From NCBI GenBank assembly GCA_902622985.1, contig CACNSH010000002.1:62001-126000 (forward strand): a DNA stretch of 64,000 nucleotides, read 5' to 3'. Below the pieces are notes generated by a model. It was given only the letters and a program-made list of their open reading frames with translations, did not search any database and had not been told where the DNA came from. Shown here piece after piece: positions 1 to 64,000 of the stretch; within the stretch, counting starts at the first letter, position 1; each line of letters opens with the position of its first letter. Origin of the DNA: an uncultured Pelagibacteraceae bacterium (GTDB taxonomy: Bacteria > Pseudomonadota > Alphaproteobacteria > Pelagibacterales > AG-422-B15). A program made the translations under genes and the position numbers.

Positions 1-2
1 AC

Positions 3-458
3 GATTGTTTCAACGCAACAAATCAAACTAGCTGCATAGCTGCAACTGATCAAGACGGCTGGTACATAAATTTAGACAGCAAGGAAAAAGTTACTGCTAA
101 ACCAGCTATTAAAAATGGAGTAGTTTATTTTAATAGATATGTGCCAGACTCTTCAAACCCATGTCAACCTGGAAACGCATTTCAATCTACTCATGACTAC
201 AGATTTGGATGCACACAAACTATTTCATCTGACACGGGCGATGATAAAATATCTCTTGGCAAAGGAGTAGCAACGTCAATAACTTTTTATAAGGGAAAAC
301 AATATATTGGTCTAAGTGGAGCAAGTGAAAATGATGACTCTATTGATTCAAGCTTTACTTTGACAGGCAACATTCTTCAAGCAGATCAGATAGGTTCTTC
401 TTCGGGATCAGGTAATCCGTTTATGCCTGTAATTAGATGGTGGCGTGAACTTTTTTAA
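3..458 (+). CDS. PilY1-type pilus tip protein, C-terminal fragment (5' end outside window)
   Basis: The reading frame is open from the left window edge to a TAA at 456-458, giving 151 residues of a larger protein. The segment GWYINLDSKEKVTAKPAIKN, followed by NGVVYFNRYVP, a CQPG turn and the end VIRWWRELF, matches the last beta-propeller blade and tail of PilY1-like type IV pilus tip adhesins, which usually end near a W-R-E motif. PilY1 proteins sit at the pilus tip and promote assembly, adhesion and twitching. A prepilin peptidase gene ends one base downstream on the opposite strand, which supports a pilus assignment. The N-terminal von Willebrand-like part cannot be seen. Family fairly sure, exact role inferred. 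Confidence 0.75.
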   Translation, partial: DCFNATNQTSCIAATDQDGWYINLDSKEKVTAKPAIKNGVVYFNRYVPDSSNPCQPGNAFQSTHDYRFGCTQTISSDTGDDKISLGKGVATSITFYKGKQYIGLSGASENDDSIDSSFTLTGNILQADQIGSSSGSGNPFMPVIRWWRELF

Positions 459-1250
459 TTATAATAAAAGTTCCTTAAAAAGATTATAGTCTTGCCATAA
501 AACCAAATAAACAACTACAAAAGAGCTGCATACAATAAAACAACCATATGGCAAATAATCTGTTCTCTCTATTTTGTTAGATAGAATTAAGATGGAACCA
601 AATATGACTCCTAAAAAAGATGATGATATAATGATGATCAATGTAGACTCTACACCGGTCCAAAATCCCAGAGCGGCAATCAGTTTAATATCCCCATACC
701 CTAAGCCATCCCTTTTTTTTAAATAAAAAAACATTTTGGAAATTATAAAAAATAAAATAGCTGAAGCACTTCCTGCAATAATACTGTCTAAAAACGATAT
801 ATTTAACGGACTTAAATTAAAATAAGCAAAGGTTACTCCTGAAATAATTAATGAAATTGAAATTAAATCTGGAATTATAAAAAACTTATAATCTGTAATA
901 AATATTATTAATAAGGATATCGTCAAATAATAGATAATTATTGTATCAATGCTGAAACCATATTTATTAAAAATCAATAAAATCAGCAACATTGAAAAAA
1001 ACTCTATTATCGGATATTGCAAAGAAATAGATTTACCACAACATCTGGCTTTACCTCTCAATAATAAATATGAAAGTAAAGGAATATTATCACAAAATTT
1101 AATTGATGAATTACAATGAGGGCATTCGGAAAATTTAAATAAACTTAAATTTATTGGAATTCTTAAGGCGCAAACATTTGCAAAACTTCCAATTGAAAGA
1201 CCCAATAAAATCAAAATAGTGTAATCAAAGAATATCAAAGATTTTTCCAA
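459..1250 (-). CDS. pilD: Prepilin peptidase / N-methyltransferase (type IV leader peptidase)
   Basis: 263 residues with about seven membrane segments. It should cleave and N-methylate type IV prepilins at the inner membrane. The catalytic aspartates of the GxGD protease family are present: D120 in ITDYKFFIIPD and D187 in GLGYGDIKL. The N-terminal zinc-binding region has the normal CPHC pair (C43, C46). The second pair, normally CxxC after LRG, reads KARCCG (C70, C71), so the usual third cysteine position is alanine. The start is a TTG 16 bp inside the end of the DoxX gene, so the exact start is uncertain. It is the last gene of a minus-strand operon and converges on the PilY1-like gene with no spacer. 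Confidence 0.9.
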   Translation of the reverse strand: MEKSLIFFDYTILILLGLSIGSFANVCALRIPINLSLFKFSECPHCNSSIKFCDNIPLLSYLLLRGKARCCGKSISLQYPIIEFFSMLLILLIFNKYGFSIDTIIIYYLTISLLIIFITDYKFFIIPDLISISLIISGVTFAYFNLSPLNISFLDSIIAGSASAILFFIISKMFFYLKKRDGLGYGDIKLIAALGFWTGVESTLIIIISSSFLGVIFGSILILSNKIERTDYLPYGCFIVCSSFVVVYLVLWQDYNLFKELLL

Positions 1251-1630
1251 CTGTACTTACCAGGACTTACCGAGGATAAAATTAATAAGCCTGCGATAAT
1301 ACCTGTATTTTTTACAAAATTTTGAAGTTCGTGTCTTTGCTCCAAACCTTCGCTCATATTCCAAAAATCATGCATATAATAATTAATTAGTATTGTGAGT
1401 AGCGCTAATACAAATGCGGAGGCCTTAGAATAATAGCCGAGTAAAATTGAAATTGAACATACACCTTGTAAAATTATTGTTATTATTAGAGATATTTCTG
1501 TATACGGCACTTGATGATCAAACATATAATTAAGAGTAAATTCATAATTAAATAATTTAAGCATTGCTCCAAAAAATAAAAAATAAATTCCAATTATTAT
1601 TCTTCCTAAAAGTAAATTTACATTACTCAT
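1235..1630 (-). CDS. DoxX-family membrane protein
   Basis: 131 residues with four predicted membrane helices. The N-terminal LLLGRIIIGIYFLFFGAMLK helix and the mid-protein ILLGYYSKASAFVLALLT segment are typical of DoxX/SURF4-like small membrane proteins. In several bacteria these associate with redox or detoxification enzymes, but the substrate is unknown. It lies in an operon, 1 bp after the preceding membrane-protein gene and overlapping the prepilin peptidase by 16 bp. Family call is good; function is not established. Confidence 0.75.
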   Translation of the reverse strand: MSNVNLLLGRIIIGIYFLFFGAMLKLFNYEFTLNYMFDHQVPYTEISLIITIILQGVCSISILLGYYSKASAFVLALLTILINYYMHDFWNMSEGLEQRHELQNFVKNTGIIAGLLILSSVSPGKYSWKNL

Positions 1631-1631
1631 A

Positions 1632-2168
1632 TTAATCGTTCCAATTCATATACTTTTTACAGCCCGGAGGTATATCTTCAAAATAACTAAATCCTTCCTG
1701 CCAAATATAGCCTGCCTTAAGACAGCATGAAAGTTTTTCATCGGTATTACTGTGAAAATCATAACACATTTTCTCTAATGGGACTCTTTTTTGATAGTTA
1801 AATGTCTCAATTCCAAAAATTACAATCGAGCTGACTAATAAATATAAAATCCCAACACCTATGCTTAAAATTCTAAATTTAGAAACTAATTGTACAAAAA
1901 ATAAATAAAATAACGCAGGCGCTGGAGCAAACATGGCTACTAAAATGTAAACCACATTATTTGGTATAATAAACTGAACATTTAGTTCGTTTGTGTAGTA
2001 GTAGTCTATGAAAGGTAAGTAAGTTAGATATGCTAAATAAAGAAGCCATAATAATAGAAATAAAGATTGAAAGTTTAATAGTTTATTGTGAGATTTTCTC
2101 TGACGAAATAAATAATAAGGCAGTGAGTAATAAGCTATGATTTTAATTATTAAATAAAAATAAAACAT
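1632..2168 (-). CDS. Membrane protein of unknown function
   Basis: 178 residues, not recognised. Four or five hydrophobic segments cover residues 1-130. A hydrophilic C-terminal tail of about 45 residues carries four cysteines (MCYDF, LSCCLKAGY, PPGCKKY), which could form disulfides if the tail is periplasmic. The ATG overlaps the stop of the sugar-dehydrogenase gene in a TAATG junction, so translation is probably coupled to it. No enzyme motif is visible. Confidence 0.6.
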   Translation of the reverse strand: MFYFYLIIKIIAYYSLPYYLFRQRKSHNKLLNFQSLFLLLWLLYLAYLTYLPFIDYYYTNELNVQFIIPNNVVYILVAMFAPAPALFYLFFVQLVSKFRILSIGVGILYLLVSSIVIFGIETFNYQKRVPLEKMCYDFHSNTDEKLSCCLKAGYIWQEGFSYFEDIPPGCKKYMNWND

Positions 2169-3238
2169 TAATCACTGACTAGTTTCCAAATTCCGCTGTT
2201 ATCGTTGTCGATAATTACAAAGATTTCACCCACGCTATTTGCCTCTACATCTCGAACTCGGCCAATCTTTTCAAAGAGAATTGTTTCATTTCTTGCTTTT
2301 TTTCCATCAAATTCAAGTGAGATTAATTTCTGTGCTTTTAAGCTAGTTATAAGCAATTTATTCTTTAAGTCGGGAAACAAGTCTCCTACATAAAAAGTCA
2401 TATCACTTACAGCAATTGAAGGAATCCAGGTATAAATTGGCTTTAAAAGACCTTCTTTCCATGCACTTCCATCGCCAATAATTGAACCATCATAATCTAT
2501 TCCACCCCAAGCAACATCTGCCCAACCGTAATTAGTGCCAGCCTCAACTTTTCCAAAAAAATCTCCACCTCTTGGACCGTGATTAGTTATATATATCTCA
2601 TCATCTTGAGGGTTTAAAATTATTCCCTGAGGGTTTCTTAGGCCTATTTGATATATCTCAGGCAGCCAGCCTTCATTTTCTGCATAGGGATTATCTGTTG
2701 GTGCTGACCCATCTTTATTTATTCTGATCATCTTGCCAAAATAACTTGTGGGATCTTGTGCAACACTTCCATGCCCACGTTCACCAATGCTTGCGTAGAG
2801 CAGGTCATCTTTAAACATTAGTCTTGATCCCCAATGAATATTATTCCATGAAGAGTCTGATTGAAAAATATTTTCTATTTCACTAAAACTCTCATCTTTA
2901 ATAATACCTCGAGCTATTGACGTGCTGGTTTTATCATCTCCCCTGTCTTCTGTATAACTTACAAAGATCTCACCATCTTCATAAATAATATCGAGCATTC
3001 CAGCTTGCCAATGTGGTTGAACAACTTTTAAATTATGAGGATAATTTTTTACTTCTTTTGTTGTTAAATTAATTTTTAAAATTTCACCTGATTTTTGAGT
3101 AAGAAATAATTCATTATCATTAATAAAACTCATACCCCATGGCTTGTTTAAACCAGAAATAACTTTTTCTAATTTGTATTCTGATGCATTTAAATTAAAG
3201 GTGAGTAAAAAAAAGATTATTGAGATAAAAAATTTCAT
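2168..3238 (-). CDS. Periplasmic PQQ-dependent sugar dehydrogenase (glucose/sorbosone dehydrogenase family)
   Basis: 356 residues with a signal peptide (about 1-18, MKFFISIIFFLLTFNLNAS). The six-bladed GSDH/YliI-type propeller is shown by LNKPWGMSF (30-38), IHWGSRLMF (134-142), IGERGHGSVAQDPTSYFGKM (151-170), EIYQIGLRNPQGI (194-206), NHGPRGGD (219-226) and NYGWADVAWGG (236-246). The family oxidises aldose sugars using PQQ; soluble relatives such as E. coli YliI have this length. Substrate is not readable. It sits mid-operon between a DUF2237 gene and membrane genes. PQQ synthesis genes are not in the window, so the cofactor may be imported or made elsewhere. Confidence 0.85.
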   Translation of the reverse strand: MKFFISIIFFLLTFNLNASEYKLEKVISGLNKPWGMSFINDNELFLTQKSGEILKINLTTKEVKNYPHNLKVVQPHWQAGMLDIIYEDGEIFVSYTEDRGDDKTSTSIARGIIKDESFSEIENIFQSDSSWNNIHWGSRLMFKDDLLYASIGERGHGSVAQDPTSYFGKMIRINKDGSAPTDNPYAENEGWLPEIYQIGLRNPQGIILNPQDDEIYITNHGPRGGDFFGKVEAGTNYGWADVAWGGIDYDGSIIGDGSAWKEGLLKPIYTWIPSIAVSDMTFYVGDLFPDLKNKLLITSLKAQKLISLEFDGKKARNETILFEKIGRVRDVEANSVGEIFVIIDNDNSGIWKLVSD

Positions 3239-3243
3239 TATTA

Positions 3244-3627
3244 TTAATTTAATCTATTTACCGCGTGCTCTTCTAATTGCTCTTTTGTAACAAAGTTTAA
3301 TGAATTTAAATGACAACTTTCAAGGTGTACTTTTGGCGCTACGCCTGCATCATATGCCTCTTTCCATCTCAAAGCGCAAAGGCACCAGCGATCACCTTCT
3401 TTTAATCCAGGAAAATTAAATTCAGGTCTTGGTGTTGATAGATCATTTCCCTTAGATTTACTGAATTCCAAAAAATCATCAGTCATTACTGCACAAACTA
3501 CGTGGCTTCCATAATCGTGTTCGTCAGTGTTGCAAAAACCATCTCTAAAATATCCTGTCATTGGGTCATAGCAACAAGCTTCAATCTCATCACCGAATAT
3601 GTTAATCACCATCTCTTTTTCAGACAT
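3244..3627 (-). CDS. DUF2237 family protein
   Basis: 127 residues, close to the usual length of this cysteine-rich family. Diagnostic stretches are CCYDPMTGYFRDGFCNT (18-34), HVVCAVMTDDFLEFSKSKGN, LSTPRPEFNFPGL and GDRWCLCALRWKEA. The conserved cysteines suggest metal or redox chemistry, but no function is established for the family. It is the second gene of the minus-strand operon, 9 bp after a small membrane protein gene and 5 bp before the sugar dehydrogenase. Confidence 0.85.
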   Translation of the reverse strand: MSEKEMVINIFGDEIEACCYDPMTGYFRDGFCNTDEHDYGSHVVCAVMTDDFLEFSKSKGNDLSTPRPEFNFPGLKEGDRWCLCALRWKEAYDAGVAPKVHLESCHLNSLNFVTKEQLEEHAVNRLN

Positions 3628-3636
3628 ACAAATTAC

Positions 3637-3852
3637 TTATACCAAAAGATATATATTACCAATTATAAACAAGGGTATTTGAAGTCCAAAATTTGTTAAT
3701 ATTGCACGATCTGCCATCATATATCCTACCATTGTCCATCCAATCGCACCTGTTCCATGAACAAATATATTTAAGGGATAAATATTTAAATTAGTCAGCA
3801 AAATACCAACCAAGATAAAAAAAGTGCTAGCCCATTTAAGTCGATTAATCAT
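3637..3852 (-). CDS. Small membrane protein
   Basis: 71 residues with two or three hydrophobic helices (about 7-27, 36-48 and 54-71) and almost no soluble part. A Shine-Dalgarno-like AAAGGA lies about 6 nt before the ATG. It appears to be the first gene of the six-gene operon that runs to the prepilin peptidase. It resembles short conserved alphaproteobacterial membrane proteins of unknown function; no motif indicates a role. Confidence 0.6.
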   Translation of the reverse strand: MINRLKWASTFFILVGILLTNLNIYPLNIFVHGTGAIGWTMVGYMMADRAILTNFGLQIPLFIIGNIYLLV

Positions 3853-3947
3853 AATAATCCTTTCAAATAAATAGCTGAAAAATCTGCTTGATTTAAAAAG
3901 CTCGATAAAGTCTAATACTCAAATTATTTATAAATCTGGGAAAAACA

Positions 3948-4925
3948 ATGATTAAAACAAAAATTACAGAAATGTTCGAAATAGATCATCCGATTGTACA
4001 GGGCGGTATGCATTATGTTGGTTTTGCTGAAATGGCTGCTGCTGTTTCTAATGCAGGAGGCTTAGGAATAATCACCGGTCTTACTCAAGCCAGTCCAAAA
4101 GATCTTGCAAACGAAATAGCTCGTTGCAAAGATATGACTGACAAGCCAATTGGTGTTAATTTGACTTTCCTTCCAGGTTTTGCAAACCCAGATTATCCTG
4201 GTTATATAGAGTCAATTGTAAAAGGTGGTGTAAAAATTGTAGAGACTGCCGGAAGAAGTCCTGAAAAATTTATGCCACTTCTTAAAGATGCTGGAATAAA
4301 AGTAATACATAAATGCACGTCTGTTAGGCATGCACTCAAGGCAGAAAAAATTGGGTGTGATGCGGCGAGTGTTGACGGTTTTGAATGTGGTGGTCACCCT
4401 GGTGAAGATGATATTCCAAATATGATACTTTTACCTCGTGCTTTTGAAGAATTAAAAATTCCTTTTATTGCTTCTGGTGGTATGGGGAATGGCCAACAAC
4501 TCGTAGCTGCTCTGGCTATGGGGGCTGAGGGTGTAAACATGGGAACACGCTTTATTGCAACTAAAGAAGCTCCTGTACATCAAAATGTAAAAGAGGCCCT
4601 AGTCAATGCAAGTGAACTTGATACAGAGTTAATTATGCGTCCATTAAGAAATACTGAAAGAGTTTTAAAAAATGATGCAGTTACAAAAATACTCGAAAAA
4701 GAAAAGTCCTTAGGAGATGATATTCAAATACAAGATATCTTTGGAGAGGTAGCAGGCGTTTATCCAAAAATTATGCAAGAGGGAGCAATGGATGCGGGTG
4801 CTTGGAGTTGTGGAATGGTGGCTGGATTAATTCATGATATACCAACTTGTAAGGAACTGATTGAAAGAGTTGTTTCTGAAGCTGAAGAAATAATTGCATC
4901 TAGACTGCCTAAAGTTGCAGTTTAA
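3948..4925 (+). CDS. NAD(P)H-dependent flavin oxidoreductase / nitronate monooxygenase family
   Basis: 325 residues forming a single FMN-binding TIM barrel. Family marks are the N-terminal HPIVQGGMHYVG (14-25), the central SVDGFECGGHPGED and the phosphate-binding region IASGGMGNGQQLVAALAMG followed by GVNMGTRF. Members oxidise alkyl nitronates or act as NADH:quinone reductases or 2-nitropropane dioxygenases; the true substrate is unknown. It stands alone on the plus strand, with a hairpin terminator 23 bp downstream and a winged-helix gene after it. Confidence 0.85.
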   Translation: MIKTKITEMFEIDHPIVQGGMHYVGFAEMAAAVSNAGGLGIITGLTQASPKDLANEIARCKDMTDKPIGVNLTFLPGFANPDYPGYIESIVKGGVKIVETAGRSPEKFMPLLKDAGIKVIHKCTSVRHALKAEKIGCDAASVDGFECGGHPGEDDIPNMILLPRAFEELKIPFIASGGMGNGQQLVAALAMGAEGVNMGTRFIATKEAPVHQNVKEALVNASELDTELIMRPLRNTERVLKNDAVTKILEKEKSLGDDIQIQDIFGEVAGVYPKIMQEGAMDAGAWSCGMVAGLIHDIPTCKELIERVVSEAEEIIASRLPKVAV

Positions 4926-4947
4926 ATAAAAAAAATACTTAAAAACT

Positions 4948-4971
4948 ATTACCAAACATAGGTAATTTTTT
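4948..4971 (+). terminator. Intrinsic terminator after the flavin oxidoreductase gene
   Basis: A 6-bp stem (attacc / ggtaat) with a 7-nt loop (aaacata) is followed by a run of five Ts. It lies 23 bp after the stop codon, a usual position for a rho-independent terminator. Confidence 0.65.
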
Positions 4972-5001
4972 ATTATGGGATTCTAATAGTATTCCGTTTC
5001 A

Positions 5002-5409
5002 ATGCCAGATAATAACAATAATGAAATCGCAGAAACAATTAAATCTGCACTAGAGTTCTACAAATACGAACTTGACCTACCACTTACTAACTTTATTTTT
5101 CAATCTCCTCTTCATTGGAATGTGATGACAATAATTGCATTAGCAACATTTGACCCTGAACATACAACATCCTTTCAGCATTTATGCGAGTCTATATCAC
5201 CTAAAACAGGATCTAAATCTTCAATACAATCTATTATTGAATCTGGAATACAGAGAGGATTTATCGAAAAATCTCCCCTGGTTAATGATAAGCGTGTTAA
5301 AAGTTTGAAATTAACAAAGACCGCTACCAAAGATTATGAAAACTGGGTGAGAGCAGATGCAACGACTTTTGGACCCTTAAACGGAGTTGCCATGAAAACA
5401 CCAAAATAA
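5002..5409 (+). CDS. Winged-helix transcription regulator, MarR-like
   Basis: 135 residues. The middle looks like a winged helix-turn-helix: helices around LHWNVMTIIALATFDPEH, a recognition-helix region SPKTGSKSSIQSIIESGIQ, and a wing with SPLVNDKRVKSLKLTKTA, which resembles the MarR wing (D-x-R-x-K-x-x-x-L-T). It could regulate the upstream flavin enzyme or the adjacent small membrane protein, whose ATG directly follows its stop codon. The fold is inferred from pattern only. Confidence 0.6.
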   Translation: MPDNNNNEIAETIKSALEFYKYELDLPLTNFIFQSPLHWNVMTIIALATFDPEHTTSFQHLCESISPKTGSKSSIQSIIESGIQRGFIEKSPLVNDKRVKSLKLTKTATKDYENWVRADATTFGPLNGVAMKTPK

Positions 5410-5739
5410 ATGGTTATTAACTACAATAAAATTTTTTTATTCGTCTTAATCTTATTGTTATCAATTTATATTTCTTCAATTAGCACTTTTCTTAATGCTA
5501 TGGTATTCACTGCATCTTGCATATTTGCATATTTTTCTGGATATGGATTAAGAGAGTCAGTATTTAATCCAAATATTTATCAGAAAACTATAGGCATAAT
5601 TTTTTGCCTTACTATTATTGGAATTATAATTTATTCAAATGTTGCATTTGGAGTGAGTTCTTTAATTAATGGCATTAATATTGAAATGCTTTTTTGGTCA
5701 ATTATTTTTTTGCTTAGATTAATTAATTTTTTCGATTAA
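5410..5739 (+). CDS. Small membrane protein, unknown
   Basis: 109 residues, very hydrophobic, with three or four helices. No family recognised. Its ATG directly follows the TAA of the winged-helix gene, so the two are probably co-translated. Its 3' end overlaps the convergent TIGR03084-family gene by 17 bp. Confidence 0.5.
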   Translation: MVINYNKIFLFVLILLLSIYISSISTFLNAMVFTASCIFAYFSGYGLRESVFNPNIYQKTIGIIFCLTIIGIIIYSNVAFGVSSLINGINIEMLFWSIIFLLRLINFFD

Positions 5740-6550
5740 CTTTTTTTCTTGTACCGGGCCTGGGTGGAGTTTCTGCACCGCCTGCAAAACATTGAGCAAT
5801 TGACATCCAATCATTTGCTATACTGCCTGATACATTTAGATTAACATCTTCAATATTTCTTACTTGTGTAACAACTTGACAGAAATCTTCTGCCTTTCCT
5901 GTTATTTTGTTTTCATTTGTCGGATTATTAAACTCCCAAACCTCACCAGATGGTGCTGTTAATTCTAATCTTGGAGTTTCTTCAGGAAGTTCTTTCTTAT
6001 TTATTGTGAAACAATATTTAAATGTGTTATTTCCAATAATAACTATGTTTTTAATACGATCCTCATTAATTCTATCAACACCAAGTGTATCATATAACTC
6101 TTGAGCATGCGCCCATGTCTCCATGTGTCTTGCGCTTATTGAAGATCTTGCACTCATGTCCGGCCCCATCCATTTAACCCTCTTTTTTGGATCAGCAGCT
6201 GCAAATCGTTCAGTCATTTTCTCGTAATACGATCTCCAAGTATCTAGCAATTCTCTCCCTTTAATTCCTTTAGTGATAGTTTCCTCGAACTGGTTCATCG
6301 TTGAACCTTTCCCAAGCATTTCAAGTGCACTATTGGCAAAGTTTTTCCAATCATCTCCGTCTTGAAGAGATAAATCTGCGGCATAATTCCATACATGAAG
6401 GTGGCCGATCACGTTGTTAAAGTTCCAACCTTTAAACTGTGTTTTTTCCTCATAATCATCATCACTTAAAGATGATAATAGTTTGTATACTGCATTGCTT
6501 TCATTGCAAAAATCATAAGCTTGTTGTAATTCTAAATTTTGATCTGTCAT
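5723..6550 (-). CDS. TIGR03084-family metal-binding protein (DinB/maleylpyruvate isomerase-like)
   Basis: About 275 residues. An N-terminal four-helix DinB-like domain carries the mycothiol-isomerase-type pattern FKGWNFNNVIGHLHVWNYAA, with histidines that could bind a divalent metal. The segment WMGPDMSARSSISARHMETW followed by AHAQELYDTLGV matches the TIGR03084 family. I prefer the ATG at 6550 because it forms an ATGA overlap with the enoyl-CoA hydratase stop; an ATG 9 bp upstream (6559) is the alternative. Its chemistry is not established. Its position directly after an enoyl-CoA hydratase suggests a role in CoA-ester or ring-compound catabolism. Confidence 0.75.
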   Translation of the reverse strand: MTDQNLELQQAYDFCNESNAVYKLLSSLSDDDYEEKTQFKGWNFNNVIGHLHVWNYAADLSLQDGDDWKNFANSALEMLGKGSTMNQFEETITKGIKGRELLDTWRSYYEKMTERFAAADPKKRVKWMGPDMSARSSISARHMETWAHAQELYDTLGVDRINEDRIKNIVIIGNNTFKYCFTINKKELPEETPRLELTAPSGEVWEFNNPTNENKITGKAEDFCQVVTQVRNIEDVNLNVSGSIANDWMSIAQCFAGGAETPPRPGTRKKVNRKN

Positions 6551-7353
6551 TTTGACCATTTCGGTTTACGTTTCTCTATAAAAGATGCAATGCCTTCTCT
6601 ACCTTCATCGCTTAACATGCATTCAGCAAAACCTTTTGCAGCAAAATCGATCATTTCACTTCTCTCTAAATGTCTTGTTGCTAGGACAATTTCTTTTGTA
6701 ATAGCATTTGCTCCAGGGGCACAATTCATAACTCCTTTTATTATATCAGACTCAATATTTTTTAAATCATTAGCATCTTTTGCTATAAAATCTGCTAATC
6801 CCATTTCAAATGCTTCTTTACCTGTAAACCGTGCTGCCGTAAGCATGATGCGTCTAGCTTTAGCTAAACCTATTCTTTGTGCTACAAAAGGAGCAATTTG
6901 AGCAGGAGGTATTCCTAGAGTAGTTTCTGTTAAAGCAAATTTACAATCTTCAGTCACTACCACGATATCCCCAGCGCAAAGCATTCCAAGACCACCAGCC
7001 ATCGCTGCACCTTCTGCTAACATTACAACTGGCTTTGGATAAGAGTTTATCATATCAAAAAATGCGCCGGTCAAGGCACTGGCTTCTTCAACATCTTTCA
7101 TTCCCTGCTCTCCACCTTGAAAACCAGTTTTAAACATTTTTAAATCTCCACCTGCGCAGAATATTCCCCCTTCACCTCTCATGGAAACTCCTCTCACACC
7201 TAAGTCATCACGTGCTGCATCAAAAATATTTTTAATATCATCAGTCAACTCACTGGTTAATGCATTTCTTTTTTCTGGTTGATTGAATGAAATTGTTAAC
7301 CATTCATTCTCTATGTTCACTTTACAGGCTTTTGTTTCTGGCAATGTAGTCAT
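6547..7353 (-). CDS. Enoyl-CoA hydratase/isomerase, AtuE-like
   Basis: 268 residues, full length for a crotonase. The oxyanion-hole loops are visible: GIFCAGGDLKMF and AAMAGGLGMLCAGDIVV. The catalytic-glutamate region reads ALTETTLGIPPAQIAPF. That GIPPAQIAPF stretch is closer to isohexenylglutaconyl-CoA hydratase (AtuE) of acyclic terpene degradation than to ordinary FadB-type hydratases, which have PGxGGTQ there. An AtuA-family gene in the same minus-strand block supports this, but substrate is inferred. It is 2 bp after the FAD monooxygenase gene and overlaps the TIGR03084 gene by ATGA. Confidence 0.85.
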   Translation of the reverse strand: MTTLPETKACKVNIENEWLTISFNQPEKRNALTSELTDDIKNIFDAARDDLGVRGVSMRGEGGIFCAGGDLKMFKTGFQGGEQGMKDVEEASALTGAFFDMINSYPKPVVMLAEGAAMAGGLGMLCAGDIVVVTEDCKFALTETTLGIPPAQIAPFVAQRIGLAKARRIMLTAARFTGKEAFEMGLADFIAKDANDLKNIESDIIKGVMNCAPGANAITKEIVLATRHLERSEMIDFAAKGFAECMLSDEGREGIASFIEKRKPKWSK

Positions 7354-7355
7354 AC

Positions 7356-8486
7356 TTATAAATTGTTAATAATTTTCAATGGTTCGTAATTATAAATGTT
7401 CTTTGTTCTTCTCATAGCAATATCTGTATTTTTTAGCATAAAATTTCTTAGTGATTTCAAAATTGGGTTTCCTAAATGATTTATATATCCTTGATATCTT
7501 GAAGATCTTTTAATTGCATTAGTCCTACCCACCCTCAATTTCTCATAATTATTTCTTATAAAATTAAAATCGTCAGATTTGTTTACTAAATTTCCGAATA
7601 TGTATGCATCTTCCAGTGCCATAGCGCCGCCTTGACCCAAAAAAGGCATCATTGGGTGCGCCGAATCTCCCAATAAAGTAATGTTACCATTTGAAAAAGA
7701 ATTAAGAGATTTTCGATCAAATAAACCCCATTTATAAACTTTTTTTGAAGATTGAAATAATGGTTTAATGAAACTTCCATAGGATGAGAAATCCTCTAAT
7801 AAATCCTCATGACTTCCCTCTTCTCTCCAACTTTCATTATTTTTTATTTTGCTTTTTTTCACTGCAATAAAACTTGTTTCGAGTTTTTCATTAACAGGGT
7901 AACAGACGATATGGCTATTTTTACCTAGGTATATATTTATCCTTTTGCTATCGGACGAACCAATACCTCTCCATGCGGTATAGCCTGAAAAAGTAATTTT
8001 ATCCTTTTTGATTTTATTTGTTCTAATTAGTGATTTTATCCCATCGCAGCCTGCAATGTAGTCTACACTTATATTTTCCTGATTTTTGAAAACTAATTCT
8101 TTTTCTTTTACTATATCTAACAATTCATGATTAAATTTTATTTCTCCACCTAGATTAATAAATTTCTCATACAGTTTATTTATTAAGACTTTTCTATTTG
8201 ATGTAATTACATCTCCAAATTCATTGATATTAACTTTTTTTATAACATTTCCCTTATCATCTCTCCAAGCAATATCTAATGGAGAGCAAGACTCTGCTCT
8301 AACAGCATCTAAAATATCTATTTCATCTAGTATTTTACAAGCATTGGGAGTTAATGATATGCCTGCACCATGTTCACTTAGCGCGCTTGATCTTTCAAAA
8401 ATTACACATTCTTTTCCAGATCCCTTTAGAACACAACCTAAAGTAAGACCAGATATGCCTCCACCAATTATACCAATTTTTTTCAC
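7356..8486 (-). CDS. FAD-dependent monooxygenase (UbiH / salicylate hydroxylase-like)
   Basis: 376 residues. The Rossmann FAD motif is at the N-terminus (IGIIGGGISGLTLG), the group A flavoprotein DG motif is AGCDGIKSLIR, and the GD motif is LLGDSAHPMMPFLGQGGAMA, followed by LEDAYIF. These define a single-component aromatic or small-molecule hydroxylase. The start is a GTG overlapping the stop of the thiamine pyrophosphokinase gene (TAGTG). Substrate unknown; the neighbours suggest hydroxylation of a catabolic intermediate rather than ubiquinone synthesis. Confidence 0.85.
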   Translation of the reverse strand: MKKIGIIGGGISGLTLGCVLKGSGKECVIFERSSALSEHGAGISLTPNACKILDEIDILDAVRAESCSPLDIAWRDDKGNVIKKVNINEFGDVITSNRKVLINKLYEKFINLGGEIKFNHELLDIVKEKELVFKNQENISVDYIAGCDGIKSLIRTNKIKKDKITFSGYTAWRGIGSSDSKRINIYLGKNSHIVCYPVNEKLETSFIAVKKSKIKNNESWREEGSHEDLLEDFSSYGSFIKPLFQSSKKVYKWGLFDRKSLNSFSNGNITLLGDSAHPMMPFLGQGGAMALEDAYIFGNLVNKSDDFNFIRNNYEKLRVGRTNAIKRSSRYQGYINHLGNPILKSLRNFMLKNTDIAMRRTKNIYNYEPLKIINNL

Positions 8487-9097
8487 TACTTAATTCCTAT
8501 AAAAACAATAATTGTACTTTCAGCTTTAACTGTAAAGCTATCTCCATTTACTTCGTTACTTATGCCATGAGAAAAAGATTTCAATTTTTCGTTATTCAAA
8601 TCGTATTTTAATCCTCTTGTTTTAATTTTATTATCTGGTGACAATGAAATAATTGATACCGGCACATTTTGAGCGTTTATTTTTGTATTTTCTCTCACAA
8701 AGATTATTCGATAAAAACTTGTTATCAGTTCAATTTGCAAAATATCTGAGTAAGTGCTGGCTATTAGAACATTTGCCATTGTATGATCTTCCCTCAAACC
8801 GGTACTTCCTAATATCACAACTTTTTTAATACTATTCTCCTTACAATAATCTAACGATTTTTCTAAATCAGTCTTGTTCTGATCGGATAATTCAACAACT
8901 TCTATTTTACTATCAAGATCATCAACTGCAGCAGAGTCAAGATCACCTAAAATTAGGTTAGGCTGAACTCCTAATTCTTTTAAATTTTCTGATTTAGCAT
9001 CAATACTAATAAAGTAATCGTTAATATCTATTACCTTTTTAACGTAATTAGTTTTTGAAACATTTCCGTTTGCAATTAAGACAGCGCTCTTTATCAA
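8486..9097 (-). CDS. thiN: Thiamine pyrophosphokinase
   Basis: 203 residues. It should transfer pyrophosphate from ATP to thiamine to make thiamine diphosphate. Family motifs in order: SIDAKSENLKELGVQPNLIL (31-50), GDLDS (51-55), KTDLEKSLDY (75-84) and GSTGLREDHTMANV (97-110). The C-terminal thiamine-binding part has GLKYDL and GISNEVNGDSFTV. It is a cytosolic salvage enzyme. It lies between a binding-protein gene and a monooxygenase with a TAGTG overlap, so the operon mixes vitamin salvage with uptake and catabolism. No THI-box riboswitch is visible nearby. Confidence 0.85.
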   Translation of the reverse strand: MIKSAVLIANGNVSKTNYVKKVIDINDYFISIDAKSENLKELGVQPNLILGDLDSAAVDDLDSKIEVVELSDQNKTDLEKSLDYCKENSIKKVVILGSTGLREDHTMANVLIASTYSDILQIELITSFYRIIFVRENTKINAQNVPVSIISLSPDNKIKTRGLKYDLNNEKLKSFSHGISNEVNGDSFTVKAESTIIVFIGIK

Positions 9098-9110
9098 GTT
9101 TGTACCGTAA

Positions 9111-10268
9111 TTAGTAATTAATTGGTCCGGAAATTACTTCAAATCTCTCATTTTGAACCTGAAAGAAATAAGAAATATTACTTCCTTGTCTTTGATCTGG
9201 ATTAAATGTTACAGAGCCAAGTTTTAGTGGATCCTCGTAATCTTTGAGAGTTTCCATGGCCTCAACAAAGCTATCAACAGTTAAATCTTTTCCGGCTCTT
9301 TTGATGGCTTCAACAACTATATCTGCAAAAATATATCCATAGATGGCTCCCGTATTAGGATCTGTTGCATAAATAGATTTAAATTTATCCCACCATTTTT
9401 TTTCAATTTCATTAGCCGTATCGTAATAAGGAAATACGACAGAATTTAAACAGTACAGCCCATTCATTACTCCATTTGGTTGTTCTGCCACAACTGTGTA
9501 ATAGCTTGCTGAAGTTGTCACAAAATCAACATCTGTCCAATTTATTTCCTTTGCTTTCATAAAAGGTAATATAGTTGTTCGAACAATTGTTCCCATGGCC
9601 ACTAAATCGCATCCTGCATTATAAAGTTTTTTTATTTGAGCAGTGAAATCAGTATCTGTGGGTTTTGCTGACGCACTCTCAACTAATGTCATATTCATTG
9701 CTGCAAGTTGATCATCCACAGCATCAACAATTTCCTGTCCAAAATCGGTATCTTCATACAAAACACATACTGACTTTCGATTGTTATTCTCAATAAGATA
9801 TTTTAATCCTGTTCTGATCTGATCATAATATGTTGATCCTGATGTAAACTTCAAACGATCATAGGGTTCAAACATTGATCGTGCAGCTGTAAGAGGAAAT
9901 AAACTTGGAATATTCATTGCTAGTTGATCAGACATCACTGCATTATTCATTGGCGTACCAAGAGAACCTAACATAAAGCCAATTTTATCTTTTCTTAACA
10001 GTTTATTGGCCGCTTGCACCGCTCTTGGAACAGTATATTGATGGTCTTCAACAATAAATTTTATTGTTCTGCCATGAGCTCCACCCGCTTGATTAAATTC
10101 ATCAATTCGCATGTTTACACCGTCAACACTTTGTTTTCCAATCATTGAGGCAGGTCCACTTAGATCAGTATGCATTCCAATTAAGATCTCATCTTCTGTA
10201 ATTCCTTGGTCAGCAAACGACAAGCCAGAGACAAATAATGAAAGAAATAAATAAACAAAAATTTTCAT
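9111..10268 (-). CDS. ABC transporter periplasmic binding protein, Leu/Ile/Val (Peripla_BP_6) family, copy 1
   Basis: 385 residues with a signal peptide (about 1-19, MKIFVYLFLSLFVSGLSFA). The fold is shown by ILIGMHTDLSGPASMIGKQS, GRTIKFIVEDHQY, AVQAANKLL, IGFMLGSLGTPMNNAV and DTDFGQE. It is a close paralogue of the next gene, sharing the order GMHTD-SGP, EDHQY, LGTPMNNAV, LFPL-AARSM and PTDTD, so a tandem duplication is likely. Its ATG directly follows the stop of copy 2 (TAAATG). Such proteins bind branched amino acids, amides, urea or aromatic acids; the ligand is not readable. Confidence 0.88.
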   Translation of the reverse strand: MKIFVYLFLSLFVSGLSFADQGITEDEILIGMHTDLSGPASMIGKQSVDGVNMRIDEFNQAGGAHGRTIKFIVEDHQYTVPRAVQAANKLLRKDKIGFMLGSLGTPMNNAVMSDQLAMNIPSLFPLTAARSMFEPYDRLKFTSGSTYYDQIRTGLKYLIENNNRKSVCVLYEDTDFGQEIVDAVDDQLAAMNMTLVESASAKPTDTDFTAQIKKLYNAGCDLVAMGTIVRTTILPFMKAKEINWTDVDFVTTSASYYTVVAEQPNGVMNGLYCLNSVVFPYYDTANEIEKKWWDKFKSIYATDPNTGAIYGYIFADIVVEAIKRAGKDLTVDSFVEAMETLKDYEDPLKLGSVTFNPDQRQGSNISYFFQVQNERFEVISGPINY

Positions 10269-11444
10269 TTAGTATGTATATTCTTTATTATCCGTTTGAA
10301 TAAAAGTTCCATTTTGAACTTCAAATAAATAAGCAACATTTGCACCTAAATGTTTTTCTGGGGACCAAGAAAGTACTGTGTCGCCAAAAGGTATTTTATA
10401 ATCATTTATGCTTTCTAATGCGTTTAGGAAACTATCTGTTGTTAATTCACGACCAGCAATTTCTAGTGCTCTAGCAGTTATATCCATGTACATATAACCA
10501 TAAGCTGAACCTATATTTGGTAAGTTTCCAAAAGTTGACTCATAGGTATCAATCCAATCACAAATCTCAGGTGAACAATTTGCTTTACTTGGGGTATCAA
10601 ATTGAGCAAATGTATAAAACCCATCTGTAACTCCATCAGGTTGCGATGCTATAACGGGATGAAAACTTGCAACCTGTCCAAAAAATAACGCGTCCCATTT
10701 CATTTGTCTTGCCTTCGTGTAACCAAGAATTGTGTCTTTAACAATTGTACCCATTGCAACAGCTTCACAGCCTGCATTTTTTAATTTTGTAATTTGAGAA
10801 GTTAAATCTGTATCAGTTGGCTTATTGGTTGCTTTTTCATGCAACTCTAAACCCATTTCGTTGAGTTGGTCTACAGTCGCCTCGTATGTTTCTTGTCCAA
10901 AATCATTATCTTGATAAAGAACGCAAATTTTATTTTTTCCCCTCTCATTGATTGCCCACTTAACTCCAGCTCTGATTTGATCGTAATAACTTGAAAGAGC
11001 TCCAAATTTTAAACGATGCAAAGGATCAGTCATTGATCTTGCTGATGATAGAGGAAACAAATTTGGTATATCTTTTTTTTCTTGAGCTTCAAACACAGCA
11101 TTGTTCATAGGAGTGCCTAAACTTGCAACCATCAGAAATATCTTATCTTTATTTAGAAGCTTATTTGCTGCCTGGACTGCGCGAGGTACTTGGTATTGAT
11201 GATCTTCTGCAATTATTTTAAGCATTCTTCCATGAATACCTCCTGCTTTATTAATTTCATCAATTCTCATTTGAACACCTTCAACGGAATATTTTCCAAA
11301 TGAAGAAACTGGTCCACTTATATCCGTATGCATGCCAAGAATGATTTCATCGTCAGAAACACCTTGAGAATAAGAATTGTGGCCAAAAGTTAATAATAGT
11401 GCCAATAAAATTGTAAAAATTGAAAATCGCTTACTTATCATCAT
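10269..11444 (-). CDS. ABC transporter periplasmic binding protein, Leu/Ile/Val (Peripla_BP_6) family, copy 2
   Basis: 391 residues with a signal peptide (about 1-26, ending near NSYSQG) and a good Shine-Dalgarno (AGAGGA) before the first of two ATGs. Shared marks with copy 1 are GMHTDISGPVSSFGKYSVEG, EDHQYQVPRAVQAANKLL, LGTPMNNAVF and NDFGQET. Two cysteines about 6 residues apart near CSPEIC are not shared with copy 1, so ligand preference may differ. It follows the acyl-CoA synthetase gene by 48 bp and precedes copy 1 with no gap. Confidence 0.88.
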   Translation of the reverse strand: MMISKRFSIFTILLALLLTFGHNSYSQGVSDDEIILGMHTDISGPVSSFGKYSVEGVQMRIDEINKAGGIHGRMLKIIAEDHQYQVPRAVQAANKLLNKDKIFLMVASLGTPMNNAVFEAQEKKDIPNLFPLSSARSMTDPLHRLKFGALSSYYDQIRAGVKWAINERGKNKICVLYQDNDFGQETYEATVDQLNEMGLELHEKATNKPTDTDLTSQITKLKNAGCEAVAMGTIVKDTILGYTKARQMKWDALFFGQVASFHPVIASQPDGVTDGFYTFAQFDTPSKANCSPEICDWIDTYESTFGNLPNIGSAYGYMYMDITARALEIAGRELTTDSFLNALESINDYKIPFGDTVLSWSPEKHLGANVAYLFEVQNGTFIQTDNKEYTY

Positions 11445-11492
11445 TCGTCCTCTTGAATTTAAAAGGAAATCTTATTATTTCACAGAGGAAAA

Positions 11493-13316
11493 TCAAGCAG
11501 ATTGATACATGCTTTCAATGATATCGCCGTATTTTTGATTTATGAATTTGCGTTTCAGCTTCATGGTCGGAGTGAGCTCATCGTCTTCGGCTGTTAATTG
11601 TATATCAATTAATGAGAATTTTTTTACTTGTTCTACAGATGCAAATTTTTTATTTACTTTATTGACCTCATCATCGATCAAGGAAACTATTTCCTCTGAT
11701 TTACAGAGACTTTCAAAATTAGAAAATGGTATGTCATTATCCTGAGCGTGTTTCATCACATTCTCTTCATCTATCATTATTAGACATGACAAAAACTTTC
11801 TTTTATCACCAATTACAACAGCATCTGATATAAATGGACTAAATTTTAATTCATTTTCTATTTCAGATGGAGATATATTTTTTCCGCCAGCTGTAATAAT
11901 TATGTCTTTTTTTCTATCTGTAATTTTTAAATTTCCATAGTTATCAATTTCACCAACATCCCCAGTATGCAGCCATCCATCAATCAGAGTTTCTTTTGTT
12001 TGTTCAGGTTTATTTAAATAACCACAAAACACGCCTGGACCTCTAAATAAAATCTCTCCATCCTGCGCAATCCTTACTTCAGAATCATTAACGGCTCGGC
12101 CAACATGTCCTAGTTTTATTTCTCTGGAGTAAAATGCAGTTCCAACTCCAGCAGTTTCTGTCATTCCCCATCCTTCTCTCATATCTATACCAAGTGAAAG
12201 ATACCAATTTATGAGATCAGGTGATATAGGCGCAGCACCACTTAGTGCGTAACGACAGTTATTCAAACCGAGAAGTTTTTTTATATTTTTTAAAACCAGT
12301 TGATTACATATCCAATAAGATAATTTCAATGATAAAGGAGGTTCTTTTCCGTCTATGAAGTACTCTTTATATTTGGATCCTACATTTATTGATAATTGAT
12401 AGAAGAACTTGCCAATAAAAGTTGCATCCTTCATTAGAATTGTAATCGATGAATAAAACTTTTCCCAAATCCTTGGAACTGCAATAAATACCGTTGGAGA
12501 AACTTCGCGAATATTTTCGGGAACAGTATCAATACTCTCTGCAAAATTAACTACTGCGCCTGTTTTTAAAGGGATCATAACTGAAACTGACCGCTCTAAT
12601 ATATGACATAACGGGAGAAACGATAATTGTTCCTCGTGTTCCATCACATCAAAGATATCATATCCAGTATTAATAGAATACAGCAGGTTTGTGTGATTAA
12701 TCATCGCGCCTTTTGAAGGTCCTGTTGTACCTGATGTGTAAACTAAAATTGCAATATCATCTGGGCTTACATTATTTACTAAACTTTCCCAAAGATCAGG
12801 GTTTTCTTGATTAGCTTTTTCACCAATTTTTAGCAACTCTTCATAGCTAATAACTTGATCATCATGAAAGTCATTTAAACCTTCCATATCATAAACAATA
12901 ATTTTCTTTAATGAAGGACACTCACTTCTTACTTCTAGAATTTTATCAAGCTGTTCTTCATTTTCAGCAAAATAAAAGTTAGTCGCACTATCATTTACTA
13001 GATACTTGACCTGTGCAGCCGAGTCTGTTGTATACACTCCACTAGAAATTCCTCCCGCTCCTATTGTCCCCATATCAGTATAAAGCCACTCAGGGTTTCC
13101 CTCGCTTGCAATTGAAACTACATTACCTTTTTCTAGTCCTAAAGTGTGAAGAGCAAGACCAGTTAGTTTTGCCTTTTCTCCATAGTGAGTCCATGAAATT
13201 TCTTGCCAAATACCAAGATCTTTTTCTCTCATGGCAACTTTTTCTCCACGAGATTTAACTGAGTTCCAAAAAAGTCTTGGAATTGTATTTATCTCCACAT
13301 TTTTTTCTTTTTCCAA
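11493..13316 (-). CDS. Long-chain acyl-CoA synthetase (AMP-forming)
   Basis: 607 residues, usual for FadD15/FACS-type ligases. The ATP/AMP P-loop is LVYTSGTTGPSKGAMINH (191-208), followed later by GWGMTETAG, DGWLHTGDVGEI and the linker DRKKDIIITAGGKNISP. It would activate a fatty or related carboxylic acid to the CoA thioester. The start is a TTG behind a strong AGGGGAGAG Shine-Dalgarno; this puts the first 28 bp inside the livF gene. Ligase and Liv-type transporter genes interleaved in one operon suggest that the imported substrate is a carboxylic acid then CoA-activated (inference). Confidence 0.9.
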   Translation of the reverse strand: MEKEKNVEINTIPRLFWNSVKSRGEKVAMREKDLGIWQEISWTHYGEKAKLTGLALHTLGLEKGNVVSIASEGNPEWLYTDMGTIGAGGISSGVYTTDSAAQVKYLVNDSATNFYFAENEEQLDKILEVRSECPSLKKIIVYDMEGLNDFHDDQVISYEELLKIGEKANQENPDLWESLVNNVSPDDIAILVYTSGTTGPSKGAMINHTNLLYSINTGYDIFDVMEHEEQLSFLPLCHILERSVSVMIPLKTGAVVNFAESIDTVPENIREVSPTVFIAVPRIWEKFYSSITILMKDATFIGKFFYQLSINVGSKYKEYFIDGKEPPLSLKLSYWICNQLVLKNIKKLLGLNNCRYALSGAAPISPDLINWYLSLGIDMREGWGMTETAGVGTAFYSREIKLGHVGRAVNDSEVRIAQDGEILFRGPGVFCGYLNKPEQTKETLIDGWLHTGDVGEIDNYGNLKITDRKKDIIITAGGKNISPSEIENELKFSPFISDAVVIGDKRKFLSCLIMIDEENVMKHAQDNDIPFSNFESLCKSEEIVSLIDDEVNKVNKKFASVEQVKKFSLIDIQLTAEDDELTPTMKLKRKFINQKYGDIIESMYQSA

Positions 13317-14062
13317 CGTCTCTCCCCTCTTATACCTTCATCTTGTTGTCCAAGATAAAATTCTTTTATATCTTCTTTTTCTAGAAGCTCTTTACTGTTT
13401 CCTTCCATTACAATTCGACCAAGTTCTAACACATAGCCAAAGTCGGAGTTACTAAGTGCAATATTAGCGTTTTGCTCAACTAAAAGTATTGTAGTTTTTA
13501 ATTCTTTATTTATTCGAATTATAATTTCAAATATTTCCTTCACCAGCTTAGGTGACAATCCTAATGACGGCTCATCTAAAAGCATAATTTCTGGCTTGCT
13601 CATAAGAGCTCGACTGATGCATAACATTTGCTGCTCTCCACCAGATAATAAACCAGCTGGTTGGTTCATCCTTTCTTTTAGTATTGGAAAATATTCAAAA
13701 ACTTGTTCAATATCTTTATTTATTTCTTTCTTATCTGATCGTGTATAAGCACCCATTTGAAGATTCTCAATTACGGAACAATAAGGAAATACTTCTCTAC
13801 CTTCAGGAGCATGACTCATTCCTAGTCTTAATATTTTATCAGGATCTTTTTTTTGAATTTCACTTCCATTTAAATAAACCTTTCCTTTTCTAGGATCAAT
13901 TGCTCCTGATATAGTTTTTAGAATTGTTGTTTTCCCTGCTCCATTAGATCCAAGGATTGTTACAATTGAACCTTGGTTAACTTTAAAGCTGATACCTCTA
14001 ATAGCCATGATTGGCCCATAATAAGTTTCAATATTTTCAACACTTAATAAAGGATTTGACAT
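13289..14062 (-). CDS. livF: ABC transporter ATP-binding protein, LivF type
   Basis: 257 residues. Walker A GSNGAGKTT (38-46), signature LSGGEQQML, Walker B IMLLDEPSLGL and the switch histidine region replaced by the LivF-typical ILLVEQNANIAL. A basic C-terminal tail (GERRWKKKKMWR) extends beyond the usual end and overlaps the acyl-CoA synthetase start by 28 bp. It would power uptake with partner LivG and permeases LivH/LivM, but none of those three genes are in this window. They are either encoded elsewhere or shared with another system. Confidence 0.88.
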   Translation of the reverse strand: MSNPLLSVENIETYYGPIMAIRGISFKVNQGSIVTILGSNGAGKTTILKTISGAIDPRKGKVYLNGSEIQKKDPDKILRLGMSHAPEGREVFPYCSVIENLQMGAYTRSDKKEINKDIEQVFEYFPILKERMNQPAGLLSGGEQQMLCISRALMSKPEIMLLDEPSLGLSPKLVKEIFEIIIRINKELKTTILLVEQNANIALSNSDFGYVLELGRIVMEGNSKELLEKEDIKEFYLGQQDEGIRGERRWKKKKMWR

Positions 14063-14114
14063 AATTTACTTTTATATCTTACGGACAATTATGTTAATTA
14101 AATTATTCAATATT

Positions 14115-15902
14115 TTAACTCAATAATTTTTCAGGTATTGGTATCATCTGATCAAGAAGTATTTGCGCATAAGCTTTGCCTTGAGGGTCGTTTCTAAGAC
14201 TTGCTGGCCCACCACCGCCTAGAACATCATTTAAAATAAAGTTAATAGAATTTGATCCTGGTAAAAAGTATCTCTCAACAGAACCTTCTAGAAAGTCGGC
14301 AAAACAATCTTTGACAACTTTTTCATCAAGAAAATTGCATATTGCTGGATAAAACTTAGGGTCACGTGAAATTATACCAATGTTCGCTTTATTGCCTTTA
14401 TCGCCACTTCGCCCGTACGCAACTTTAATAAGTGGCACATCAACAAACTTTTCATTTGCATCTTCAAAATCAGGAGCTGTTGTTTGTTCAATACTTTTCA
14501 AGTCAAATTCTTCAGATGGTAATATCTTTATTTCATTCTTTGAAGAACCATTATCTATTGTTACGTTCACTTGATCCTTATCAATTAAAAATGAAAACAG
14601 CCTTACAATTGGTGATGGTTTTGGCCGCCCTCCAACAAAACCAGACAATCCTGGTGGAGTTGCAAGACCTAAGCCAACAGACTCTTTGAGCATAATGCCT
14701 ACCGCTCTAATATCTTGATGTTTAGCTGCAAATTTAAGAACTACTTCACGATTATTTTCATTTGATGATTGCTTGCTGTATTGACTGTTATCCCCAATAA
14801 TTTCAATGCTCGTTTCATCAAAGTCAGCAATATTCATCATGCGCATTATCATCTTTGATCGCTCAAATATTGCTTCTCCGTATGTACGAGCTTTTTTAGC
14901 AGCGTCTATACCAACAAATGAACAAACATGTCCTGCCCTGAAACCATCAGCGTATGTTGCGCAAACTTTATATTGATTAGGAGCCGGATAACCTTTTGCT
15001 CCAGAGATTCTAACTTTATCTTTTTCGGTTTCTTCAATTTTTACATTTGAAAAATCACAAATAACATCAGGTAATATATATGCCTGCGGATCACCTATCT
15101 CATACAGCATCTGTTCAGCGACAGTTCCAAAACTTACCATGCCGCTTGATTTTTTTGACTTAGTACAATTGAAACTGCCATCTTCAGAAACTTCCACAAT
15201 GGGATAGCCTATTTGATGCAGATCTTTTGATACTAATTCCCAATCAGTGAAATTACCTCCAGTACTTTGTGTTCCACATTCGATAATGTGACCAGCTAAA
15301 CTACCTGCAGCAAGTTTGTCATATTCTTTTTCATTCCATCCGAACGCATAAATACATGCGCCTAATGTAACTGCGCTATCAACACTTCTTCCAGTAATAA
15401 CTATATCAGCGCCACTTTTAAGAGCTTCAGCTATAGGAAATGCACCAAGATATGCATTAATGCTTGCTATTTTGTCCTCAGCTGGAAAATTTTCATTTGA
15501 ATACATTTCCTTTGTATTCAGCTCTGAAAATTTATTCTTATCCTTCATTAAATCATCGCCTAATACAACTGACACTTTTAAATCCAATTTAAGTTCTTTA
15601 ATTAGTTCTCTGATGGCCTGAGCGCATGCCTCCGGGTTTACGCCTCCAGCATTGCTGAGAATTTTTACTTTTTGATCTGCTATTTGTCGCAAATTTAACT
15701 TTAATACACTTGATACAAAATCGACTGCATACCCTTTTGTGGCATCTTTTGCTCGAGCCCTGGCCATAATTGACATTGTGATTTCTGCCAAATAATCATA
15801 AACAATAAAGTCTAGATCGTTTCCATTCAATAATTGAGGTGTTGCAATAACGGAATCGCCCCAAAATCCACTGGCCCCACCTATTCTAAGTTTTTTTAAC
15901 AT
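14115..15902 (-). CDS. Acyclic terpene utilization AtuA family protein (DUF1446) with fused C-terminal domain
   Basis: 595 residues. The N-terminus IGGASGFWGDS and the internal GADIVITGRSVDSAVTLGA, followed later by IIECGTQSTGGNF, are diagnostic of the AtuA/DUF1446 family. From about residue 475, VPLIKVAYGRSGDKGNKANI and later LGGGGPASLRNDPQGK form the ferredoxin-fold AtuA-like domain, fused here as in many longer members. AtuA is required for geraniol/citronellol degradation in Pseudomonas but its reaction is unknown. The companion carboxylase genes of the atu pathway (AtuC/AtuF) are not in the window, so a role in a different CoA-linked pathway is possible. It lies 52 bp upstream of livF. 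Confidence 0.85.
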   Translation of the reverse strand: MLKKLRIGGASGFWGDSVIATPQLLNGNDLDFIVYDYLAEITMSIMARARAKDATKGYAVDFVSSVLKLNLRQIADQKVKILSNAGGVNPEACAQAIRELIKELKLDLKVSVVLGDDLMKDKNKFSELNTKEMYSNENFPAEDKIASINAYLGAFPIAEALKSGADIVITGRSVDSAVTLGACIYAFGWNEKEYDKLAAGSLAGHIIECGTQSTGGNFTDWELVSKDLHQIGYPIVEVSEDGSFNCTKSKKSSGMVSFGTVAEQMLYEIGDPQAYILPDVICDFSNVKIEETEKDKVRISGAKGYPAPNQYKVCATYADGFRAGHVCSFVGIDAAKKARTYGEAIFERSKMIMRMMNIADFDETSIEIIGDNSQYSKQSSNENNREVVLKFAAKHQDIRAVGIMLKESVGLGLATPPGLSGFVGGRPKPSPIVRLFSFLIDKDQVNVTIDNGSSKNEIKILPSEEFDLKSIEQTTAPDFEDANEKFVDVPLIKVAYGRSGDKGNKANIGIISRDPKFYPAICNFLDEKVVKDCFADFLEGSVERYFLPGSNSINFILNDVLGGGGPASLRNDPQGKAYAQILLDQMIPIPEKLLS

Positions 15903-15962
15903 TTGAATGATTATATCTATTTTTGTTATAATTGGTTAAATAATTAAATTGTCTAATACATT

Positions 15963-16358
15963 ATGAGTTTTTTCAAATCAATAAACAATGCTTTCGTGAA
16001 ATGTTTTGATTTTAAGACCAGAGCCAACAGGGCTGAGTTTTGGTACTTTTACTTGTTCACAACAGCTGTTGGTTTTGTTGGATTGCAGCTTGATATGTTT
16101 TTTCAACTACAACTAGTCGGTATTGAATTAGCTAATTCAACAGATTCAATAATGCTTGGGCCTATGTATATTTTTTTATATTTTCTTTTTATTGTTCCAA
16201 GTTTCGCACTATACGTAAGAAGACTGCATGATGTAAATCGTTCAGGTTGGTGGCTCTTGATTGTGCTCGTTCCTTTTATTGGAATAATTACTATTATTTT
16301 TTTTATGTGCTTAAAAGGAACAGAAGGTAGTAATGATTTCGGAGAGGTCTCCTCTTAA
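15963..16358 (+). CDS. DUF805 membrane protein
   Basis: 131 residues. Family marks: TRANRAEFWYFYLF (20-33), PSFALYVRRLHDVNRSGWW and a C-terminal GTEGSNDFG. About three membrane helices. DUF805 proteins are inner-membrane proteins of unknown function. Its stop codon overlaps the stop of the convergent 58-residue gene by 2-3 bp. Confidence 0.85.
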   Translation: MSFFKSINNAFVKCFDFKTRANRAEFWYFYLFTTAVGFVGLQLDMFFQLQLVGIELANSTDSIMLGPMYIFLYFLFIVPSFALYVRRLHDVNRSGWWLLIVLVPFIGIITIIFFMCLKGTEGSNDFGEVSS

Positions 16359-16531
16359 TTTTCGTTTGACTTACTTTTTGCTTTAAACGCTTTCGGGCCG
16401 CTGCAGCTGCTACACCCTGAGCCTTCATTTAAAACCTCACTCTCAATGTCTTTTTCTAATAAACTAAACGTTGCAAGTCCTAATAGAAAGAACATTGGAA
16501 TGAGAATTAATAAATTTTTTTTAATTGTCAT
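16355..16531 (-). CDS. Small membrane-anchored CxxC protein, unknown
   Basis: 58 residues. An N-terminal hydrophobic helix (about 6-24, LLILIPMFFLLGLATFSLL) is followed by a short acidic stretch and a GCSSCSGP motif (C40, C43), then a lysine-rich tail. The ATG lies inside the last 11 bp of the flavin reductase gene, a typical coupled junction. The anchored CxxC could bind metal or be redox active; the flavin reductase neighbour makes a redox role possible but this is inference. Could be spurious, but codon use and junction look genuine. Confidence 0.5.
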   Translation of the reverse strand: MTIKKNLLILIPMFFLLGLATFSLLEKDIESEVLNEGSGCSSCSGPKAFKAKSKSNEN

Positions 16532-16997
16532 TTTTCAAGGTTTGATAATTACTTCTATAATAAATAAGTGGATTTCTGTTGTCGTCAATTTTTAAATCTT
16601 CAACCTTGCCTATTACTAAAACGTGATCAGCAATATCAATTTGTTGATAAACCGATAACTCAATGTGGCCTAAAGTATTATCCAAAATGATATTATTGCT
16701 TGATGATATAGTATGGCTTGTTTTACTCACTTTTTCAGGATCTTTTGTAGCAAACAAACGTGATATTTCTTCTTGTTCGTTTGAAAGAAAGTTAATTACA
16801 AATGAATTATTTTTTAAAAAGTCTACATGGTCAGTTTCAGACTTATAAATATTAAAGATAATCAATGGCGGCTTTAAACTTAGAGAGGCAAATGAATTAA
16901 TTGTAAATCCACTTTTATGTGAGGTGGCTACTGCAACTCCTGTTGCAAAAGAGCCAAATGCTTTTTTTAGAATATTTTCCTCAAAATCAACTGTCAT
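16521..16997 (-). CDS. Flavin reductase family protein (HpaC-like)
   Basis: 158 residues, typical for the short FMN-binding split-barrel flavin reductases that supply reduced flavin to two-component monooxygenases. Family pattern: KKAFGSFATGVAVATSH near the N-terminus, then INSFASLSLKPPLIIFNI and FVINFLS, and a C-terminal LIYYRSNYQTL. It follows the desaturase gene by 13 bp and overlaps the small CxxC gene. The oxygenase partner is not identified in this operon. Confidence 0.82.
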   Translation of the reverse strand: MTVDFEENILKKAFGSFATGVAVATSHKSGFTINSFASLSLKPPLIIFNIYKSETDHVDFLKNNSFVINFLSNEQEEISRLFATKDPEKVSKTSHTISSSNNIILDNTLGHIELSVYQQIDIADHVLVIGKVEDLKIDDNRNPLIYYRSNYQTLKNDN

Positions 16998-17010
16998 TTA
17001 AGTAATTAAA

Positions 17011-17955
17011 TTAAATTAATACAGAACGAAGCATAGAAACATACCCACTTTTAATCTCTAGATCTTCATTAGAATGTTTCTTAAGTATCATCTCGTGAGC
17101 TTTCTTGAGTTTGTAACATGGAACAAACATGAATAAGTGATGCTCAAGATGATAATTTACGTAATATGGAGCAACAAAGGCTCTTTCTATAATATTTGCA
17201 TACGTAGTACGTGCATTGTTAAAGTCATTTTTAGATTTTACACCAGCATGTTCTGCTATATTTCGAATTCTTAAAAAAAACTGAAAAAATGTGAAAAGTG
17301 GCAACAACCAAAATGCTAAGAAATACCACCATTGTCCCAAAATCCAAAAAATTAAAAATATAATCATATTTGAAATTAATATTCCATACAGTGTGTTCCT
17401 TGACTCAAAGCCACTAATTTTCTTTCCGTCATTTTTTTTTGTATCACTTTTTAGCAATGTTTTAAAAATCAATTCATATCTTTGAACAAGGCCTGATACA
17501 CCAAAAATATCTCTCAGCGCTTTTCTTAACATGCTTTTTTTTTCTACAGGAAATGGTTTGGATAAACTTAAGTCTGGGTCATCTTCAAGTTGAGTATTTC
17601 TATGATGGGCTAAGTGGTAATGTCTGTATCCGTAGGTATCCGACCACACCGGAAAAGCACAAATCCATTGTGATAGATGATTATTTAACTTTGTATTGTT
17701 GGTAATTAATCCATGTGCCCCCTCATGCATTAATATTGCTAGCCCAAGTTGTCTTCCAGCAATTACAACTACTGCAGCTAAAAAAGTAAATATATTTGGA
17801 AATAATGAGTAGACTAAAACTGATAAACCAATTACGAACCAAGCATGAAATAATAAAGCAATGCCTTTAAAATCACTTTTCTCTTTTAAATAATCAACTT
17901 CAGTTTCTGATAAAACCTCATTTGGTTTCAAAAATGGTGTTAATTTCTTTGTCAT
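17011..17955 (-). CDS. Fatty acid desaturase family membrane protein
   Basis: About 314 residues from the preferred ATG at 17955. An upstream ATG at 18000 would add 15 residues encoded by a TA-repeat (ILYIYIVI), which looks non-coding. Three histidine boxes for the di-iron site: HEGAH, HYHLAHHRNT and HLEHHLF. At least four membrane helices. These enzymes insert double bonds or hydroxylate acyl chains or carotenoids; the HxxxH / HxxHH / HxxHH spacing fits the FA_desaturase family, but substrate is not readable. The flavin reductase gene immediately downstream could relate to electron supply (inference). Confidence 0.82.
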   Translation of the reverse strand: MTKKLTPFLKPNEVLSETEVDYLKEKSDFKGIALLFHAWFVIGLSVLVYSLFPNIFTFLAAVVVIAGRQLGLAILMHEGAHGLITNNTKLNNHLSQWICAFPVWSDTYGYRHYHLAHHRNTQLEDDPDLSLSKPFPVEKKSMLRKALRDIFGVSGLVQRYELIFKTLLKSDTKKNDGKKISGFESRNTLYGILISNMIIFLIFWILGQWWYFLAFWLLPLFTFFQFFLRIRNIAEHAGVKSKNDFNNARTTYANIIERAFVAPYYVNYHLEHHLFMFVPCYKLKKAHEMILKKHSNEDLEIKSGYVSMLRSVLI

Positions 17956-18033
17956 TATTACTATATATATATATAAAATTTTAGAGATTTCACACCCCAT
18001 GGAATAATCTAATTATTACATATAGTTAGTAAA

Positions 18034-18049
18034 GTTATTAATTAATAAC
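18034..18049. promoter_or_regulatory. 16-bp perfect palindrome in the divergent spacer
   Basis: gttattaattaataac is its own reverse complement. It sits in the roughly 170-bp AT-rich divergent region between the desaturase and the secreted-protein gene, 80-95 bp from either start. Position and symmetry fit a dimeric operator, but AT-rich DNA makes such palindromes by chance. Confidence 0.3.
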
Positions 18050-18129
18050 ACTATCTATTAAATGTAATAAATATCATATTTTTGAAATATAGATCTCCTA
18101 CAATTTATTGAAATTTTAAGGAGAGTTCT

Positions 18130-18828
18130 ATGAATACATATCTAAAAATAATAATAACTTCTTGTACTGTTTTTATGTTAACAGTTCTGCCATCCAAGGC
18201 ATTCATAATGGATGTATGGGAATTGAAAGGATTAACGTCTCAAGAAGTATCAGAAGCAACTATTGCATTTAAAGAAAAAGCAATGGCAGGTGGAGCAAAA
18301 TATACAGGTTTTAGATCATCAACAAAAATTAGGGGTGATGATACTTTAGACACAACTTTTGTTCACGCTTATTACGACAGCTATGAAGATCAAATGGCAA
18401 CTCAAGCTCTAGTAGCGAGTAATCCTGATTGGTTTGCAAGCACTTTTGGTGAATTGGATTTTACGGATGTCGATAATATAACATGGGCAAACGATTTACC
18501 TGTAGGTGATGCTGCTCCTGGTCAAACTGTTGCCTATGCAATGGTTGAAATTACAAGTGGAATAAATTTCTTACTTAATTTTCCTGAAATGCAGAAAAAA
18601 ATGCAAGAGTTAGGTGCGCCTGTATTAGTTGCTTCTGCAGCTTGTGCTTTGTGCGGTTCAGAGGCACTACCAACTAATGCCATGGTTTACTTTTCATCTG
18701 CAAATCCTGTAGATATGGGTAAAGCACTTGATATATTTTCAAGTGATGAAATGCAAAGATGGATGTTTTCAAATATGGCACCACATGCAAACTTTACAGA
18801 TCAAGGAATTGTAGTTTTCAACGATTAA
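18130..18828 (+). CDS. Secreted protein of unknown function
   Basis: 232 residues with a signal peptide (about 1-24, cleavage near PSKA-FIMD). A strong Shine-Dalgarno (AAGGAGAG) lies 6 nt before the ATG, suggesting good expression. The mature part contains two repeats of an alpha/beta pattern, roughly 28-115 and 130-230, resembling a dimeric alpha-beta-barrel (NIPSNAP-like) duplication. A CALCGS cysteine pair lies near residue 175. No family recognised with certainty. It stands alone, flanked by the desaturase (divergent) and cfa (convergent). Confidence 0.65.
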   Translation: MNTYLKIIITSCTVFMLTVLPSKAFIMDVWELKGLTSQEVSEATIAFKEKAMAGGAKYTGFRSSTKIRGDDTLDTTFVHAYYDSYEDQMATQALVASNPDWFASTFGELDFTDVDNITWANDLPVGDAAPGQTVAYAMVEITSGINFLLNFPEMQKKMQELGAPVLVASAACALCGSEALPTNAMVYFSSANPVDMGKALDIFSSDEMQRWMFSNMAPHANFTDQGIVVFND

Positions 18829-18836
18829 TCTAGATA

Positions 18837-18863
18837 TGCATAGCCGTTAACAGCGGCTATGCA
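18837..18863. terminator. 10-bp stem hairpin between convergent genes
   Basis: tgcatagccg pairs perfectly with cggctatgca around a 7-nt loop (ttaacag). It lies 9 bp past the secreted-protein stop and covers the cfa stop codon at 18857-18859. Position fits a shared terminator, but neither side has a clean T-run, so it may instead act as an mRNA 3'-end stabiliser. Confidence 0.45.
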
Positions 18864-20041
18864 AGCATGTAATCTCTTTTATCAGGAACGGTTTTTTTAT
18901 TTTTTGATAATTGCATTTGAAAGACAACTAAAGTTGACTCTTCAAAGGAAGCTTGGGATGATGAGAGGTAGAAGTCCCACATTCTACAAAATTTATCATC
19001 ATATATCTCTTTTACTTTATCTATGTTGTCGTAAAAATTATATCTCCATCTTTTTAATGTTTCGGCATAATGAAATTTTAAAATTTGCACATCAGTAAGA
19101 GATAGTCCTGATTTCTCAACTCGAGAAACTGTTTCACTAAGCGCTGGAATATATCCTCCAGGAAAAATATATTTATCTATCCACGGATCAGTGTTCCCAG
19201 GCTCGTTTAATCTACCTATCGTATGTATAAGAGCCACTCCACTATCGTTTAATAGATCATAAACCTTGTTAAAAAATTCCTGATAGTGTGCTGTACCAAC
19301 ATGCTCAAACATACCAACCGATACAATTCGATCATATTTCTCATTTACGTTCCTGTAATCCTGAAGTCTGTATTCAACCTTATCCAGCTTCTCTCTCACT
19401 TTTCTTTGTTGAGCATATGCAATTTGTTCTTCAGATAAAGTTACGCCTACAACACTTGCGTTTGATTTTTTATAAATATGCGAGGCCATTCCACCCCAAC
19501 CGCAACCAATATCTAAAACAGATTGATTTTCTTCGAGCAATAACTTCTTTGAGATTAATTCTTTTTTATTTATTTGCGCCTGCTCCAAAGAATCATTTGG
19601 GGAATTAAAATAAGCACAAGAATATTGTCTATCCGGATCTAAAAATAGTTCGTAAAGTTTATCAGAGAGATCATAATGATGAGCAACATTTCGTTTTGAC
19701 TTAGATATATAATTACTAGTAGTAAGTTTATTAGATATTGCTCTAACTACTTTTGAGAGTTTCATTACCCAATGATCAATGTCAACTTCAGTATTTGCAA
19801 AGATAAGCTTTAAAAAATCATGAATACGCCCTTCCTCTACCACAAGTGATCCGTTCATATAACTTTCACCAAAATGAATTGAAGGGTTCATTAATAACTT
19901 TATCTCTGAAAAGTTATTTGTAGTTCTTATTTTTATAGGTTCTCCTGTACCATCACCGTAAGTGTTAATTTCACCATTCGGCATTACCCATGTAAGGTTC
20001 CCTGTTTTAATAATTTTAGAGAGAAGACTTTTTGTTATCAT
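18857..20041 (-). CDS. cfa: Cyclopropane-fatty-acyl-phospholipid synthase
   Basis: 394 residues. It methylenates the double bond of unsaturated phospholipid acyl chains using S-adenosylmethionine at the inner membrane. Marks: VAHHYDLSDKLYELFLD (119-135), YSCAYF (140-145, catalytic-region cysteine), the SAM motif VLDIGCGWGG (175-184) and VGMFEHVG. Full length for the family. It lies 45 bp after a PLP-lyase gene. A fatty acid desaturase 1 kb away could provide the unsaturated substrate (inference). Confidence 0.93.
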   Translation of the reverse strand: MITKSLLSKIIKTGNLTWVMPNGEINTYGDGTGEPIKIRTTNNFSEIKLLMNPSIHFGESYMNGSLVVEEGRIHDFLKLIFANTEVDIDHWVMKLSKVVRAISNKLTTSNYISKSKRNVAHHYDLSDKLYELFLDPDRQYSCAYFNSPNDSLEQAQINKKELISKKLLLEENQSVLDIGCGWGGMASHIYKKSNASVVGVTLSEEQIAYAQQRKVREKLDKVEYRLQDYRNVNEKYDRIVSVGMFEHVGTAHYQEFFNKVYDLLNDSGVALIHTIGRLNEPGNTDPWIDKYIFPGGYIPALSETVSRVEKSGLSLTDVQILKFHYAETLKRWRYNFYDNIDKVKEIYDDKFCRMWDFYLSSSQASFEESTLVVFQMQLSKNKKTVPDKRDYMLA

Positions 20042-20086
20042 TTGCTAAATTTAATATAATGTTTGAATAATTTTCAATAATAAAAA

Positions 20087-21157
20087 TTAAGCCAGCTTTT
20101 CAGTCAAAATAATTAAAATCTTACTATTTTTGTCAATTCCACACTCTGGATATTTTTTTGCTTGTTTGATAGCGGCATAACCGGCTCCACCAGAAGGAGA
20201 AGTATCAAAATCATTTTGTCTCAGCTCTTTTACTGCAATGTCAGCATCTTCATCTTCGATTGTCATGAAATTTGTGCAAGTAATTGCAAGCGACGATAGC
20301 GCCCTTGTCGAGGGGCTTTTACAATCTAAGCGTCCCATATTAGAAATACCACCTGTGACAGTTACAGCTTCTCCCTTATTTATAGACTCAAGTAAAACTG
20401 GAGCTTTTGTAGGTTCGACAATTATTATTTTTGGATCATTGCCAAAATATTTTCTCATATAGGTTGCAATGGATGCAGGGAAACCTCCTACTCCTGCTTG
20501 TAAGAATATATGAGTTGGAGGGTCATCGCAGCTCGCACAGGCTTCATCTGCAAGAACTAAGTATCCTTGCATAACTCGTAAGCCATGATCGTATCCATCC
20601 CAAGTCACATCTGATAGAAGCATCCATCCGTTTTTCTCTGCTTCTTGCTTAGCTCCCTCTAAACTCTCTTCATAATCATTGCCGTATACAACAACCTCTG
20701 CGCCAAAACTTTTAATTTTATCTGCAAAGCTTGAAGGGACATTTTTAGATAAATATATTACAGCTCTTGCTCCAAATATTCTTGCACCGGCTGCTAGAGA
20801 AATTCCATGATTACCGGCACTTGCTGATATATAGGTTTTTCCATTTAGAGCTGAGCTCCAATTTGCATCCTTGCTAAAAGATTTTAAATGTTTTGCAGCA
20901 TCGCTTGCGATTACAAACGCTGCACCGAGAGCCTTAAAGCTTCCAAGACCCATTCGATCTCTTTCATCCTTAAACCATAATTTTTTAATACCTAATTCAT
21001 GACTTAATTTGACTGATTCAACTAATGGTGTTTCAGCTGCTTTGGGGCACAAACTCAAAAGCTTTTTTACAGCCTCAACATCTGTACTAACAGGATCAGT
21101 ACCATTATCTCCTGGAAGTCCTTTTTTAAAATATGGATTTGTAATAAACTTTCTCAT
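20087..21157 (-). CDS. PLP-dependent ammonia-lyase, diaminopropionate ammonia-lyase-like
   Basis: 356 residues of fold type II. The PLP lysine is K75 in LGSFKALGAA. Other marks: ASAGNHGISLAAGARIFGAR, LQAGVGGFPASIATYMRKYF, IIIVEPTKAP and SNMGRLDCKSPSTRAL, which follow diaminopropionate ammonia-lyase (DpaL) more than threonine dehydratase. It is about 40 residues shorter than DpaL of E. coli. It would release ammonia and pyruvate from 2,3-diaminopropionate or serine-type amino acids. Substrate is uncertain. The start is only 29 bp from the divergent metallopeptidase-like gene. Confidence 0.78.
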   Translation of the reverse strand: MRKFITNPYFKKGLPGDNGTDPVSTDVEAVKKLLSLCPKAAETPLVESVKLSHELGIKKLWFKDERDRMGLGSFKALGAAFVIASDAAKHLKSFSKDANWSSALNGKTYISASAGNHGISLAAGARIFGARAVIYLSKNVPSSFADKIKSFGAEVVVYGNDYEESLEGAKQEAEKNGWMLLSDVTWDGYDHGLRVMQGYLVLADEACASCDDPPTHIFLQAGVGGFPASIATYMRKYFGNDPKIIIVEPTKAPVLLESINKGEAVTVTGGISNMGRLDCKSPSTRALSSLAITCTNFMTIEDEDADIAVKELRQNDFDTSPSGGAGYAAIKQAKKYPECGIDKNSKILIILTEKLA

Positions 21158-21186
21158 TAAACAAAAACCATATCAGATTTAAAAAT

Positions 21187-22071
21187 ATGCGTATATTTAT
21201 TAGCTATACTATAATAAGTTTTTTTTTAGCTTCAGCTGTGTTTTCTGATGAAAAACCAGGAAGAAACTTTGCTGATCTTCCTGATGTTGATGATGGTTAC
21301 AATATTCATGTTATGTATGTTCTGCCAAAAGATGGTGTGGATAAAGGCTATGATCTTGATAGCAAAATAAGCATGTTAATGTATCAAATCGATAAATGGT
21401 TTAATTCAAAAACTAAAGATAGATTATTTGCAGATGGTCAAAATCTTAAATTTGATCGTAAAGATGATAATAAAATTGATATAACCTTTTTAAGACTGGA
21501 TATAAATGATGATGAAATATCCAAACATGGAATTCAGGCAGTCAATGTATTGCAGCCTGCAATAAGTCGATTTGGCTTTAACGATCCAAAAAAAGTTTAT
21601 TTCATCATATATGGCGGCTCTAACAGAGATGTTTGCGCATCTTCTCAACTTCCAAGTTATGCAACAGAGGGTGTAACAGCTAACACGGCAGCCCTTTATT
21701 ACCCAGGAAAAAGAAGTGGATCATGTGTTGAAAACAATGGTGGTTTTAAACCTGAGTTTAATGAAACCGCTAAAGCTGCTCTTCATGAGATCCTGCATGT
21801 TTTAGGGGCCGTACCACGGTGTGCAGAAGATCATCTTGTTTTTAAAGATGAAGGTACAATTAACGACGGCATTGGAGGACACTTATCAATACCTGGTGAT
21901 ATAATGTACAGCGTACAATCCAATAAAACTTATGATAAAACAAAACATTTAGATTTCAAAAGTTCAAATTATTATAATCACAATAATGAAAACTGTTTAG
22001 ATATTGCAAAAAGTAGATATGTACTTCCAACAGTAAGTAATCCTCAACTGCCGACTTTTTCAAAAAAATAA
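21187..22071 (+). CDS. Secreted zinc metallopeptidase-like protein
   Basis: 294 residues with a signal peptide (about 1-20). The zinc signature HEILHVLG is at 200-207 with E201 as candidate base, and a possible Met-turn DIMYS is at 238-242. The spacing of about 34 residues from HExxH to the Met fits zincins of the metzincin type, although the usual third ligand is not at the standard place; H216 in CAEDH or H232 are candidates. Cysteines C150, C180 and C212 may form disulfides. No named family recognised. The stop abuts the convergent msrA gene. Confidence 0.65.
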   Translation: MRIFISYTIISFFLASAVFSDEKPGRNFADLPDVDDGYNIHVMYVLPKDGVDKGYDLDSKISMLMYQIDKWFNSKTKDRLFADGQNLKFDRKDDNKIDITFLRLDINDDEISKHGIQAVNVLQPAISRFGFNDPKKVYFIIYGGSNRDVCASSQLPSYATEGVTANTAALYYPGKRSGSCVENNGGFKPEFNETAKAALHEILHVLGAVPRCAEDHLVFKDEGTINDGIGGHLSIPGDIMYSVQSNKTYDKTKHLDFKSSNYYNHNNENCLDIAKSRYVLPTVSNPQLPTFSKK

Positions 22072-22072
22072 G

Positions 22073-22591
22073 TTATGGTGTTGCAGCCGGTATTGGCGAA
22101 TAATTATACATAACATAAAGTTGCTGGTAGCATAACTTGCCTGTTTTCACTGCATAATCTTGATGGTACTCTTCTGCAGGATAAAACTTTTCAGTTTCTC
22201 TAATTTCTGTAACTATTGGGTTTTCAAACTTGCCTGATAAATCAATTTTTTCAATTTTACTCTCAATAATTTCTTTTTCATCTCCGCTGTTGTAAAAAAG
22301 TATAGATTTATATTGTTCGCCAATATCAGGTCCTTGACGATTTAACGTAGTGGGATCATGAATGATAAAAAATGTATCAATCAATTCATTAAAAGTAACT
22401 TCACTGCTATCATAATCAATCTTGACCACTTCAACGTGACCTGTCTCACCAGTTAAAACATCCTCATATCTAGGATTATCTAAATGACCACCAGAATAGC
22501 CTGAGGTTGCATTGATAACACCAGGCATTTGTTCATATAAGACTTCTACACCCCAAAAACATCCAGCTCCAACTATTAAAGATGATAACAT
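22073..22591 (-). CDS. msrA: Peptide-methionine (S)-S-oxide reductase
   Basis: 172 residues. The catalytic GCFWG motif is at 10-14 (C11), followed by GVINATSGYSGG, ETGHVEVV and EEYHQDY; a likely resolving cysteine is in the C-terminal KLCYQQLY. It repairs S-epimers of methionine sulfoxide. No signal peptide, so cytosolic, whereas the MsrB of this window is predicted to be exported or anchored. It follows the methyltransferase gene by 37 bp. Confidence 0.93.
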   Translation of the reverse strand: MLSSLIVGAGCFWGVEVLYEQMPGVINATSGYSGGHLDNPRYEDVLTGETGHVEVVKIDYDSSEVTFNELIDTFFIIHDPTTLNRQGPDIGEQYKSILFYNSGDEKEIIESKIEKIDLSGKFENPIVTEIRETEKFYPAEEYHQDYAVKTGKLCYQQLYVMYNYSPIPAATP

Positions 22592-22628
22592 ACTAGTTGA
22601 TATAAATTGCTTTTGAGAAATTCAATAT

Positions 22629-23732
22629 TTATTTTCGGTCAGCCACAAGCATTTCGTCATAAAACCATAATCCGTCATGATCACGAATTATGTCCTCAAT
22701 ACACTTAATATAACTTTGATCTGCTTCCTTTTCCTTAACCATTTGATCACTTATTTGAGCAACATATGTGCAAGCATTCCATGCAGAAAATACTAATGAT
22801 GTGGCAATACCACTGTTTATCTCATTTGGCTGCGACCTCAGTTTGTATTCAAATATCTCTGGTTCTCTGAAATGAATTTTGCCATAAAGTTCATTACCTA
22901 AGTTATTTTTCATATACTGAATGATGTCATGACCTTTATTTGGAAATGGATTTTCATCAGGCCAAAGTTGATTAATTGCATTTAGACCAGGGTCATTTCC
23001 GTAAGAGTGAAAAGCAACCATTTTTCCATTTGGCGCTAGCAAACTAACCATAGGTTTAATTACATTATTAACTTTTTTTTCAACACTTGCTCGTGAGCGA
23101 TATGCTTGTGAGACAATAACTAAATCAAATTCATTAATAGACTCGTTTTTAGATGGAATTATTTGATCTAACGTGAATTCGTGATCTTTTCTATATATGC
23201 AAATTACGGATGGATTTTCATAAGTTGTATTTCCCTGCTTATTTTCTTCAACTCTCCAATTTTCTTTTAAAAGTGGGCCCAACTGTCTTAATTGCTCATA
23301 GAAACCAAATGAAGAGTCACCATCTAATGCAATGCTACTCCAGTTCATATTTTGTTGCTTAGACTGGTTATTTGATTTGAGATACCCAGCCTCAGAGTAG
23401 TGTAAATTAGATATTGTAAAAACCATATTTGGATGTTCAACAAATCTATCAGCAAGTTTTTCAATTGTAATTCTTGCATCTTCCATGCTTACATCTTTGC
23501 AAGAAACATAAAAAGGAACAGTTGGAAATTTTTGATGGGCAATTCGAAGTACATTCATTAACACTGCTCCATCACCTACACCAGCATCAAATATTTTTAG
23601 AGCTGGTTTTATTGGTTTCAATTCATTAATGATATGAGATAGCTTTTCAGCTATTACTGCCTTTTCATTTGTAGTTGTTACAAATAATAAATATCTCTGA
23701 CGATTGTCAAAGAAACGGACCTCTTCTGCCAT
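22629..23732 (-). CDS. Class I SAM-dependent methyltransferase-like protein
   Basis: 367 residues from the ATG at 23732, which begins MAEEVRFFDNRQRYLLFVTT. An ATG 36 bp upstream would overlap the divergent gene. The SAM-binding glycine loop is LKIFDAGVGDGAVL. Other conserved-looking stretches are DLVIVSQAYRSRASVEKKV, FHSYGNDPGLNAI and WPDENPFPNKGHD. I recall similar full-length proteins in other alphaproteobacteria annotated only as methyltransferases; the substrate is not known. It shares a 27-bp divergent spacer with a DUF1192 gene. Confidence 0.7.
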   Translation of the reverse strand: MAEEVRFFDNRQRYLLFVTTTNEKAVIAEKLSHIINELKPIKPALKIFDAGVGDGAVLMNVLRIAHQKFPTVPFYVSCKDVSMEDARITIEKLADRFVEHPNMVFTISNLHYSEAGYLKSNNQSKQQNMNWSSIALDGDSSFGFYEQLRQLGPLLKENWRVEENKQGNTTYENPSVICIYRKDHEFTLDQIIPSKNESINEFDLVIVSQAYRSRASVEKKVNNVIKPMVSLLAPNGKMVAFHSYGNDPGLNAINQLWPDENPFPNKGHDIIQYMKNNLGNELYGKIHFREPEIFEYKLRSQPNEINSGIATSLVFSAWNACTYVAQISDQMVKEKEADQSYIKCIEDIIRDHDGLWFYDEMLVADRK

Positions 23733-23759
23733 ATTTAATCTTAACAAGTTGCCAAAAAA

Positions 23760-23957
23760 ATGAAACACTCATCTTTAATGGATACAGATGATTTAGAGCC
23801 AATTATTAAGCCAAAAGAAATTGATTTTGATACATTGAGTATAGAAGAACTCAAAGAATACATTATAGAACTTAATGCAGAAATTAAGAGGGCTGAAAAC
23901 TATATTTCATCTAAAGAAAAAGATCGTCTAAATGCCGAGAGTTTATTTAAAAAATGA
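23760..23957 (+). CDS. DUF1192 family small protein
   Basis: 65 residues: an acidic N-terminus, the pattern LSIEELKEYIIELNAEIKRA and a terminal AESLFKK. This short coiled coil is diagnostic of the alphaproteobacterial DUF1192 family, of unknown function. The start could instead be the ATG at 23778. The stop overlaps the next gene in an ATGA junction. Confidence 0.75.
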   Translation: MKHSSLMDTDDLEPIIKPKEIDFDTLSIEELKEYIIELNAEIKRAENYISSKEKDRLNAESLFKK

Positions 23958-24181
23958 TAAATAGATACGGCTTAGTTCCATTAGCATTCGCGCTTTTCGT
24001 TTTTGTAATTTTTTTTACATCTCTTGTCCCTTCACCGCACAAAAGTTGCATTGATCGTAATTTAGCTGTTTTAAATAATTTAGATGAAGCTAAATTTTCA
24101 GAAAGCGAAATAAAAGAACTTGGTTTATCGATTGGGACTGGCTGCAGAGAAGATAATTCTTTTCAACTTGCAGCCAATTAA
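23954..24181 (+). CDS. Small single-pass membrane protein
   Basis: 75 residues with one strong membrane helix (about 8-26, VPLAFALFVFVIFFTSLVP). The remaining 48 residues, probably periplasmic, carry two cysteines (SCIDRN and GCRED). Coupled by ATGA overlap to the DUF1192 gene. No family recognised. Ends 4 bp before the convergent barrel-fold gene. Confidence 0.6.
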   Translation: MINRYGLVPLAFALFVFVIFFTSLVPSPHKSCIDRNLAVLNNLDEAKFSESEIKELGLSIGTGCREDNSFQLAAN

Positions 24182-24185
24182 AATT

Positions 24186-24479
24186 TTAGCTTGGAAAATT
24201 TAAGAGGGCATCTTCAGTCATAACTGTCATCACCGTTGTTTCAGTTAAAGCTCCTGCCTCTTGCCTGGCTTTAGTTAATTCTTCGTCATTTTTAAAAGCC
24301 ATTAGTCCTTCTTTATCATCATAATGCATAATAACTACCATCGAGTTATCATCTTCAGCATGAGATCCAGCAAATATAATTCTGCCTTTAAAGCCCTCTA
24401 GTTTATGTTTATTTTCATGAACCATATCTTTCCATGATTTAAAACCTTTAGATAATTTTTGTGTAAGCATTACATACAT
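24186..24479 (-). CDS. Small dimeric alpha/beta-barrel-like protein
   Basis: 97 residues with a beta-alpha-beta-beta-alpha-beta pattern, including FKSWKDMVHENK and NSMVVIMHYDDKEGLMAFKN, which resembles DUF3764 or antibiotic-biosynthesis-monooxygenase-type dimeric barrels. A Shine-Dalgarno (AGGAG) lies 8 nt before the ATG. Last of four genes running from the GYD-domain gene. No catalytic residues can be assigned. Confidence 0.6.
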   Translation of the reverse strand: MYVMLTQKLSKGFKSWKDMVHENKHKLEGFKGRIIFAGSHAEDDNSMVVIMHYDDKEGLMAFKNDEELTKARQEAGALTETTVMTVMTEDALLNFPS

Positions 24480-24502
24480 GTCATTTTCTCCTTTTTTAAC
24501 AA

Positions 24503-24853
24503 TTACTCACCCCATTTACCTGCAAATTCATACACAACAGCAGGATCATCACCTACAACCCATCCATCGTGACCAGGTGCAATTGAATACGCATCACCGG
24601 CAGTATAAGACATTTCAGTACCATCGTTGTGCTTAACGGCAACTGTTCCACTCACAATCACTCCCAAATGTGTTGCCTGGCAGCTCTCTGTCCCTACTGT
24701 TGGCTTTATATCGTTCGACCACTTCCATCCAGGTTCGAGTGATAATTTCATTATACGTTGTCCACCAACATTTACGGCTTCAATTTTTGCGTTATTGAAA
24801 TTGTCATTAATTTCATCCGCATTTGCAAAACTTTTAACTTCAACACTATTCAT
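24503..24853 (-). CDS. Cupin-domain protein
   Basis: 116 residues. A single cupin barrel: WKWSNDIKPTVGTESCQATH corresponds to motif 1 (metal ligands H/E), LGVIVSGTVAV connects, and YTAGDAYSIAPGHDGWVVGD is motif 2. One histidine (QATHLG) and an aspartate/histidine (GHDGW) are candidate ligands. Strong AAGGAG Shine-Dalgarno. Third gene of the four-gene cluster. Function unknown; cupins of this size are often sensors or small dioxygenases. Confidence 0.75.
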   Translation of the reverse strand: MNSVEVKSFANADEINDNFNNAKIEAVNVGGQRIMKLSLEPGWKWSNDIKPTVGTESCQATHLGVIVSGTVAVKHNDGTEMSYTAGDAYSIAPGHDGWVVGDDPAVVYEFAGKWGE

Positions 24854-24862
24854 AAGTACTCC

Positions 24863-25243
24863 TTATTTCTTCATTGCATTAAACGCTGTGAGCGTATCGT
24901 CAAATGTCATCATGACTTTCATTTGATTGTTCTCAACTTCAAAGTAATGACCAAACATAGTATCCATACCATCAGCGGTTCCTTTTACTAAAGCGAATAC
25001 TTTATTGCCTTCACTAATCATTGCTTGCGGTGTAACCATAAAATTATCCCAGTACTCAGGGATTTTTGACATATTTGCTATGAAATTTTCCTTACCTTTA
25101 TGCACACCTGCTAATGGATGTTTGCCTTCTTCTCCTGGAAACGTCCATGTTATATCGTCGTGAACCATTTCACCAAAGAATGTTTCCATATCTCCAGATC
25201 CAAATAAATCATAAGCTCTTTGTACTACTTCTTTAACGTCCAT
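24863..25243 (-). CDS. SnoaL-like / NTF2-fold protein
   Basis: 126 residues from the ATG at 25243, which has a perfect AGGAGG 5 nt upstream inside the end of the GYD gene. An in-frame ATG at 25297 lies within that gene and is less likely. Pattern: VVQRAYDLFGSGDMETFFGE, then DDITWTFPGE and GVHKGKENFIANM, typical of the SnoaL-like fold of small polyketide cyclases, isomerases and ketosteroid-isomerase relatives. D/H residues near DDITW could be catalytic, but no substrate can be read. Confidence 0.78.
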   Translation of the reverse strand: MDVKEVVQRAYDLFGSGDMETFFGEMVHDDITWTFPGEEGKHPLAGVHKGKENFIANMSKIPEYWDNFMVTPQAMISEGNKVFALVKGTADGMDTMFGHYFEVENNQMKVMMTFDDTLTAFNAMKK

Positions 25244-25244
25244 A

Positions 25245-25571
25245 TTAACCTCCTGGTTTAGAATAGCTGCCAAGTGCTGTGCCTGCTTTGGAAACAATCT
25301 CTGTCATATCAACTGCTTCCAGAATAACTGCATCAGTTGCCATACCAGTAGATTGTACAGCAATTTTTGCACCCGCCGCTGAATTAAAATCAATGGAGTC
25401 TACAACCATTACTAAATCATAGTCCCCTCTAACTATATCAAAAGATAAAAGATTTCCCCCAACTGACTCGACTAGCTTTGTTACAGCCGCCTTTCTGTCA
25501 TCTTCAGGTTTGCTTAAAAATCCTTTAAGGGCTTCTGGGGTATATTTTGCCATCATATAAAATTTAGCCAT
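25245..25571 (-). CDS. GYD-domain protein
   Basis: 108 residues. The family name motif appears as RGDYDLVMVVDSID. The N-terminal FYMMAKYTPEALKGFL and the later AAGAKIAVQSTGMATDAVILEAV fit the GYD dimeric alpha/beta fold. First gene of a four-gene run (GYD, SnoaL-like, cupin, barrel) with a clear AAAGGAG Shine-Dalgarno, divergent from an SDR with 83 bp between starts. Function of GYD proteins is unknown. Confidence 0.8.
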   Translation of the reverse strand: MAKFYMMAKYTPEALKGFLSKPEDDRKAAVTKLVESVGGNLLSFDIVRGDYDLVMVVDSIDFNSAAGAKIAVQSTGMATDAVILEAVDMTEIVSKAGTALGSYSKPGG

Positions 25572-25654
25572 ATTTACTCCTTTAAATAAAATTATTATGA
25601 ACTATCTTAGTGAAACTTTTATGACAAATTTTTATACCTTTTTAAGGAGTTAAT

Positions 25655-26518
25655 ATGACTGATCTCAAAGGAAAAACATTATTTATTACAGGTGCTACTA
25701 GAGGCATCGGATATGCAATTGCTGAACGTGCCGCAAAAGATGGCGCTAATATTGCAATCATTGCCAAGACGACTGAACCGCAACCAACATTGCCAGGGAC
25801 TATTTTTACTGCTGCTGAGGATTTGATTAAAGCTGGCGGTAATGCAATTGGTATAAAAACAGATATAAGATTTGAGGATCAGGTGCTTGCTGCTGTTGAA
25901 AAAACTGTAGAAACATTCGGTGGTATTGATATTTGTGTAAACAATGCAAGTGCTATTAGCTTAACTCCAACTGTAAATACAGAAATGAAAAGATACGATC
26001 TAATGCATAACATTAATACTAGAGGAACATTTCTTGTTTCTAAGTCATGCATTCCTCATTTAAAAAAAGGAAACAATCCACATATTCTAAACCTGGGTCC
26101 ACCGTTAAACATGGAAAGCCAGTGGTTTAGTCCGCATGTAGCTTATACTATGGCAAAATATGGAATGAGCATGTGTACACTAGGAATGTCAGAAGAATTA
26201 AAGTCATCAGGCATTGCTGTAAATTCATTATGGCCAAGAACGATGATTGATACAGCTGCTGTTAACAATATTTTAGCGGCATCAATGGATGACCAAGGCA
26301 AAAGTAAATGCAGAACACCTGCTATCATGGGTGATGCTGCATATGTAATACTTACTCAGGACTCCAAAAAATTTACAGGAAACATGTGTGTTGATGACAG
26401 TACGATGATGAAGGCTGGTAAGACGGATTTATCTGAATATCTTGCTACTCCTGATGCTGAACCATTTCCAGATTTCTTTGTAAACAAAGATGATGGTGAA
26501 GACATTATTCTAAGTTAA
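25655..26518 (+). CDS. Short-chain dehydrogenase, HSDL2-like
   Basis: 287 residues. The NAD(P) motif is TGATRGIG (12-19), the NNAS motif is at 96-99, and the catalytic pair is Y164/K168 in HVAYTMAKYGMSM. The sequence around ILNLGPPLNMESQWF follows the hydroxysteroid dehydrogenase-like 2 (HSDL2) subgroup, in which that glycine (148) is normally serine. Strong AAGGAG Shine-Dalgarno 6 nt upstream. The substrate is unknown; HSDL2 relatives are linked to lipid or sterol metabolism. Divergent from the GYD-SnoaL-cupin cluster. Confidence 0.88.
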   Translation: MTDLKGKTLFITGATRGIGYAIAERAAKDGANIAIIAKTTEPQPTLPGTIFTAAEDLIKAGGNAIGIKTDIRFEDQVLAAVEKTVETFGGIDICVNNASAISLTPTVNTEMKRYDLMHNINTRGTFLVSKSCIPHLKKGNNPHILNLGPPLNMESQWFSPHVAYTMAKYGMSMCTLGMSEELKSSGIAVNSLWPRTMIDTAAVNNILAASMDDQGKSKCRTPAIMGDAAYVILTQDSKKFTGNMCVDDSTMMKAGKTDLSEYLATPDAEPFPDFFVNKDDGEDIILS

Positions 26519-26526
26519 ATAATCCT

Positions 26527-26640
26527 ATGGAGCAGTTTAGTTTTAAACAGTTCTTACAAATTATTTATAGAATACTCACCTTTCCATTAATGGCACTTGT
26601 TGTCTTTTTAGTTTTGATGTTGTTTTTGTATTTTTTTTGA
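26527..26640 (+). CDS. Possible 37-residue membrane peptide
   Basis: An ATG-started frame 8 bp after the SDR stop encodes 37 residues with one long hydrophobic helix (about 16-37, ending LVLMLFLYFF). No clear ribosome binding site, so it would depend on coupling to the SDR. It ends 5 bp before the convergent zinc-ribbon gene. Plausible but weakly supported. Confidence 0.3.
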   Translation: MEQFSFKQFLQIIYRILTFPLMALVVFLVLMLFLYFF

Positions 26641-26645
26641 TTTGA

Positions 26646-26819
26646 TTATTCGTCGAAGCGTTTGGTGTTACAAGACTGCAAAGTTGTATCATAATCATCA
26701 TTATGTTCACCTGAGCAACATGGGTCGATATTAATTTTACAATTTGGGCATTGATAGTGGCCATGTACATCAATGGGAATTATTGAAGTATTACACCATT
26801 GGCAGTTTTGCTGGGTCAT
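26646..26819 (-). CDS. Small zinc-ribbon-like protein
   Basis: 57 residues. Two CxxC knuckles, CQWC (6-9) and CPNC (24-27), plus a DPCCSGE motif, spaced as in a zinc ribbon, with HGHYQ between. Cysteines make up 7 of 57 residues. I recall similar short proteins with a VHGHYQCP-x-C stretch in other alphaproteobacteria, but no function. Ribosome binding site is weak. A longer frame on the same strand in another register (26576-26773) is a shadow of it. Confidence 0.6.
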   Translation of the reverse strand: MTQQNCQWCNTSIIPIDVHGHYQCPNCKINIDPCCSGEHNDDYDTTLQSCNTKRFDE

Positions 26820-26910
26820 TTTTTAATACCAAATATATTTATCAAATATATTAATTGATTCTTATAAAGAATTATCTATAAGGATCATCAATCCACGTTA
26901 TCATCATGAA

Positions 26911-26945
26911 AAGCTTAAATACTTTCTGTATTTAGGCTTTTTTCA
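26911..26945. terminator. Intrinsic terminator hairpin
   Basis: aagcttaaatac pairs with gtatttaggctt (12 bp, one G-U) around a 5-nt loop, followed by six Ts on the plus strand; the minus strand also ends in TTTT. It could end the SDR transcript on the plus strand or a short minus-strand transcript from the 26.95-27.1 kb interval. Confidence 0.65.
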
Positions 26946-27131
26946 TTTTTAATTCACATTTTGAGAGTGCTTGATAATATTTAGTTGATGATAATGTGGA
27001 GGTTAAAAAGTTGACGCCACCAACACTCTAAAGGGTGGTGTCCACAACCATTTCAAAAATATTCTTAAATCTACAAAACGTAGATGTGTGAAATAAAACA
27101 AATAAAACCCCACCTAGGTGGGGTTTTTTAT
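26946..27131 (+). ncRNA. Candidate small structured RNA between two terminators
   Basis: No open frame of note here. The interval holds a 9-bp hairpin (27013-27021 with 27034-27042, 12-nt loop), a 6-bp hairpin (27069-27085, loop aaaac) and ends at a very strong terminator hairpin with a T-tract on the plus strand. It begins just after another terminator. This is the layout of an independent sRNA gene. It does not show the conserved cores of tmRNA, SRP RNA, RNase P or 6S RNA. Strand and 5' end are uncertain. Confidence 0.35.
27104..27131. terminator. Strong bidirectional intrinsic terminator
   Basis: An 18-bp perfect palindrome (accccacctaggtggggt, 27107-27124) flanked by A4 and T6 gives a GC-rich stem with T-runs in both directions. 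It ends at the stop codon of the minus-strand membrane-protein gene and also terminates any plus-strand transcript from the preceding interval. Confidence 0.85.
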
Positions 27132-27757
27132 TTTCCGTTAGTTTTTTTATAAAAAAATACAGATATTGAATAGAAAACTATTGTTCCAATAATCCACGCT
27201 GATTGAGATTGAAGAGTTATATCTCTATCACCAAAATTTATTAATATTGGATTGAAGTAAGGGCCAAATGGCATTAATGGTGCCCAAGAAATTACTGCAT
27301 CACCTCCTACTTGATTGTGATAAATAACAGCTTCCACTAAAAAATTTTGACCCATGAACCAAATAAAAAACATAAACAAAAACACCAATTGAAATTTCTC
27401 ATACTCAAGAGCTCTTTTTGGAAAAATCCAATAAACAAGAATAATTGCAAACCAAACAATTCCTGTATCGGCTAATGAATTTACTAACCAATTAATTTCC
27501 ATTGGAATTGCACATGTCATTGCATCTGATCTTCTGAGATTAACCGGATCACCGTCAACCAGTCCAAAATTAACCCATATTTCCCATCCGATAGCAGCAA
27601 TTAAAAATGAAGATAATAATGTTAATGAAATCCATTTCTTCATTTGACTCTTGTATATAAGATATAAAGATAAAATTATTGGAGCAATTGCAGATAAATA
27701 AACGACTATAGTTCTTCTCCACTCAATAATATCTAGTCCACAATCAAATAGCCACAT
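27128..27757 (-). CDS. Polytopic membrane protein of unknown function
   Basis: 209 residues with about six membrane segments. Hydrophilic loops contain GDPVNLRRSDAMTCAIPMEI and PLMPFGPYFNPILINFGDRD, the latter probably periplasmic. No family recognised. It follows the CIA30-like gene by 6 bp, and the pair follow the TauD-family dioxygenase gene, forming an operon that ends at the palindromic terminator. Confidence 0.65.
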   Translation of the reverse strand: MWLFDCGLDIIEWRRTIVVYLSAIAPIILSLYLIYKSQMKKWISLTLLSSFLIAAIGWEIWVNFGLVDGDPVNLRRSDAMTCAIPMEINWLVNSLADTGIVWFAIILVYWIFPKRALEYEKFQLVFLFMFFIWFMGQNFLVEAVIYHNQVGGDAVISWAPLMPFGPYFNPILINFGDRDITLQSQSAWIIGTIVFYSISVFFYKKTNGK

Positions 27758-27763
27758 ATCTCT

Positions 27764-28309
27764 CTATTCTATAAATTCTAATTCCTTAACGTAAATCTCT
27801 GCAACATGATCTCTTCCATAAGCAACAATAGCCACTGAAGTTATTTTCTTTGGATTAATTTGTTTTGCTAATAAAGTTCCAGATCTCTTAAAATCTTTGA
27901 TCGACATTATGAATTCATTGTATTCTTCATTTACTGTAAATTCATGTGAATAGTATTGCCATGGCAATATCGTTCCTGTTGTTCTTAAAAAAATATAATA
28001 TTTTTCATTATTTCCTCTTGCATATACCCTTATCGACTTAGCTTTACTTAAATCAATATTCTTTAGTTCTCTACGAATTTGAATAAATCCGCCATTGTTT
28101 TCTGTGCTAACATTGCCGCTTAGTAAGGCATAAACATTACTATCAACTAAATTAAATTCGACTCCACCGTCAGAAATGCCGCCCATCACATTATCTGCAA
28201 TATAGGTCCATTCATTCTCATTCGTGAAATCGTCTTTCAAAATATTTTCTCCATTCGATCTGCTTATAAAAATAATTAATAATAAAGGTACAATAAGAAT
28301 ATTTTTCAT
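27764..28309 (-). CDS. CIA30-family protein (complex I intermediate-associated protein 30 domain)
   Basis: 181 residues with a probable signal peptide (about 1-20). The domain is shown by EWTYIADNVMGGISDGGVEF, SGNVSTENNGGFIQIRREL and RVYARGNNEKYYIFLRT. In mitochondria the domain (NDUFAF1) helps assemble complex I; bacterial exported versions bind ligands unknown and need not be assembly factors. Operon with the TauD-family gene upstream (23 bp) and the membrane protein downstream. Confidence 0.8.
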   Translation of the reverse strand: MKNILIVPLLLIIFISRSNGENILKDDFTNENEWTYIADNVMGGISDGGVEFNLVDSNVYALLSGNVSTENNGGFIQIRRELKNIDLSKAKSIRVYARGNNEKYYIFLRTTGTILPWQYYSHEFTVNEEYNEFIMSIKDFKRSGTLLAKQINPKKITSVAIVAYGRDHVAEIYVKELEFIE

Positions 28310-28332
28310 TAAAAATAATATTTAACAGTTAT

Positions 28333-29172
28333 TTAATCTCTGCAATCATTTAAGACTGTAACTCTATGCATAACACGTTTATTTGGCATATAGTCACCAA
28401 TAGCATAATGCATTGTGCAACGATTATCCCAAATAACTAATGTATTTGGTGTCCACTTAAATCTTATTTGAAATTCTGGTTTGCACATAAAATTAAATAA
28501 ATATGAGAGTAAGTTATTAGAGTCTGTTGTTGTCATGCCAACGATCTGAGAGGTAAAACTAGGGTTTATATAGAGAAACTTCTCACTAGAAATTGGATGA
28601 ACCTTTACAACTGAATGAACGGCATTTCCAAATTCTTCAAACCCTTTATTTAATTTTATTGAAGACTCTTTATTATCATCATTCATATAGTTATTTCGAA
28701 AACTTCCCATGTCATGAATTGCCCTTAAGTTTTCAATTTGCGCTTTCAATTCATGAGGAAGCGCATCATATATTTTTGAAAGAGAACTCCATAATGTATC
28801 ACCACCAACTTCTGGAATTGTTTTACTGTACAAAACAGATGCAAAAGGTGGATCATTTTTAAACGTTACATCAGTATGCCATTCATCTGTATCCGGTGGG
28901 TTATCCTTACCATTTTCTAGTAAAACAATTTCAGGAAATCCCTCTACATGAGGATAAACAGGGTGCGGCTCTTCAATCGAACCAAAGCTTTTTGCAAATT
29001 CAACGTGAAATTGCGGAGTAATATTTTGCTCCCTAAAAAATAAAACTTTGTAATTAATTAAGTCGTCATAAATTTTATTTTGAATTTCTTCATTAAAATC
29101 TTTTGACAAATCAATTCCACTAATCTCAGCTCCCAGTTCTGGAGATAGTTTATTTAAGTGATATTGTTGCAT
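28333..29172 (-). CDS. TauD/TfdA-family 2-oxoglutarate-dependent dioxygenase
   Basis: 279 residues. Iron ligands are visible as H99-T-D101 in DEWHTDVTF and H255 in TMHYAIGDY, with R266 or R270 near the end for 2-oxoglutarate. N-terminal LSPELGAEISGIDLS is typical of the family. It would hydroxylate a sulfonate, phosphonate or carboxylate such as taurine, releasing succinate and CO2. Substrate not determined; no tauABC transporter is adjacent. Confidence 0.88.
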   Translation of the reverse strand: MQQYHLNKLSPELGAEISGIDLSKDFNEEIQNKIYDDLINYKVLFFREQNITPQFHVEFAKSFGSIEEPHPVYPHVEGFPEIVLLENGKDNPPDTDEWHTDVTFKNDPPFASVLYSKTIPEVGGDTLWSSLSKIYDALPHELKAQIENLRAIHDMGSFRNNYMNDDNKESSIKLNKGFEEFGNAVHSVVKVHPISSEKFLYINPSFTSQIVGMTTTDSNNLLSYLFNFMCKPEFQIRFKWTPNTLVIWDNRCTMHYAIGDYMPNKRVMHRVTVLNDCRD

Positions 29173-29180
29173 TGTTCATA

Positions 29181-29345
29181 TTAGAACAATTTTGTGACGA
29201 CAAAGTAAAGTATAATAGAAATAGCAACAAACGAATACCATATGATTACTGTGTTTCTTGCTTTATTAGGATTTAGTTTTTTTGGATTTTTGAGATCTTC
29301 CTCAGTAGGTACTGGGCCAAGCTTGTGATAAAATTTTTTTTTCAT
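29181..29345 (-). CDS. Small membrane protein directly downstream of tRNA-Lys
   Basis: 54 residues from the ATG at 29345. A longer frame extends into the tRNA and is not credible. A basic, proline-containing N-terminus (KKKFYHKLGPVPTEEDLKNP) precedes one membrane helix (about 31-50). It starts 9 bp after the encoded CCA end of the tRNA, so it is probably on the same transcript and released by tRNA 3' processing. Not recognised. Confidence 0.55.
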   Translation of the reverse strand: MKKKFYHKLGPVPTEEDLKNPKKLNPNKARNTVIIWYSFVAISIILYFVVTKLF

Positions 29346-29354
29346 ATTATTAAG

Positions 29355-29430
29355 TGGCGAGCCCGCTCGGGTTCGAACCGAGGACAACTCCCTTAAAAGG
29401 GGAGTGCTCTACCAACTGAGCTACGGGCTC
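29355..29430 (-). tRNA. tRNA-Lys (anticodon TTT)
   Basis: A full cloverleaf is present: acceptor GAGCCCG / CGGGCTC, D arm GCTCAGTTGGTAGAGC, anticodon stem CTCCC / GGGAG with loop CTTTTAA (anticodon TTT), T arm CTCGG-TTCGAAC-CCGAG, discriminator G and an encoded CCA end. 76 nt in all. Confidence 0.97.
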
Positions 29431-29497
29431 TTAATTTGAGTTTATATATGATTATTATCTAAAATATATAGGTATTTTTGTATTTCAAGTGGATATC

Positions 29498-29806
29498 TCA
29501 CATCATATCTAGTTCTAATCTTGCAACATCTGACATGCGTGACATATCCCATGGTGGATCCCATACAAGATCAACAGCAACATTGTTGACTCCAGGTACA
29601 GCGTCAACGGCTTGTTTTACTTTTTTTGGCATTTCATCAGCAACAGGACAATTTGGTGTAGTTAATGTCATTTGAATAATAACATCATTATCAGGAGTAA
29701 CTTCGCATTTGTAAATTAGTCCTAATTCGTATAAATCAACGGGAATTTCTGGGTCAAATACAGTTTTTAATGCATCTATAACTTTTTGATCTTCTACTTT
29801 TTCCAT
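29498..29806 (-). CDS. sufT: SufT-like Fe-S cluster maturation protein (MIP18/DUF59 family)
   Basis: 102 residues. Family pattern: VIDALKTVFDPEIPVDLYEL, GLIYKCEV and MTLTTPNCPVADEMPKKV, ending VDLVWDPPWDMSRMS. The cysteine in TTPNCP is the conserved reactive residue. SufT helps deliver Fe-S clusters to targets. It is the last gene of the cysE-iscR-suf operon, 0 bp after msrB. Confidence 0.92.
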   Translation of the reverse strand: MEKVEDQKVIDALKTVFDPEIPVDLYELGLIYKCEVTPDNDVIIQMTLTTPNCPVADEMPKKVKQAVDAVPGVNNVAVDLVWDPPWDMSRMSDVARLELDMM

Positions 29807-30388
29807 TTAGTTAAATAATTGTACAAATTCCTCATAGCCTTCTTCGCTTAACTTTTCTAGGGGAACAAATCTCAATGAAGCGGAGTTAATGCAATATCTT
29901 AATCCAGTTTCAGTGGGTCCATCATCAAATAAATGACCTAGGTGCGCATCTCCATATTGACTTCTTACCTCTGTGCGAACCATTCCATGTGATCTATCAA
30001 TTACTTCTACGATTTCTATTCCTTTTATTGGCTTATCAAAACTCGGCCAACCTGTTCCTGAGTCAAATTTATCTAAAGATGAAAATAAAGGTTCGCCTGA
30101 AATTACGTCAACATAAATTCCAACATCTTTACTATCCCAATATTCATTAAAAAATGGCCTCTCTGTTCCATTCTCTAAAGCAACAATTCTCTGTTCTTCA
30201 GTAAGGTTATTAATAGCTTCTTGTCTTTCTTCAGGCGTGGCAGAACACCAGAAAGGTGTATCCATTACTTCTACTTTTGACATATCGTACTCCTCTAAGT
30301 TTATATCGGCAAAAGACCGGTTTCCATAAATAAGTTGCAAAAAAATAAATAATACAAGCAGTGCAAGATATACAGGATATAGTCTCAT
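29807..30388 (-). CDS. msrB: Peptide-methionine (R)-S-oxide reductase, exported or membrane-anchored
   Basis: 193 residues. An N-terminal hydrophobic segment (about 6-20) suggests export or anchoring. The core has [49 protein letters not shown] and the catalytic cysteine in [11 protein letters not shown]. The zinc-binding CxxC pairs of many MsrB proteins are absent, as in the zinc-free type. It reduces R-methionine sulfoxide in proteins. It sits inside the SUF operon, 2 bp after sufU, which would link its expression to Fe-S stress. Confidence 0.92.
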
Positions 30389-30390
30389 AA

Positions 30391-30825
30391 TTAATCTTTT
30401 AAAGCCTGGTTAAAAGCATGCCATGCCATTGTTGCGCACTTTACCCTCATTGGAAATCCACCTACTCCCTTTAAGGCATAAAGTGAATCTTCCTCATTTA
30501 AAACTTTTAGGTCTTCATCTGAACCTGAAACAAGATTTGTAAAATCCTTAAATATTTCCTCAGCCACTTCAATTTTTTTACCTTTTAATTTTTCTGTCAT
30601 TAATGATGCAGAAGCAAGTGATATGGCACACCCCTCACCTGTGAATTTAATGTCTTCTATTATATTTTGATCATTGAGAAGAAAAGTAAGCTTTAAATTG
30701 TCACCGCACAAAGGATTATGACCATCGGCACTTTTATTATGTGGTTCACATTCGCCAAAATTTCTTGGTTCACGTCCGTGATCTAAAATTATTTCTTGGT
30801 AAAGATCATTTATTAAATCATTCAT
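30391..30825 (-). CDS. sufU: SufU-type Fe-S assembly protein
   Basis: 144 residues. Ligand cysteines: C40 in HNPLCGD (with D42), C66 in GEGCAIS and C130 in [11 protein letters not shown]. The roughly 20-residue insert between the second and third cysteine (around [11 protein letters not shown]) marks SufU rather than IscU. SufU accepts persulfide sulfur from SufS in the SUF pathway. It overlaps sufS by ATGA. Confidence 0.92.
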
Positions 30826-32054
30826 TTATTAAAAAACTCCTTACACTTATGTAGCGCAATAACAAATTTATCAACTTCTTCCAATGAATTATACACACCA
30901 AAAGATAATCTGGCCGTTGAATTGACACCGAGATGTTTCATTAAAGGCTGGCAACAGTGATGACCTGCTCTAATTGCTATTCCTTCAACATCTAAAAACG
31001 AAGATACTTCGTGAGAGTGAACATTTTTAATATTAAAGGATATGATAGAATTCCTTTTATTATCTCCACCATGAATTTCAATAAAATCAATTTCGTTTAA
31101 TTTATTAAATGCATATTTAGTAATTTCATTTTCATGCTCGATAATATTATCGAAACCAATTTTATTCATGTAATCAATTGCTATACCCAATCCGTGCGCT
31201 TCGACTAGTGGAGGAGTTCCTGCTTCATATTTCGCTGGTAATTCTGCATAACTTGCACCTTCTAGACTAACATCTCCAATCATTCCTCCTCCGCCTTGAT
31301 ATGGGGGCATTTCTGATAAAAGATTTTCAGTTCCGTATAAAACTCCAATACCAGCAGGACCATAAGTTTTGTGTCCAGAGAATACAAAAAAATCACAACC
31401 TAGTTTTTGAACATCAATTTTTAAATGAGCAGCTGATTGACAGCCATCAAGGAGAATGGGAATATTTTTATCTTTACAGATACTTATTGCCTTTTCATTT
31501 AATTCAGTACCAAAAACGTTAGAAAGATGTGTCAAAGAAACAATTTTTGTTTTATTTGTGAATAGACTATTAAAATGATCAATATCAATTTCTCCTGATG
31601 TTTGAATATTTGCAAACTTTAGCACAACGCCATACTTGTCTCTTAAAAAAAACCAAGGTATTAAATTTGAGTGGTGCTCGATCAAAGATAAAATTACCTC
31701 ATCTCCCTTTTGCATAAACTTTTCATAGAAAGTTTGAGCAACTAAATTTATTCCTTCTGTGGCACTTTTTGTAAAAATAATTTCATTTTCAGACCTTGCA
31801 TTTAAGAATTTTTGAACTTTCTTTCTAGCGTCCTCATATCTAAATGTTGATTCAACAGATAATGTATGAACTCCCCTGCTAACATTAGAATAATGATTTT
31901 TATAGAAATCATTTGTTTCGTTAATAACTGTATTTGGTTTTTGAGCAGAAGCCGCAGTGTCAAAATAAATAAGATCTTTTTTTTCCAATATTTTTTTTGA
32001 AAGAATTGGAAAATCTTTTCTTACATTTAAATTTAAAGTTTTAGAGTTGTCCAT
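30822..32054 (-). CDS. sufS: Cysteine desulfurase SufS
   Basis: 410 residues from the ATG at 32054, one nucleotide after the sufD stop. An upstream in-frame ATG at 32165 would only extend into sufD. The PLP lysine is K229 in FVFSGHKTYGP, and the catalytic cysteine is C367 in IRAGHHCCQP, with a second cysteine next to it in place of the usual alanine. It removes sulfur from cysteine to supply the SUF scaffold. Group II desulfurase by sequence and context. Confidence 0.95.
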   Translation of the reverse strand: MDNSKTLNLNVRKDFPILSKKILEKKDLIYFDTAASAQKPNTVINETNDFYKNHYSNVSRGVHTLSVESTFRYEDARKKVQKFLNARSENEIIFTKSATEGINLVAQTFYEKFMQKGDEVILSLIEHHSNLIPWFFLRDKYGVVLKFANIQTSGEIDIDHFNSLFTNKTKIVSLTHLSNVFGTELNEKAISICKDKNIPILLDGCQSAAHLKIDVQKLGCDFFVFSGHKTYGPAGIGVLYGTENLLSEMPPYQGGGGMIGDVSLEGASYAELPAKYEAGTPPLVEAHGLGIAIDYMNKIGFDNIIEHENEITKYAFNKLNEIDFIEIHGGDNKRNSIISFNIKNVHSHEVSSFLDVEGIAIRAGHHCCQPLMKHLGVNSTARLSFGVYNSLEEVDKFVIALHKCKEFFNK

Positions 32055-32055
32055 A

Positions 32056-32970
32056 TTAACAGTTCTCGTTGATAAAATTTCGCCCTTTAGCTTGCATTTC
32101 TGCATCTTCAATCTTTTCAATAAACTCTGATAAAAAGCCCTGTATATATATTCTTTCAGCTTCACTCTTTGAAATTCCTCTTGAAGCTAAATAAAATAGT
32201 ACTTCCTCATCAGCTTTTCCAGAAGCCGCGCCATGAGAGCAAACGACATCATCATTATTTATTTCAAGTATTGGTGTAAGATTAATTTTAGATTCCTCGT
32301 CAATTAACAAACCTTTGCTAATTTGGTTAGATTGTGTATTTGTACAATTTTCATCAACAAACACTTTTCCTTTAAACGAAACATTGGATGATCCACGAGT
32401 AACAGCTTTAAAAGAACAATCTGATACCGCAGACTTACTTAAGTGCCTTATTTCTAAATTGTTTTCACATTTTGATGAATTGGACATGACAACGCCACTC
32501 CCAACATACTTTGCATTTTCTTCATTTAAATTAATCTTAGTCTCGTTATTTGTAAAATCTGAACCGTTTGTAAAATTAAAATCCTTAAACATTGAGCCGT
32601 TTGACATATTACAAGTATGAACAAATGAGTTATTAGTATCGGATTGAAACTTATTAAATCTATATAATTCAAGTACTGAGCGATAACCTAAAAATGATTT
32701 TAAAATAAAAGATGTATCAATTATATAATCATTTTCGTCAATAATCTCTATCGTAGCATTCTCATTTAAATATATATCAGCAATAATTTTTAAATTGCTT
32801 CTATTACTGCTTATTAATTTAATTCGTGAAGGTATTTGTGAAAAATTCGAAGTGATTTTTAATTTTAGTTCATCATTTATTATCTCGTGTGATATAGATA
32901 GATCCTTAGAATTGGTTTCAATCGAAAAATTATCCGTTAATTCTATTATTGAAGGTTTTAAAGTTTTCAT
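32056..32970 (-). CDS. sufD: Fe-S cluster assembly protein SufD
   Basis: 304 residues, short for SufD (usually about 400); the N-terminal helical part is reduced. The right-handed beta-helix core and the C-terminal hallmark SHGAASGKADEEVLFYLASRG followed by EAERIYIQGFL are present. It partners SufB and SufC as the SufBC2D scaffold complex. Start overlaps the sufC stop by one base. Confidence 0.92.
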   Translation of the reverse strand: MKTLKPSIIELTDNFSIETNSKDLSISHEIINDELKLKITSNFSQIPSRIKLISSNRSNLKIIADIYLNENATIEIIDENDYIIDTSFILKSFLGYRSVLELYRFNKFQSDTNNSFVHTCNMSNGSMFKDFNFTNGSDFTNNETKINLNEENAKYVGSGVVMSNSSKCENNLEIRHLSKSAVSDCSFKAVTRGSSNVSFKGKVFVDENCTNTQSNQISKGLLIDEESKINLTPILEINNDDVVCSHGAASGKADEEVLFYLASRGISKSEAERIYIQGFLSEFIEKIEDAEMQAKGRNFINENC

Positions 32971-33710
32971 TAACTGTATCCCTCTTGATCTATTCTTGAA
33001 GCTAATGTCTTGTCGCCAGTTTCTATAACTGAGCCATTTTGAAACACATGGACGTAATCAGGCTCAATATATTCTAATAATCTTAAGTAATGAGTTATAA
33101 TAATAAATGATCTTTCATCATTTCTTAATTTATTAATTGCCTCCGCAGTGGTTTTTAATGCATCAACATCTAGGCCTGAGTCTGTTTCATCCATAATGAT
33201 TAAACTTGGATTAAGCAGATCCATTTGAAGGACCTCATTTTTCTTCTTCTCTCCTCCAGAAAAGCCAGCATTTACAAAACGACTATGCATGTCCATTGGT
33301 ATATCTAGGAGTTTTGATTTTTCTTTTAGAATCTGTAGAAATTCTCCGGCATCAATTGGTGTTTCTTTTCTTGACTTTCGATGTGCATTAACAATTTGCT
33401 TAAGATAAGAAGCATTTGTTACTCCAGGAAGTTCTATTGGGTATTGAAAAGCAAGGAAAAGACCATTTAGAGACCTCTCATAGGGATCTTTTGAGAGTAA
33501 ATCCTCACCATTAAGATTAACCTCCCCAGACTCAACATTATAGTTTGGTTTACCTGCTAGAGTGTGGGCAATGGTGCTTTTACCTGAGCCATTAGGACCC
33601 ATTATGGCATGCACTTCACCTTTTCCAATATTTAAATTTAAATTTTTTAAAATTTTTTTTTCTTCAACAGTAACATTTAAATTTTTAATCTCTAACATAC
33701 TATCCAACAC
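32970..33710 (-). CDS. sufC: Fe-S cluster assembly ATPase SufC
   Basis: 246 residues. Walker [10 protein letters not shown], the SufC-typical [12 protein letters not shown], signature [14 protein letters not shown] and Walker [13 protein letters not shown]. This ATPase drives conformational changes in the SufBC2D scaffold. Overlaps sufB by 11 bp and sufD by 1 bp. Confidence 0.96.
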
Positions 33711-35142
33711 TTCCTTCCAAACTTATACTCACAAGTTTTTGGGCTTCGACAGCAAACTCCATTGGAAGTTTTTGTAGAACTTCTTTACAAAACCCATTTA
33801 CAATTAAGCTTTGTGCTTCTTCCGCATCTAAACCCCTTTGCATACAATAAAACAATTGCTCATCACTTATTTTTGAGGTTGTTGCCTCATGTTCTATTGA
33901 TGAAGAATTAGAGCTATTTTCGGTTAAAGGAATAGTATTGGCCTTACACTCACTACCAACTAATAATGAATCGCACTGGGTAAAGTTTTTTGCATTTTTA
34001 GCTTTTTTGTGAAAGCTAACAAGTCCTCGATAAGTATTAGATGACTTTCCTGCAGAAATTCCTTTAGAAATAATTCTACTTTTTGTATTTTTCCCTAAGT
34101 GGATCATTTTTGTACCAGTATCAGCTTGCTGATAATTATTGGTAATTGCTACAGAATAAAATTCACCAGTCGAATTATCTCCTCTTAAAATGCAACTTGG
34201 ATATTTCCATGTTATAGCGGAACCCGTCTCAATTTGAGTCCAGGAAATTTTTGAGTTTTTTCCTTTACATAAACCACGTTTTGTTACGAAATTGTATATA
34301 CCTCCTTTACCATCTTCATCACCAGGATACCAATTCTGAACTGTAGAATATTTTATTTCGGCATCATCAAGCGCAACTAATTCAACATTAGCTGCATGCA
34401 ATTGATTTTCGTCTCTCATTGGAGCCGTACAGCCTTCAAGATAACTTACGTAACTACCTTCATCTGCAATTATAAGTGTTCGCTCAAACTGCCCTGTTTC
34501 AGAAGCATTAATTCTAAAATATGTAGATAATTCCATCGGACATTTAACTCCTTTAGGTATGTAAACAAATGAACCGTCACTAAATACAGCTGAATTCAAA
34601 GTTGCGTAGAAGTGATCGGTTACAGGGATAACAGATCCAATATATTTTTTAACAAGCTCAGGATGTTTTTGAATAGCTTCTGAAATAGGACAAAAAATGA
34701 CACCTATTTCATTTAGTTTTTCCTTAAATGTTGTCGCAACTGACACGCTGTCAAAGACTGCGTCTACTGCAACACCAGCTAAAACTTTTTGTTCCTTTAA
34801 AGGTATGCCTAGTTTCTCATATGTTTCCAATAATTTAGGATCAACTTCGTCAAGAGATTTTGGTTTTTCTTTGAAATCTTTAGGTGATGAGTAATAATAT
34901 AAATCTTGAAAATCAATTTCATCGATCTCTGCCTTAGCCCATTTGGGAACTGACATATTTTCTAAACGTTTGAATGCTGACAGCCTCCATTCCAACATCC
35001 ACTCTGGTTCATTTTTTTTCTTTGAAATCAACTTGATAACATCTTCATTTAACCCTTTTGGAATTTTTTCACTTTCGATTTCAGTAACAAATCCATATTT
35101 GTACTTTTCTTGCGTAAAATTATCTTTGCTTACTTTGTTCAT
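33700..35142 (-). CDS. sufB: Fe-S cluster assembly protein SufB
   Basis: 480 residues, usual length. Marks: the N-terminal [56 protein letters not shown] and [20 protein letters not shown]. The cysteine of [11 protein letters not shown] corresponds to the assembly-site cysteine. Start is 1 bp after iscR. Confidence 0.97.
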
Positions 35143-35143
35143 G

Positions 35144-35566
35144 TTATTTTACCAACGTTTGTTCCTCTACTAAATCACTGAGATGTACAGTGCTTAAATA
35201 ATTACCAATGACACCTTCTAAATTTTCCCAAAAATTATGAGTTAAACACTTTTTGTTAGTCCCTGAACAAAAAGCATTAGGATTATTGCCGCACCCTGTA
35301 GTTTTTATTTTTTCATCTATTGCATTAAATATGTCCAAAATTTTTATTTCTTCTGTTTGTTTATTTAGAATGTATCCTCCACCTGGTCCTTTTTGACTTT
35401 TAACCAATTCAGCCTTTTTAAGATCGTTAAAAATCTGTTCCAAATAAGACAAAGATATATTTTGCCTTACAGAAACATGTGACAAGCTGCATGGTTTTTG
35501 TGATCCAAATTTAGCAAGATCGACCATTGCCAAAACAGCATATCTACCACGCGAAGTTATCTTCAT
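35144..35566 (-). CDS. iscR: Rrf2-family regulator, IscR-like
   Basis: 140 residues. The N-terminal winged helix [20 protein letters not shown] and [20 protein letters not shown], then GPGGGYIL, is typical of Rrf2. Three cysteines C92, C100, C107 with H110 correspond to the [2Fe-2S] site of IscR, with wider spacing than in E. coli. It likely represses or activates the operon that it belongs to; an IscR-like box lies upstream of cysE. Overlaps cysE by ATGA. Confidence 0.9.
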
Positions 35567-36243
35567 TTATTTTCCTCAATTAATTTTTCAAGCTTTTCAA
35601 TTCTATTTCTTAAATCAGAATTATCTTTTTCTAATTTTTCTACTACTGTAGCCCTGCTGTCATCTCCCTTACTGAGACCATATGCTCTGAACTTCTTTAC
35701 TCCCGAAGAATTTGGTACAATTGTATATCGAGCTGGATTTCCAATTACACTTTTGTTCGACTCAACATCTTTTGTAACTACAGAATTAGAGCCAACTTTT
35801 GAATTAGCACCAATTGTAATCGGACCAAGAATTTGTGCTCCAGATCCAATTATTACTTTATCTTCAAGTGTTGGATGTCTTTTCTTATCTTTCTGACTTG
35901 CGCTATCCTCACTTGGAGAAACTCCTCCAAGAGTTACTCCATGGTAAATCGTTACATCATTGCCGATCTCAGCTGTTTCACCAATTACAACTCCCATACC
36001 ATGATCAATGAAAAAACGTTCACCAATTTTAGCCGCTGGATGAATTTCAATACCTGTTAATATTCTACCAATGTAAGACAATAACCTCGCTAAGATTGTA
36101 AGCCTTATTGACCACAAAAAATTTGACAATTTATATATACCGATAGAATGCAGGCCAGGTGAAGTGACTAATGTCTCAATTCTGCCTTTAGCAGCTGGAT
36201 CTCTATCTATATAAGAGTCAATTAAATCAATGATTTTACTCAT
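35563..36243 (-). CDS. cysE: Serine O-acetyltransferase
   Basis: 226 residues. Left-handed beta-helix repeats from about residue 60: [40 protein letters not shown] and later [20 protein letters not shown]. It makes O-acetylserine for cysteine synthesis, so its position as first gene of the SUF operon couples cysteine supply with sulfur mobilisation by SufS. A coiled-coil tail (about 190-226) is present. Nearest promoter features are the -10 at 36280-36285 and the IscR-like box. Confidence 0.93.
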
Positions 36244-36279
36244 TTTAAAAAAAAACCTTGAATTTCAAATAATAAATTT

Positions 36280-36285
36280 AGTATA
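36280..36285 (-). promoter_or_regulatory. Putative -10 element of the cysE-iscR-suf promoter
   Basis: On the minus strand this reads TATACT, 37 bp before the cysE ATG. No good -35 hexamer lies 16-18 bp upstream, which is common for activator- or IscR-dependent promoters. Confidence 0.45.
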
Positions 36286-36306
36286 CCGTCTCAGTGGTTA
36301 AATATA

Positions 36307-36331
36307 ATAACCTACTAATTTAGTCAACTAT
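36307..36331 (-). promoter_or_regulatory. IscR type-1-like operator
   Basis: On the minus strand the box begins ATAGTTGACT, has a 5-nt AT centre (AAATT), and ends AGTAGGTTAT. Against the 25-nt E. coli type-1 consensus as I recall it (ATA-s-yyGACT-r-www-y-AGTC-rr-s-TAT), it differs at two positions. It lies 22 bp upstream of the -10 and 13 bp from the divergent alpha/beta-hydrolase start, so it may influence both. Confidence 0.6.
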
Positions 36332-36344
36332 CTAGTGCTCAAAA

Positions 36345-37007
36345 ATGAATAATCAAGTAAAAGAAATCGTTTTCACAGGACCTGACGGTAAATTGGTCGG
36401 AAAATATAAAAAAGGGCAATCTTTAAACCCTCCAATTGCACTACTAATACACCCACATCCTCTTTATGGCGGAACAATGAATAACCCTATTGTAATGGAA
36501 TTATTTTCTATTTTTGATTCTCTAGGATTTTCAATTTTTCGCTTTAATTTAAGAGGTGTTGGAAAAAGTGAGGGCAAGTTTGATAATGGTTTGGGCGAGC
36601 TTGCTGATGCTGCGGCTGGTCTAGATTGGATACAAAGACAGAATCCAAATACAAATCAATGTTGGGTTGCAGGTTTCTCTTTTGGTGCTCTACTCTGCAT
36701 GCAACTATTAATGAGAAGACCAGAAATAACAAGATTTATAAGTATTTCACCTCAACCTAATCTATATGATTTTAATTTTTTAGCTCCATGCCCAGCTTCA
36801 GGTTTAATAGTCCAAGGTAAAAAAGATGACTTGGTGCCTCCTGAAGAAACTACACGGCTTGCAGAAAAACTCAAATCTCAAAAAAATATAACAGTGGATT
36901 ATGAAGAAATAACAGGAGCAAATCATTTCTATGACAATGAAACTGATAAGCTTGAAAAGACAGTTCGAAGTTACATCGAAAGAGAACTTAATTCAAAGTA
37001 TAGGTAA
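36345..37007 (+). CDS. Alpha/beta hydrolase
   Basis: 220 residues. The nucleophile elbow is GFSFGA with S112; the oxyanion region is HPHPLYGGTM (36-45); acid and histidine candidates are D165 or D166 in GKKDDLVPP and H in GANHFYD. This matches the COG2945-type hydrolases of alphaproteobacteria. Substrate unknown. Divergent from cysE with the IscR-like box in the shared spacer. It meets the convergent anmK gene with no spacer. Confidence 0.88.
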   Translation: MNNQVKEIVFTGPDGKLVGKYKKGQSLNPPIALLIHPHPLYGGTMNNPIVMELFSIFDSLGFSIFRFNLRGVGKSEGKFDNGLGELADAAAGLDWIQRQNPNTNQCWVAGFSFGALLCMQLLMRRPEITRFISISPQPNLYDFNFLAPCPASGLIVQGKKDDLVPPEETTRLAEKLKSQKNITVDYEEITGANHFYDNETDKLEKTVRSYIERELNSKYR

Positions 37008-38090
37008 CTAAGTAATTTTTCCACCAGTTATCGGACTTTTAACACCTGTAGTTCCTGGCAATGATATAGGTAAATTTTTAATTCTTCTTATACCTAAATA
37101 TGCAAATGCCTGGGATTCTATAAATTTTGCGTCACCATAAATTTCATCAATAGAGATGACTCTATTTCCTAAATTTTCTTTAATTAAATTTAAAATGAAT
37201 TTATTTTTGGTTCCTCCACCAGAAATAATAATTTTTTGATTTTCTATTTTTTTTAGATCATTAATTATCGAATAAGCAGTAAATGCGGATAAAGTTGCAC
37301 ATGCATCATAAAAATTTATTTTTAATACTTTATTTAATGAGAAATAATTTCGGTCGAGAGATTTGGGGGGTTTCTTTTTGAAAAATTTATCACTTTGAAG
37401 TTGACTTAAAATATTATTGTTAATTTTACCTCGAGAAGAATATATTCCATTTTTATCAAAAGGCTCTTTCTTTTTTAAAAATACAAATTGGTCTAAAAGG
37501 CACATTCCTGGTCCAATATCATATGCTGTTAACTTGCCTCTATTGTCCAATATGGAAATATTAGATATGCCTCCAATATTAATAAAAGAACAAGGCTTTT
37601 TAAATTTCAGCTTATTGATTAATAGCTTATGAAATATTGGCACTAATGGTGCTCCCTCTCCACCATTTAAAAGATCTTTTTGCCTAAAGTCAGTCACAAT
37701 AAGACTGTTGGTTTTCTCTGCAATATAAGAACTATTGCATAATTGAATCGATGATTTATTTTTAGATGAGTGAAAAATAGTTTGACCATGTAACGCAATA
37801 AGATCAACTTTTTTGATATTTTTAGATTTTATAAATTTTCTTATGGCATTTACATAATCTTCACTAACTAAGTTTTCGCAATCGATTATATTTGATATGC
37901 TATTTTTATTTTTTGTGAAGTTGTTCACTAGAGCATGAAGAGACTTTCTTGTTGACTCCCTAAACTTAAATAAAGATGAGCAATTATGAGTAAATCTGCT
38001 TTTTCCATCAGAACTAACGTATGAAACGTCAACTCCATCTAGCGAAGTGCCGCTCATAATGCCAATTGCGTGAAGTTTATTGTTGCTCAT
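37008..38090 (-). CDS. anmK: Anhydro-N-acetylmuramic acid kinase
   Basis: 360 residues. Marks: GIMSGTSLDGVDV (10-22), LIALHGQTIFH, TDFRQKDLLNGGEGAPLVPI, FINIGGISNIS and DIGPGMCLLDQF. It phosphorylates and opens anhydro-MurNAc from peptidoglycan turnover to MurNAc-6-phosphate. Divergent from tyrS, an arrangement common in alphaproteobacteria. Confidence 0.96.
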   Translation of the reverse strand: MSNNKLHAIGIMSGTSLDGVDVSYVSSDGKSRFTHNCSSLFKFRESTRKSLHALVNNFTKNKNSISNIIDCENLVSEDYVNAIRKFIKSKNIKKVDLIALHGQTIFHSSKNKSSIQLCNSSYIAEKTNSLIVTDFRQKDLLNGGEGAPLVPIFHKLLINKLKFKKPCSFINIGGISNISILDNRGKLTAYDIGPGMCLLDQFVFLKKKEPFDKNGIYSSRGKINNNILSQLQSDKFFKKKPPKSLDRNYFSLNKVLKINFYDACATLSAFTAYSIINDLKKIENQKIIISGGGTKNKFILNLIKENLGNRVISIDEIYGDAKFIESQAFAYLGIRRIKNLPISLPGTTGVKSPITGGKIT

Positions 38091-38140
38091 ATATTTTGTA
38101 TAATTAGTCTAAATAATTTATACATTACTGAATATAGAAA

Positions 38141-39376
38141 ATGACACTTATTGAAGAACTCAAATACCGCGGTTTCTTAAATCAATGCACTGATGAGGAG
38201 TCTCTCAATAAAAAATTAAAATCTGAAAACATTAAATTTTATATAGGCTTCGATTGTACGGCTAAATCATTGCATATAGGCAGCTTGATACAGATAATGG
38301 TAATGCGTCTATTTCAAAAATACGGTCATACTCCAATAATATTAATTGGCACAGGAACTACCCGCATTGGTGATCCTTCAGGAAAAGATGAAACTAGAAA
38401 AATGCTTACTGAAGATGAAATAAAAAATAATGCTGATAATCTTAAAACTGTTTTTGACAAATATTTGTCGTTTAAGAATGAAAAGAATAAGGCGTTGATA
38501 GTGGATAATGCAGATTGGTTAGATAAACTTGTTTATGTAGATTTTTTAAGAGATTTTGGAAAACATTTTACAATAAATAAAATGCTAACATTTGATAGTG
38601 TAAAAATACGTCTTGAAAGAGAACAGTCTCTCAGTTTTGTAGAGTTTAATTATATGATATTTCAAGCTTATGACTTCTATGAGCTTAATAATCGAAATTC
38701 GTGTACCTTACAGATTGGAGGCTCTGATCAATGGGGAAATATTGTAAATGGTGTGGAGCTTATAAGAAGAGTAAATGGCAAAGAGGTTTACGGACTCACA
38801 ACTCCTCTTCTCACTAATTCTAATGGTGATAAAATGGGCAAGACTGCTGATGGAGCAATATGGCTTAATGATGACTTTTTATCAGCCTACGATTATTGGC
38901 AGTTTTGGAGAAATGTAGATGACAGAGATGTAATTCGTTTCATGAAACTTTTCACAGATTTAAGCAAAGAACAAATTGATGGCCATGAACAAAACTCATC
39001 GAAAAATATAAATGATTTAAAAATAATACTTGCAAATGAGGTAACTGCTATGCTTCATGGGATTGAAAGTTCAAGAAAAGCTGAGCAAGCAGCAAAACAA
39101 ATATTTGAAAACAAAAGCTTGTCTGAAGATATGCCTACACTTAGTTTAAGCAATGAAGATATTCAAAACGGTGTGCTACTATCAGATCTTATTGTCCAAA
39201 TGAAATATGCTAACTCAAAATCTGAAAGTAGGAAATTGATACGAGGAAAAGGAGTAAGATTAAATGGAAAAATAGTAGAAAATGAGCTTCAATTGTTAGA
39301 CTATGATCAAATTACTCAGTTTGAAAATGTAATAAGTGTTGGCAAGAAAAAACACTTTAAAGTGATTATTGGATAG
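38141..39376 (+). CDS. tyrS: Tyrosyl-tRNA synthetase
   Basis: 411 residues. HIGH-like HIGSL at 45-49 and KMSKS-like KMGKT near 231, with the tyrosine-binding YIGFDCTAKSLHIG, LQIGGSDQWGNIV and a C-terminal S4-like RNA-binding domain (SESRKLIRGKGVRLNGK). The last 11 bp overlap the convergent AsmA-like gene. No T-box leader seen. Confidence 0.97.
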   Translation: MTLIEELKYRGFLNQCTDEESLNKKLKSENIKFYIGFDCTAKSLHIGSLIQIMVMRLFQKYGHTPIILIGTGTTRIGDPSGKDETRKMLTEDEIKNNADNLKTVFDKYLSFKNEKNKALIVDNADWLDKLVYVDFLRDFGKHFTINKMLTFDSVKIRLEREQSLSFVEFNYMIFQAYDFYELNNRNSCTLQIGGSDQWGNIVNGVELIRRVNGKEVYGLTTPLLTNSNGDKMGKTADGAIWLNDDFLSAYDYWQFWRNVDDRDVIRFMKLFTDLSKEQIDGHEQNSSKNINDLKIILANEVTAMLHGIESSRKAEQAAKQIFENKSLSEDMPTLSLSNEDIQNGVLLSDLIVQMKYANSKSESRKLIRGKGVRLNGKIVENELQLLDYDQITQFENVISVGKKKHFKVIIG

Positions 39377-41909
39377 TAGAGCTATTTTCAATAGCTTCTA
39401 TTGCTCTTTCTATTATTCTAGGCTTAATTATAGTTAATGGATTAGACTCTACTTCGGGATTATCAGAAGATCCTGTCATTGAAAAATCTATCGAAAACAT
39501 TCCTTCTCCCTCACCTCCTACAATTATTGGTCCCAAAATAGGTAATTTTTGTATAATTGCGTTTACTAGATGCATCGGACTTATTTCTCCCTTCATATCA
39601 ATAATCTTTTCTTTTCTATCAATATTTCCATCCATAATAAGACCTAAGCTATCGCTAACAGCAAAAGCTTCAATTTCATTAAAATTATTTTCTGTTTCTA
39701 TATAATTAATCTCTCCGTACCCAAAACGAATTCCCTCTTCACCTTCAGCAATGCTAACTAGGCCTGAGATTGAAGGTAGAGACAACAATTTGAGTGATGC
39801 CGGTGTATTTATTAACACAAAATCACTTAAATTAATTTTTACGTCAGCTGTCTGTGTGTTTAAATCTCTAATTGAGGTCATTTTGAATTCTCCATCACTT
39901 AAGAGTTTTTTAGCTGGGTGGTTATTATTTACAAAATATGTAATATCGCTTGAATTAATTATATTTAGATCAATGTTATCTTTTTTTTCCCTTGAATAAT
40001 TTAGATCGTGTCCCATGAAAGACGCACGGCTATTTACAGATAAAACTGAGCCTTGTTTCTCAATTCCTGCCTTAAAATCATTTACTCTTACTGCCCCAGC
40101 AAAAATTACTTCATCAGTATTTATCGAATAATTTTCCCTCTTTAAATAATAAACTCTCTCTTTTTTCTTTGTCTCAATTTTATTTGCAGACAGATCAATG
40201 ATATCTCCACTAATATTTAAATTTAAGATACGCTCTGATAAATCTCCTGAAAGATTTAACTTAACATTTGAATTATTACTAATTGAAAAATCTTCTAAAA
40301 AAATATGATTAGTTTTAGTTATTTTTATTCTACCATTAAAATCAATCTCACTATCGAGAGAGTCAAATGTTATTAAACTATCATTCAGTGTATTTGTATC
40401 GCCTTCAAATTGAATTTTTAAACTTGTTTCATTATTTTTGATTAAATTAATTTGTCTTATAAAGGCTGATGTATCTGATAAATTTATTAGTCCCTTAAAT
40501 AAAGGGTTTGGGGTTTCTAAATTTTTAATTTCAATATAGTAATTTACAGGGCCTGAAATAAAATTAGGATTCTCATTATCGTCAAAAATAAAATTTATTT
40601 TTAATTCTCCGGAAGATGCTACATATAGACTTTTTAGAGACTTAATTATGTTATCTGAAGTCGGATCAATATTGAAATTAAGTGTTATATCGTTGTTCTC
40701 ATTTAAATTTTGTTGAAGGAAACTGCTTACACGATCAGTTCTAGTCTCTCGTGAAAGAATAGTATTTTGTAAATAGTTTATTGCAGCATCTTTATTAATT
40801 CTCGTTACCAAATTGATATTTGCATCGTCTAAGTCGTAATTTAATTTGAAAAAACTTCCTTTTTTTAGGACTAATTGATCATTTTTAAAATGGTTTATAT
40901 CAATTACAAATTTTTCTTTATCATTATAAAAATCTAAATCATATTTTGTCACATCACCGAAGTTTTGATAAAATTTTTCATTGGGCATTAATGTATTTAA
41001 TTCATAGATTCCAGATATATTAAGATATAAATTTCTGATAGCAGAATTTATTATATTTCTATCCTCATAATTAAAATTTGTCTCAAGTAAAATAGATTGC
41101 CAGCCCTTAAAACTATTAATTAATGGATATAATTGACTTTCATTATTTATGTTAAGAATATTTATTAATGAATCTTTTTTTGAATTAATATCAAGTTTAG
41201 TTTTTATATTTTTGTGCTTAGGGTTGTATTGTATAATACTTGTTTCATTCATGTAAAAGTGGTCTCCACTAAATTGCAAAATATTTATTTGCTTGCTTGA
41301 GGGAACAAATTCAAAATTTGTTTGAAAATTTTCTTTGTTTATTGAGAGATTTGTTGATATTAAACTCCTGGAGTCAAAAACATCAAAAATTGAATTTGTA
41401 TAAAATAAAATATTATTATCGACTGATTGAAAATTGATAGCATAGTGCTTTGACTTAAGATCTATTTTTTTGCAAGAGACTATGATTCTATCAAGTTCAT
41501 CAAATTTAACATTAAATTTATCAAAGAATATTTGAAAATCATCATTGGATATATTTATTCTTTCAGATGTTATTTCATTTTTTTTGTCTATTGAAAATGT
41601 AATTGCATTAAATAAATTAAAATCCCAACTAATTGAACTTGTATCTAATACCAAATCATTTGCGCCTACAATTTTCAATTTTTCTATTTCTAAATAAAAC
41701 CCCTTTTCATTAGATCTTTTTAGAACAATATTTTCTATGTCTGCATCAAAAGAGTAATTTAGCTTCAATTCATCAGATATTCTTTTTCCAAAGATATTAA
41801 GATTTAATCCTCCAAACGATGCTTTGATTGAAATAAACGAAATAATCAGGAAGATTAATACTGATATTAATAAAGTTACATAAATAGATATTTTTATATT
41901 ATTGTTCAT
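39366..41909 (-). CDS. AsmA-like / YhdP-type large membrane-anchored protein
   Basis: 847 residues: one N-terminal membrane helix (about 8-30) followed by a long beta-rich repeat region of low conservation. The AsmA-like C-terminal region is recognisable: LKLLSLPSISGLVSIAEGEE, MKGEISPMHLVNAIIQKLPI and LGPIIVGGEGEGMFSIDFSM. Such proteins are thought to bridge the periplasm and move phospholipids to the outer membrane. Shorter than E. coli YhdP (about 1,270). 3 bp after prfB, so it probably belongs to the mrcA-prfB operon. Confidence 0.82.
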   Translation of the reverse strand: MNNNIKISIYVTLLISVLIFLIISFISIKASFGGLNLNIFGKRISDELKLNYSFDADIENIVLKRSNEKGFYLEIEKLKIVGANDLVLDTSSISWDFNLFNAITFSIDKKNEITSERINISNDDFQIFFDKFNVKFDELDRIIVSCKKIDLKSKHYAINFQSVDNNILFYTNSIFDVFDSRSLISTNLSINKENFQTNFEFVPSSKQINILQFSGDHFYMNETSIIQYNPKHKNIKTKLDINSKKDSLINILNINNESQLYPLINSFKGWQSILLETNFNYEDRNIINSAIRNLYLNISGIYELNTLMPNEKFYQNFGDVTKYDLDFYNDKEKFVIDINHFKNDQLVLKKGSFFKLNYDLDDANINLVTRINKDAAINYLQNTILSRETRTDRVSSFLQQNLNENNDITLNFNIDPTSDNIIKSLKSLYVASSGELKINFIFDDNENPNFISGPVNYYIEIKNLETPNPLFKGLINLSDTSAFIRQINLIKNNETSLKIQFEGDTNTLNDSLITFDSLDSEIDFNGRIKITKTNHIFLEDFSISNNSNVKLNLSGDLSERILNLNISGDIIDLSANKIETKKKERVYYLKRENYSINTDEVIFAGAVRVNDFKAGIEKQGSVLSVNSRASFMGHDLNYSREKKDNIDLNIINSSDITYFVNNNHPAKKLLSDGEFKMTSIRDLNTQTADVKINLSDFVLINTPASLKLLSLPSISGLVSIAEGEEGIRFGYGEINYIETENNFNEIEAFAVSDSLGLIMDGNIDRKEKIIDMKGEISPMHLVNAIIQKLPILGPIIVGGEGEGMFSIDFSMTGSSDNPEVESNPLTIIKPRIIERAIEAIENSSTIQ

Positions 41910-41912
41910 ATT

Positions 41913-42999
41913 TTATTTGATATTCGAGAAAATCAAATCATCAATATCGCCGTCTAATACTGCGTCCGGATTACTATCTTCATGATTGCTTCTGAGGTCT
42001 TTTACCATTCTGTAAGGATGAAGTACATAAGACCTTATCTGATTGCCCCATCCAATATCTGACTTTTTGTCTTCAGACGCTTTTTTTTCATTTTCTATTT
42101 TTTGTATCTCTAGTTCATATAACTTTGATTTTAATAAGTTTATTGCCGTTGATTTATTTTTATGTTGAGACCTTTCATTCTGACATTGAACAACAATACC
42201 GGTTGGCTCATGTGTAATTCTTATTGCGCTATCTGTAGTGTTTACGTGCTGTCCTCCTGCTCCTGAGGCTCTAAAAGTATCTATTCTCATATCTTTATCC
42301 TGTAGGTTTATTTCTACAGTTTCATCTACGTATGGAGAAATCCAAACGGATGAAAAGCTTGTATGTCTTCTGGCATTCGAGTCAAAAGGTGAAATTCTAA
42401 CTAGCCTGTGAATCCCAGATTCTTTTTTTAAATAACCAAATGCATATTTGCCTTCAACTAGAGCGGTACATGATTTTATTCCCGCTTCTTCACCATATGA
42501 CTCATACATGATTTCAAATTTAAATTTTTTTCTCTCTGCCCATCGCATATACATTCTCTGAAGCATTTGTGCCCAATCTTGACTTTCAGTACCTCCTGCG
42601 CCTGCATGAATTTCTAAATAACAACTACTGGAGTCGGCCTCGCCATCGAATTGCAATTGAAATTCTAATTTTTCAAGATCATTAATAATTTTATTAAGCG
42701 TCTCATGACATTCACTTACGATAGCTTGATCATTTTCTTCGCTTGCAAGCAAAAAATAATCATTAACTTCTTTTATCTTGTTTTCAAAATCAGATATTAA
42801 GTCGATATTCTGCTCAATCTCGCTAATTTCAACCATCACCTTTCTGGCTTTTTCATTATCGGACCAAAAGCCTTCTACTTCACTTTGAACCTTAAGATTG
42901 ATTAATTGTTTTTTTAAACTTCCTAAGTCAAAGATGACTCCGAACAAAATTAAGTTTTTTATTTGCAATAGTAATTAAATTTATAAATTCATTTTCCAT
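41913..42999 (-). CDS. prfB: Peptide chain release factor 2, expressed by programmed +1 frameshift
   Basis: The gene starts at the ATG at 42999, two bases after the mrcA stop. The first frame gives MENEFINLITIANKKLNFV-RSHL, then meets UGA at 42930-42928. A +1 shift on CUU-UGA-C continues into DLGSLKKQL and the rest, making about 361 residues. Without the shift, a false TTG start at 42968 would be chosen. RF2 marks are the SPF anticodon-mimic region (RISPFDSNARRHTSF) and the GGQ motif (ASGAGGQHVNTTDSAI). It terminates at UGA and UAA. Followed 3 bp later by the AsmA-like gene. Confidence 0.95.
42928..42941 (-). other. prfB: prfB programmed +1 frameshift site
   Basis: Minus strand reads GGAG-TCAT-CTT-TGA-C. 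The internal Shine-Dalgarno-like GGAG (42941-42938) is 4 nt before CTT (42933-42931), then the in-frame TGA (42930-42928) followed by C. The E. coli prfB site has the same CTT-TGA-C core with AGGGGG 3 nt upstream. Codon 24 is the stop. Low RF2 lets the ribosome slip and make more RF2. Confidence 0.92.
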
Positions 43000-43001
43000 A
43001 A

Positions 43002-45362
43002 TTAATAAATTAAATATTCTGTCGTTTCTTCTTCAACTACTTCTATGATTTGAAAACCTTCTGTGCCAACCAGAGTTTCATTGCCAATTGCTAGATTATC
43101 ACTTTTACTAAATGCTTCATATACGTTTTCGTTATTAGTTAATTTATTGGTAATTTTTCCAGATTCGTAGTCAATTTTTATTAATTCAATCCCGCTGGGA
43201 ATGGTAAATGGCAGTACAGGCTTTTCACGATAATATTTTTCTACAAAATCTCTAAAAATAGGAACAGCTACTGATGAACCTGTTTCTCTTTTTCCAAGTG
43301 ACTCCGGTCTGTCAAAACCAGCATATACGCCGATAATAAGATCAGAAGTAAATCCAATAAACCATGCGTCTGTGTTGTTGTTCGTTGTTCCAGTTTTACC
43401 CGCAATTTCTATACCTTTAATTTTTGTCTTTCGTCCAGTTCCTCTGTCAACCGCTCCTTTTAAAATTGATACCATTTGGTATGATTTAGCCTCATCGAAT
43501 ATTTTTTTATTAATATTAATTATATTTGGCTCTGGATTTTCTTCAATATAAGGCTCGTTACAATTGTTACATTTTGAAAAATCTGCTAAATAAATATTTC
43601 TCCCCCTTCTATCTTGAATTCTGTCTATTAAACTTGGAGAAATTTTTCTACCTCCATTAACAAACGATGCGTATGCCGAAGTGAGGTCAATTAGTGAAGT
43701 CTCTCCAGCACCCAAAGCCATTGAAAGAACATTTGGCATATTTTTCATTACTCCCGATCTATTTGCGATCTCTGATATTTTTTCCATACCGAGATATTGA
43801 GCAATTCTAATAGTCATAAGGTTTCTAGAATTTTCAATTCCCTTTCTCAGAGTAGATGGACCATAAAATTTTTTGCCATAATTTTCTGGCTTCCATTTAC
43901 CTAAATCTGAGCCTTGATCTACAACAAATGGAGCATCCAATATTAAACTATTAGGTTGTAATCCATTTTCTAAAGCAGACATGTATACAAAGGGCTTAAA
44001 TGATGAACCTGGCTGCCTTTTTGCTTGCATCGCTCTATTAAAATTACTCAAATTAAAATCAAAACCTCCTGACAAAGCTAATACTCTGCCTGTGTGAGGA
44101 TCCATTACTATTATACCTCCATTTATTTTAGGTATTTGTTGCAATTTGTAATGATTACTATCCTCCAACGAAACATATATTACATCATTGACTCTTAAAA
44201 TATCGCTTACTTTACGGATTTCAGAAACTGCCCACTTGTAGTCATTAAGCTCTCCTGCGGCCTTCTCTTTCTTATTTAAAACCTCGATTGTAATTTTATT
44301 ATTTGTCTGATTAAATTTAATGATTTTTGCAATTAAAAAATCATGAGGTTTTTTTAATTTTACATATTTTTCATACCATTTGTCACTTGGATTGTTTTCT
44401 ATTGGACCGCGATATCCATTTCTTTTATCGTATTCAAGAAGACCTCTCTTTAGTGCGTTGTCTGCTACGAATTGAACTTCCGTATTAAGAGATGATCTTA
44501 CCGATAATCCTCCGTTATAAAGATAGTCTTCTCCAAATATAGATATAATCTTTTTTCTAATTTCCTCTAAATAATAATCGTTAGCAAATACTCTATTATT
44601 AAAACTGAGGTAAGTATTTATAGGTACTTTTTTGTATGATCTTAATTCATATTTATCAATATACCCATTTGCAAACATTCTTTCTAAAACGTAATTTCTT
44701 CGATCAAAGGCCAAGTCATAATTTTTATCTGGATTATAGCGACTAGGAGCTTTAGGCAAGGCAGCTAGAAAAGCCATTTCAGGAATATTTAATTCACTCA
44801 AAGATTTTTTGAAATATCTATTAGATGCGGCTGCTATTCCATATGTACCAGCGCCTAAATAAATTTGATTTAAATAAAGTTCAATTATTCGATCTTTTGT
44901 AAGTGTTTGTTCAATTTTTAATGCAAGTAATGCTTCCTTTATTTTTCTGTTAACACTCAGTTCATCTGAAAGTAAGAAATTTTTTGCTACTTGTTGAGTA
45001 ATTGTCGAGGCGCCCTCAGGTCTTTTGTCTGATAAAATATTTACACTGTTTTTTATAAATGCCCTTAATATCCCAATTGGATCGACACCCAAATGACTAT
45101 AAAAATTTTTATCTTCTGCAGAAATAAAAGCATTTTTTAAATTTTCTGGAATATCTTTTGCAGGTATAAAAATACGATATTCTCTTGAAAATTCTTTTAC
45201 GAGATCACCATTTGAGGCATGAATTCTAGTCATTACATTAGGTTTGTAATTCTGCAAACTGGAATCATCAGGTAAATCGTAAAAAAAGAATACTAATACA
45301 CACAATAGTGTTATTACAAAAAAGATTACAATGTAAAAAAGATAATTAATTATTTGAGTCAT
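43002..45362 (-). CDS. mrcA: Penicillin-binding protein 1A (bifunctional peptidoglycan synthase)
   Basis: 786 residues with an N-terminal membrane anchor (about 7-28). Glycosyltransferase: E83 in SAEDKNFYSHLGVDPIGI, then EGASTITQQVAKNFLL. Transpeptidase: the serine nucleophile near residue 450 in QPGSSFKPFVYMSAL, then the SRN triad in ENSRNLMTIR and KTGTT. It polymerises and cross-links peptidoglycan in the periplasm. Its divergent partner is rne; the amidase gene amiC, which often lies in this interval in alphaproteobacteria, is absent here. Confidence 0.96.
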   Translation of the reverse strand: MTQIINYLFYIVIFFVITLLCVLVFFFYDLPDDSSLQNYKPNVMTRIHASNGDLVKEFSREYRIFIPAKDIPENLKNAFISAEDKNFYSHLGVDPIGILRAFIKNSVNILSDKRPEGASTITQQVAKNFLLSDELSVNRKIKEALLALKIEQTLTKDRIIELYLNQIYLGAGTYGIAAASNRYFKKSLSELNIPEMAFLAALPKAPSRYNPDKNYDLAFDRRNYVLERMFANGYIDKYELRSYKKVPINTYLSFNNRVFANDYYLEEIRKKIISIFGEDYLYNGGLSVRSSLNTEVQFVADNALKRGLLEYDKRNGYRGPIENNPSDKWYEKYVKLKKPHDFLIAKIIKFNQTNNKITIEVLNKKEKAAGELNDYKWAVSEIRKVSDILRVNDVIYVSLEDSNHYKLQQIPKINGGIIVMDPHTGRVLALSGGFDFNLSNFNRAMQAKRQPGSSFKPFVYMSALENGLQPNSLILDAPFVVDQGSDLGKWKPENYGKKFYGPSTLRKGIENSRNLMTIRIAQYLGMEKISEIANRSGVMKNMPNVLSMALGAGETSLIDLTSAYASFVNGGRKISPSLIDRIQDRRGRNIYLADFSKCNNCNEPYIEENPEPNIININKKIFDEAKSYQMVSILKGAVDRGTGRKTKIKGIEIAGKTGTTNNNTDAWFIGFTSDLIIGVYAGFDRPESLGKRETGSSVAVPIFRDFVEKYYREKPVLPFTIPSGIELIKIDYESGKITNKLTNNENVYEAFSKSDNLAIGNETLVGTEGFQIIEVVEEETTEYLIY

Positions 45363-45543
45363 TTACTTTTATATGTTCAGTCTAAAATATGGCATTGATT
45401 TGACTTAAAAAAGCTTTAATTTGGCTACAATATCTGGAAATAATAAATCATTGATTTTTAAACATTCTAAATATAACAATACAATCATATAGTTAGATAC
45501 TAATAATGATTAACATAAATACAAATATACCAAAATATTCTAT

Positions 45544-45558
45544 ACCACAAGACGTGGT
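45544..45558 (+). promoter_or_regulatory. Small hairpin in the rne leader
   Basis: accac pairs with gtggt around loop aagac, 24 bp before the rne ATG. RNase E is autoregulated through its 5' leader in other bacteria; this is the only obvious stem close to the start. Short, so it may be chance. Confidence 0.3.
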
Positions 45559-45582
45559 CATTACTTTGAAAGGTTTTTCTAA

Positions 45583-47445
45583 ATGTCACAAAAAATACTC
45601 ATTGATGGCTCGAGTGAGACACAAACACAATTCGCTCTATTATCTGATAATGGACTGGAAGATTTTGAATTTGAATCTATTTCTAAAAAGAATCTAAAAG
45701 GAAATATTTATTTAGGCAAGGTATCAAGAATCGAAGCTTCATTGCAGGCTGCATTTGTTGATATTGGATCAGAAAAAAACGGTTTTTTAGCATTTGGTGA
45801 GATTCATCCAAATTATTTTCAAATACCCGTTGCTGATAGGGAGGCTTTAATACAAGCTGAAGCTGATATTGAAGAAAATCACAATAATGAAGAATATAAT
45901 GATAACCAAGAGGGTATAAATGATGACGAGCTTGGTCTCAACCAAGAAGCTCTGGTCAATGAAGAAGATGATACAATTTTAAATAAAGAGAATGATGAAA
46001 AAGAGAATAACCTAGTAAAAAAAACAATATTTAAGAAGAAAAATAGTTCAAGCTTAAGAAGAAAACTTTATCGTTCTTACAAAATTCAAGAGGTCATAAA
46101 GACTGGACAGCTAATTCTTGTACAGGTTGTTAAAGAAGAAAGAGGCAACAAAGGCGCCGCCTTAACATCATACATTTCCCTTGCAGGAAAATACTCAGTA
46201 TTAATGCCAAATTCTACAAAGACTAAGGGAATATCACGTAAGATTTCAACGTCTGATGATAGAAAAAAATTGAAGCATATTATTGAGGAATTAAAAGTAC
46301 CAAGTGAAATGGGTTTAATTATTAGAACCGCGGGACTAAATAAAACAAAAAATGAAATAAAAAAAGATTACTCCACTTTGAATAAACTATGGGCGCAAAT
46401 AGTTAATGAAACAAAAAAAGCAATTGCTCCTGCCTTAATACATGAGGAGGGAAATTTGCTTCGTAGGGTCGTTCGAGACATTTACTCAAAAGAAATGAAG
46501 GAAATCTTAGTTCAAGGAAAAGATGCCTATCAAGAAACCAAAAAGTATATGAGTCAAGTTCTACCAGGGTGTTCAAAGTTTGTTAAACTTTATAAAAATA
46601 AGGAACCATTGTTCACCAAGCATAAGGTTGAAAAAGAAGTAATAAAAATGTTTGATGTGGAAGTAAAGCTCAAATCAGGTGGTTACCTTGTAATTAATCC
46701 AACTGAGGCATTAGTTGCAATTGATGTAAATTCTGGTGGTGCAACTAAGGAGAGAAATATCGAAAAGACTGCATTAAAAACAAATTTAGAAGCAGCTGAT
46801 GAAATTGCTAAGCAAATTAAAATTCGAGATCTATCAGGGTTAATTGTTATTGATTTTATTGATATGTATGAAATACGAAATAATCGTCAAGTTGAAAGAA
46901 AAATGAGAGAACTCATAAAGAAAGATAGAGCTAGGATACAAGTATCAAGAATTAGTCAATTTGGCCTATTAGAGATGTCCAGACAAAGGTTAAGACAAAG
47001 TTTTATAGAGTGGAAAACAGAACTAAGCCATACATCAGTAGTACAAAAAATAATTTACCAAATTAGTGAGGAGGTTAGTAATAATAACAGAAAAAAAAAT
47101 ATAAATTTAAAGATAAATTCATTTTTAAAATTTTACATATTAAGTAATTTTCAAAAAGAAATAAATTATATTGAAACATCAAGAAATATAAAAATTAATT
47201 TTGATGAAGATAATTCTTTAAATAATTCAGAAATAATATTTGTTAATACTGATAATAAAAAAAATGATAAAATTAAAAATACCAAAAGAAAAACTATTCA
47301 AAAAAATATAAAAAAAACAACAAAAAAGAGGCAGATAAAAGAAGAAGAAGTTAAAGAGAAAACTAAAGTAAAAGCAAAAAGTAAAAATCAAAAAACAACA
47401 CTTAAAGAAATCAAAAACAAGAAGACAGGATGGTGGCAGAAATAA
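45583..47445 (+). CDS. rne: Ribonuclease E/G family endoribonuclease, short form without CPxC zinc-link
   Basis: 620 residues. The S1 RNA-binding domain (about 37-205) is interrupted by an acidic low-complexity insert (about 90-165). Catalytic acidic regions LVAIDVNSGGATKERNIEKT and LSGLIVIDFIDM are intact, as is RISQFGLLEMSRQRLRQS. After this, where E. coli and most alphaproteobacterial enzymes have a CPxC zinc-link, the sequence runs IEWKTELSHTSVVQKI with no cysteine. The C-terminal scaffold is only about 90 lysine-rich residues ending TGWWQK, a tail typical of alphaproteobacterial RNase E. A central mRNA-decay and rRNA-processing enzyme. Confidence 0.93.
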   Translation: MSQKILIDGSSETQTQFALLSDNGLEDFEFESISKKNLKGNIYLGKVSRIEASLQAAFVDIGSEKNGFLAFGEIHPNYFQIPVADREALIQAEADIEENHNNEEYNDNQEGINDDELGLNQEALVNEEDDTILNKENDEKENNLVKKTIFKKKNSSSLRRKLYRSYKIQEVIKTGQLILVQVVKEERGNKGAALTSYISLAGKYSVLMPNSTKTKGISRKISTSDDRKKLKHIIEELKVPSEMGLIIRTAGLNKTKNEIKKDYSTLNKLWAQIVNETKKAIAPALIHEEGNLLRRVVRDIYSKEMKEILVQGKDAYQETKKYMSQVLPGCSKFVKLYKNKEPLFTKHKVEKEVIKMFDVEVKLKSGGYLVINPTEALVAIDVNSGGATKERNIEKTALKTNLEAADEIAKQIKIRDLSGLIVIDFIDMYEIRNNRQVERKMRELIKKDRARIQVSRISQFGLLEMSRQRLRQSFIEWKTELSHTSVVQKIIYQISEEVSNNNRKKNINLKINSFLKFYILSNFQKEINYIETSRNIKINFDEDNSLNNSEIIFVNTDNKKNDKIKNTKRKTIQKNIKKTTKKRQIKEEEVKEKTKVKAKSKNQKTTLKEIKNKKTGWWQK

Positions 47446-48779
47446 TGAAATGTTGCATTTTTCTTAGAAATTTGCTCATTTTATTTTATTTTTTATTTTC
47501 ACAAGCACATGCATTTGAAATAATTAGAGATACCGAATTAGAGCAATTCACAGATGATGTGTTATCAATTTTACTTAAAGCAAATGATCTGGAAGTTGAA
47601 GAGCTCAATATATACTTTGTCAATAGTAATCAAATAAATGCATTTGTAACTGGTGGTAAAAATATATTTATAAATACAGAAACAATCATTAAAGCTGATG
47701 ACTACAGAGAATATGCTTCTGTTCTTGCACATGAATTAGCCCATATAATTGGTGGACATATTTTTAATACATCGATTGAAATTTCAAATCTATCAGACAA
47801 GGCAATGCCAATATATTTACTTGGTATTATTGGACTAATCACAGGGGCTGCTGATACTGGTTTGATGGGAGTAATGGTTGGACAAGCTAGTGTAAATGAT
47901 GGATTTACATTTTATTCCAGAACACAAGAAGCTTCAGCTGACCAAGCTGCAATAAATATTTTATGTAAGAATGGCATTAGTGGAAAGTTTCTAATTAATT
48001 TTTTAAATAAGATTGAACGTTTTGAAACAGCTAATATGTTAGATGCTAAAAGTTATAGATCGACCCATCCATTGATACAAAATAGGATTGTATGGATCAA
48101 ATCATCACTTGCGAACTTTGAAAATTGCAATTTTGAAGTTGACAACGAAATGCAAACAAGATTCGAATTATTGAAAGCAAAACTTCACGGTTTCACACAT
48201 CCACATACAGAAACAGAGGCTGTTTACAAAACATCTACTGATGAAGATTTGTACGCTACAGCTGTATCAAATTACTTTAAGGGAAATCATGCGAAATCAA
48301 TTGAAAATTTAGAAGATTTAATTGAGAAAAATCCTTTAAACCCATTTTACAAAGAACTTGTTGGTGAGATATATTTTGTTAATAGCGACTACAGCAAAGC
48401 AGTCAGTTACCAATTATCAGCAATTGAAGAAATAGAAAAAGCAAATGATTTATACTTCATGATTATGGGAAACTATTTGTTATACTTAGAAAATACAGAA
48501 GAAACGAGAGAAGCGATCAGCTATTTAAAAAAATCTATCAGTTTAAACTCTAAAAATGCATATGCCTGGTATTTATTATCGAGAGCTTATGCTCAAATAA
48601 ATTTGATACCATTAGCTAATTACGCTACTGCTGAGCGGTATTTTTTAACTGGTGAACGAGAATTATCATATGAATTTGCAGCAAAAGCATTAAAACATAT
48701 TGAAGAAAATTCTCCAGAGTGGTATCGATCTAAAGATTTGATTGAAATTTTAAAAAAGGAAGTTTCTAATAATAGGTAA
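47445..48779 (+). CDS. Exported M48-family zinc metalloprotease with TPR-like tail (BepA-like)
   Basis: 444 residues from the ATG at 47445, which forms a TAATG junction with rne; an ATG 15 bp upstream is the alternative. Signal peptide about 1-24. The zinc site is HELAHIIGGH, with the third ligand in QEASADQAAINIL. From about residue 240 two or three TPR-like helical repeats occur (NYFKGNHAKSIENLEDLIEK, YFVNSDYSKAVSYQLSAIEE). Such proteins do outer-membrane protein quality control in the periplasm. Confidence 0.9.
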   Translation: MKCCIFLRNLLILFYFLFSQAHAFEIIRDTELEQFTDDVLSILLKANDLEVEELNIYFVNSNQINAFVTGGKNIFINTETIIKADDYREYASVLAHELAHIIGGHIFNTSIEISNLSDKAMPIYLLGIIGLITGAADTGLMGVMVGQASVNDGFTFYSRTQEASADQAAINILCKNGISGKFLINFLNKIERFETANMLDAKSYRSTHPLIQNRIVWIKSSLANFENCNFEVDNEMQTRFELLKAKLHGFTHPHTETEAVYKTSTDEDLYATAVSNYFKGNHAKSIENLEDLIEKNPLNPFYKELVGEIYFVNSDYSKAVSYQLSAIEEIEKANDLYFMIMGNYLLYLENTEETREAISYLKKSISLNSKNAYAWYLLSRAYAQINLIPLANYATAERYFLTGERELSYEFAAKALKHIEENSPEWYRSKDLIEILKKEVSNNR

Positions 48780-48798
48780 TTAGAAAATAGAATATTTA

Positions 48799-49242
48799 AT
48801 GAGTAAAAAAAAAGTGCAATTTATTGATGGGCCAAATTTAAATTTATTGGGTCAGAGAGAACCTGATATATACGGAGCAATGACTTTGAAGGAAATTCAT
48901 AAAAGTGTACAAGACTACATTCAAGCAAATAATTACAATATTGATGTTAGCTTTTTTCAGTCTAATAATGAAGGAGATATTGTTGACTGTATTCAAAACA
49001 CTGAGAGTTCTTGTTCAGGTCTAATTATAAATGGTGGAGGGTTGTCACATACATCTGTAACTATTCTAGATGCGCTTCTTGCTATCAAAATTCCAAAAAT
49101 TGAAATTCATTTAACAAATCTTTTTAAAAGAGAAGACTTTAGACACCACTCATTCATAAGCAGAGGTGTAAATGGTGTTATTTGTGGATTTGGTCAGAAT
49201 AGTTACCTACTCGCAGTTGAAGGAATGGTTAAATTAATATAA
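48799..49242 (+). CDS. aroQ: Type II 3-dehydroquinate dehydratase
   Basis: 147 residues. Marks: FIDGPNLNLLGQREPDIYG (with the catalytic tyrosine, about 25), FFQSNNEGDIVDCIQ, NGGGLSHTSVTILDAL, IEIHLTNLFKREDFRHHSFI and ICGFGQNSYLLA. The usual NPxAxTHTS has become NGGGLSHTS. It dehydrates 3-dehydroquinate in the shikimate pathway. Lies 19 bp after the M48 gene and before accB, as in many alphaproteobacteria. Confidence 0.95.
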   Translation: MSKKKVQFIDGPNLNLLGQREPDIYGAMTLKEIHKSVQDYIQANNYNIDVSFFQSNNEGDIVDCIQNTESSCSGLIINGGGLSHTSVTILDALLAIKIPKIEIHLTNLFKREDFRHHSFISRGVNGVICGFGQNSYLLAVEGMVKLI

Positions 49243-49255
49243 AAGAGATATTTAA

Positions 49256-49705
49256 ATGGGTGATAAAACAAAAAAAATAATTGACAATAAACCTATCAAA
49301 GATCTTGCAAAAATTCTTGATGAGTTAAATTTGACTGAGGTTTCATATTCAGATGGAAACTTTTCTATTACCGTTGCTAGAGGTGCACGACCTCAAATTA
49401 TTGATAACGTGCCGAAAGTTAATAAAGTCAATGACATTCAAGTTGAAGAAAATGATGATTATAAAAATGATCCTAGGGTAATAAAATCACCAATGGTAGG
49501 AACTGTGTATCTACAGCCTGAACCTGGTGCTAACAAATTTGTTAATCTTGGAGATCAAATTAAGTCGGGTCAGACACTCCTTATAATAGAGGCAATGAAA
49601 ACAATGAACCCCATAGAGTCGACATTGCAAGGAAAAGTAATCAAAGTCCTAGTTGAAAACGAACAGGCGGTTGAATTTGGCCAGCCTTTAATGCTTATAG
49701 GTTGA
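49256..49705 (+). CDS. accB: Biotin carboxyl carrier protein of acetyl-CoA carboxylase
   Basis: 149 residues. The N-terminal part DLAKILDELNLTEVSYSDGN and the C-terminal biotinyl domain with biotin lysine in LLIIEAMKTMNPIES. It carries carboxybiotin between AccC and the transferase for the first step of fatty acid synthesis. The accC ATG directly follows its stop. Confidence 0.97.
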   Translation: MGDKTKKIIDNKPIKDLAKILDELNLTEVSYSDGNFSITVARGARPQIIDNVPKVNKVNDIQVEENDDYKNDPRVIKSPMVGTVYLQPEPGANKFVNLGDQIKSGQTLLIIEAMKTMNPIESTLQGKVIKVLVENEQAVEFGQPLMLIG

Positions 49706-51046
49706 ATGTTTGATAAGGTGCTTATCGCTAACCGTGGTGAAATAGCGGTTAGAATAAACAGGGCATGCCAAGAACTTGGTATATCAACAGTCGCAGTACA
49801 CAGTGAGGCAGACTCTGAATCTATGCATGTTAGAATAGCTGATGAAAGTGTTTGCATCGGTCCAAATCCAGTCAACAAAAGCTACTTAAATTCTCATGCT
49901 ATTATATCTGCTTGTGAAATTACTGGTGCACAGGCTGTTCATCCTGGATATGGATTTTTGTCTGAAAATGCATCATTTGCAAAAATGCTGGAGGACCACA
50001 AATTAACTTTTATTGGACCTAAGTATTCTCATATCAAAATGATGGGAGATAAAATTGAGGCTAAGAAAATTATGAAAGAATTTGGTGTTCCTACTGTGCC
50101 AGGTTCAGACGGTGAAATTAAAAATAGTGATGAAGCAAAAACAATTGCTGATTCAATCGGTTACCCCGTTTTGTTGAAAGCAAGTGCTGGGGGTGGTGGA
50201 AGAGGAATGAAAGTCGTAAGTAATGAGCTAGAACTTAAAAATGCTTTACCAATTATTAAACAAGAGGCGCTTTCATTTTTTGGAAATGACGCAGTATACA
50301 TAGAGAAATTCATCGATTCCCCAAGACATATTGAGGTGCAAGTGATTTGTGATTCGCATGGTAATTTTCTTCATTTACACGAAAGAGATTGTTCAGTGCA
50401 GAGAAGAAATCAAAAAGTAGTAGAAGAAGCTCTTGCGCCTGAAATCGATGATAATCATAAACAAAAACTCTTTGATGTTTGCGTGAACGCAATGGAAAAA
50501 ATGGGATACTTAGGTCTTGGTACACTTGAATTTCTTTTCGATGGAAAGGATTTTTATTTTATGGAGATGAATACCAGACTTCAGGTAGAACATCCTATAA
50601 CTGAAATGTTAACAAGAGTGGATTTGGTAAGGGAACAAATTTGTGTAGCGCACGGAGACAAAATTTTTACAAACCAGGAAAATATCAAACCACTTGGTCA
50701 TTCTATTGAATGCAGAATAAATGCAGAAAATTCAAAGGATTTTAAACCTTCTGCCGGAAGGATTGAGATGTACCATCCTCCAGCAGGCAACGGGATTAGA
50801 CTAGATACCTTCATCTATTCTGGTTATAAAGTTCCACACTATTATGACAATTTACTAGCAAAATTAATTGTTACAGGAAGAACCAGAAATCACGCAATAA
50901 AAAGAGCTTTAAGATCATTAAATGAAATAGTAATTGATGGAATTGAAACCAATATAGACCTTCACAAAAAAATACTTTCCTCACCTGAATTTAAGAAAGG
51001 TGGAGTTGCGATAAATTGGTTAGAAAAAAATATGCAGAACCTATAA
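49706..51046 (+). CDS. accC: Biotin carboxylase of acetyl-CoA carboxylase
   Basis: 446 residues, full length. Marks: FDKVLIANRGEIAVRINRAC, HPGYGFLSENASFA, the glycine-rich ATP-loop KASAGGGGRGMKVV, RDCSVQRRNQKVVEEALAP and MEMNTRLQVEHPITE. Carboxylates biotin on AccB using ATP and bicarbonate. Its 3' end overlaps the convergent DUF2155 gene by 6 bp. Confidence 0.98.
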   Translation: MFDKVLIANRGEIAVRINRACQELGISTVAVHSEADSESMHVRIADESVCIGPNPVNKSYLNSHAIISACEITGAQAVHPGYGFLSENASFAKMLEDHKLTFIGPKYSHIKMMGDKIEAKKIMKEFGVPTVPGSDGEIKNSDEAKTIADSIGYPVLLKASAGGGGRGMKVVSNELELKNALPIIKQEALSFFGNDAVYIEKFIDSPRHIEVQVICDSHGNFLHLHERDCSVQRRNQKVVEEALAPEIDDNHKQKLFDVCVNAMEKMGYLGLGTLEFLFDGKDFYFMEMNTRLQVEHPITEMLTRVDLVREQICVAHGDKIFTNQENIKPLGHSIECRINAENSKDFKPSAGRIEMYHPPAGNGIRLDTFIYSGYKVPHYYDNLLAKLIVTGRTRNHAIKRALRSLNEIVIDGIETNIDLHKKILSSPEFKKGGVAINWLEKNMQNL

Positions 51047-51553
51047 TTTATAGCAATTTTCTACCCAAATATCATAAATAGGATGCTCCATCGATGAAAC
51101 TGAAGGAAGAGACTTTAACATCCAACCATTAAATATTTTTTCCATTGATGTTTGATTATATACATTTAAATACACAGCTGTTTCCTTCTTTTCAAATGGC
51201 TTGCTATTATGACAATCTATTGCATAAATTTTTAATTCATCAAGCAAGTAGTTTTCTTTCAATCTAATATCTATTGTTTTGACTTCTGTAGTAATTTTAT
51301 TTAACAGGCTAATGGTTGCAAAAGGAACTTGAATATCTTTTTTTTCATTTTTATTTAAATTATCTACATTTGATTTGCCAATATCGTCCAATTCTAAAAT
51401 TTCTTGATCATAAGAAGGTTCTAATTCATTCAGATTTATTAAGGGCGCAGTATCAATATTTTGCGCATAGATTGTAGAACTAATAATAGTTGATATTATA
51501 AATGAAAAGCTAACTATTATTTTAATTTTTAGGACTCCATTTTTTATAGTCAT
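51041..51553 (-). CDS. Exported DUF2155 protein
   Basis: 170 residues from the ATG at 51553, which begins MTIKNGVLKIKI and continues as a signal peptide (about 1-31). An ATG at 51604 would place 17 more residues over the NDUFA12-like gene. The C-terminal part (VPFATISLLNKITTEVKTID, AVYLNVYNQTSMEKIFNGWM, SSMEHPIYDIWVENC) is the DUF2155 core, found in alphaproteobacteria next to the NDUFA12 homologue. Overlaps that gene by 32 bp. Function unknown. Confidence 0.85.
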   Translation of the reverse strand: MTIKNGVLKIKIIVSFSFIISTIISSTIYAQNIDTAPLINLNELEPSYDQEILELDDIGKSNVDNLNKNEKKDIQVPFATISLLNKITTEVKTIDIRLKENYLLDELKIYAIDCHNSKPFEKKETAVYLNVYNQTSMEKIFNGWMLKSLPSVSSMEHPIYDIWVENCYKL

Positions 51554-51887
51554 CTCTTTTGCTATTTTGTTCAATTTTTCTGTTTGCCTTAGGATCAAAT
51601 GCATCAGGAGTACCTGTTAAATTAGGTGTGTGCTCTTTTTGCCAATTATATTTTTCATTTTCTATTGGCTCAGTTAAAGATGTATATCTAAGCCAATTGT
51701 TCCATTCTGGACTAACAAGAGTTGACTCTATGATTCCGTTGTAAATAACCCATCTTTTAGTGTCGTCTTTGTTCCTATAATACTTATTACCCTTATCGTC
51801 TAAGCCGACGAGCGTTCCATTGAAATAGGACCAGATCTTTGTACCAAGTGTTTGACCATTCCACCAAGTAAATATCTGCTTAAACAT
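51522..51887 (-). CDS. NADH:ubiquinone oxidoreductase accessory subunit, NDUFA12 (17.2 kDa) homologue
   Basis: 121 residues. Marks: MFKQIFTWWNGQTLGTKIWS, VGLDDKGNKYYRN, KDDTKRWVIYNGIIESTLVS and WNNWLRYTSLTEP, followed by a basic tail. It is the alphaproteobacterial counterpart of the mitochondrial complex I accessory subunit. Its usual partner DUF2155 overlaps it. Strong lineage marker. Confidence 0.93.
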   Translation of the reverse strand: MFKQIFTWWNGQTLGTKIWSYFNGTLVGLDDKGNKYYRNKDDTKRWVIYNGIIESTLVSPEWNNWLRYTSLTEPIENEKYNWQKEHTPNLTGTPDAFDPKANRKIEQNSKRDDYKKWSPKN

Positions 51888-51987
51888 AGTTTTATATTTG
51901 ATTACCTATTTAAATTAACAGTTTTTTCAACAATTAGTGAATTATCTTGGGTTGATAAAGTATTGAAATTATTAAATTTTTTTGATT

Positions 51988-52016
51988 TTGATAACATTTT
52001 ATATACCTTATATAGT
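51988..52016 (+). promoter_or_regulatory. Putative sigma70 promoter of nrdJ
   Basis: A -35 TTGATA (51988-51993), 17-bp spacer and -10 TATAGT (52011-52016). The -10 lies inside the first NrdR-like box. Transcription would begin near 52023, giving a 5' leader of about 170 nt before the ATG at 52197. Confidence 0.5.
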
Positions 52017-52018
52017 GG
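52003..52018. promoter_or_regulatory. NrdR-like box 1
   Basis: ataccttatatagtgg matches 12 of 16 positions of the palindromic NrdR box (ACACWATATATWGTGT, recalled consensus). It overlaps the -10 of the predicted nrdJ promoter, a typical repressor position. Confidence 0.5.
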
Positions 52019-52033
52019 TTTTAAATTTTTTTT

Positions 52034-52049
52034 ACACAATATGTTGACT
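52034..52049. promoter_or_regulatory. NrdR-like box 2
   Basis: acacaatatgttgact matches about 12-13 of 16 positions of the same consensus. It starts 31 bp after box 1, i.e. three helical turns, the spacing typical of paired NrdR sites. Confidence 0.5.
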
Positions 52050-52196
52050 TCATTTTTCAAATAATAAATTATCAATAATCTAGAAAGTTACTCATTTAGC
52101 ATTCTGGCACAATTTACGGTCGAGACCATTTAATTATTGATATTGGTTTATTATAAGCTCGTCTGTTGCAATGACTATATTTTAGAAGGGAAAATA

Positions 52197-55100
52197 ATGA
52201 AAATAAATAGAGAATTTACAACTGCTAATCAATCACCATACGAAAGCATAAACTTTAAAAAGGTTTCAAGTGAAATAGTCAATCCTGATGGATCTCTTGT
52301 ATTTAAATTAGAAAATTTTGAGGTTCCAGAACAATGGAGTCAAGTTGCTAGCGATATTCTCTCTCAGAAATATTTTAGAAAAGCTGGTGTTCCCTCAAAA
52401 CTAAAACGAACTGATGAAAAAAATATTCCGCCATGGCTTGCCCCAAGAATTGCTGATGATAGTGAAGGAGAAGTAAGTTATTCGTCTGAAACAAGCTCAC
52501 AGCAAGTTTTTGATAGACTTGCAGGTGCATGGACATATTGGGGATGGAAAGGTGGTTATTTTTCATCAGAAGACGATGCAAAAGCTTTTTTTGATGAAGT
52601 CCGCTATATGCTCGCTAATCAAATGGTTGCACCAAACAGTCCTCAATGGTTTAACACAGGATTAAACTGGGCCTATGGAATTGATGGTCCTTCTCAAGGT
52701 CATTTTTATGTAGACCATGAAACTGGAAAGCTAACTAGATCTTCAAGTTCTTACGAGAGACCTCAACCACACGCATGCTTCATTCAGAGTATAGATGATG
52801 ATTTAGTAAACGATGGTGGTATTATGGATTTATGGGTCCGTGAAGCGAGACTCTTTAAGTATGGATCAGGAACTGGAACAAACTTCTCAAATCTAAGAGG
52901 CTCTTCAGAAGGTTTGTCTGGCGGAGGAAAATCATCTGGACTGATGAGTTTTCTTAAAATTGGTGATAGAGCTGCGGGGGCAATTAAATCAGGTGGCACA
53001 ACTAGAAGAGCTGCAAAGATGGTTGTAGTAGATATAGATCATCCTGATATTGAGGAATTTATTAAATGGAAAGTTACAGAAGAACAAAAAGTTGCATCCA
53101 TTGTTACTGGATCAAAAATATGTTCAAAACATCTTAAAAGTATTATGAATGCCTGCCACAACTGTGAAGCTGATGGTGAAAGTTGTTTTGAACCTGCAAA
53201 AAACCCAGCTTTAAAAAGAGAAATTAATGCTGCAAGAAAAAATGAAGTTCCTGAAAATTATATTCAAAGGATTATACATTTTGCAAAGCAAGGATATAAA
53301 TCCATAGAATTTGAGACTTATAATACAGATTGGGATTCAGAGGCTTATGTGACGGTTTCTGGTCAGAATTCAAATAATTCAGTTCGAGTTACTGACGATT
53401 TTTTAAATGCTGTAATTGAAGACAAAGATTGGAATTTAATTAATAGAATTGACAATTCAGTGAGTAAAACAGTTAAGGCAAAAGACCTTTGGGATCAGGT
53501 TGGATATTCTGCTTGGGCCTGTGCTGATCCTGGTATTCAGTTCCATACGACAATTAATGATTGGCACACATGCCCAGAAAGCGGGGAAATTAGGGCTTCA
53601 AATCCTTGCTCGGAGTATATGTTCTTAGACAATACAGCCTGCAACTTAGCATCTCTAAATCTAATGACATTTATGGATGAGAACAAATGCTTAAACACTA
53701 ACTTGTTCAAACATGCTGTAAGAATATGGACATTAATACTGGAAATTTCAGTCATGATGGCTCAATTTCCGTCAAAAGAAATAGCGAAACGCTCTTATGA
53801 ATACAGAACACTTGGTCTTGGATATGCGAATTTAGGTGGCTACCTAATGTCTAAAGGTGTAGCCTACGATAGTGAAGAAGGAAGGGCAAATTGTGCCGCC
53901 ATAACAGCTTTAATGACTGGCATATCTTACGCAACTTCAGCTGAAGTTGCATCCGAACAAGGCCCCTTCCCCGGATATCAACAAAACTCTAAAAATATGC
54001 TTCGTGTTATGAGAAATCATAGAAGAGCCGCATATGGTAAGACTGATGAGTATGAAGGTTTACATATTAATCCTGTGCCATTTGTCGTTGAAGATTTAAG
54101 AGATACAAACTTAGGAATGGAAGCGCAAAGTGCATGGGATCAAGCTTATGAGAATGGTCAAAAGTTTGGTTTTAGAAATGCACAGACAACAGTAATTGCG
54201 CCAACTGGAACCATTGGTCTTGTAATGGACTGTGATACAACAGGTATCGAACCTGATTTTGCAATGGTCAAATTCAAGAAACTTGCTGGAGGTGGTTACT
54301 TCAAGATTATAAATAGAACGGTTCCAGAAGCATTAAGGCAACTTCAATACACAGAGGATGAAATTGAAGAAACAATTAATTATGCCGTTGGTCACGGTAC
54401 GCTTAAAAACGCGCCCGCTATAAATCACGAGACTCTAAAAGAAAAAGGCTTTGAAGAGGAACAAATCGAACTTCTTGAACAAAATTTAAAGAATGTTTTT
54501 GATATTCGATTTTCTTTCAATTCATATACTCTTGGGATGGAATTCTGTAAAGAGAAGCTGAATTTTTCAGAAGAACAGCTTACTGACATGAATTTTAATA
54601 TGCTAACTGCTTTAGGTTTTACAAATGATGAAATCGATGAAGCAAATACCTTTTGCTGCGGCACCATGACTTTAGAGGGATCACCGCATATCAAAGATGA
54701 CCATCTGGCTGTATTCGATTGCGCGAATCCGTGCGGTAGGATCGGTAAAAGATATTTATCTGTAGAAAGTCATATACGCATGATGGCGGCAGCTCAGCCT
54801 TTTATATCAGGAGCTATATCAAAAACGATTAACATGCCTGCAGAATCTGATGTGGAAGATTGTAATGAAGCTTATTTACTATCATGGAAACTCGGCACAA
54901 AAGCAAACGCTCTCTATCGTGATGGCTCAAAATTAAGTCAACCACTTGCATCAAAACTTGTTGATGAGGATGTTGAAGAAGAAATAGAACAACCGGATAA
55001 TCAAATTGATAGAACAATTGCTGTTGCTAAAGAGGCTATGAATTCTGTTGTATACGGTTCAAGAAATAAAGTTCCAGATAGAAGAAAAGGATACATTCAA

Positions 55101-55781
55101 AAAGCTATTGTAGGAGGTCATAAAGTTTATCTTCATACCGGAGAATATGAGGATGGTAGCTTGGGTGAAATCTTTATTGATATGCATAAAGAAGGAGCTT
55201 TCCTGAGGAGTCTGATGAATAATTTTGCAATCGCAATATCAATTGGTCTTCAATATGGAGTTCCACTAGAAGAGTACGTGGAAGCTTATACTTTTACTAG
55301 ATTTGACCCTGCCGGAGTAGTGCAAGGTAATAATAGGATTAAAAATGCAACATCTATTTTAGATTACGTGTTCAGAGAACTTGCTGTTTCTTACTTAGGC
55401 AGAAATGATTTGGCGCATGCTGATAATACAGATGTTGACTTCTCACTTGGAACTGGAGCTGAGGAGGGAACATTAAAAAACAATGAAATCCCTTGGAAGC
55501 TTGTTAAAAAAGTTTCAAGCCAAGGTTACTTACGAGGCCAGGACGGACTTTCGGTAGTTAGTTCAAACGGAAGCATGGAGACTGTGTCAGCTGAACAAGC
55601 GCCGATTAGTGCTGCGGTAAGCACAGGTTCTACATCCGATCAATCAATGAGTAGAGTTCAAGCTGCAAGAATGATGGGCTACGAAGGCGATGCTTGTCCT
55701 GAATGCGGTTCTTTTACTCTTGTTAGAAATGGTACTTGCTTAAAATGCGATACATGTGGTGCCACAACTGGCTGCTCATAA
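52197..55781 (+). CDS. nrdJ: Adenosylcobalamin-dependent (class II) ribonucleotide reductase
   Basis: 1194 residues from the ATG at 52197, which has AGAAGGGA 6 nt upstream; an ATG 60 bp earlier (52137) has no such site. Marks: [94 protein letters not shown] and a C-terminal zinc-ribbon-like tail [20 protein letters not shown]. It makes all deoxyribonucleotides using B12, without a radical subunit. The leader shows two NrdR-like boxes, no B12 riboswitch. The stop is 1 bp from convergent aspS. Confidence 0.97.
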
Positions 55782-55782
55782 T

Positions 55783-57579
55783 TTATTCATCAGTTGGTTT
55801 AACTTCTAAATTCAATTCATCAAGCGTTGTCCTATCGACTTCAGCGGGGGCCAGCATCATCAGATCCTGGGCCTGTTGATTCATTGGAAACAATATTACC
55901 TCACGAATATTTTTTTCTTGAGCAAGTAGCATCACTATTCTGTCTATTCCTGGTGCAATGCCGCCATGAGGAGGCACACCATAAGTAAAAGCGTTTATCA
56001 TGCCTCCAAATTTTTCATGTACTTGATCTTTGTTATAGCCAGCTATTTCAAAGGCCTTATACATAATCTCTGGAACGTGATTCCGTATAGCGCCTGATGA
56101 TAGCTCTACGCCATTACAAACAATATCATATTGATAACCTAAAACATTTAAAGGATCGTTATTGTTTAGAGCTTCTAATCCACCTTGTGGCATTGAGAAA
56201 GGATTATGACTAAAATCAATTTTTCCAGTTTCTTTATCCTTTTCATACATTGGAAAATCGACAATCCAGCAAAACTTAAATACTCCCTTTTCAACTAGAT
56301 CCAGATCAATTGCAATTTTATCTCTGGCTGCAGCAGCAATATCATAAACTTCTTTGCCTTTAGCGCATGCAAAGAAAATTGAGTCTCCCGCCTTAAGACC
56401 TGCTTTGTTTAATATCATTTCTTGAATTTCAGTGGGGATAAATTTTGCAATAGGTCCCTTTCCTTCTACGCCAGAAGAGCTTTTATCAAAAACAATATAA
56501 CCTAAACCAGCAGCATTCATTTCTTTTCTTGCCCAATTATTAAGATTATCAAAAAAACTTCTAGGTTTTTGACTCGAGTCAGGTGCTGGAATTCCAATAA
56601 CCTCGCCCCCCTCTTCTATAATTTTTTTAAATGCACTAAATTCAACTTTGTCATCATTAAATTCCTTAGTTAAATTAGAAATATTTATTGGATTTCTAAG
56701 GTCAGGTTTGTCTGTTCCATACCTGCTGATAGCATCGGCATATGTAATTCTTGGAAAAGGGGTTTCTGTAACGTTAAAATCAGAAAAAGTTGTAAATACA
56801 GAATGTAAAATGGGTTCAATGGCGTTGAACACATCGTCTTGCTCAACAAATGCCATTTCCATATCTAATTGATAAAATTCGCCAGGACTTCTATCTGCTC
56901 TTGCGTCTTCATCTCTAAAACAAGGAGCTATTTGAAAATATTTATCGAATCCTCCCGCCATAATTAATTGCTTAAATTGCTGTGGGGCTTGAGGAAGAGC
57001 ATAAAATTTTCCTGGATGAATCCTGCTTGGTACCAAGTAATCCCTAGCCCCTTCTGGACTAGAAGCTGTAAGTATTGGTGTTTGCATTTCTAAAAAACCA
57101 GCGTTAGACATGAGCTTTCTAATGTGGGAAATAATTGAGGATCTTAGAACAATATTTTTATGTAATTCCTCTCTTCGAATATCAAGAAATCTATACTTCA
57201 ATCTAATTTCTTCTGGATAGTCGTTTTCGCCAAAAACTGGCATAGGCAACTCCTTTGCCTCAGATAATACTTCAACACTATCAACTGCAATTTCAATGGT
57301 CCCTGTATTTAGTGATTTATTAATAGTATCAGGCTCTCTTTTTATAACCGTGCCATCAATTTTAATAACGGTCTCAACTCTTAAACTGTCTACTAAGTTT
57401 AGCAATTTAGTATTTGTTTTCTCTATTACACATTGAGTAACGCCATAATGATCCCTTAAGTCAACAAACAGTACATTGCCGTGATCTCGTTTTCTATTTA
57501 TCCACCCAGCTAATGATACTTTAGAACCAGCATCTTCTAATCTAAGCTGGTTACAATTGTGCGTTCTATATTTATTCAT
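55783..57579 (-). CDS. aspS: Aspartyl-tRNA synthetase
   Basis: 598 residues of the bacterial type with GAD insert. Marks: N-terminal OB-fold [80 protein letters not shown] and [20 protein letters not shown]. In many alphaproteobacteria this form is non-discriminating (also charges tRNA-Asn); not testable here. Divergent from rnd with a 33-bp spacer. Confidence 0.98.
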
Positions 57580-57612
57580 ACTTTTAATTAAGGATCATAT
57601 ATAGTTTGATTT

Positions 57613-58446
57613 ATGAAAATAGTCCAAGATAATAAATCCCTCGAGAAGCTATGTAAATTATTGAATAAGTATAAAATTATCTTCCTAGATACCGAATTCA
57701 AAAGAGATAATACATATTGGCCAATTTTATGCACTATTCAAATTAAAACTCAAAGAAAAGAATTCTTAATTGATATGTTGTCAGGGGAAAAAATGAACTT
57801 CGAAAATTTTAGAAGAATACTTACATCAAAGAAGATATTGAAAGTTATCCACTCTGCTCGACAAGATATCGAAGTATTAAATTATGCTTTTGAAATTAGT
57901 ATTTTGAATGTTTTTGATACTCAAATTGCTTATAATTCAATTTATGGAGGACAAACAATTGGATATACTAGTTTAGTTGAAAAACTATTCAAAATAAAAC
58001 TTTCAAAAAAACATCAAGTTTCTGATTGGACTAAGAGACCTTTATCAACCGAGCAAATTAATTATGCAATTAACGATGTGTATTATTTGCCTAAAATTTA
58101 TGAAAACTTATTACAAAAAATTAAAAAAAGAAATCTCGTGAAAAGAATAAAAAAAATAATTGAAGACAATTTAAATACTAAAGATGTCTACAACACAAAA
58201 AAATCCTATAAAAGAATAAAAATCAAAAATTTTTCAAAAGATGAAAAAAAACTTATTAAAAAATTTTCAGAATGGAGAGAAAATTATGCCCAAAAAGAAG
58301 ACCTTCCTCGTAATTGGATTGTTTCCGATAAAAATCTTATAAGAGCAAGTAAAAATAGACTGGGAGAATTAAAAAAAGGTAAAAATAAAAATGATCAACG
58401 TTTAGAAGTTTTTGAGAATTATGTTAAGTCATTATGTCTCGGATGA
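57613..58446 (+). CDS. rnd: Ribonuclease D, short form
   Basis: 277 residues, against about 380 in most RNase D. The DEDDy exonuclease sites are intact: LDTEFKRDNTYWP, HSARQDIEVLNYAF and YAINDVYYLPKIYE. After about residue 180 a lysine-rich region and one partial HRDC-like helix set (FSEWRENYAQKEDLPRNWIV) remain, so the second HRDC domain is missing. It trims RNA 3' ends. Overlaps the convergent Hda-like gene by 23 bp. Confidence 0.92.
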   Translation: MKIVQDNKSLEKLCKLLNKYKIIFLDTEFKRDNTYWPILCTIQIKTQRKEFLIDMLSGEKMNFENFRRILTSKKILKVIHSARQDIEVLNYAFEISILNVFDTQIAYNSIYGGQTIGYTSLVEKLFKIKLSKKHQVSDWTKRPLSTEQINYAINDVYYLPKIYENLLQKIKKRNLVKRIKKIIEDNLNTKDVYNTKKSYKRIKIKNFSKDEKKLIKKFSEWRENYAQKEDLPRNWIVSDKNLIRASKNRLGELKKGKNKNDQRLEVFENYVKSLCLG

Positions 58447-59071
58447 GATGTGTTGTTATTTTTGATTTTCTTTGCAAGGATAAAATATTAATTTTTTCAA
58501 GAATATTATATAATTTTTGATAATCACGATCTACCCTCTTTAATAAATATTCAATTACATTTTTGTCAACTTGAACTTGGGCATTACTAAAATATTTCAT
58601 GATGATGGCTTTTAAGAGATCATCCTCTGGATTTTCTATTTTAGAAGAAGTAAAGGATTTAAATCTTGAATTTAAGTCTTTTAATTTGATTTCAAAATTT
58701 GAATTTATATCAACCGTTACTAAAATTGTTTTCTTTTCTAAAATTAAATTATTATAAAAATGAAAAAAACCCTCTTCATCTTTTAAATTATGAAAATCAT
58801 CAATTGCTATATTAGTATTAAACGAAATGTCATTCCAGCTTTGCACATCAAGGCAATTAATTAAATTAGCATTGTTATAGCTTGACCATATATTTAAAAG
58901 ATGTGTTTTACCTGATTTTTTTTGCCCAAATATTACAGCTGATCTATTAAACCAGTCCTGTGGTGATTTTAGTAAAGTTGAAACATTAAAATTACTTTTA
59001 CTAATATAAAAATCCTCAGGATCATAATTTTCTATATTTTTTAAATTAAAAATTAATTGTCCTTTTTCCAT
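58424..59071 (-). CDS. hdaA: Hda-like DnaA-related ATPase
   Basis: 215 residues, shorter than DnaA and close to the HdaA type. Walker A GQKKSGKTHLL (about 49-59), Walker B-like NIAIDDFHNL and sensor-like LNSRFKSFTSSKI. No DnaA DNA-binding domain IV. In alphaproteobacteria HdaA binds the beta clamp and promotes hydrolysis of DnaA-ATP to prevent re-initiation. N-terminal clamp-binding motif QLIFNL is present. Directly after the pgsA-like gene with no gap. Confidence 0.85.
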   Translation of the reverse strand: MEKGQLIFNLKNIENYDPEDFYISKSNFNVSTLLKSPQDWFNRSAVIFGQKKSGKTHLLNIWSSYNNANLINCLDVQSWNDISFNTNIAIDDFHNLKDEEGFFHFYNNLILEKKTILVTVDINSNFEIKLKDLNSRFKSFTSSKIENPEDDLLKAIIMKYFSNAQVQVDKNVIEYLLKRVDRDYQKLYNILEKINILSLQRKSKITTHLIRDIMT

Positions 59072-59617
59072 TTAGTTTATGTTTTTAAACCAATAATTTA
59101 TATAATTTACTAAAGATAATAGAGTACATATCAATACAACAGTAATTAATACTTCGTTTAACATTAATGCAGTGAAATATTTATCATATCCGTTGATATT
59201 GCTAAGCATGGTCGTAATAACAAGACAAAATTGAAAGAATGTATTTAATTTACTGATTTTAGTTGGTTTAACTTCAATTTTTTTACCAACCAAAAAAGTG
59301 ACTGCAAACGACCCCAAAATAATTATATCTCTTGAAATTATTATTATGATTATGAACACAGGTAACAGTTCGAGATTTCCAATGAGTATAAAAATCGAAA
59401 TTACGAATGCTTTATCAGCAATTGCATCTAAATATGAACCTAGTTCACTTTGAACTTTAAAATATCTTGCGATAAATCCATCTAAAAAATCACTTACAGC
59501 AATTAAAAGAGTAAATAATGCCGCATAATTATATAATTCCTCCAAAATAAACCACGCAACAAATGGAATAGTAACCAAACGGTAAATTGATATAAAATTT
59601 GGCAAATTTTTAATCAT
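59072..59617 (-). CDS. pgsA: CDP-alcohol phosphatidyltransferase (PgsA-like)
   Basis: 181 residues, about five or six membrane helices. The D-x2-DG-x2-AR-x8-G-x3-D-x3-D motif is complete in SDFLDGFIARYF-KVQSELGSYLDAIADK. It probably makes phosphatidylglycerol phosphate or another CDP-diacylglycerol product; a second paralogue cannot be excluded. Overlaps the DUF2066 gene by 8 bp. Confidence 0.88.
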   Translation of the reverse strand: MIKNLPNFISIYRLVTIPFVAWFILEELYNYAALFTLLIAVSDFLDGFIARYFKVQSELGSYLDAIADKAFVISIFILIGNLELLPVFIIIIIISRDIIILGSFAVTFLVGKKIEVKPTKISKLNTFFQFCLVITTMLSNINGYDKYFTALMLNEVLITVVLICTLLSLVNYINYWFKNIN

Positions 59618-60689
59618 CTAAAGAAATTCTATAATATGGTCCTAGATTTACTGCATTAATTTTATTTTGAGAGAGCAGAAGAACAAACTTATCTCCATTT
59701 CCTAAAAAATCTATGTACCCCTCAACCTTATCCTTTGTAAATACAGAAGGCTTATATTGTTCCAAAAGTCTTACTGATTGCAGTCGATTTTGCAACTCAA
59801 CCCAATCATTAATATTTTCTATATCGTATACAAACTTAAATCTGTAAACCTCATCAGATTGTTTTGTTAGACCAATCCATGTAAGTAAAAGTTCATTTTT
59901 TATATCCGCAATTAATGGTGAAAATATATCATCCCTAAATAAAGAATAATCAGTCAAATAACTCTTTCTAATTATCTTTTCTTTTTGATTCAAATTAAAC
60001 TTTATTATTAAATCAAATCTAAGCTCATTTAATTTTTCATAGATAGGGCTACACCATATTAATATTAAATCATTTTCATCATTTAAATTATTTCCTTCTA
60101 TGTCTTTATTTTCCAAAAAATTAGATAAATCGATATTGCCCATTTCAGTCTGTGAAAAAGTCTTTACATCTAAGTTTATTTTATTACCTATATTTTTAAT
60201 TTTCTTCCATTCGGTGTTCCACAAATTAAATAAAATAAAAAATTGATTAGAATTAGAAAATGCTACATTAGCTGTGATATTTTGAGAACTCACTTCAGAA
60301 AATGTCAAGGAATTCGATTTGTAGAATTCTTTGATACGGAAGGGACTAAAATATATATTAAACTCGCCAAGGTAATTTTCTGTAGAAATTTTTTCATCAA
60401 CAAACTCAATACTTTCTACAAAATAAGAGATATCAATATCTTTTAATTTGCTTAATTTTTTATAATCCTCTGGCGTAAGAAGTTTAACTGATACTCTTTT
60501 AAAGGCAATTTCTTCAGCTTTAGATATAGCGGTATTTCTAATATCACTCTCATTTGAAAAAGATAAACTTACTTTTATGCCAGATGATGAAAAAAAATCT
60601 ACATTTTCATTAGCAAGACAGAAATTAATAAGAGCAAATAAAAAAACAATCACAAAGCTTATTTGCTTAGTATTGGAATTAAAAATCAT
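59610..60689 (-). CDS. Exported DUF2066 protein
   Basis: 359 residues with a signal peptide (about 1-25, LFALINFCLANEN). The core around DIRNTAISKAEEIAFKRVSV and the following YKKLSKLKDIDISYFVESIE resembles DUF2066, whose gene lies next to purM, pgsA and the Hda-type gene in alphaproteobacteria. The middle is poorly conserved. Divergent from purM with 15 bp between starts. Function unknown. Confidence 0.75.
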   Translation of the reverse strand: MIFNSNTKQISFVIVFLFALINFCLANENVDFFSSSGIKVSLSFSNESDIRNTAISKAEEIAFKRVSVKLLTPEDYKKLSKLKDIDISYFVESIEFVDEKISTENYLGEFNIYFSPFRIKEFYKSNSLTFSEVSSQNITANVAFSNSNQFFILFNLWNTEWKKIKNIGNKINLDVKTFSQTEMGNIDLSNFLENKDIEGNNLNDENDLILIWCSPIYEKLNELRFDLIIKFNLNQKEKIIRKSYLTDYSLFRDDIFSPLIADIKNELLLTWIGLTKQSDEVYRFKFVYDIENINDWVELQNRLQSVRLLEQYKPSVFTKDKVEGYIDFLGNGDKFVLLLSQNKINAVNLGPYYRISLDD

Positions 60690-60704
60690 ATATAAGAAAT
60701 CTAA

Positions 60705-61745
60705 ATGAAGAAGCTATCATACTCAAGTTCAGGCGTAAGCATAAATAAAGGAAATAAATTTGTATCTGAAATTAAAAAGATAATTCGTAAAGACAAAAAT
60801 CTTAAAAAATCCAATATTGGTGGTTTTTCTGGTCAATATATTCTTGATCCAAAAATAAAAAGACCAATTCTTGTCGGTGCAACCGATGGAGTTGGAACAA
60901 AAATTGAGATTGCCCGTATGATGAAAAACCATAAGACAATTGGCATTGACCTAGTTGCCATGTGCGTGAATGACTTAATTGTTGATCAGGCTAAACCTCT
61001 TTTTTTCTTAGACTATATTTCAACCGGAAAATTAGACATATCTAAAGGTAAAGAAATTATAGGAGGTATTATTAAGGGATGTAAAATGTCTAATTGTTCA
61101 CTTCTAGGTGGAGAAACAGCTGAACATCCAGAAGTTGATTCAAACGATAAGTATGATCTTGCTGGATTTTGTGTAGGAGTTAAGAGTGGAGTTGCCAAAG
61201 CAAGTCCAAAATTAAAAGAAAATGATATTATTGTAGGAATTTCATCATCAGGTCTTCACTCTAATGGATATTCTCTTGTTAGAAAGATAATCAAAGAAAA
61301 CAAAATAAAATTAAATAAGAAGATAGAAAATAAAACTATTGGCGAACTATTACTCAAGCCTACAGAGATATACGTAAGTCCAATACTTGAAATGTACACA
61401 AAAAAAATAATAAAAACTTGCGCTCATATTACTGGTGGAGGAATAACAGAAAATTTACCAAGGTCATTAAATAGAAATGTTTCAGCAAAAATAAATCTAG
61501 AAACCTTTCATTTGCCAACAATATTTAAATGGATACAAAGTTTTGGGGTATCGGAAAATGAAATGTTAAAAACATTTAATTGCGGATATGGTATGATAGT
61601 AATCTTAGATAGAAAAAAGTTTAATCAATTTGAAAAATCAATTAAGAAATACAAACTCAAATACAGTATAATTGGCAATTTAGTAAATTCAAAAAAAATA
61701 AATAAAAAAGTTAGTTATATTGGCAAATTAAATTTTAATGATTAA
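60705..61745 (+). CDS. purM: Phosphoribosylformylglycinamidine cyclo-ligase
   Basis: 346 residues. Marks: LVGATDGVGTKIEIARMM, GIDLVAMCVNDLIVDQAKPL, LLGGETAEHPE, GISSSGLHSNGYSLVRKII and HITGGGITENLPRSL. It closes the imidazole ring to AIR in purine synthesis. Overlaps purN by 8 bp. Confidence 0.98.
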   Translation: MKKLSYSSSGVSINKGNKFVSEIKKIIRKDKNLKKSNIGGFSGQYILDPKIKRPILVGATDGVGTKIEIARMMKNHKTIGIDLVAMCVNDLIVDQAKPLFFLDYISTGKLDISKGKEIIGGIIKGCKMSNCSLLGGETAEHPEVDSNDKYDLAGFCVGVKSGVAKASPKLKENDIIVGISSSGLHSNGYSLVRKIIKENKIKLNKKIENKTIGELLLKPTEIYVSPILEMYTKKIIKTCAHITGGGITENLPRSLNRNVSAKINLETFHLPTIFKWIQSFGVSENEMLKTFNCGYGMIVILDRKKFNQFEKSIKKYKLKYSIIGNLVNSKKINKKVSYIGKLNFND

Positions 61746-62310
61746 GTATCCCATAGGTATCTTTATATCTGGACGTGGTTCAAATTTAAATTCGATTGTA
61801 AATGCATGTAAAAAACAAGAGTTTCCTGCAGAAATAAAAGTTGTTTTTTCAAATAATATGAATGCTCCCGGCTTAAGTTTTGCAAAAGAAAACAATTTAG
61901 AAGCAATTACATTAGACTATAATAATTTCAAAAATACTGAGGAATATGAAGAGAAGATTATTGGCGTACTGAAACCATATGACCTTGAACTAATTTGTTT
62001 AGCGGGATATATGAAAATATTGTCAAAAAAATTAATTGATCATTATCCCAATAAAATTATAAATATACATCCTTCATTGCTACCAAAATACAAAGGACTT
62101 AATACTCACAGACGTGTTCTAGAAAACAATGAAACTAAGACGGGATGCACAGTGCACTATGTAAATCAAGAAATGGATGGAGGGGAAGTTATATTACAGA
62201 GAGAAATAGATATAAACGCTGAGGATACTGAAAGTTCTATTGCTCGGAGGGTTCTAAAAGAAGAACATATAATTTACCCCGAAGCTATTAAATTAGTGCT
62301 TACGAAATGA
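61738..62310 (+). CDS. purN: Phosphoribosylglycinamide formyltransferase
   Basis: 190 residues. Marks: [45 protein letters not shown] (with catalytic N and H) and [18 protein letters not shown] (catalytic D). It formylates GAR using 10-formyl-THF. The last 11 bp overlap the convergent ndk gene. Confidence 0.98.
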
Positions 62311-62722
62311 TATCCGCTTCATCAAAAAAGTGATTTATTTCGATTTCAGCATTTTCAGGACTGTCTGATCCATGTACAGAATTTTTTTCTAAAGATAAAG
62401 CGAATTTTTTTCTAATCGTTCCCTCATCAGCTTCCTCTGGATTAGTCGCTCCCATTACTTCTCTATTCCTTTGAATTGCATTTTCTCCCTCAAGGACCTG
62501 TACCACGATTGGTCCTGAACACATAAAATCACACAGGCTTTGAAAAAATGGTTTATCAGAATGAACTCCATAAAAAGAAGCTGCTTTATTTTGGTCTAAT
62601 TGAATCCTTTTTGACGCAACGATTCTTAGGCCAGCAGACTCAAGCATTGCAGTTATTTCGCCAATTTTATTACGTTCAACCGCATCAGGTTTAATTATCG
62701 AAAAAGTTCTCTCAATTGCCAC
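62300..62722 (-). CDS. ndk: Nucleoside diphosphate kinase
   Basis: 140 residues. Marks: [20 protein letters not shown], the tail [20 protein letters not shown] and the phospho-acceptor histidine in [13 protein letters not shown]. It interconverts nucleoside di- and triphosphates. The holC gene, common between pepA and ndk in alphaproteobacteria, is absent. Start overlaps the pepA stop by one base. Confidence 0.98.
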
Positions 62723-64000
62723 TATTTGCCCTCATAATATTTAGATACAAATCTGTTTAATAACTTTACTCCAAAAGCTGTTGCGCCCTTTGGTGAAGTT
62801 GGTAGCGGTTGTTTAGACCATGTAGTACCGGCAATATCCAGATGTGCCCATGGAACTTTATTTACAAATCTTTGTAAGAATTGTGCTGCAGTAATAGAAC
62901 CAGGACCTCTTCCATTAGTAATATTCTGCATATCTGCAATAGGAGAATTCAACATTTTGTCATACCTTTCATTCAGTGGGAGTCTCCATAATTTTTCTCC
63001 CTCAATATCTCCTGCTTCTGCTAATTGCTTGCTTACTTTATCGCTGTTTGAAAAGAGTCCTGCATATTCATCTCCTAATGCAACAATTATAGCTCCAGTT
63101 AATGTTGCAAGGTCAACCATAAGCTCTGGTTTATACTGCTCTTGTGTGTACCATAGAGCATCAGCAAGAACTAATCTTCCTTCTGCATCTGTATTTAATA
63201 CCTCTATCGTTTGACCTGAATAAGACTTAACCACATCACTCGGTCTTTGAGCTTTGCTGCCAATATGATTTTCAACTAAACCGACAACACCAATTACATT
63301 GGCTTTTGCCTTTCTTAACGCAAGGGCCTTCATTAAACCAATCACAACTCCTGAGCCACCCATGTCATATTTCATTTCTTCCATACCATTTGAAGGTTTT
63401 AATGATACGCCTCCAGTGTCAAATGAAACACCCTTACCAATAAATGCGATTGGTTTTTTTTTCTTATTTCTTGCTCCATTCCATTTCATGATAACCAACT
63501 GTGACTCATGTATACTGCCCTGGCCTACACCCAATAAAGATCCCATGCCAAGCTTCTTCATTTCTTTTTCACCTAATACTTTTACATCAACCCCGTATTC
63601 ACTCAGTGATTTTGCATATTCTGCAATTTTTGGCGGAGTCATTACATTTGGCGGTTCAGTGACCAGGTTTCTTGTTAGAGTAACACCCTGATGTATTGCA
63701 CTTATACTTTCATAATTTTTTGCAAGCCGAGTGTGCTGAGATGAATAGATTTTTAATTTTTTCTTTTTAGTTTTATTTTTATTTTTTTTGTCATCTTTTT
63801 TAGAAAAGTACTTTGTAAAGCTATATGAGGCTAATGACATTCCAAGAGTCATTTCACTAATAGCATTTAAAGAGCCTACTTTCGATGAAGAAATTCCATC
63901 AGGATAAATAATTACATTAGTTTCCTTATAGAATTTGACGAGAGAGTTTAAATAACCTCCTAGGATCTGAAAATCTCTTATTTGATAGTCCTTAAAATCT
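62722..64000 (-). CDS. pepA: Leucyl aminopeptidase, 5' end outside window
   Basis: The frame stays open from its stop to the right edge, so at least 426 of an expected 480-500 residues are here; an internal ATG at 63852 is not the true start. The M17 core has [39 protein letters not shown] and the signature [15 protein letters not shown] lysine-rich insert ([17 protein letters not shown]) joins the N-terminal domain. A cytosolic zinc or manganese exopeptidase. Confidence 0.95.

Follow-up and report, generated by a model that had tools for sequence, protein, structure and literature searches.

A predicted type-1-like IscR operator ahead of the cysE-iscR-suf operon in a SAR11 bacterium

A 25-bp palindrome upstream of the cysE-iscR-suf operon of a SAR11 bacterium (Pelagibacterales, AG-422-B15 group) is, judged from sequence, a well-supported candidate operator of the Rrf2 regulator IscR and would serve an essentially familiar feedback switch, because the box is unique in the available genome and is kept or lost together with IscR in relatives. 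The window analysed here is a stretch of 64 kb, and near-identical loci are found in uncultured SAR11 single-cell genomes including AG-422-B15. The site is real, correctly read and of a well-known kind, and it represents a tidy comparative case with a few lineage-specific twists. SAR11 bacteria, which possess few regulators, abound in the iron-poor surface ocean, and a single conserved IscR operator provides a clear, testable prediction for the matching of Fe-S assembly to iron supply in this group. A full-text search of the open literature returned no relevant paper linking IscR with SAR11, so this link seems little described in the literature searched, although a 2006 comparative study may cover it.

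Sequence and uniqueness of the box

The box occupies positions 36307-36331 and, read directly from the window, has the sequence ATAACCTACTAATTTAGTCAACTAT; on the minus strand, in the direction of cysE-iscR, the palindrome reads ATAGTTGACTAAATTAGTAGGTTAT. The E. coli type-1 IscR consensus, likewise 25 bp in length, is ATASYYGACTRWWWYAGTCRRSTAT. The two sequences differ at two positions, in agreement with the sequence-only reading that had first pointed to the site. At a threshold of three mismatches to the consensus, the box is the sole match in the window, for which shuffled sequence predicts 0.01 matches, and also the single match in the entire assembly (1.30 Mb, 87% complete). One half-site is off consensus in all members of the AG-422-B15 family (AGTAGGTTAT and close forms), and the affinity of the box may therefore be below that of the E. 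coli sites.

The fine structure of the intergenic region was assessed in an alignment of 34 sequences of the AG-422-B15 family, with substitutions counted on a tree obtained from the flanking genes. The half-site ATAGTTGACT has not accumulated a single substitution on this tree, while 8 were counted in the other half-site, 12 in the 5-base spacer and 47 in the 13 bases adjoining the box on the side of the divergent hydrolase gene. Conservation of the whole box relative to the remaining intergenic region is only moderately special (permutation p 0.037), as promoter-like blocks nearby are conserved too. Two further blocks are invariant: TATA at 36303-36306, which is part of a TATAAT motif, and GGTATAC at 36281-36287, which is associated with a TATACT motif.

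The operon and the regulator it encodes

The genes cysE-iscR-sufB-sufC-sufD-sufS-sufU-msrB form a tight string on the minus strand, which bears out the earlier proposal that iscR is encoded in the same operon. The first gene, cysE (35563..36243), codes for a serine O-acetyltransferase that scores 207.8 bits against NF041874 (cut-off 150) and 209.3 bits against TIGR01172, slightly below the cut-off of 210.65. It overlaps by 4 bp with iscR (35144..35566; PF02082), which is followed by sufB (33700..35142; NF008773, 905 bits), starting at 35142. Synteny and reading frame identify sufC (32970..33710) and sufD (32056..32970). The listed start of the cysteine desulfurase gene sufS (30822..32165) overlaps sufD by 110 nt, and the true start probably lies further in. 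The string continues with a sufU-type gene for a sulfur transfer/scaffold protein (30391..30825; TIGR01994, 148.6 bits, cut-off 92.5) and msrB (29807..30388; PF01641), which encodes a methionine sulfoxide reductase B whose N-terminus includes a hydrophobic stretch. In the AG-422-B15 family, msrB closes the suf string; no msrB was seen in the Pelagibacteraceae suf loci compared, several of these stopping shortly after sufU.

A copy search revealed that the operon cysE is the sole full-length cysE found in the assembly and, more broadly, in the four same-genus assemblies that the search covered. In three genomes of the Pelagibacteraceae genus g3, cysE is located tens of kilobases away from iscR, and the copy search found no full-length cysE in three further SAR11 genomes (G036, G040 and G051).

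The regulator is a winged-helix protein of the Rrf2 family (PF02082, 125 bits, cut-off 30), the only one above this cut-off in the assembly, and it is encoded together with Fe-S assembly genes. Its sequence matches E. coli IscR structures, and its best NCBIfam match is the IscR model TIGR02010, which is covered at full length with 158.9 bits. As this score is below the cut-off of 207.55, the protein is referred to not as a certified equivalog but as a homologue of IscR whose ligands, operator and operon are conserved. The three cysteine and one histidine cluster ligands are kept in the SAR11 homologues aligned; most of these, and the protein of the window, have the spacing C-x7-C-x6-C-x2-H, compared with C-x5-C-x5-C-x2-H in E. 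coli IscR. The recognition segment SLSYLEQ is also kept.

Conservation across SAR11 and beyond

The relatives searched included 26 iscR carriers of the same genus, among them the genome of the window itself, and 20 from Pelagibacteraceae. The sequence-only reading had proposed a motif scan of sister genomes and had regarded lack of conservation as evidence against the operator. Each of the 17 g3 genomes examined has exactly one box, as do 25 of the 26 iscR carriers of the same genus; the exception (G007) is a genome whose contig stops before the box site. In both groups it always lies ahead of iscR or cysE-iscR. The check came out strongly in favour of the operator: wherever the upstream region of iscR is assembled in these two main genera, a single box is found there (42/42 genomes), compared with 0-1 matches per genome for a reverse-read control pattern. 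The box thereby combines a location at the promoter of iscR and the Fe-S assembly genes with conservation in relatives, as expected of an operator. Degenerate versions occupy the same place in three further IscR carriers (G040, G052 and G054), and boxes ahead of iscR also exist in other Alphaproteobacteria and in some Gammaproteobacteria.

Three near-complete SAR11 genomes (G036, G039 and G051) encode no Rrf2 protein and carry no box; suf is kept, and sufB directly faces the hydrolase gene. Such lineages, with suf but without IscR and its box, offer a natural comparison. True loss of iscR was also considered for ten same-genus genomes and rejected. These genomes are all incomplete (53-85%) and sufB was missing as well in the seven that were checked, bar a weak 26% match in one, so that the locus is treated as unassembled.

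Neither the strict three-mismatch pattern nor a looser one that takes in the principal forms of the box in SAR11 revealed a recurrent second type-1-like site in SAR11 genomes. With both patterns, matches elsewhere in these genomes are scattered singletons that occur at about the control rate.

Candidate promoter elements in the direction of suf

The box contains the sequence TTGACT (36322..36327, minus strand), a candidate -35 element for cysE-iscR-suf that is invariant in the 34 family sequences. In Pelagibacteraceae genus g3, a TATAAA or TATATA lies 16 bp downstream of the corresponding TTGACT or TTGACC, and this promoter is situated 20-32 bp ahead of iscR, an arrangement that reads as a plain repression layout. 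A clear, well-spaced -10 element is thus present in Pelagibacteraceae, whereas in the AG-422-B15 family no good -10 exists at 16-18 bp from TTGACT, the best candidates being weak (TATTTA at 17 bp and TATATT at 15 bp). Consequently, the promoter in this family may instead be the one at TATACT (36281..36286, minus strand), which lies inside the invariant GGTATAC block, lacks a matching good -35 element and would place the box centre near -45. The earlier proposal of a TATACT -10 element just downstream of the box is borne out as far as the motif is concerned, as the minus strand reads TATACT at 36286-36281. However, it is located 20 bp from the box edge and is therefore not the -10 element that pairs with TTGACT in the box. 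A consensus promoter scan called no promoter at TATACT and gave no useful call in the region.

Proposed regulation and alternatives

The box is very probably the autoregulatory operator of cysE-iscR-sufBCDSU-msrB, at which holo-IscR would repress transcription and from which it would be released when clusters are short. In this model, a dimer of IscR with its [2Fe-2S] cluster would bind the palindrome and cover the TTGACT element, thereby blocking RNA polymerase. Scarcity of clusters, caused by low iron or oxidation, would lead to loss or oxidation of the IscR cluster, departure of IscR from the box and expression of the operon. This would result in more cluster machinery and, in the AG-422-B15 family, in more O-acetylserine for the synthesis of cysteine, the sulfur donor of SufS. 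Binding by the SAR11 homologue and the choice of promoter are predicted, and the mode of action is carried over by analogy, with repression by holo-IscR through type-1 sites taken from E. coli and the iron response of suf from Candidatus Pelagibacter ubique. Repression of isc in E. coli acts through type-1 sites, to which [2Fe-2S]-IscR binds, and it is relieved by loss or oxidation of the cluster (PMC12594620). In Ca. P. ubique, which belongs to a different family from the organism of the window, the suf genes SAR11_0738-0745, led by the regulator SAR11_0738, increased 1.8-2.4 fold under iron limitation, in a study that did not distinguish the effect of IscR from that of Fur or Irr (PMC2864753). 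Taken together, these two lines make repression by holo-IscR with release the best explanation. Repression is preferred because the sequence is type-1-like and because of the arrangement seen in Pelagibacteraceae, rather than on the basis of mapped transcription starts.

An addition to this explanation concerns the divergent alpha/beta hydrolase gene (36345..37007, plus strand; 220 aa; PF00561/PF12146), for which the box may be under selection as well. The gene is divergent to iscR in SAR11, Rhodobiaceae, Rickettsiaceae and other Alphaproteobacteria, and its position facing iscR can be regarded as an old arrangement. In the window, 13 bp separate the end of the box from the hydrolase ATG at 36345, exactly the distance given by the sequence-only reading. 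A candidate hydrolase -10 element that the sequence-only reading had not mentioned, TATAAT (36303..36308, plus strand), is invariant in all 34 family sequences and overlaps the box edge, so that the predicted transcription start would fall inside the box. It is plausible that the same IscR dimer also blocks this promoter and represses the hydrolase gene along with suf. Many Pelagibacteraceae loci (among L145-L164) exhibit a Fur-like box, TGATAATTATTCTCA or variants of it, near the hydrolase start, doubled in L158 and L159. The exact pattern lies at the hydrolase start in several genomes and is enriched genome-wide over the control. The presence of this box near several orthologues suggests iron-linked control of the hydrolase in Pelagibacteraceae too, and joint control by IscR is plausible in the AG-422-B15 family, where no Fur-like box was found at 36244-36344 and the IscR box adjoins the candidate -10 element. 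On the other hand, the Pelagibacteraceae box is 63-112 bp away from the hydrolase gene, the short divergent spacing in the window could be incidental, and neither direct reading nor the consensus promoter scan recognised a hydrolase -35 element. The sharing of the site hinted at earlier is thus plausible for the AG-422-B15 family alone; overall, a selected role of the box for the hydrolase is given slightly less than an even chance.

Much less probable is a role of the box as an activator site, in which transcription would start from TATACT at 36286-36281 and IscR, in the apo or holo form, bound about 45 bp upstream as measured from the box centre, would help the polymerase. The invariance of GGTATAC across the family and the poor spacing of TTGACT to any -10 element are consistent with this arrangement. 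However, the Pelagibacteraceae box overlaps a well-spaced TTGACT/TATAAA promoter close to iscR, as expected for repression, and the sequence is of the type-1 kind, whose E. coli representatives act in the repression of isc (PMC12594620).

Still less likely, Fur or Irr could be the main controller of suf and account for its induction by iron limitation. The assembly encodes three proteins of the Fur family, and Fur-like boxes lie between the hydrolase gene and iscR in several Pelagibacteraceae; against this, the intergenic region of the AG-422-B15 family is devoid of such a box and the palindrome at 36307-36331 does not resemble one. Least probable of all is that the conserved block is merely a promoter made up of the -35 element TTGACT and TATA elements and has no IscR function, since, even though TTGACT lies within the most conserved half and the adjoining TATA blocks are invariant, both arms of the palindrome persist in distant families in spite of drift in the spacer, genomes without iscR lack the block even though they retain suf, and the block recurs ahead of iscR in other classes.

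Comparison with known IscR systems

The predicted autoregulatory operator resembles the E. coli iscR-isc promoter in that the regulator is encoded within its own operon, has (Cys)3His ligands and faces a 25-bp palindrome. It differs in that suf would be controlled instead of isc, only one site is present and cysE is the first gene. In Caulobacter crescentus, another alphaproteobacterium, IscR likewise controls a single Fe-S assembly operon, which is upregulated in iron starvation, but its regulon is estimated at about 300 genes (PMC11475020), whereas the assembly of the window has only a single type-1-like site that can be recognised. Rhodobacter sphaeroides IscR is encoded by the first gene of an isc-suf operon and mediates Fe-S-dependent repression, but it relies on a single cysteine ligand and a 19-bp motif, the Iron-Rhodo-box, with many iron-uptake targets (PMC4618611), in contrast to the Cys3-His ligands and the 25-bp type-1-like site in the window. 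SAR11_0738-0745 of Ca. P. ubique is likewise a SAR11 suf operon that includes the regulator gene, which comes first there, and it is induced by iron limitation. Unlike in the window, the Pelagibacteraceae loci examined have no cysE ahead of iscR, and their box is placed next to iscR, away from the hydrolase gene.

What is unusual about the system in the window is the apparent restriction of IscR to one target and the location of the only recognised serine acetyltransferase gene under the box. One might tentatively suppose, though the odds are rather against it, that IscR lost its role as a global regulator in SAR11 and became a switch with a single operator, and that the operator of the AG-422-B15 family took over the only serine acetyltransferase gene of the cell together with the divergent hydrolase gene, so that Fe-S status would set the supply of cysteine; the cysE of Pelagibacteraceae is located at another place, and several of their hydrolase orthologues have Fur-like boxes instead. 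An arrangement of cysE adjoining iscR was also observed in some loci of Rhodovibrionaceae and Gammaproteobacteria. Finally, CAAGG and a subsequent run of T form a conserved leader at 36244-36260, directly before the cysE start, and a similar sequence, CAAGGTTTTT, precedes iscR in three Rhodobiaceae loci (L075, L076 and L105).
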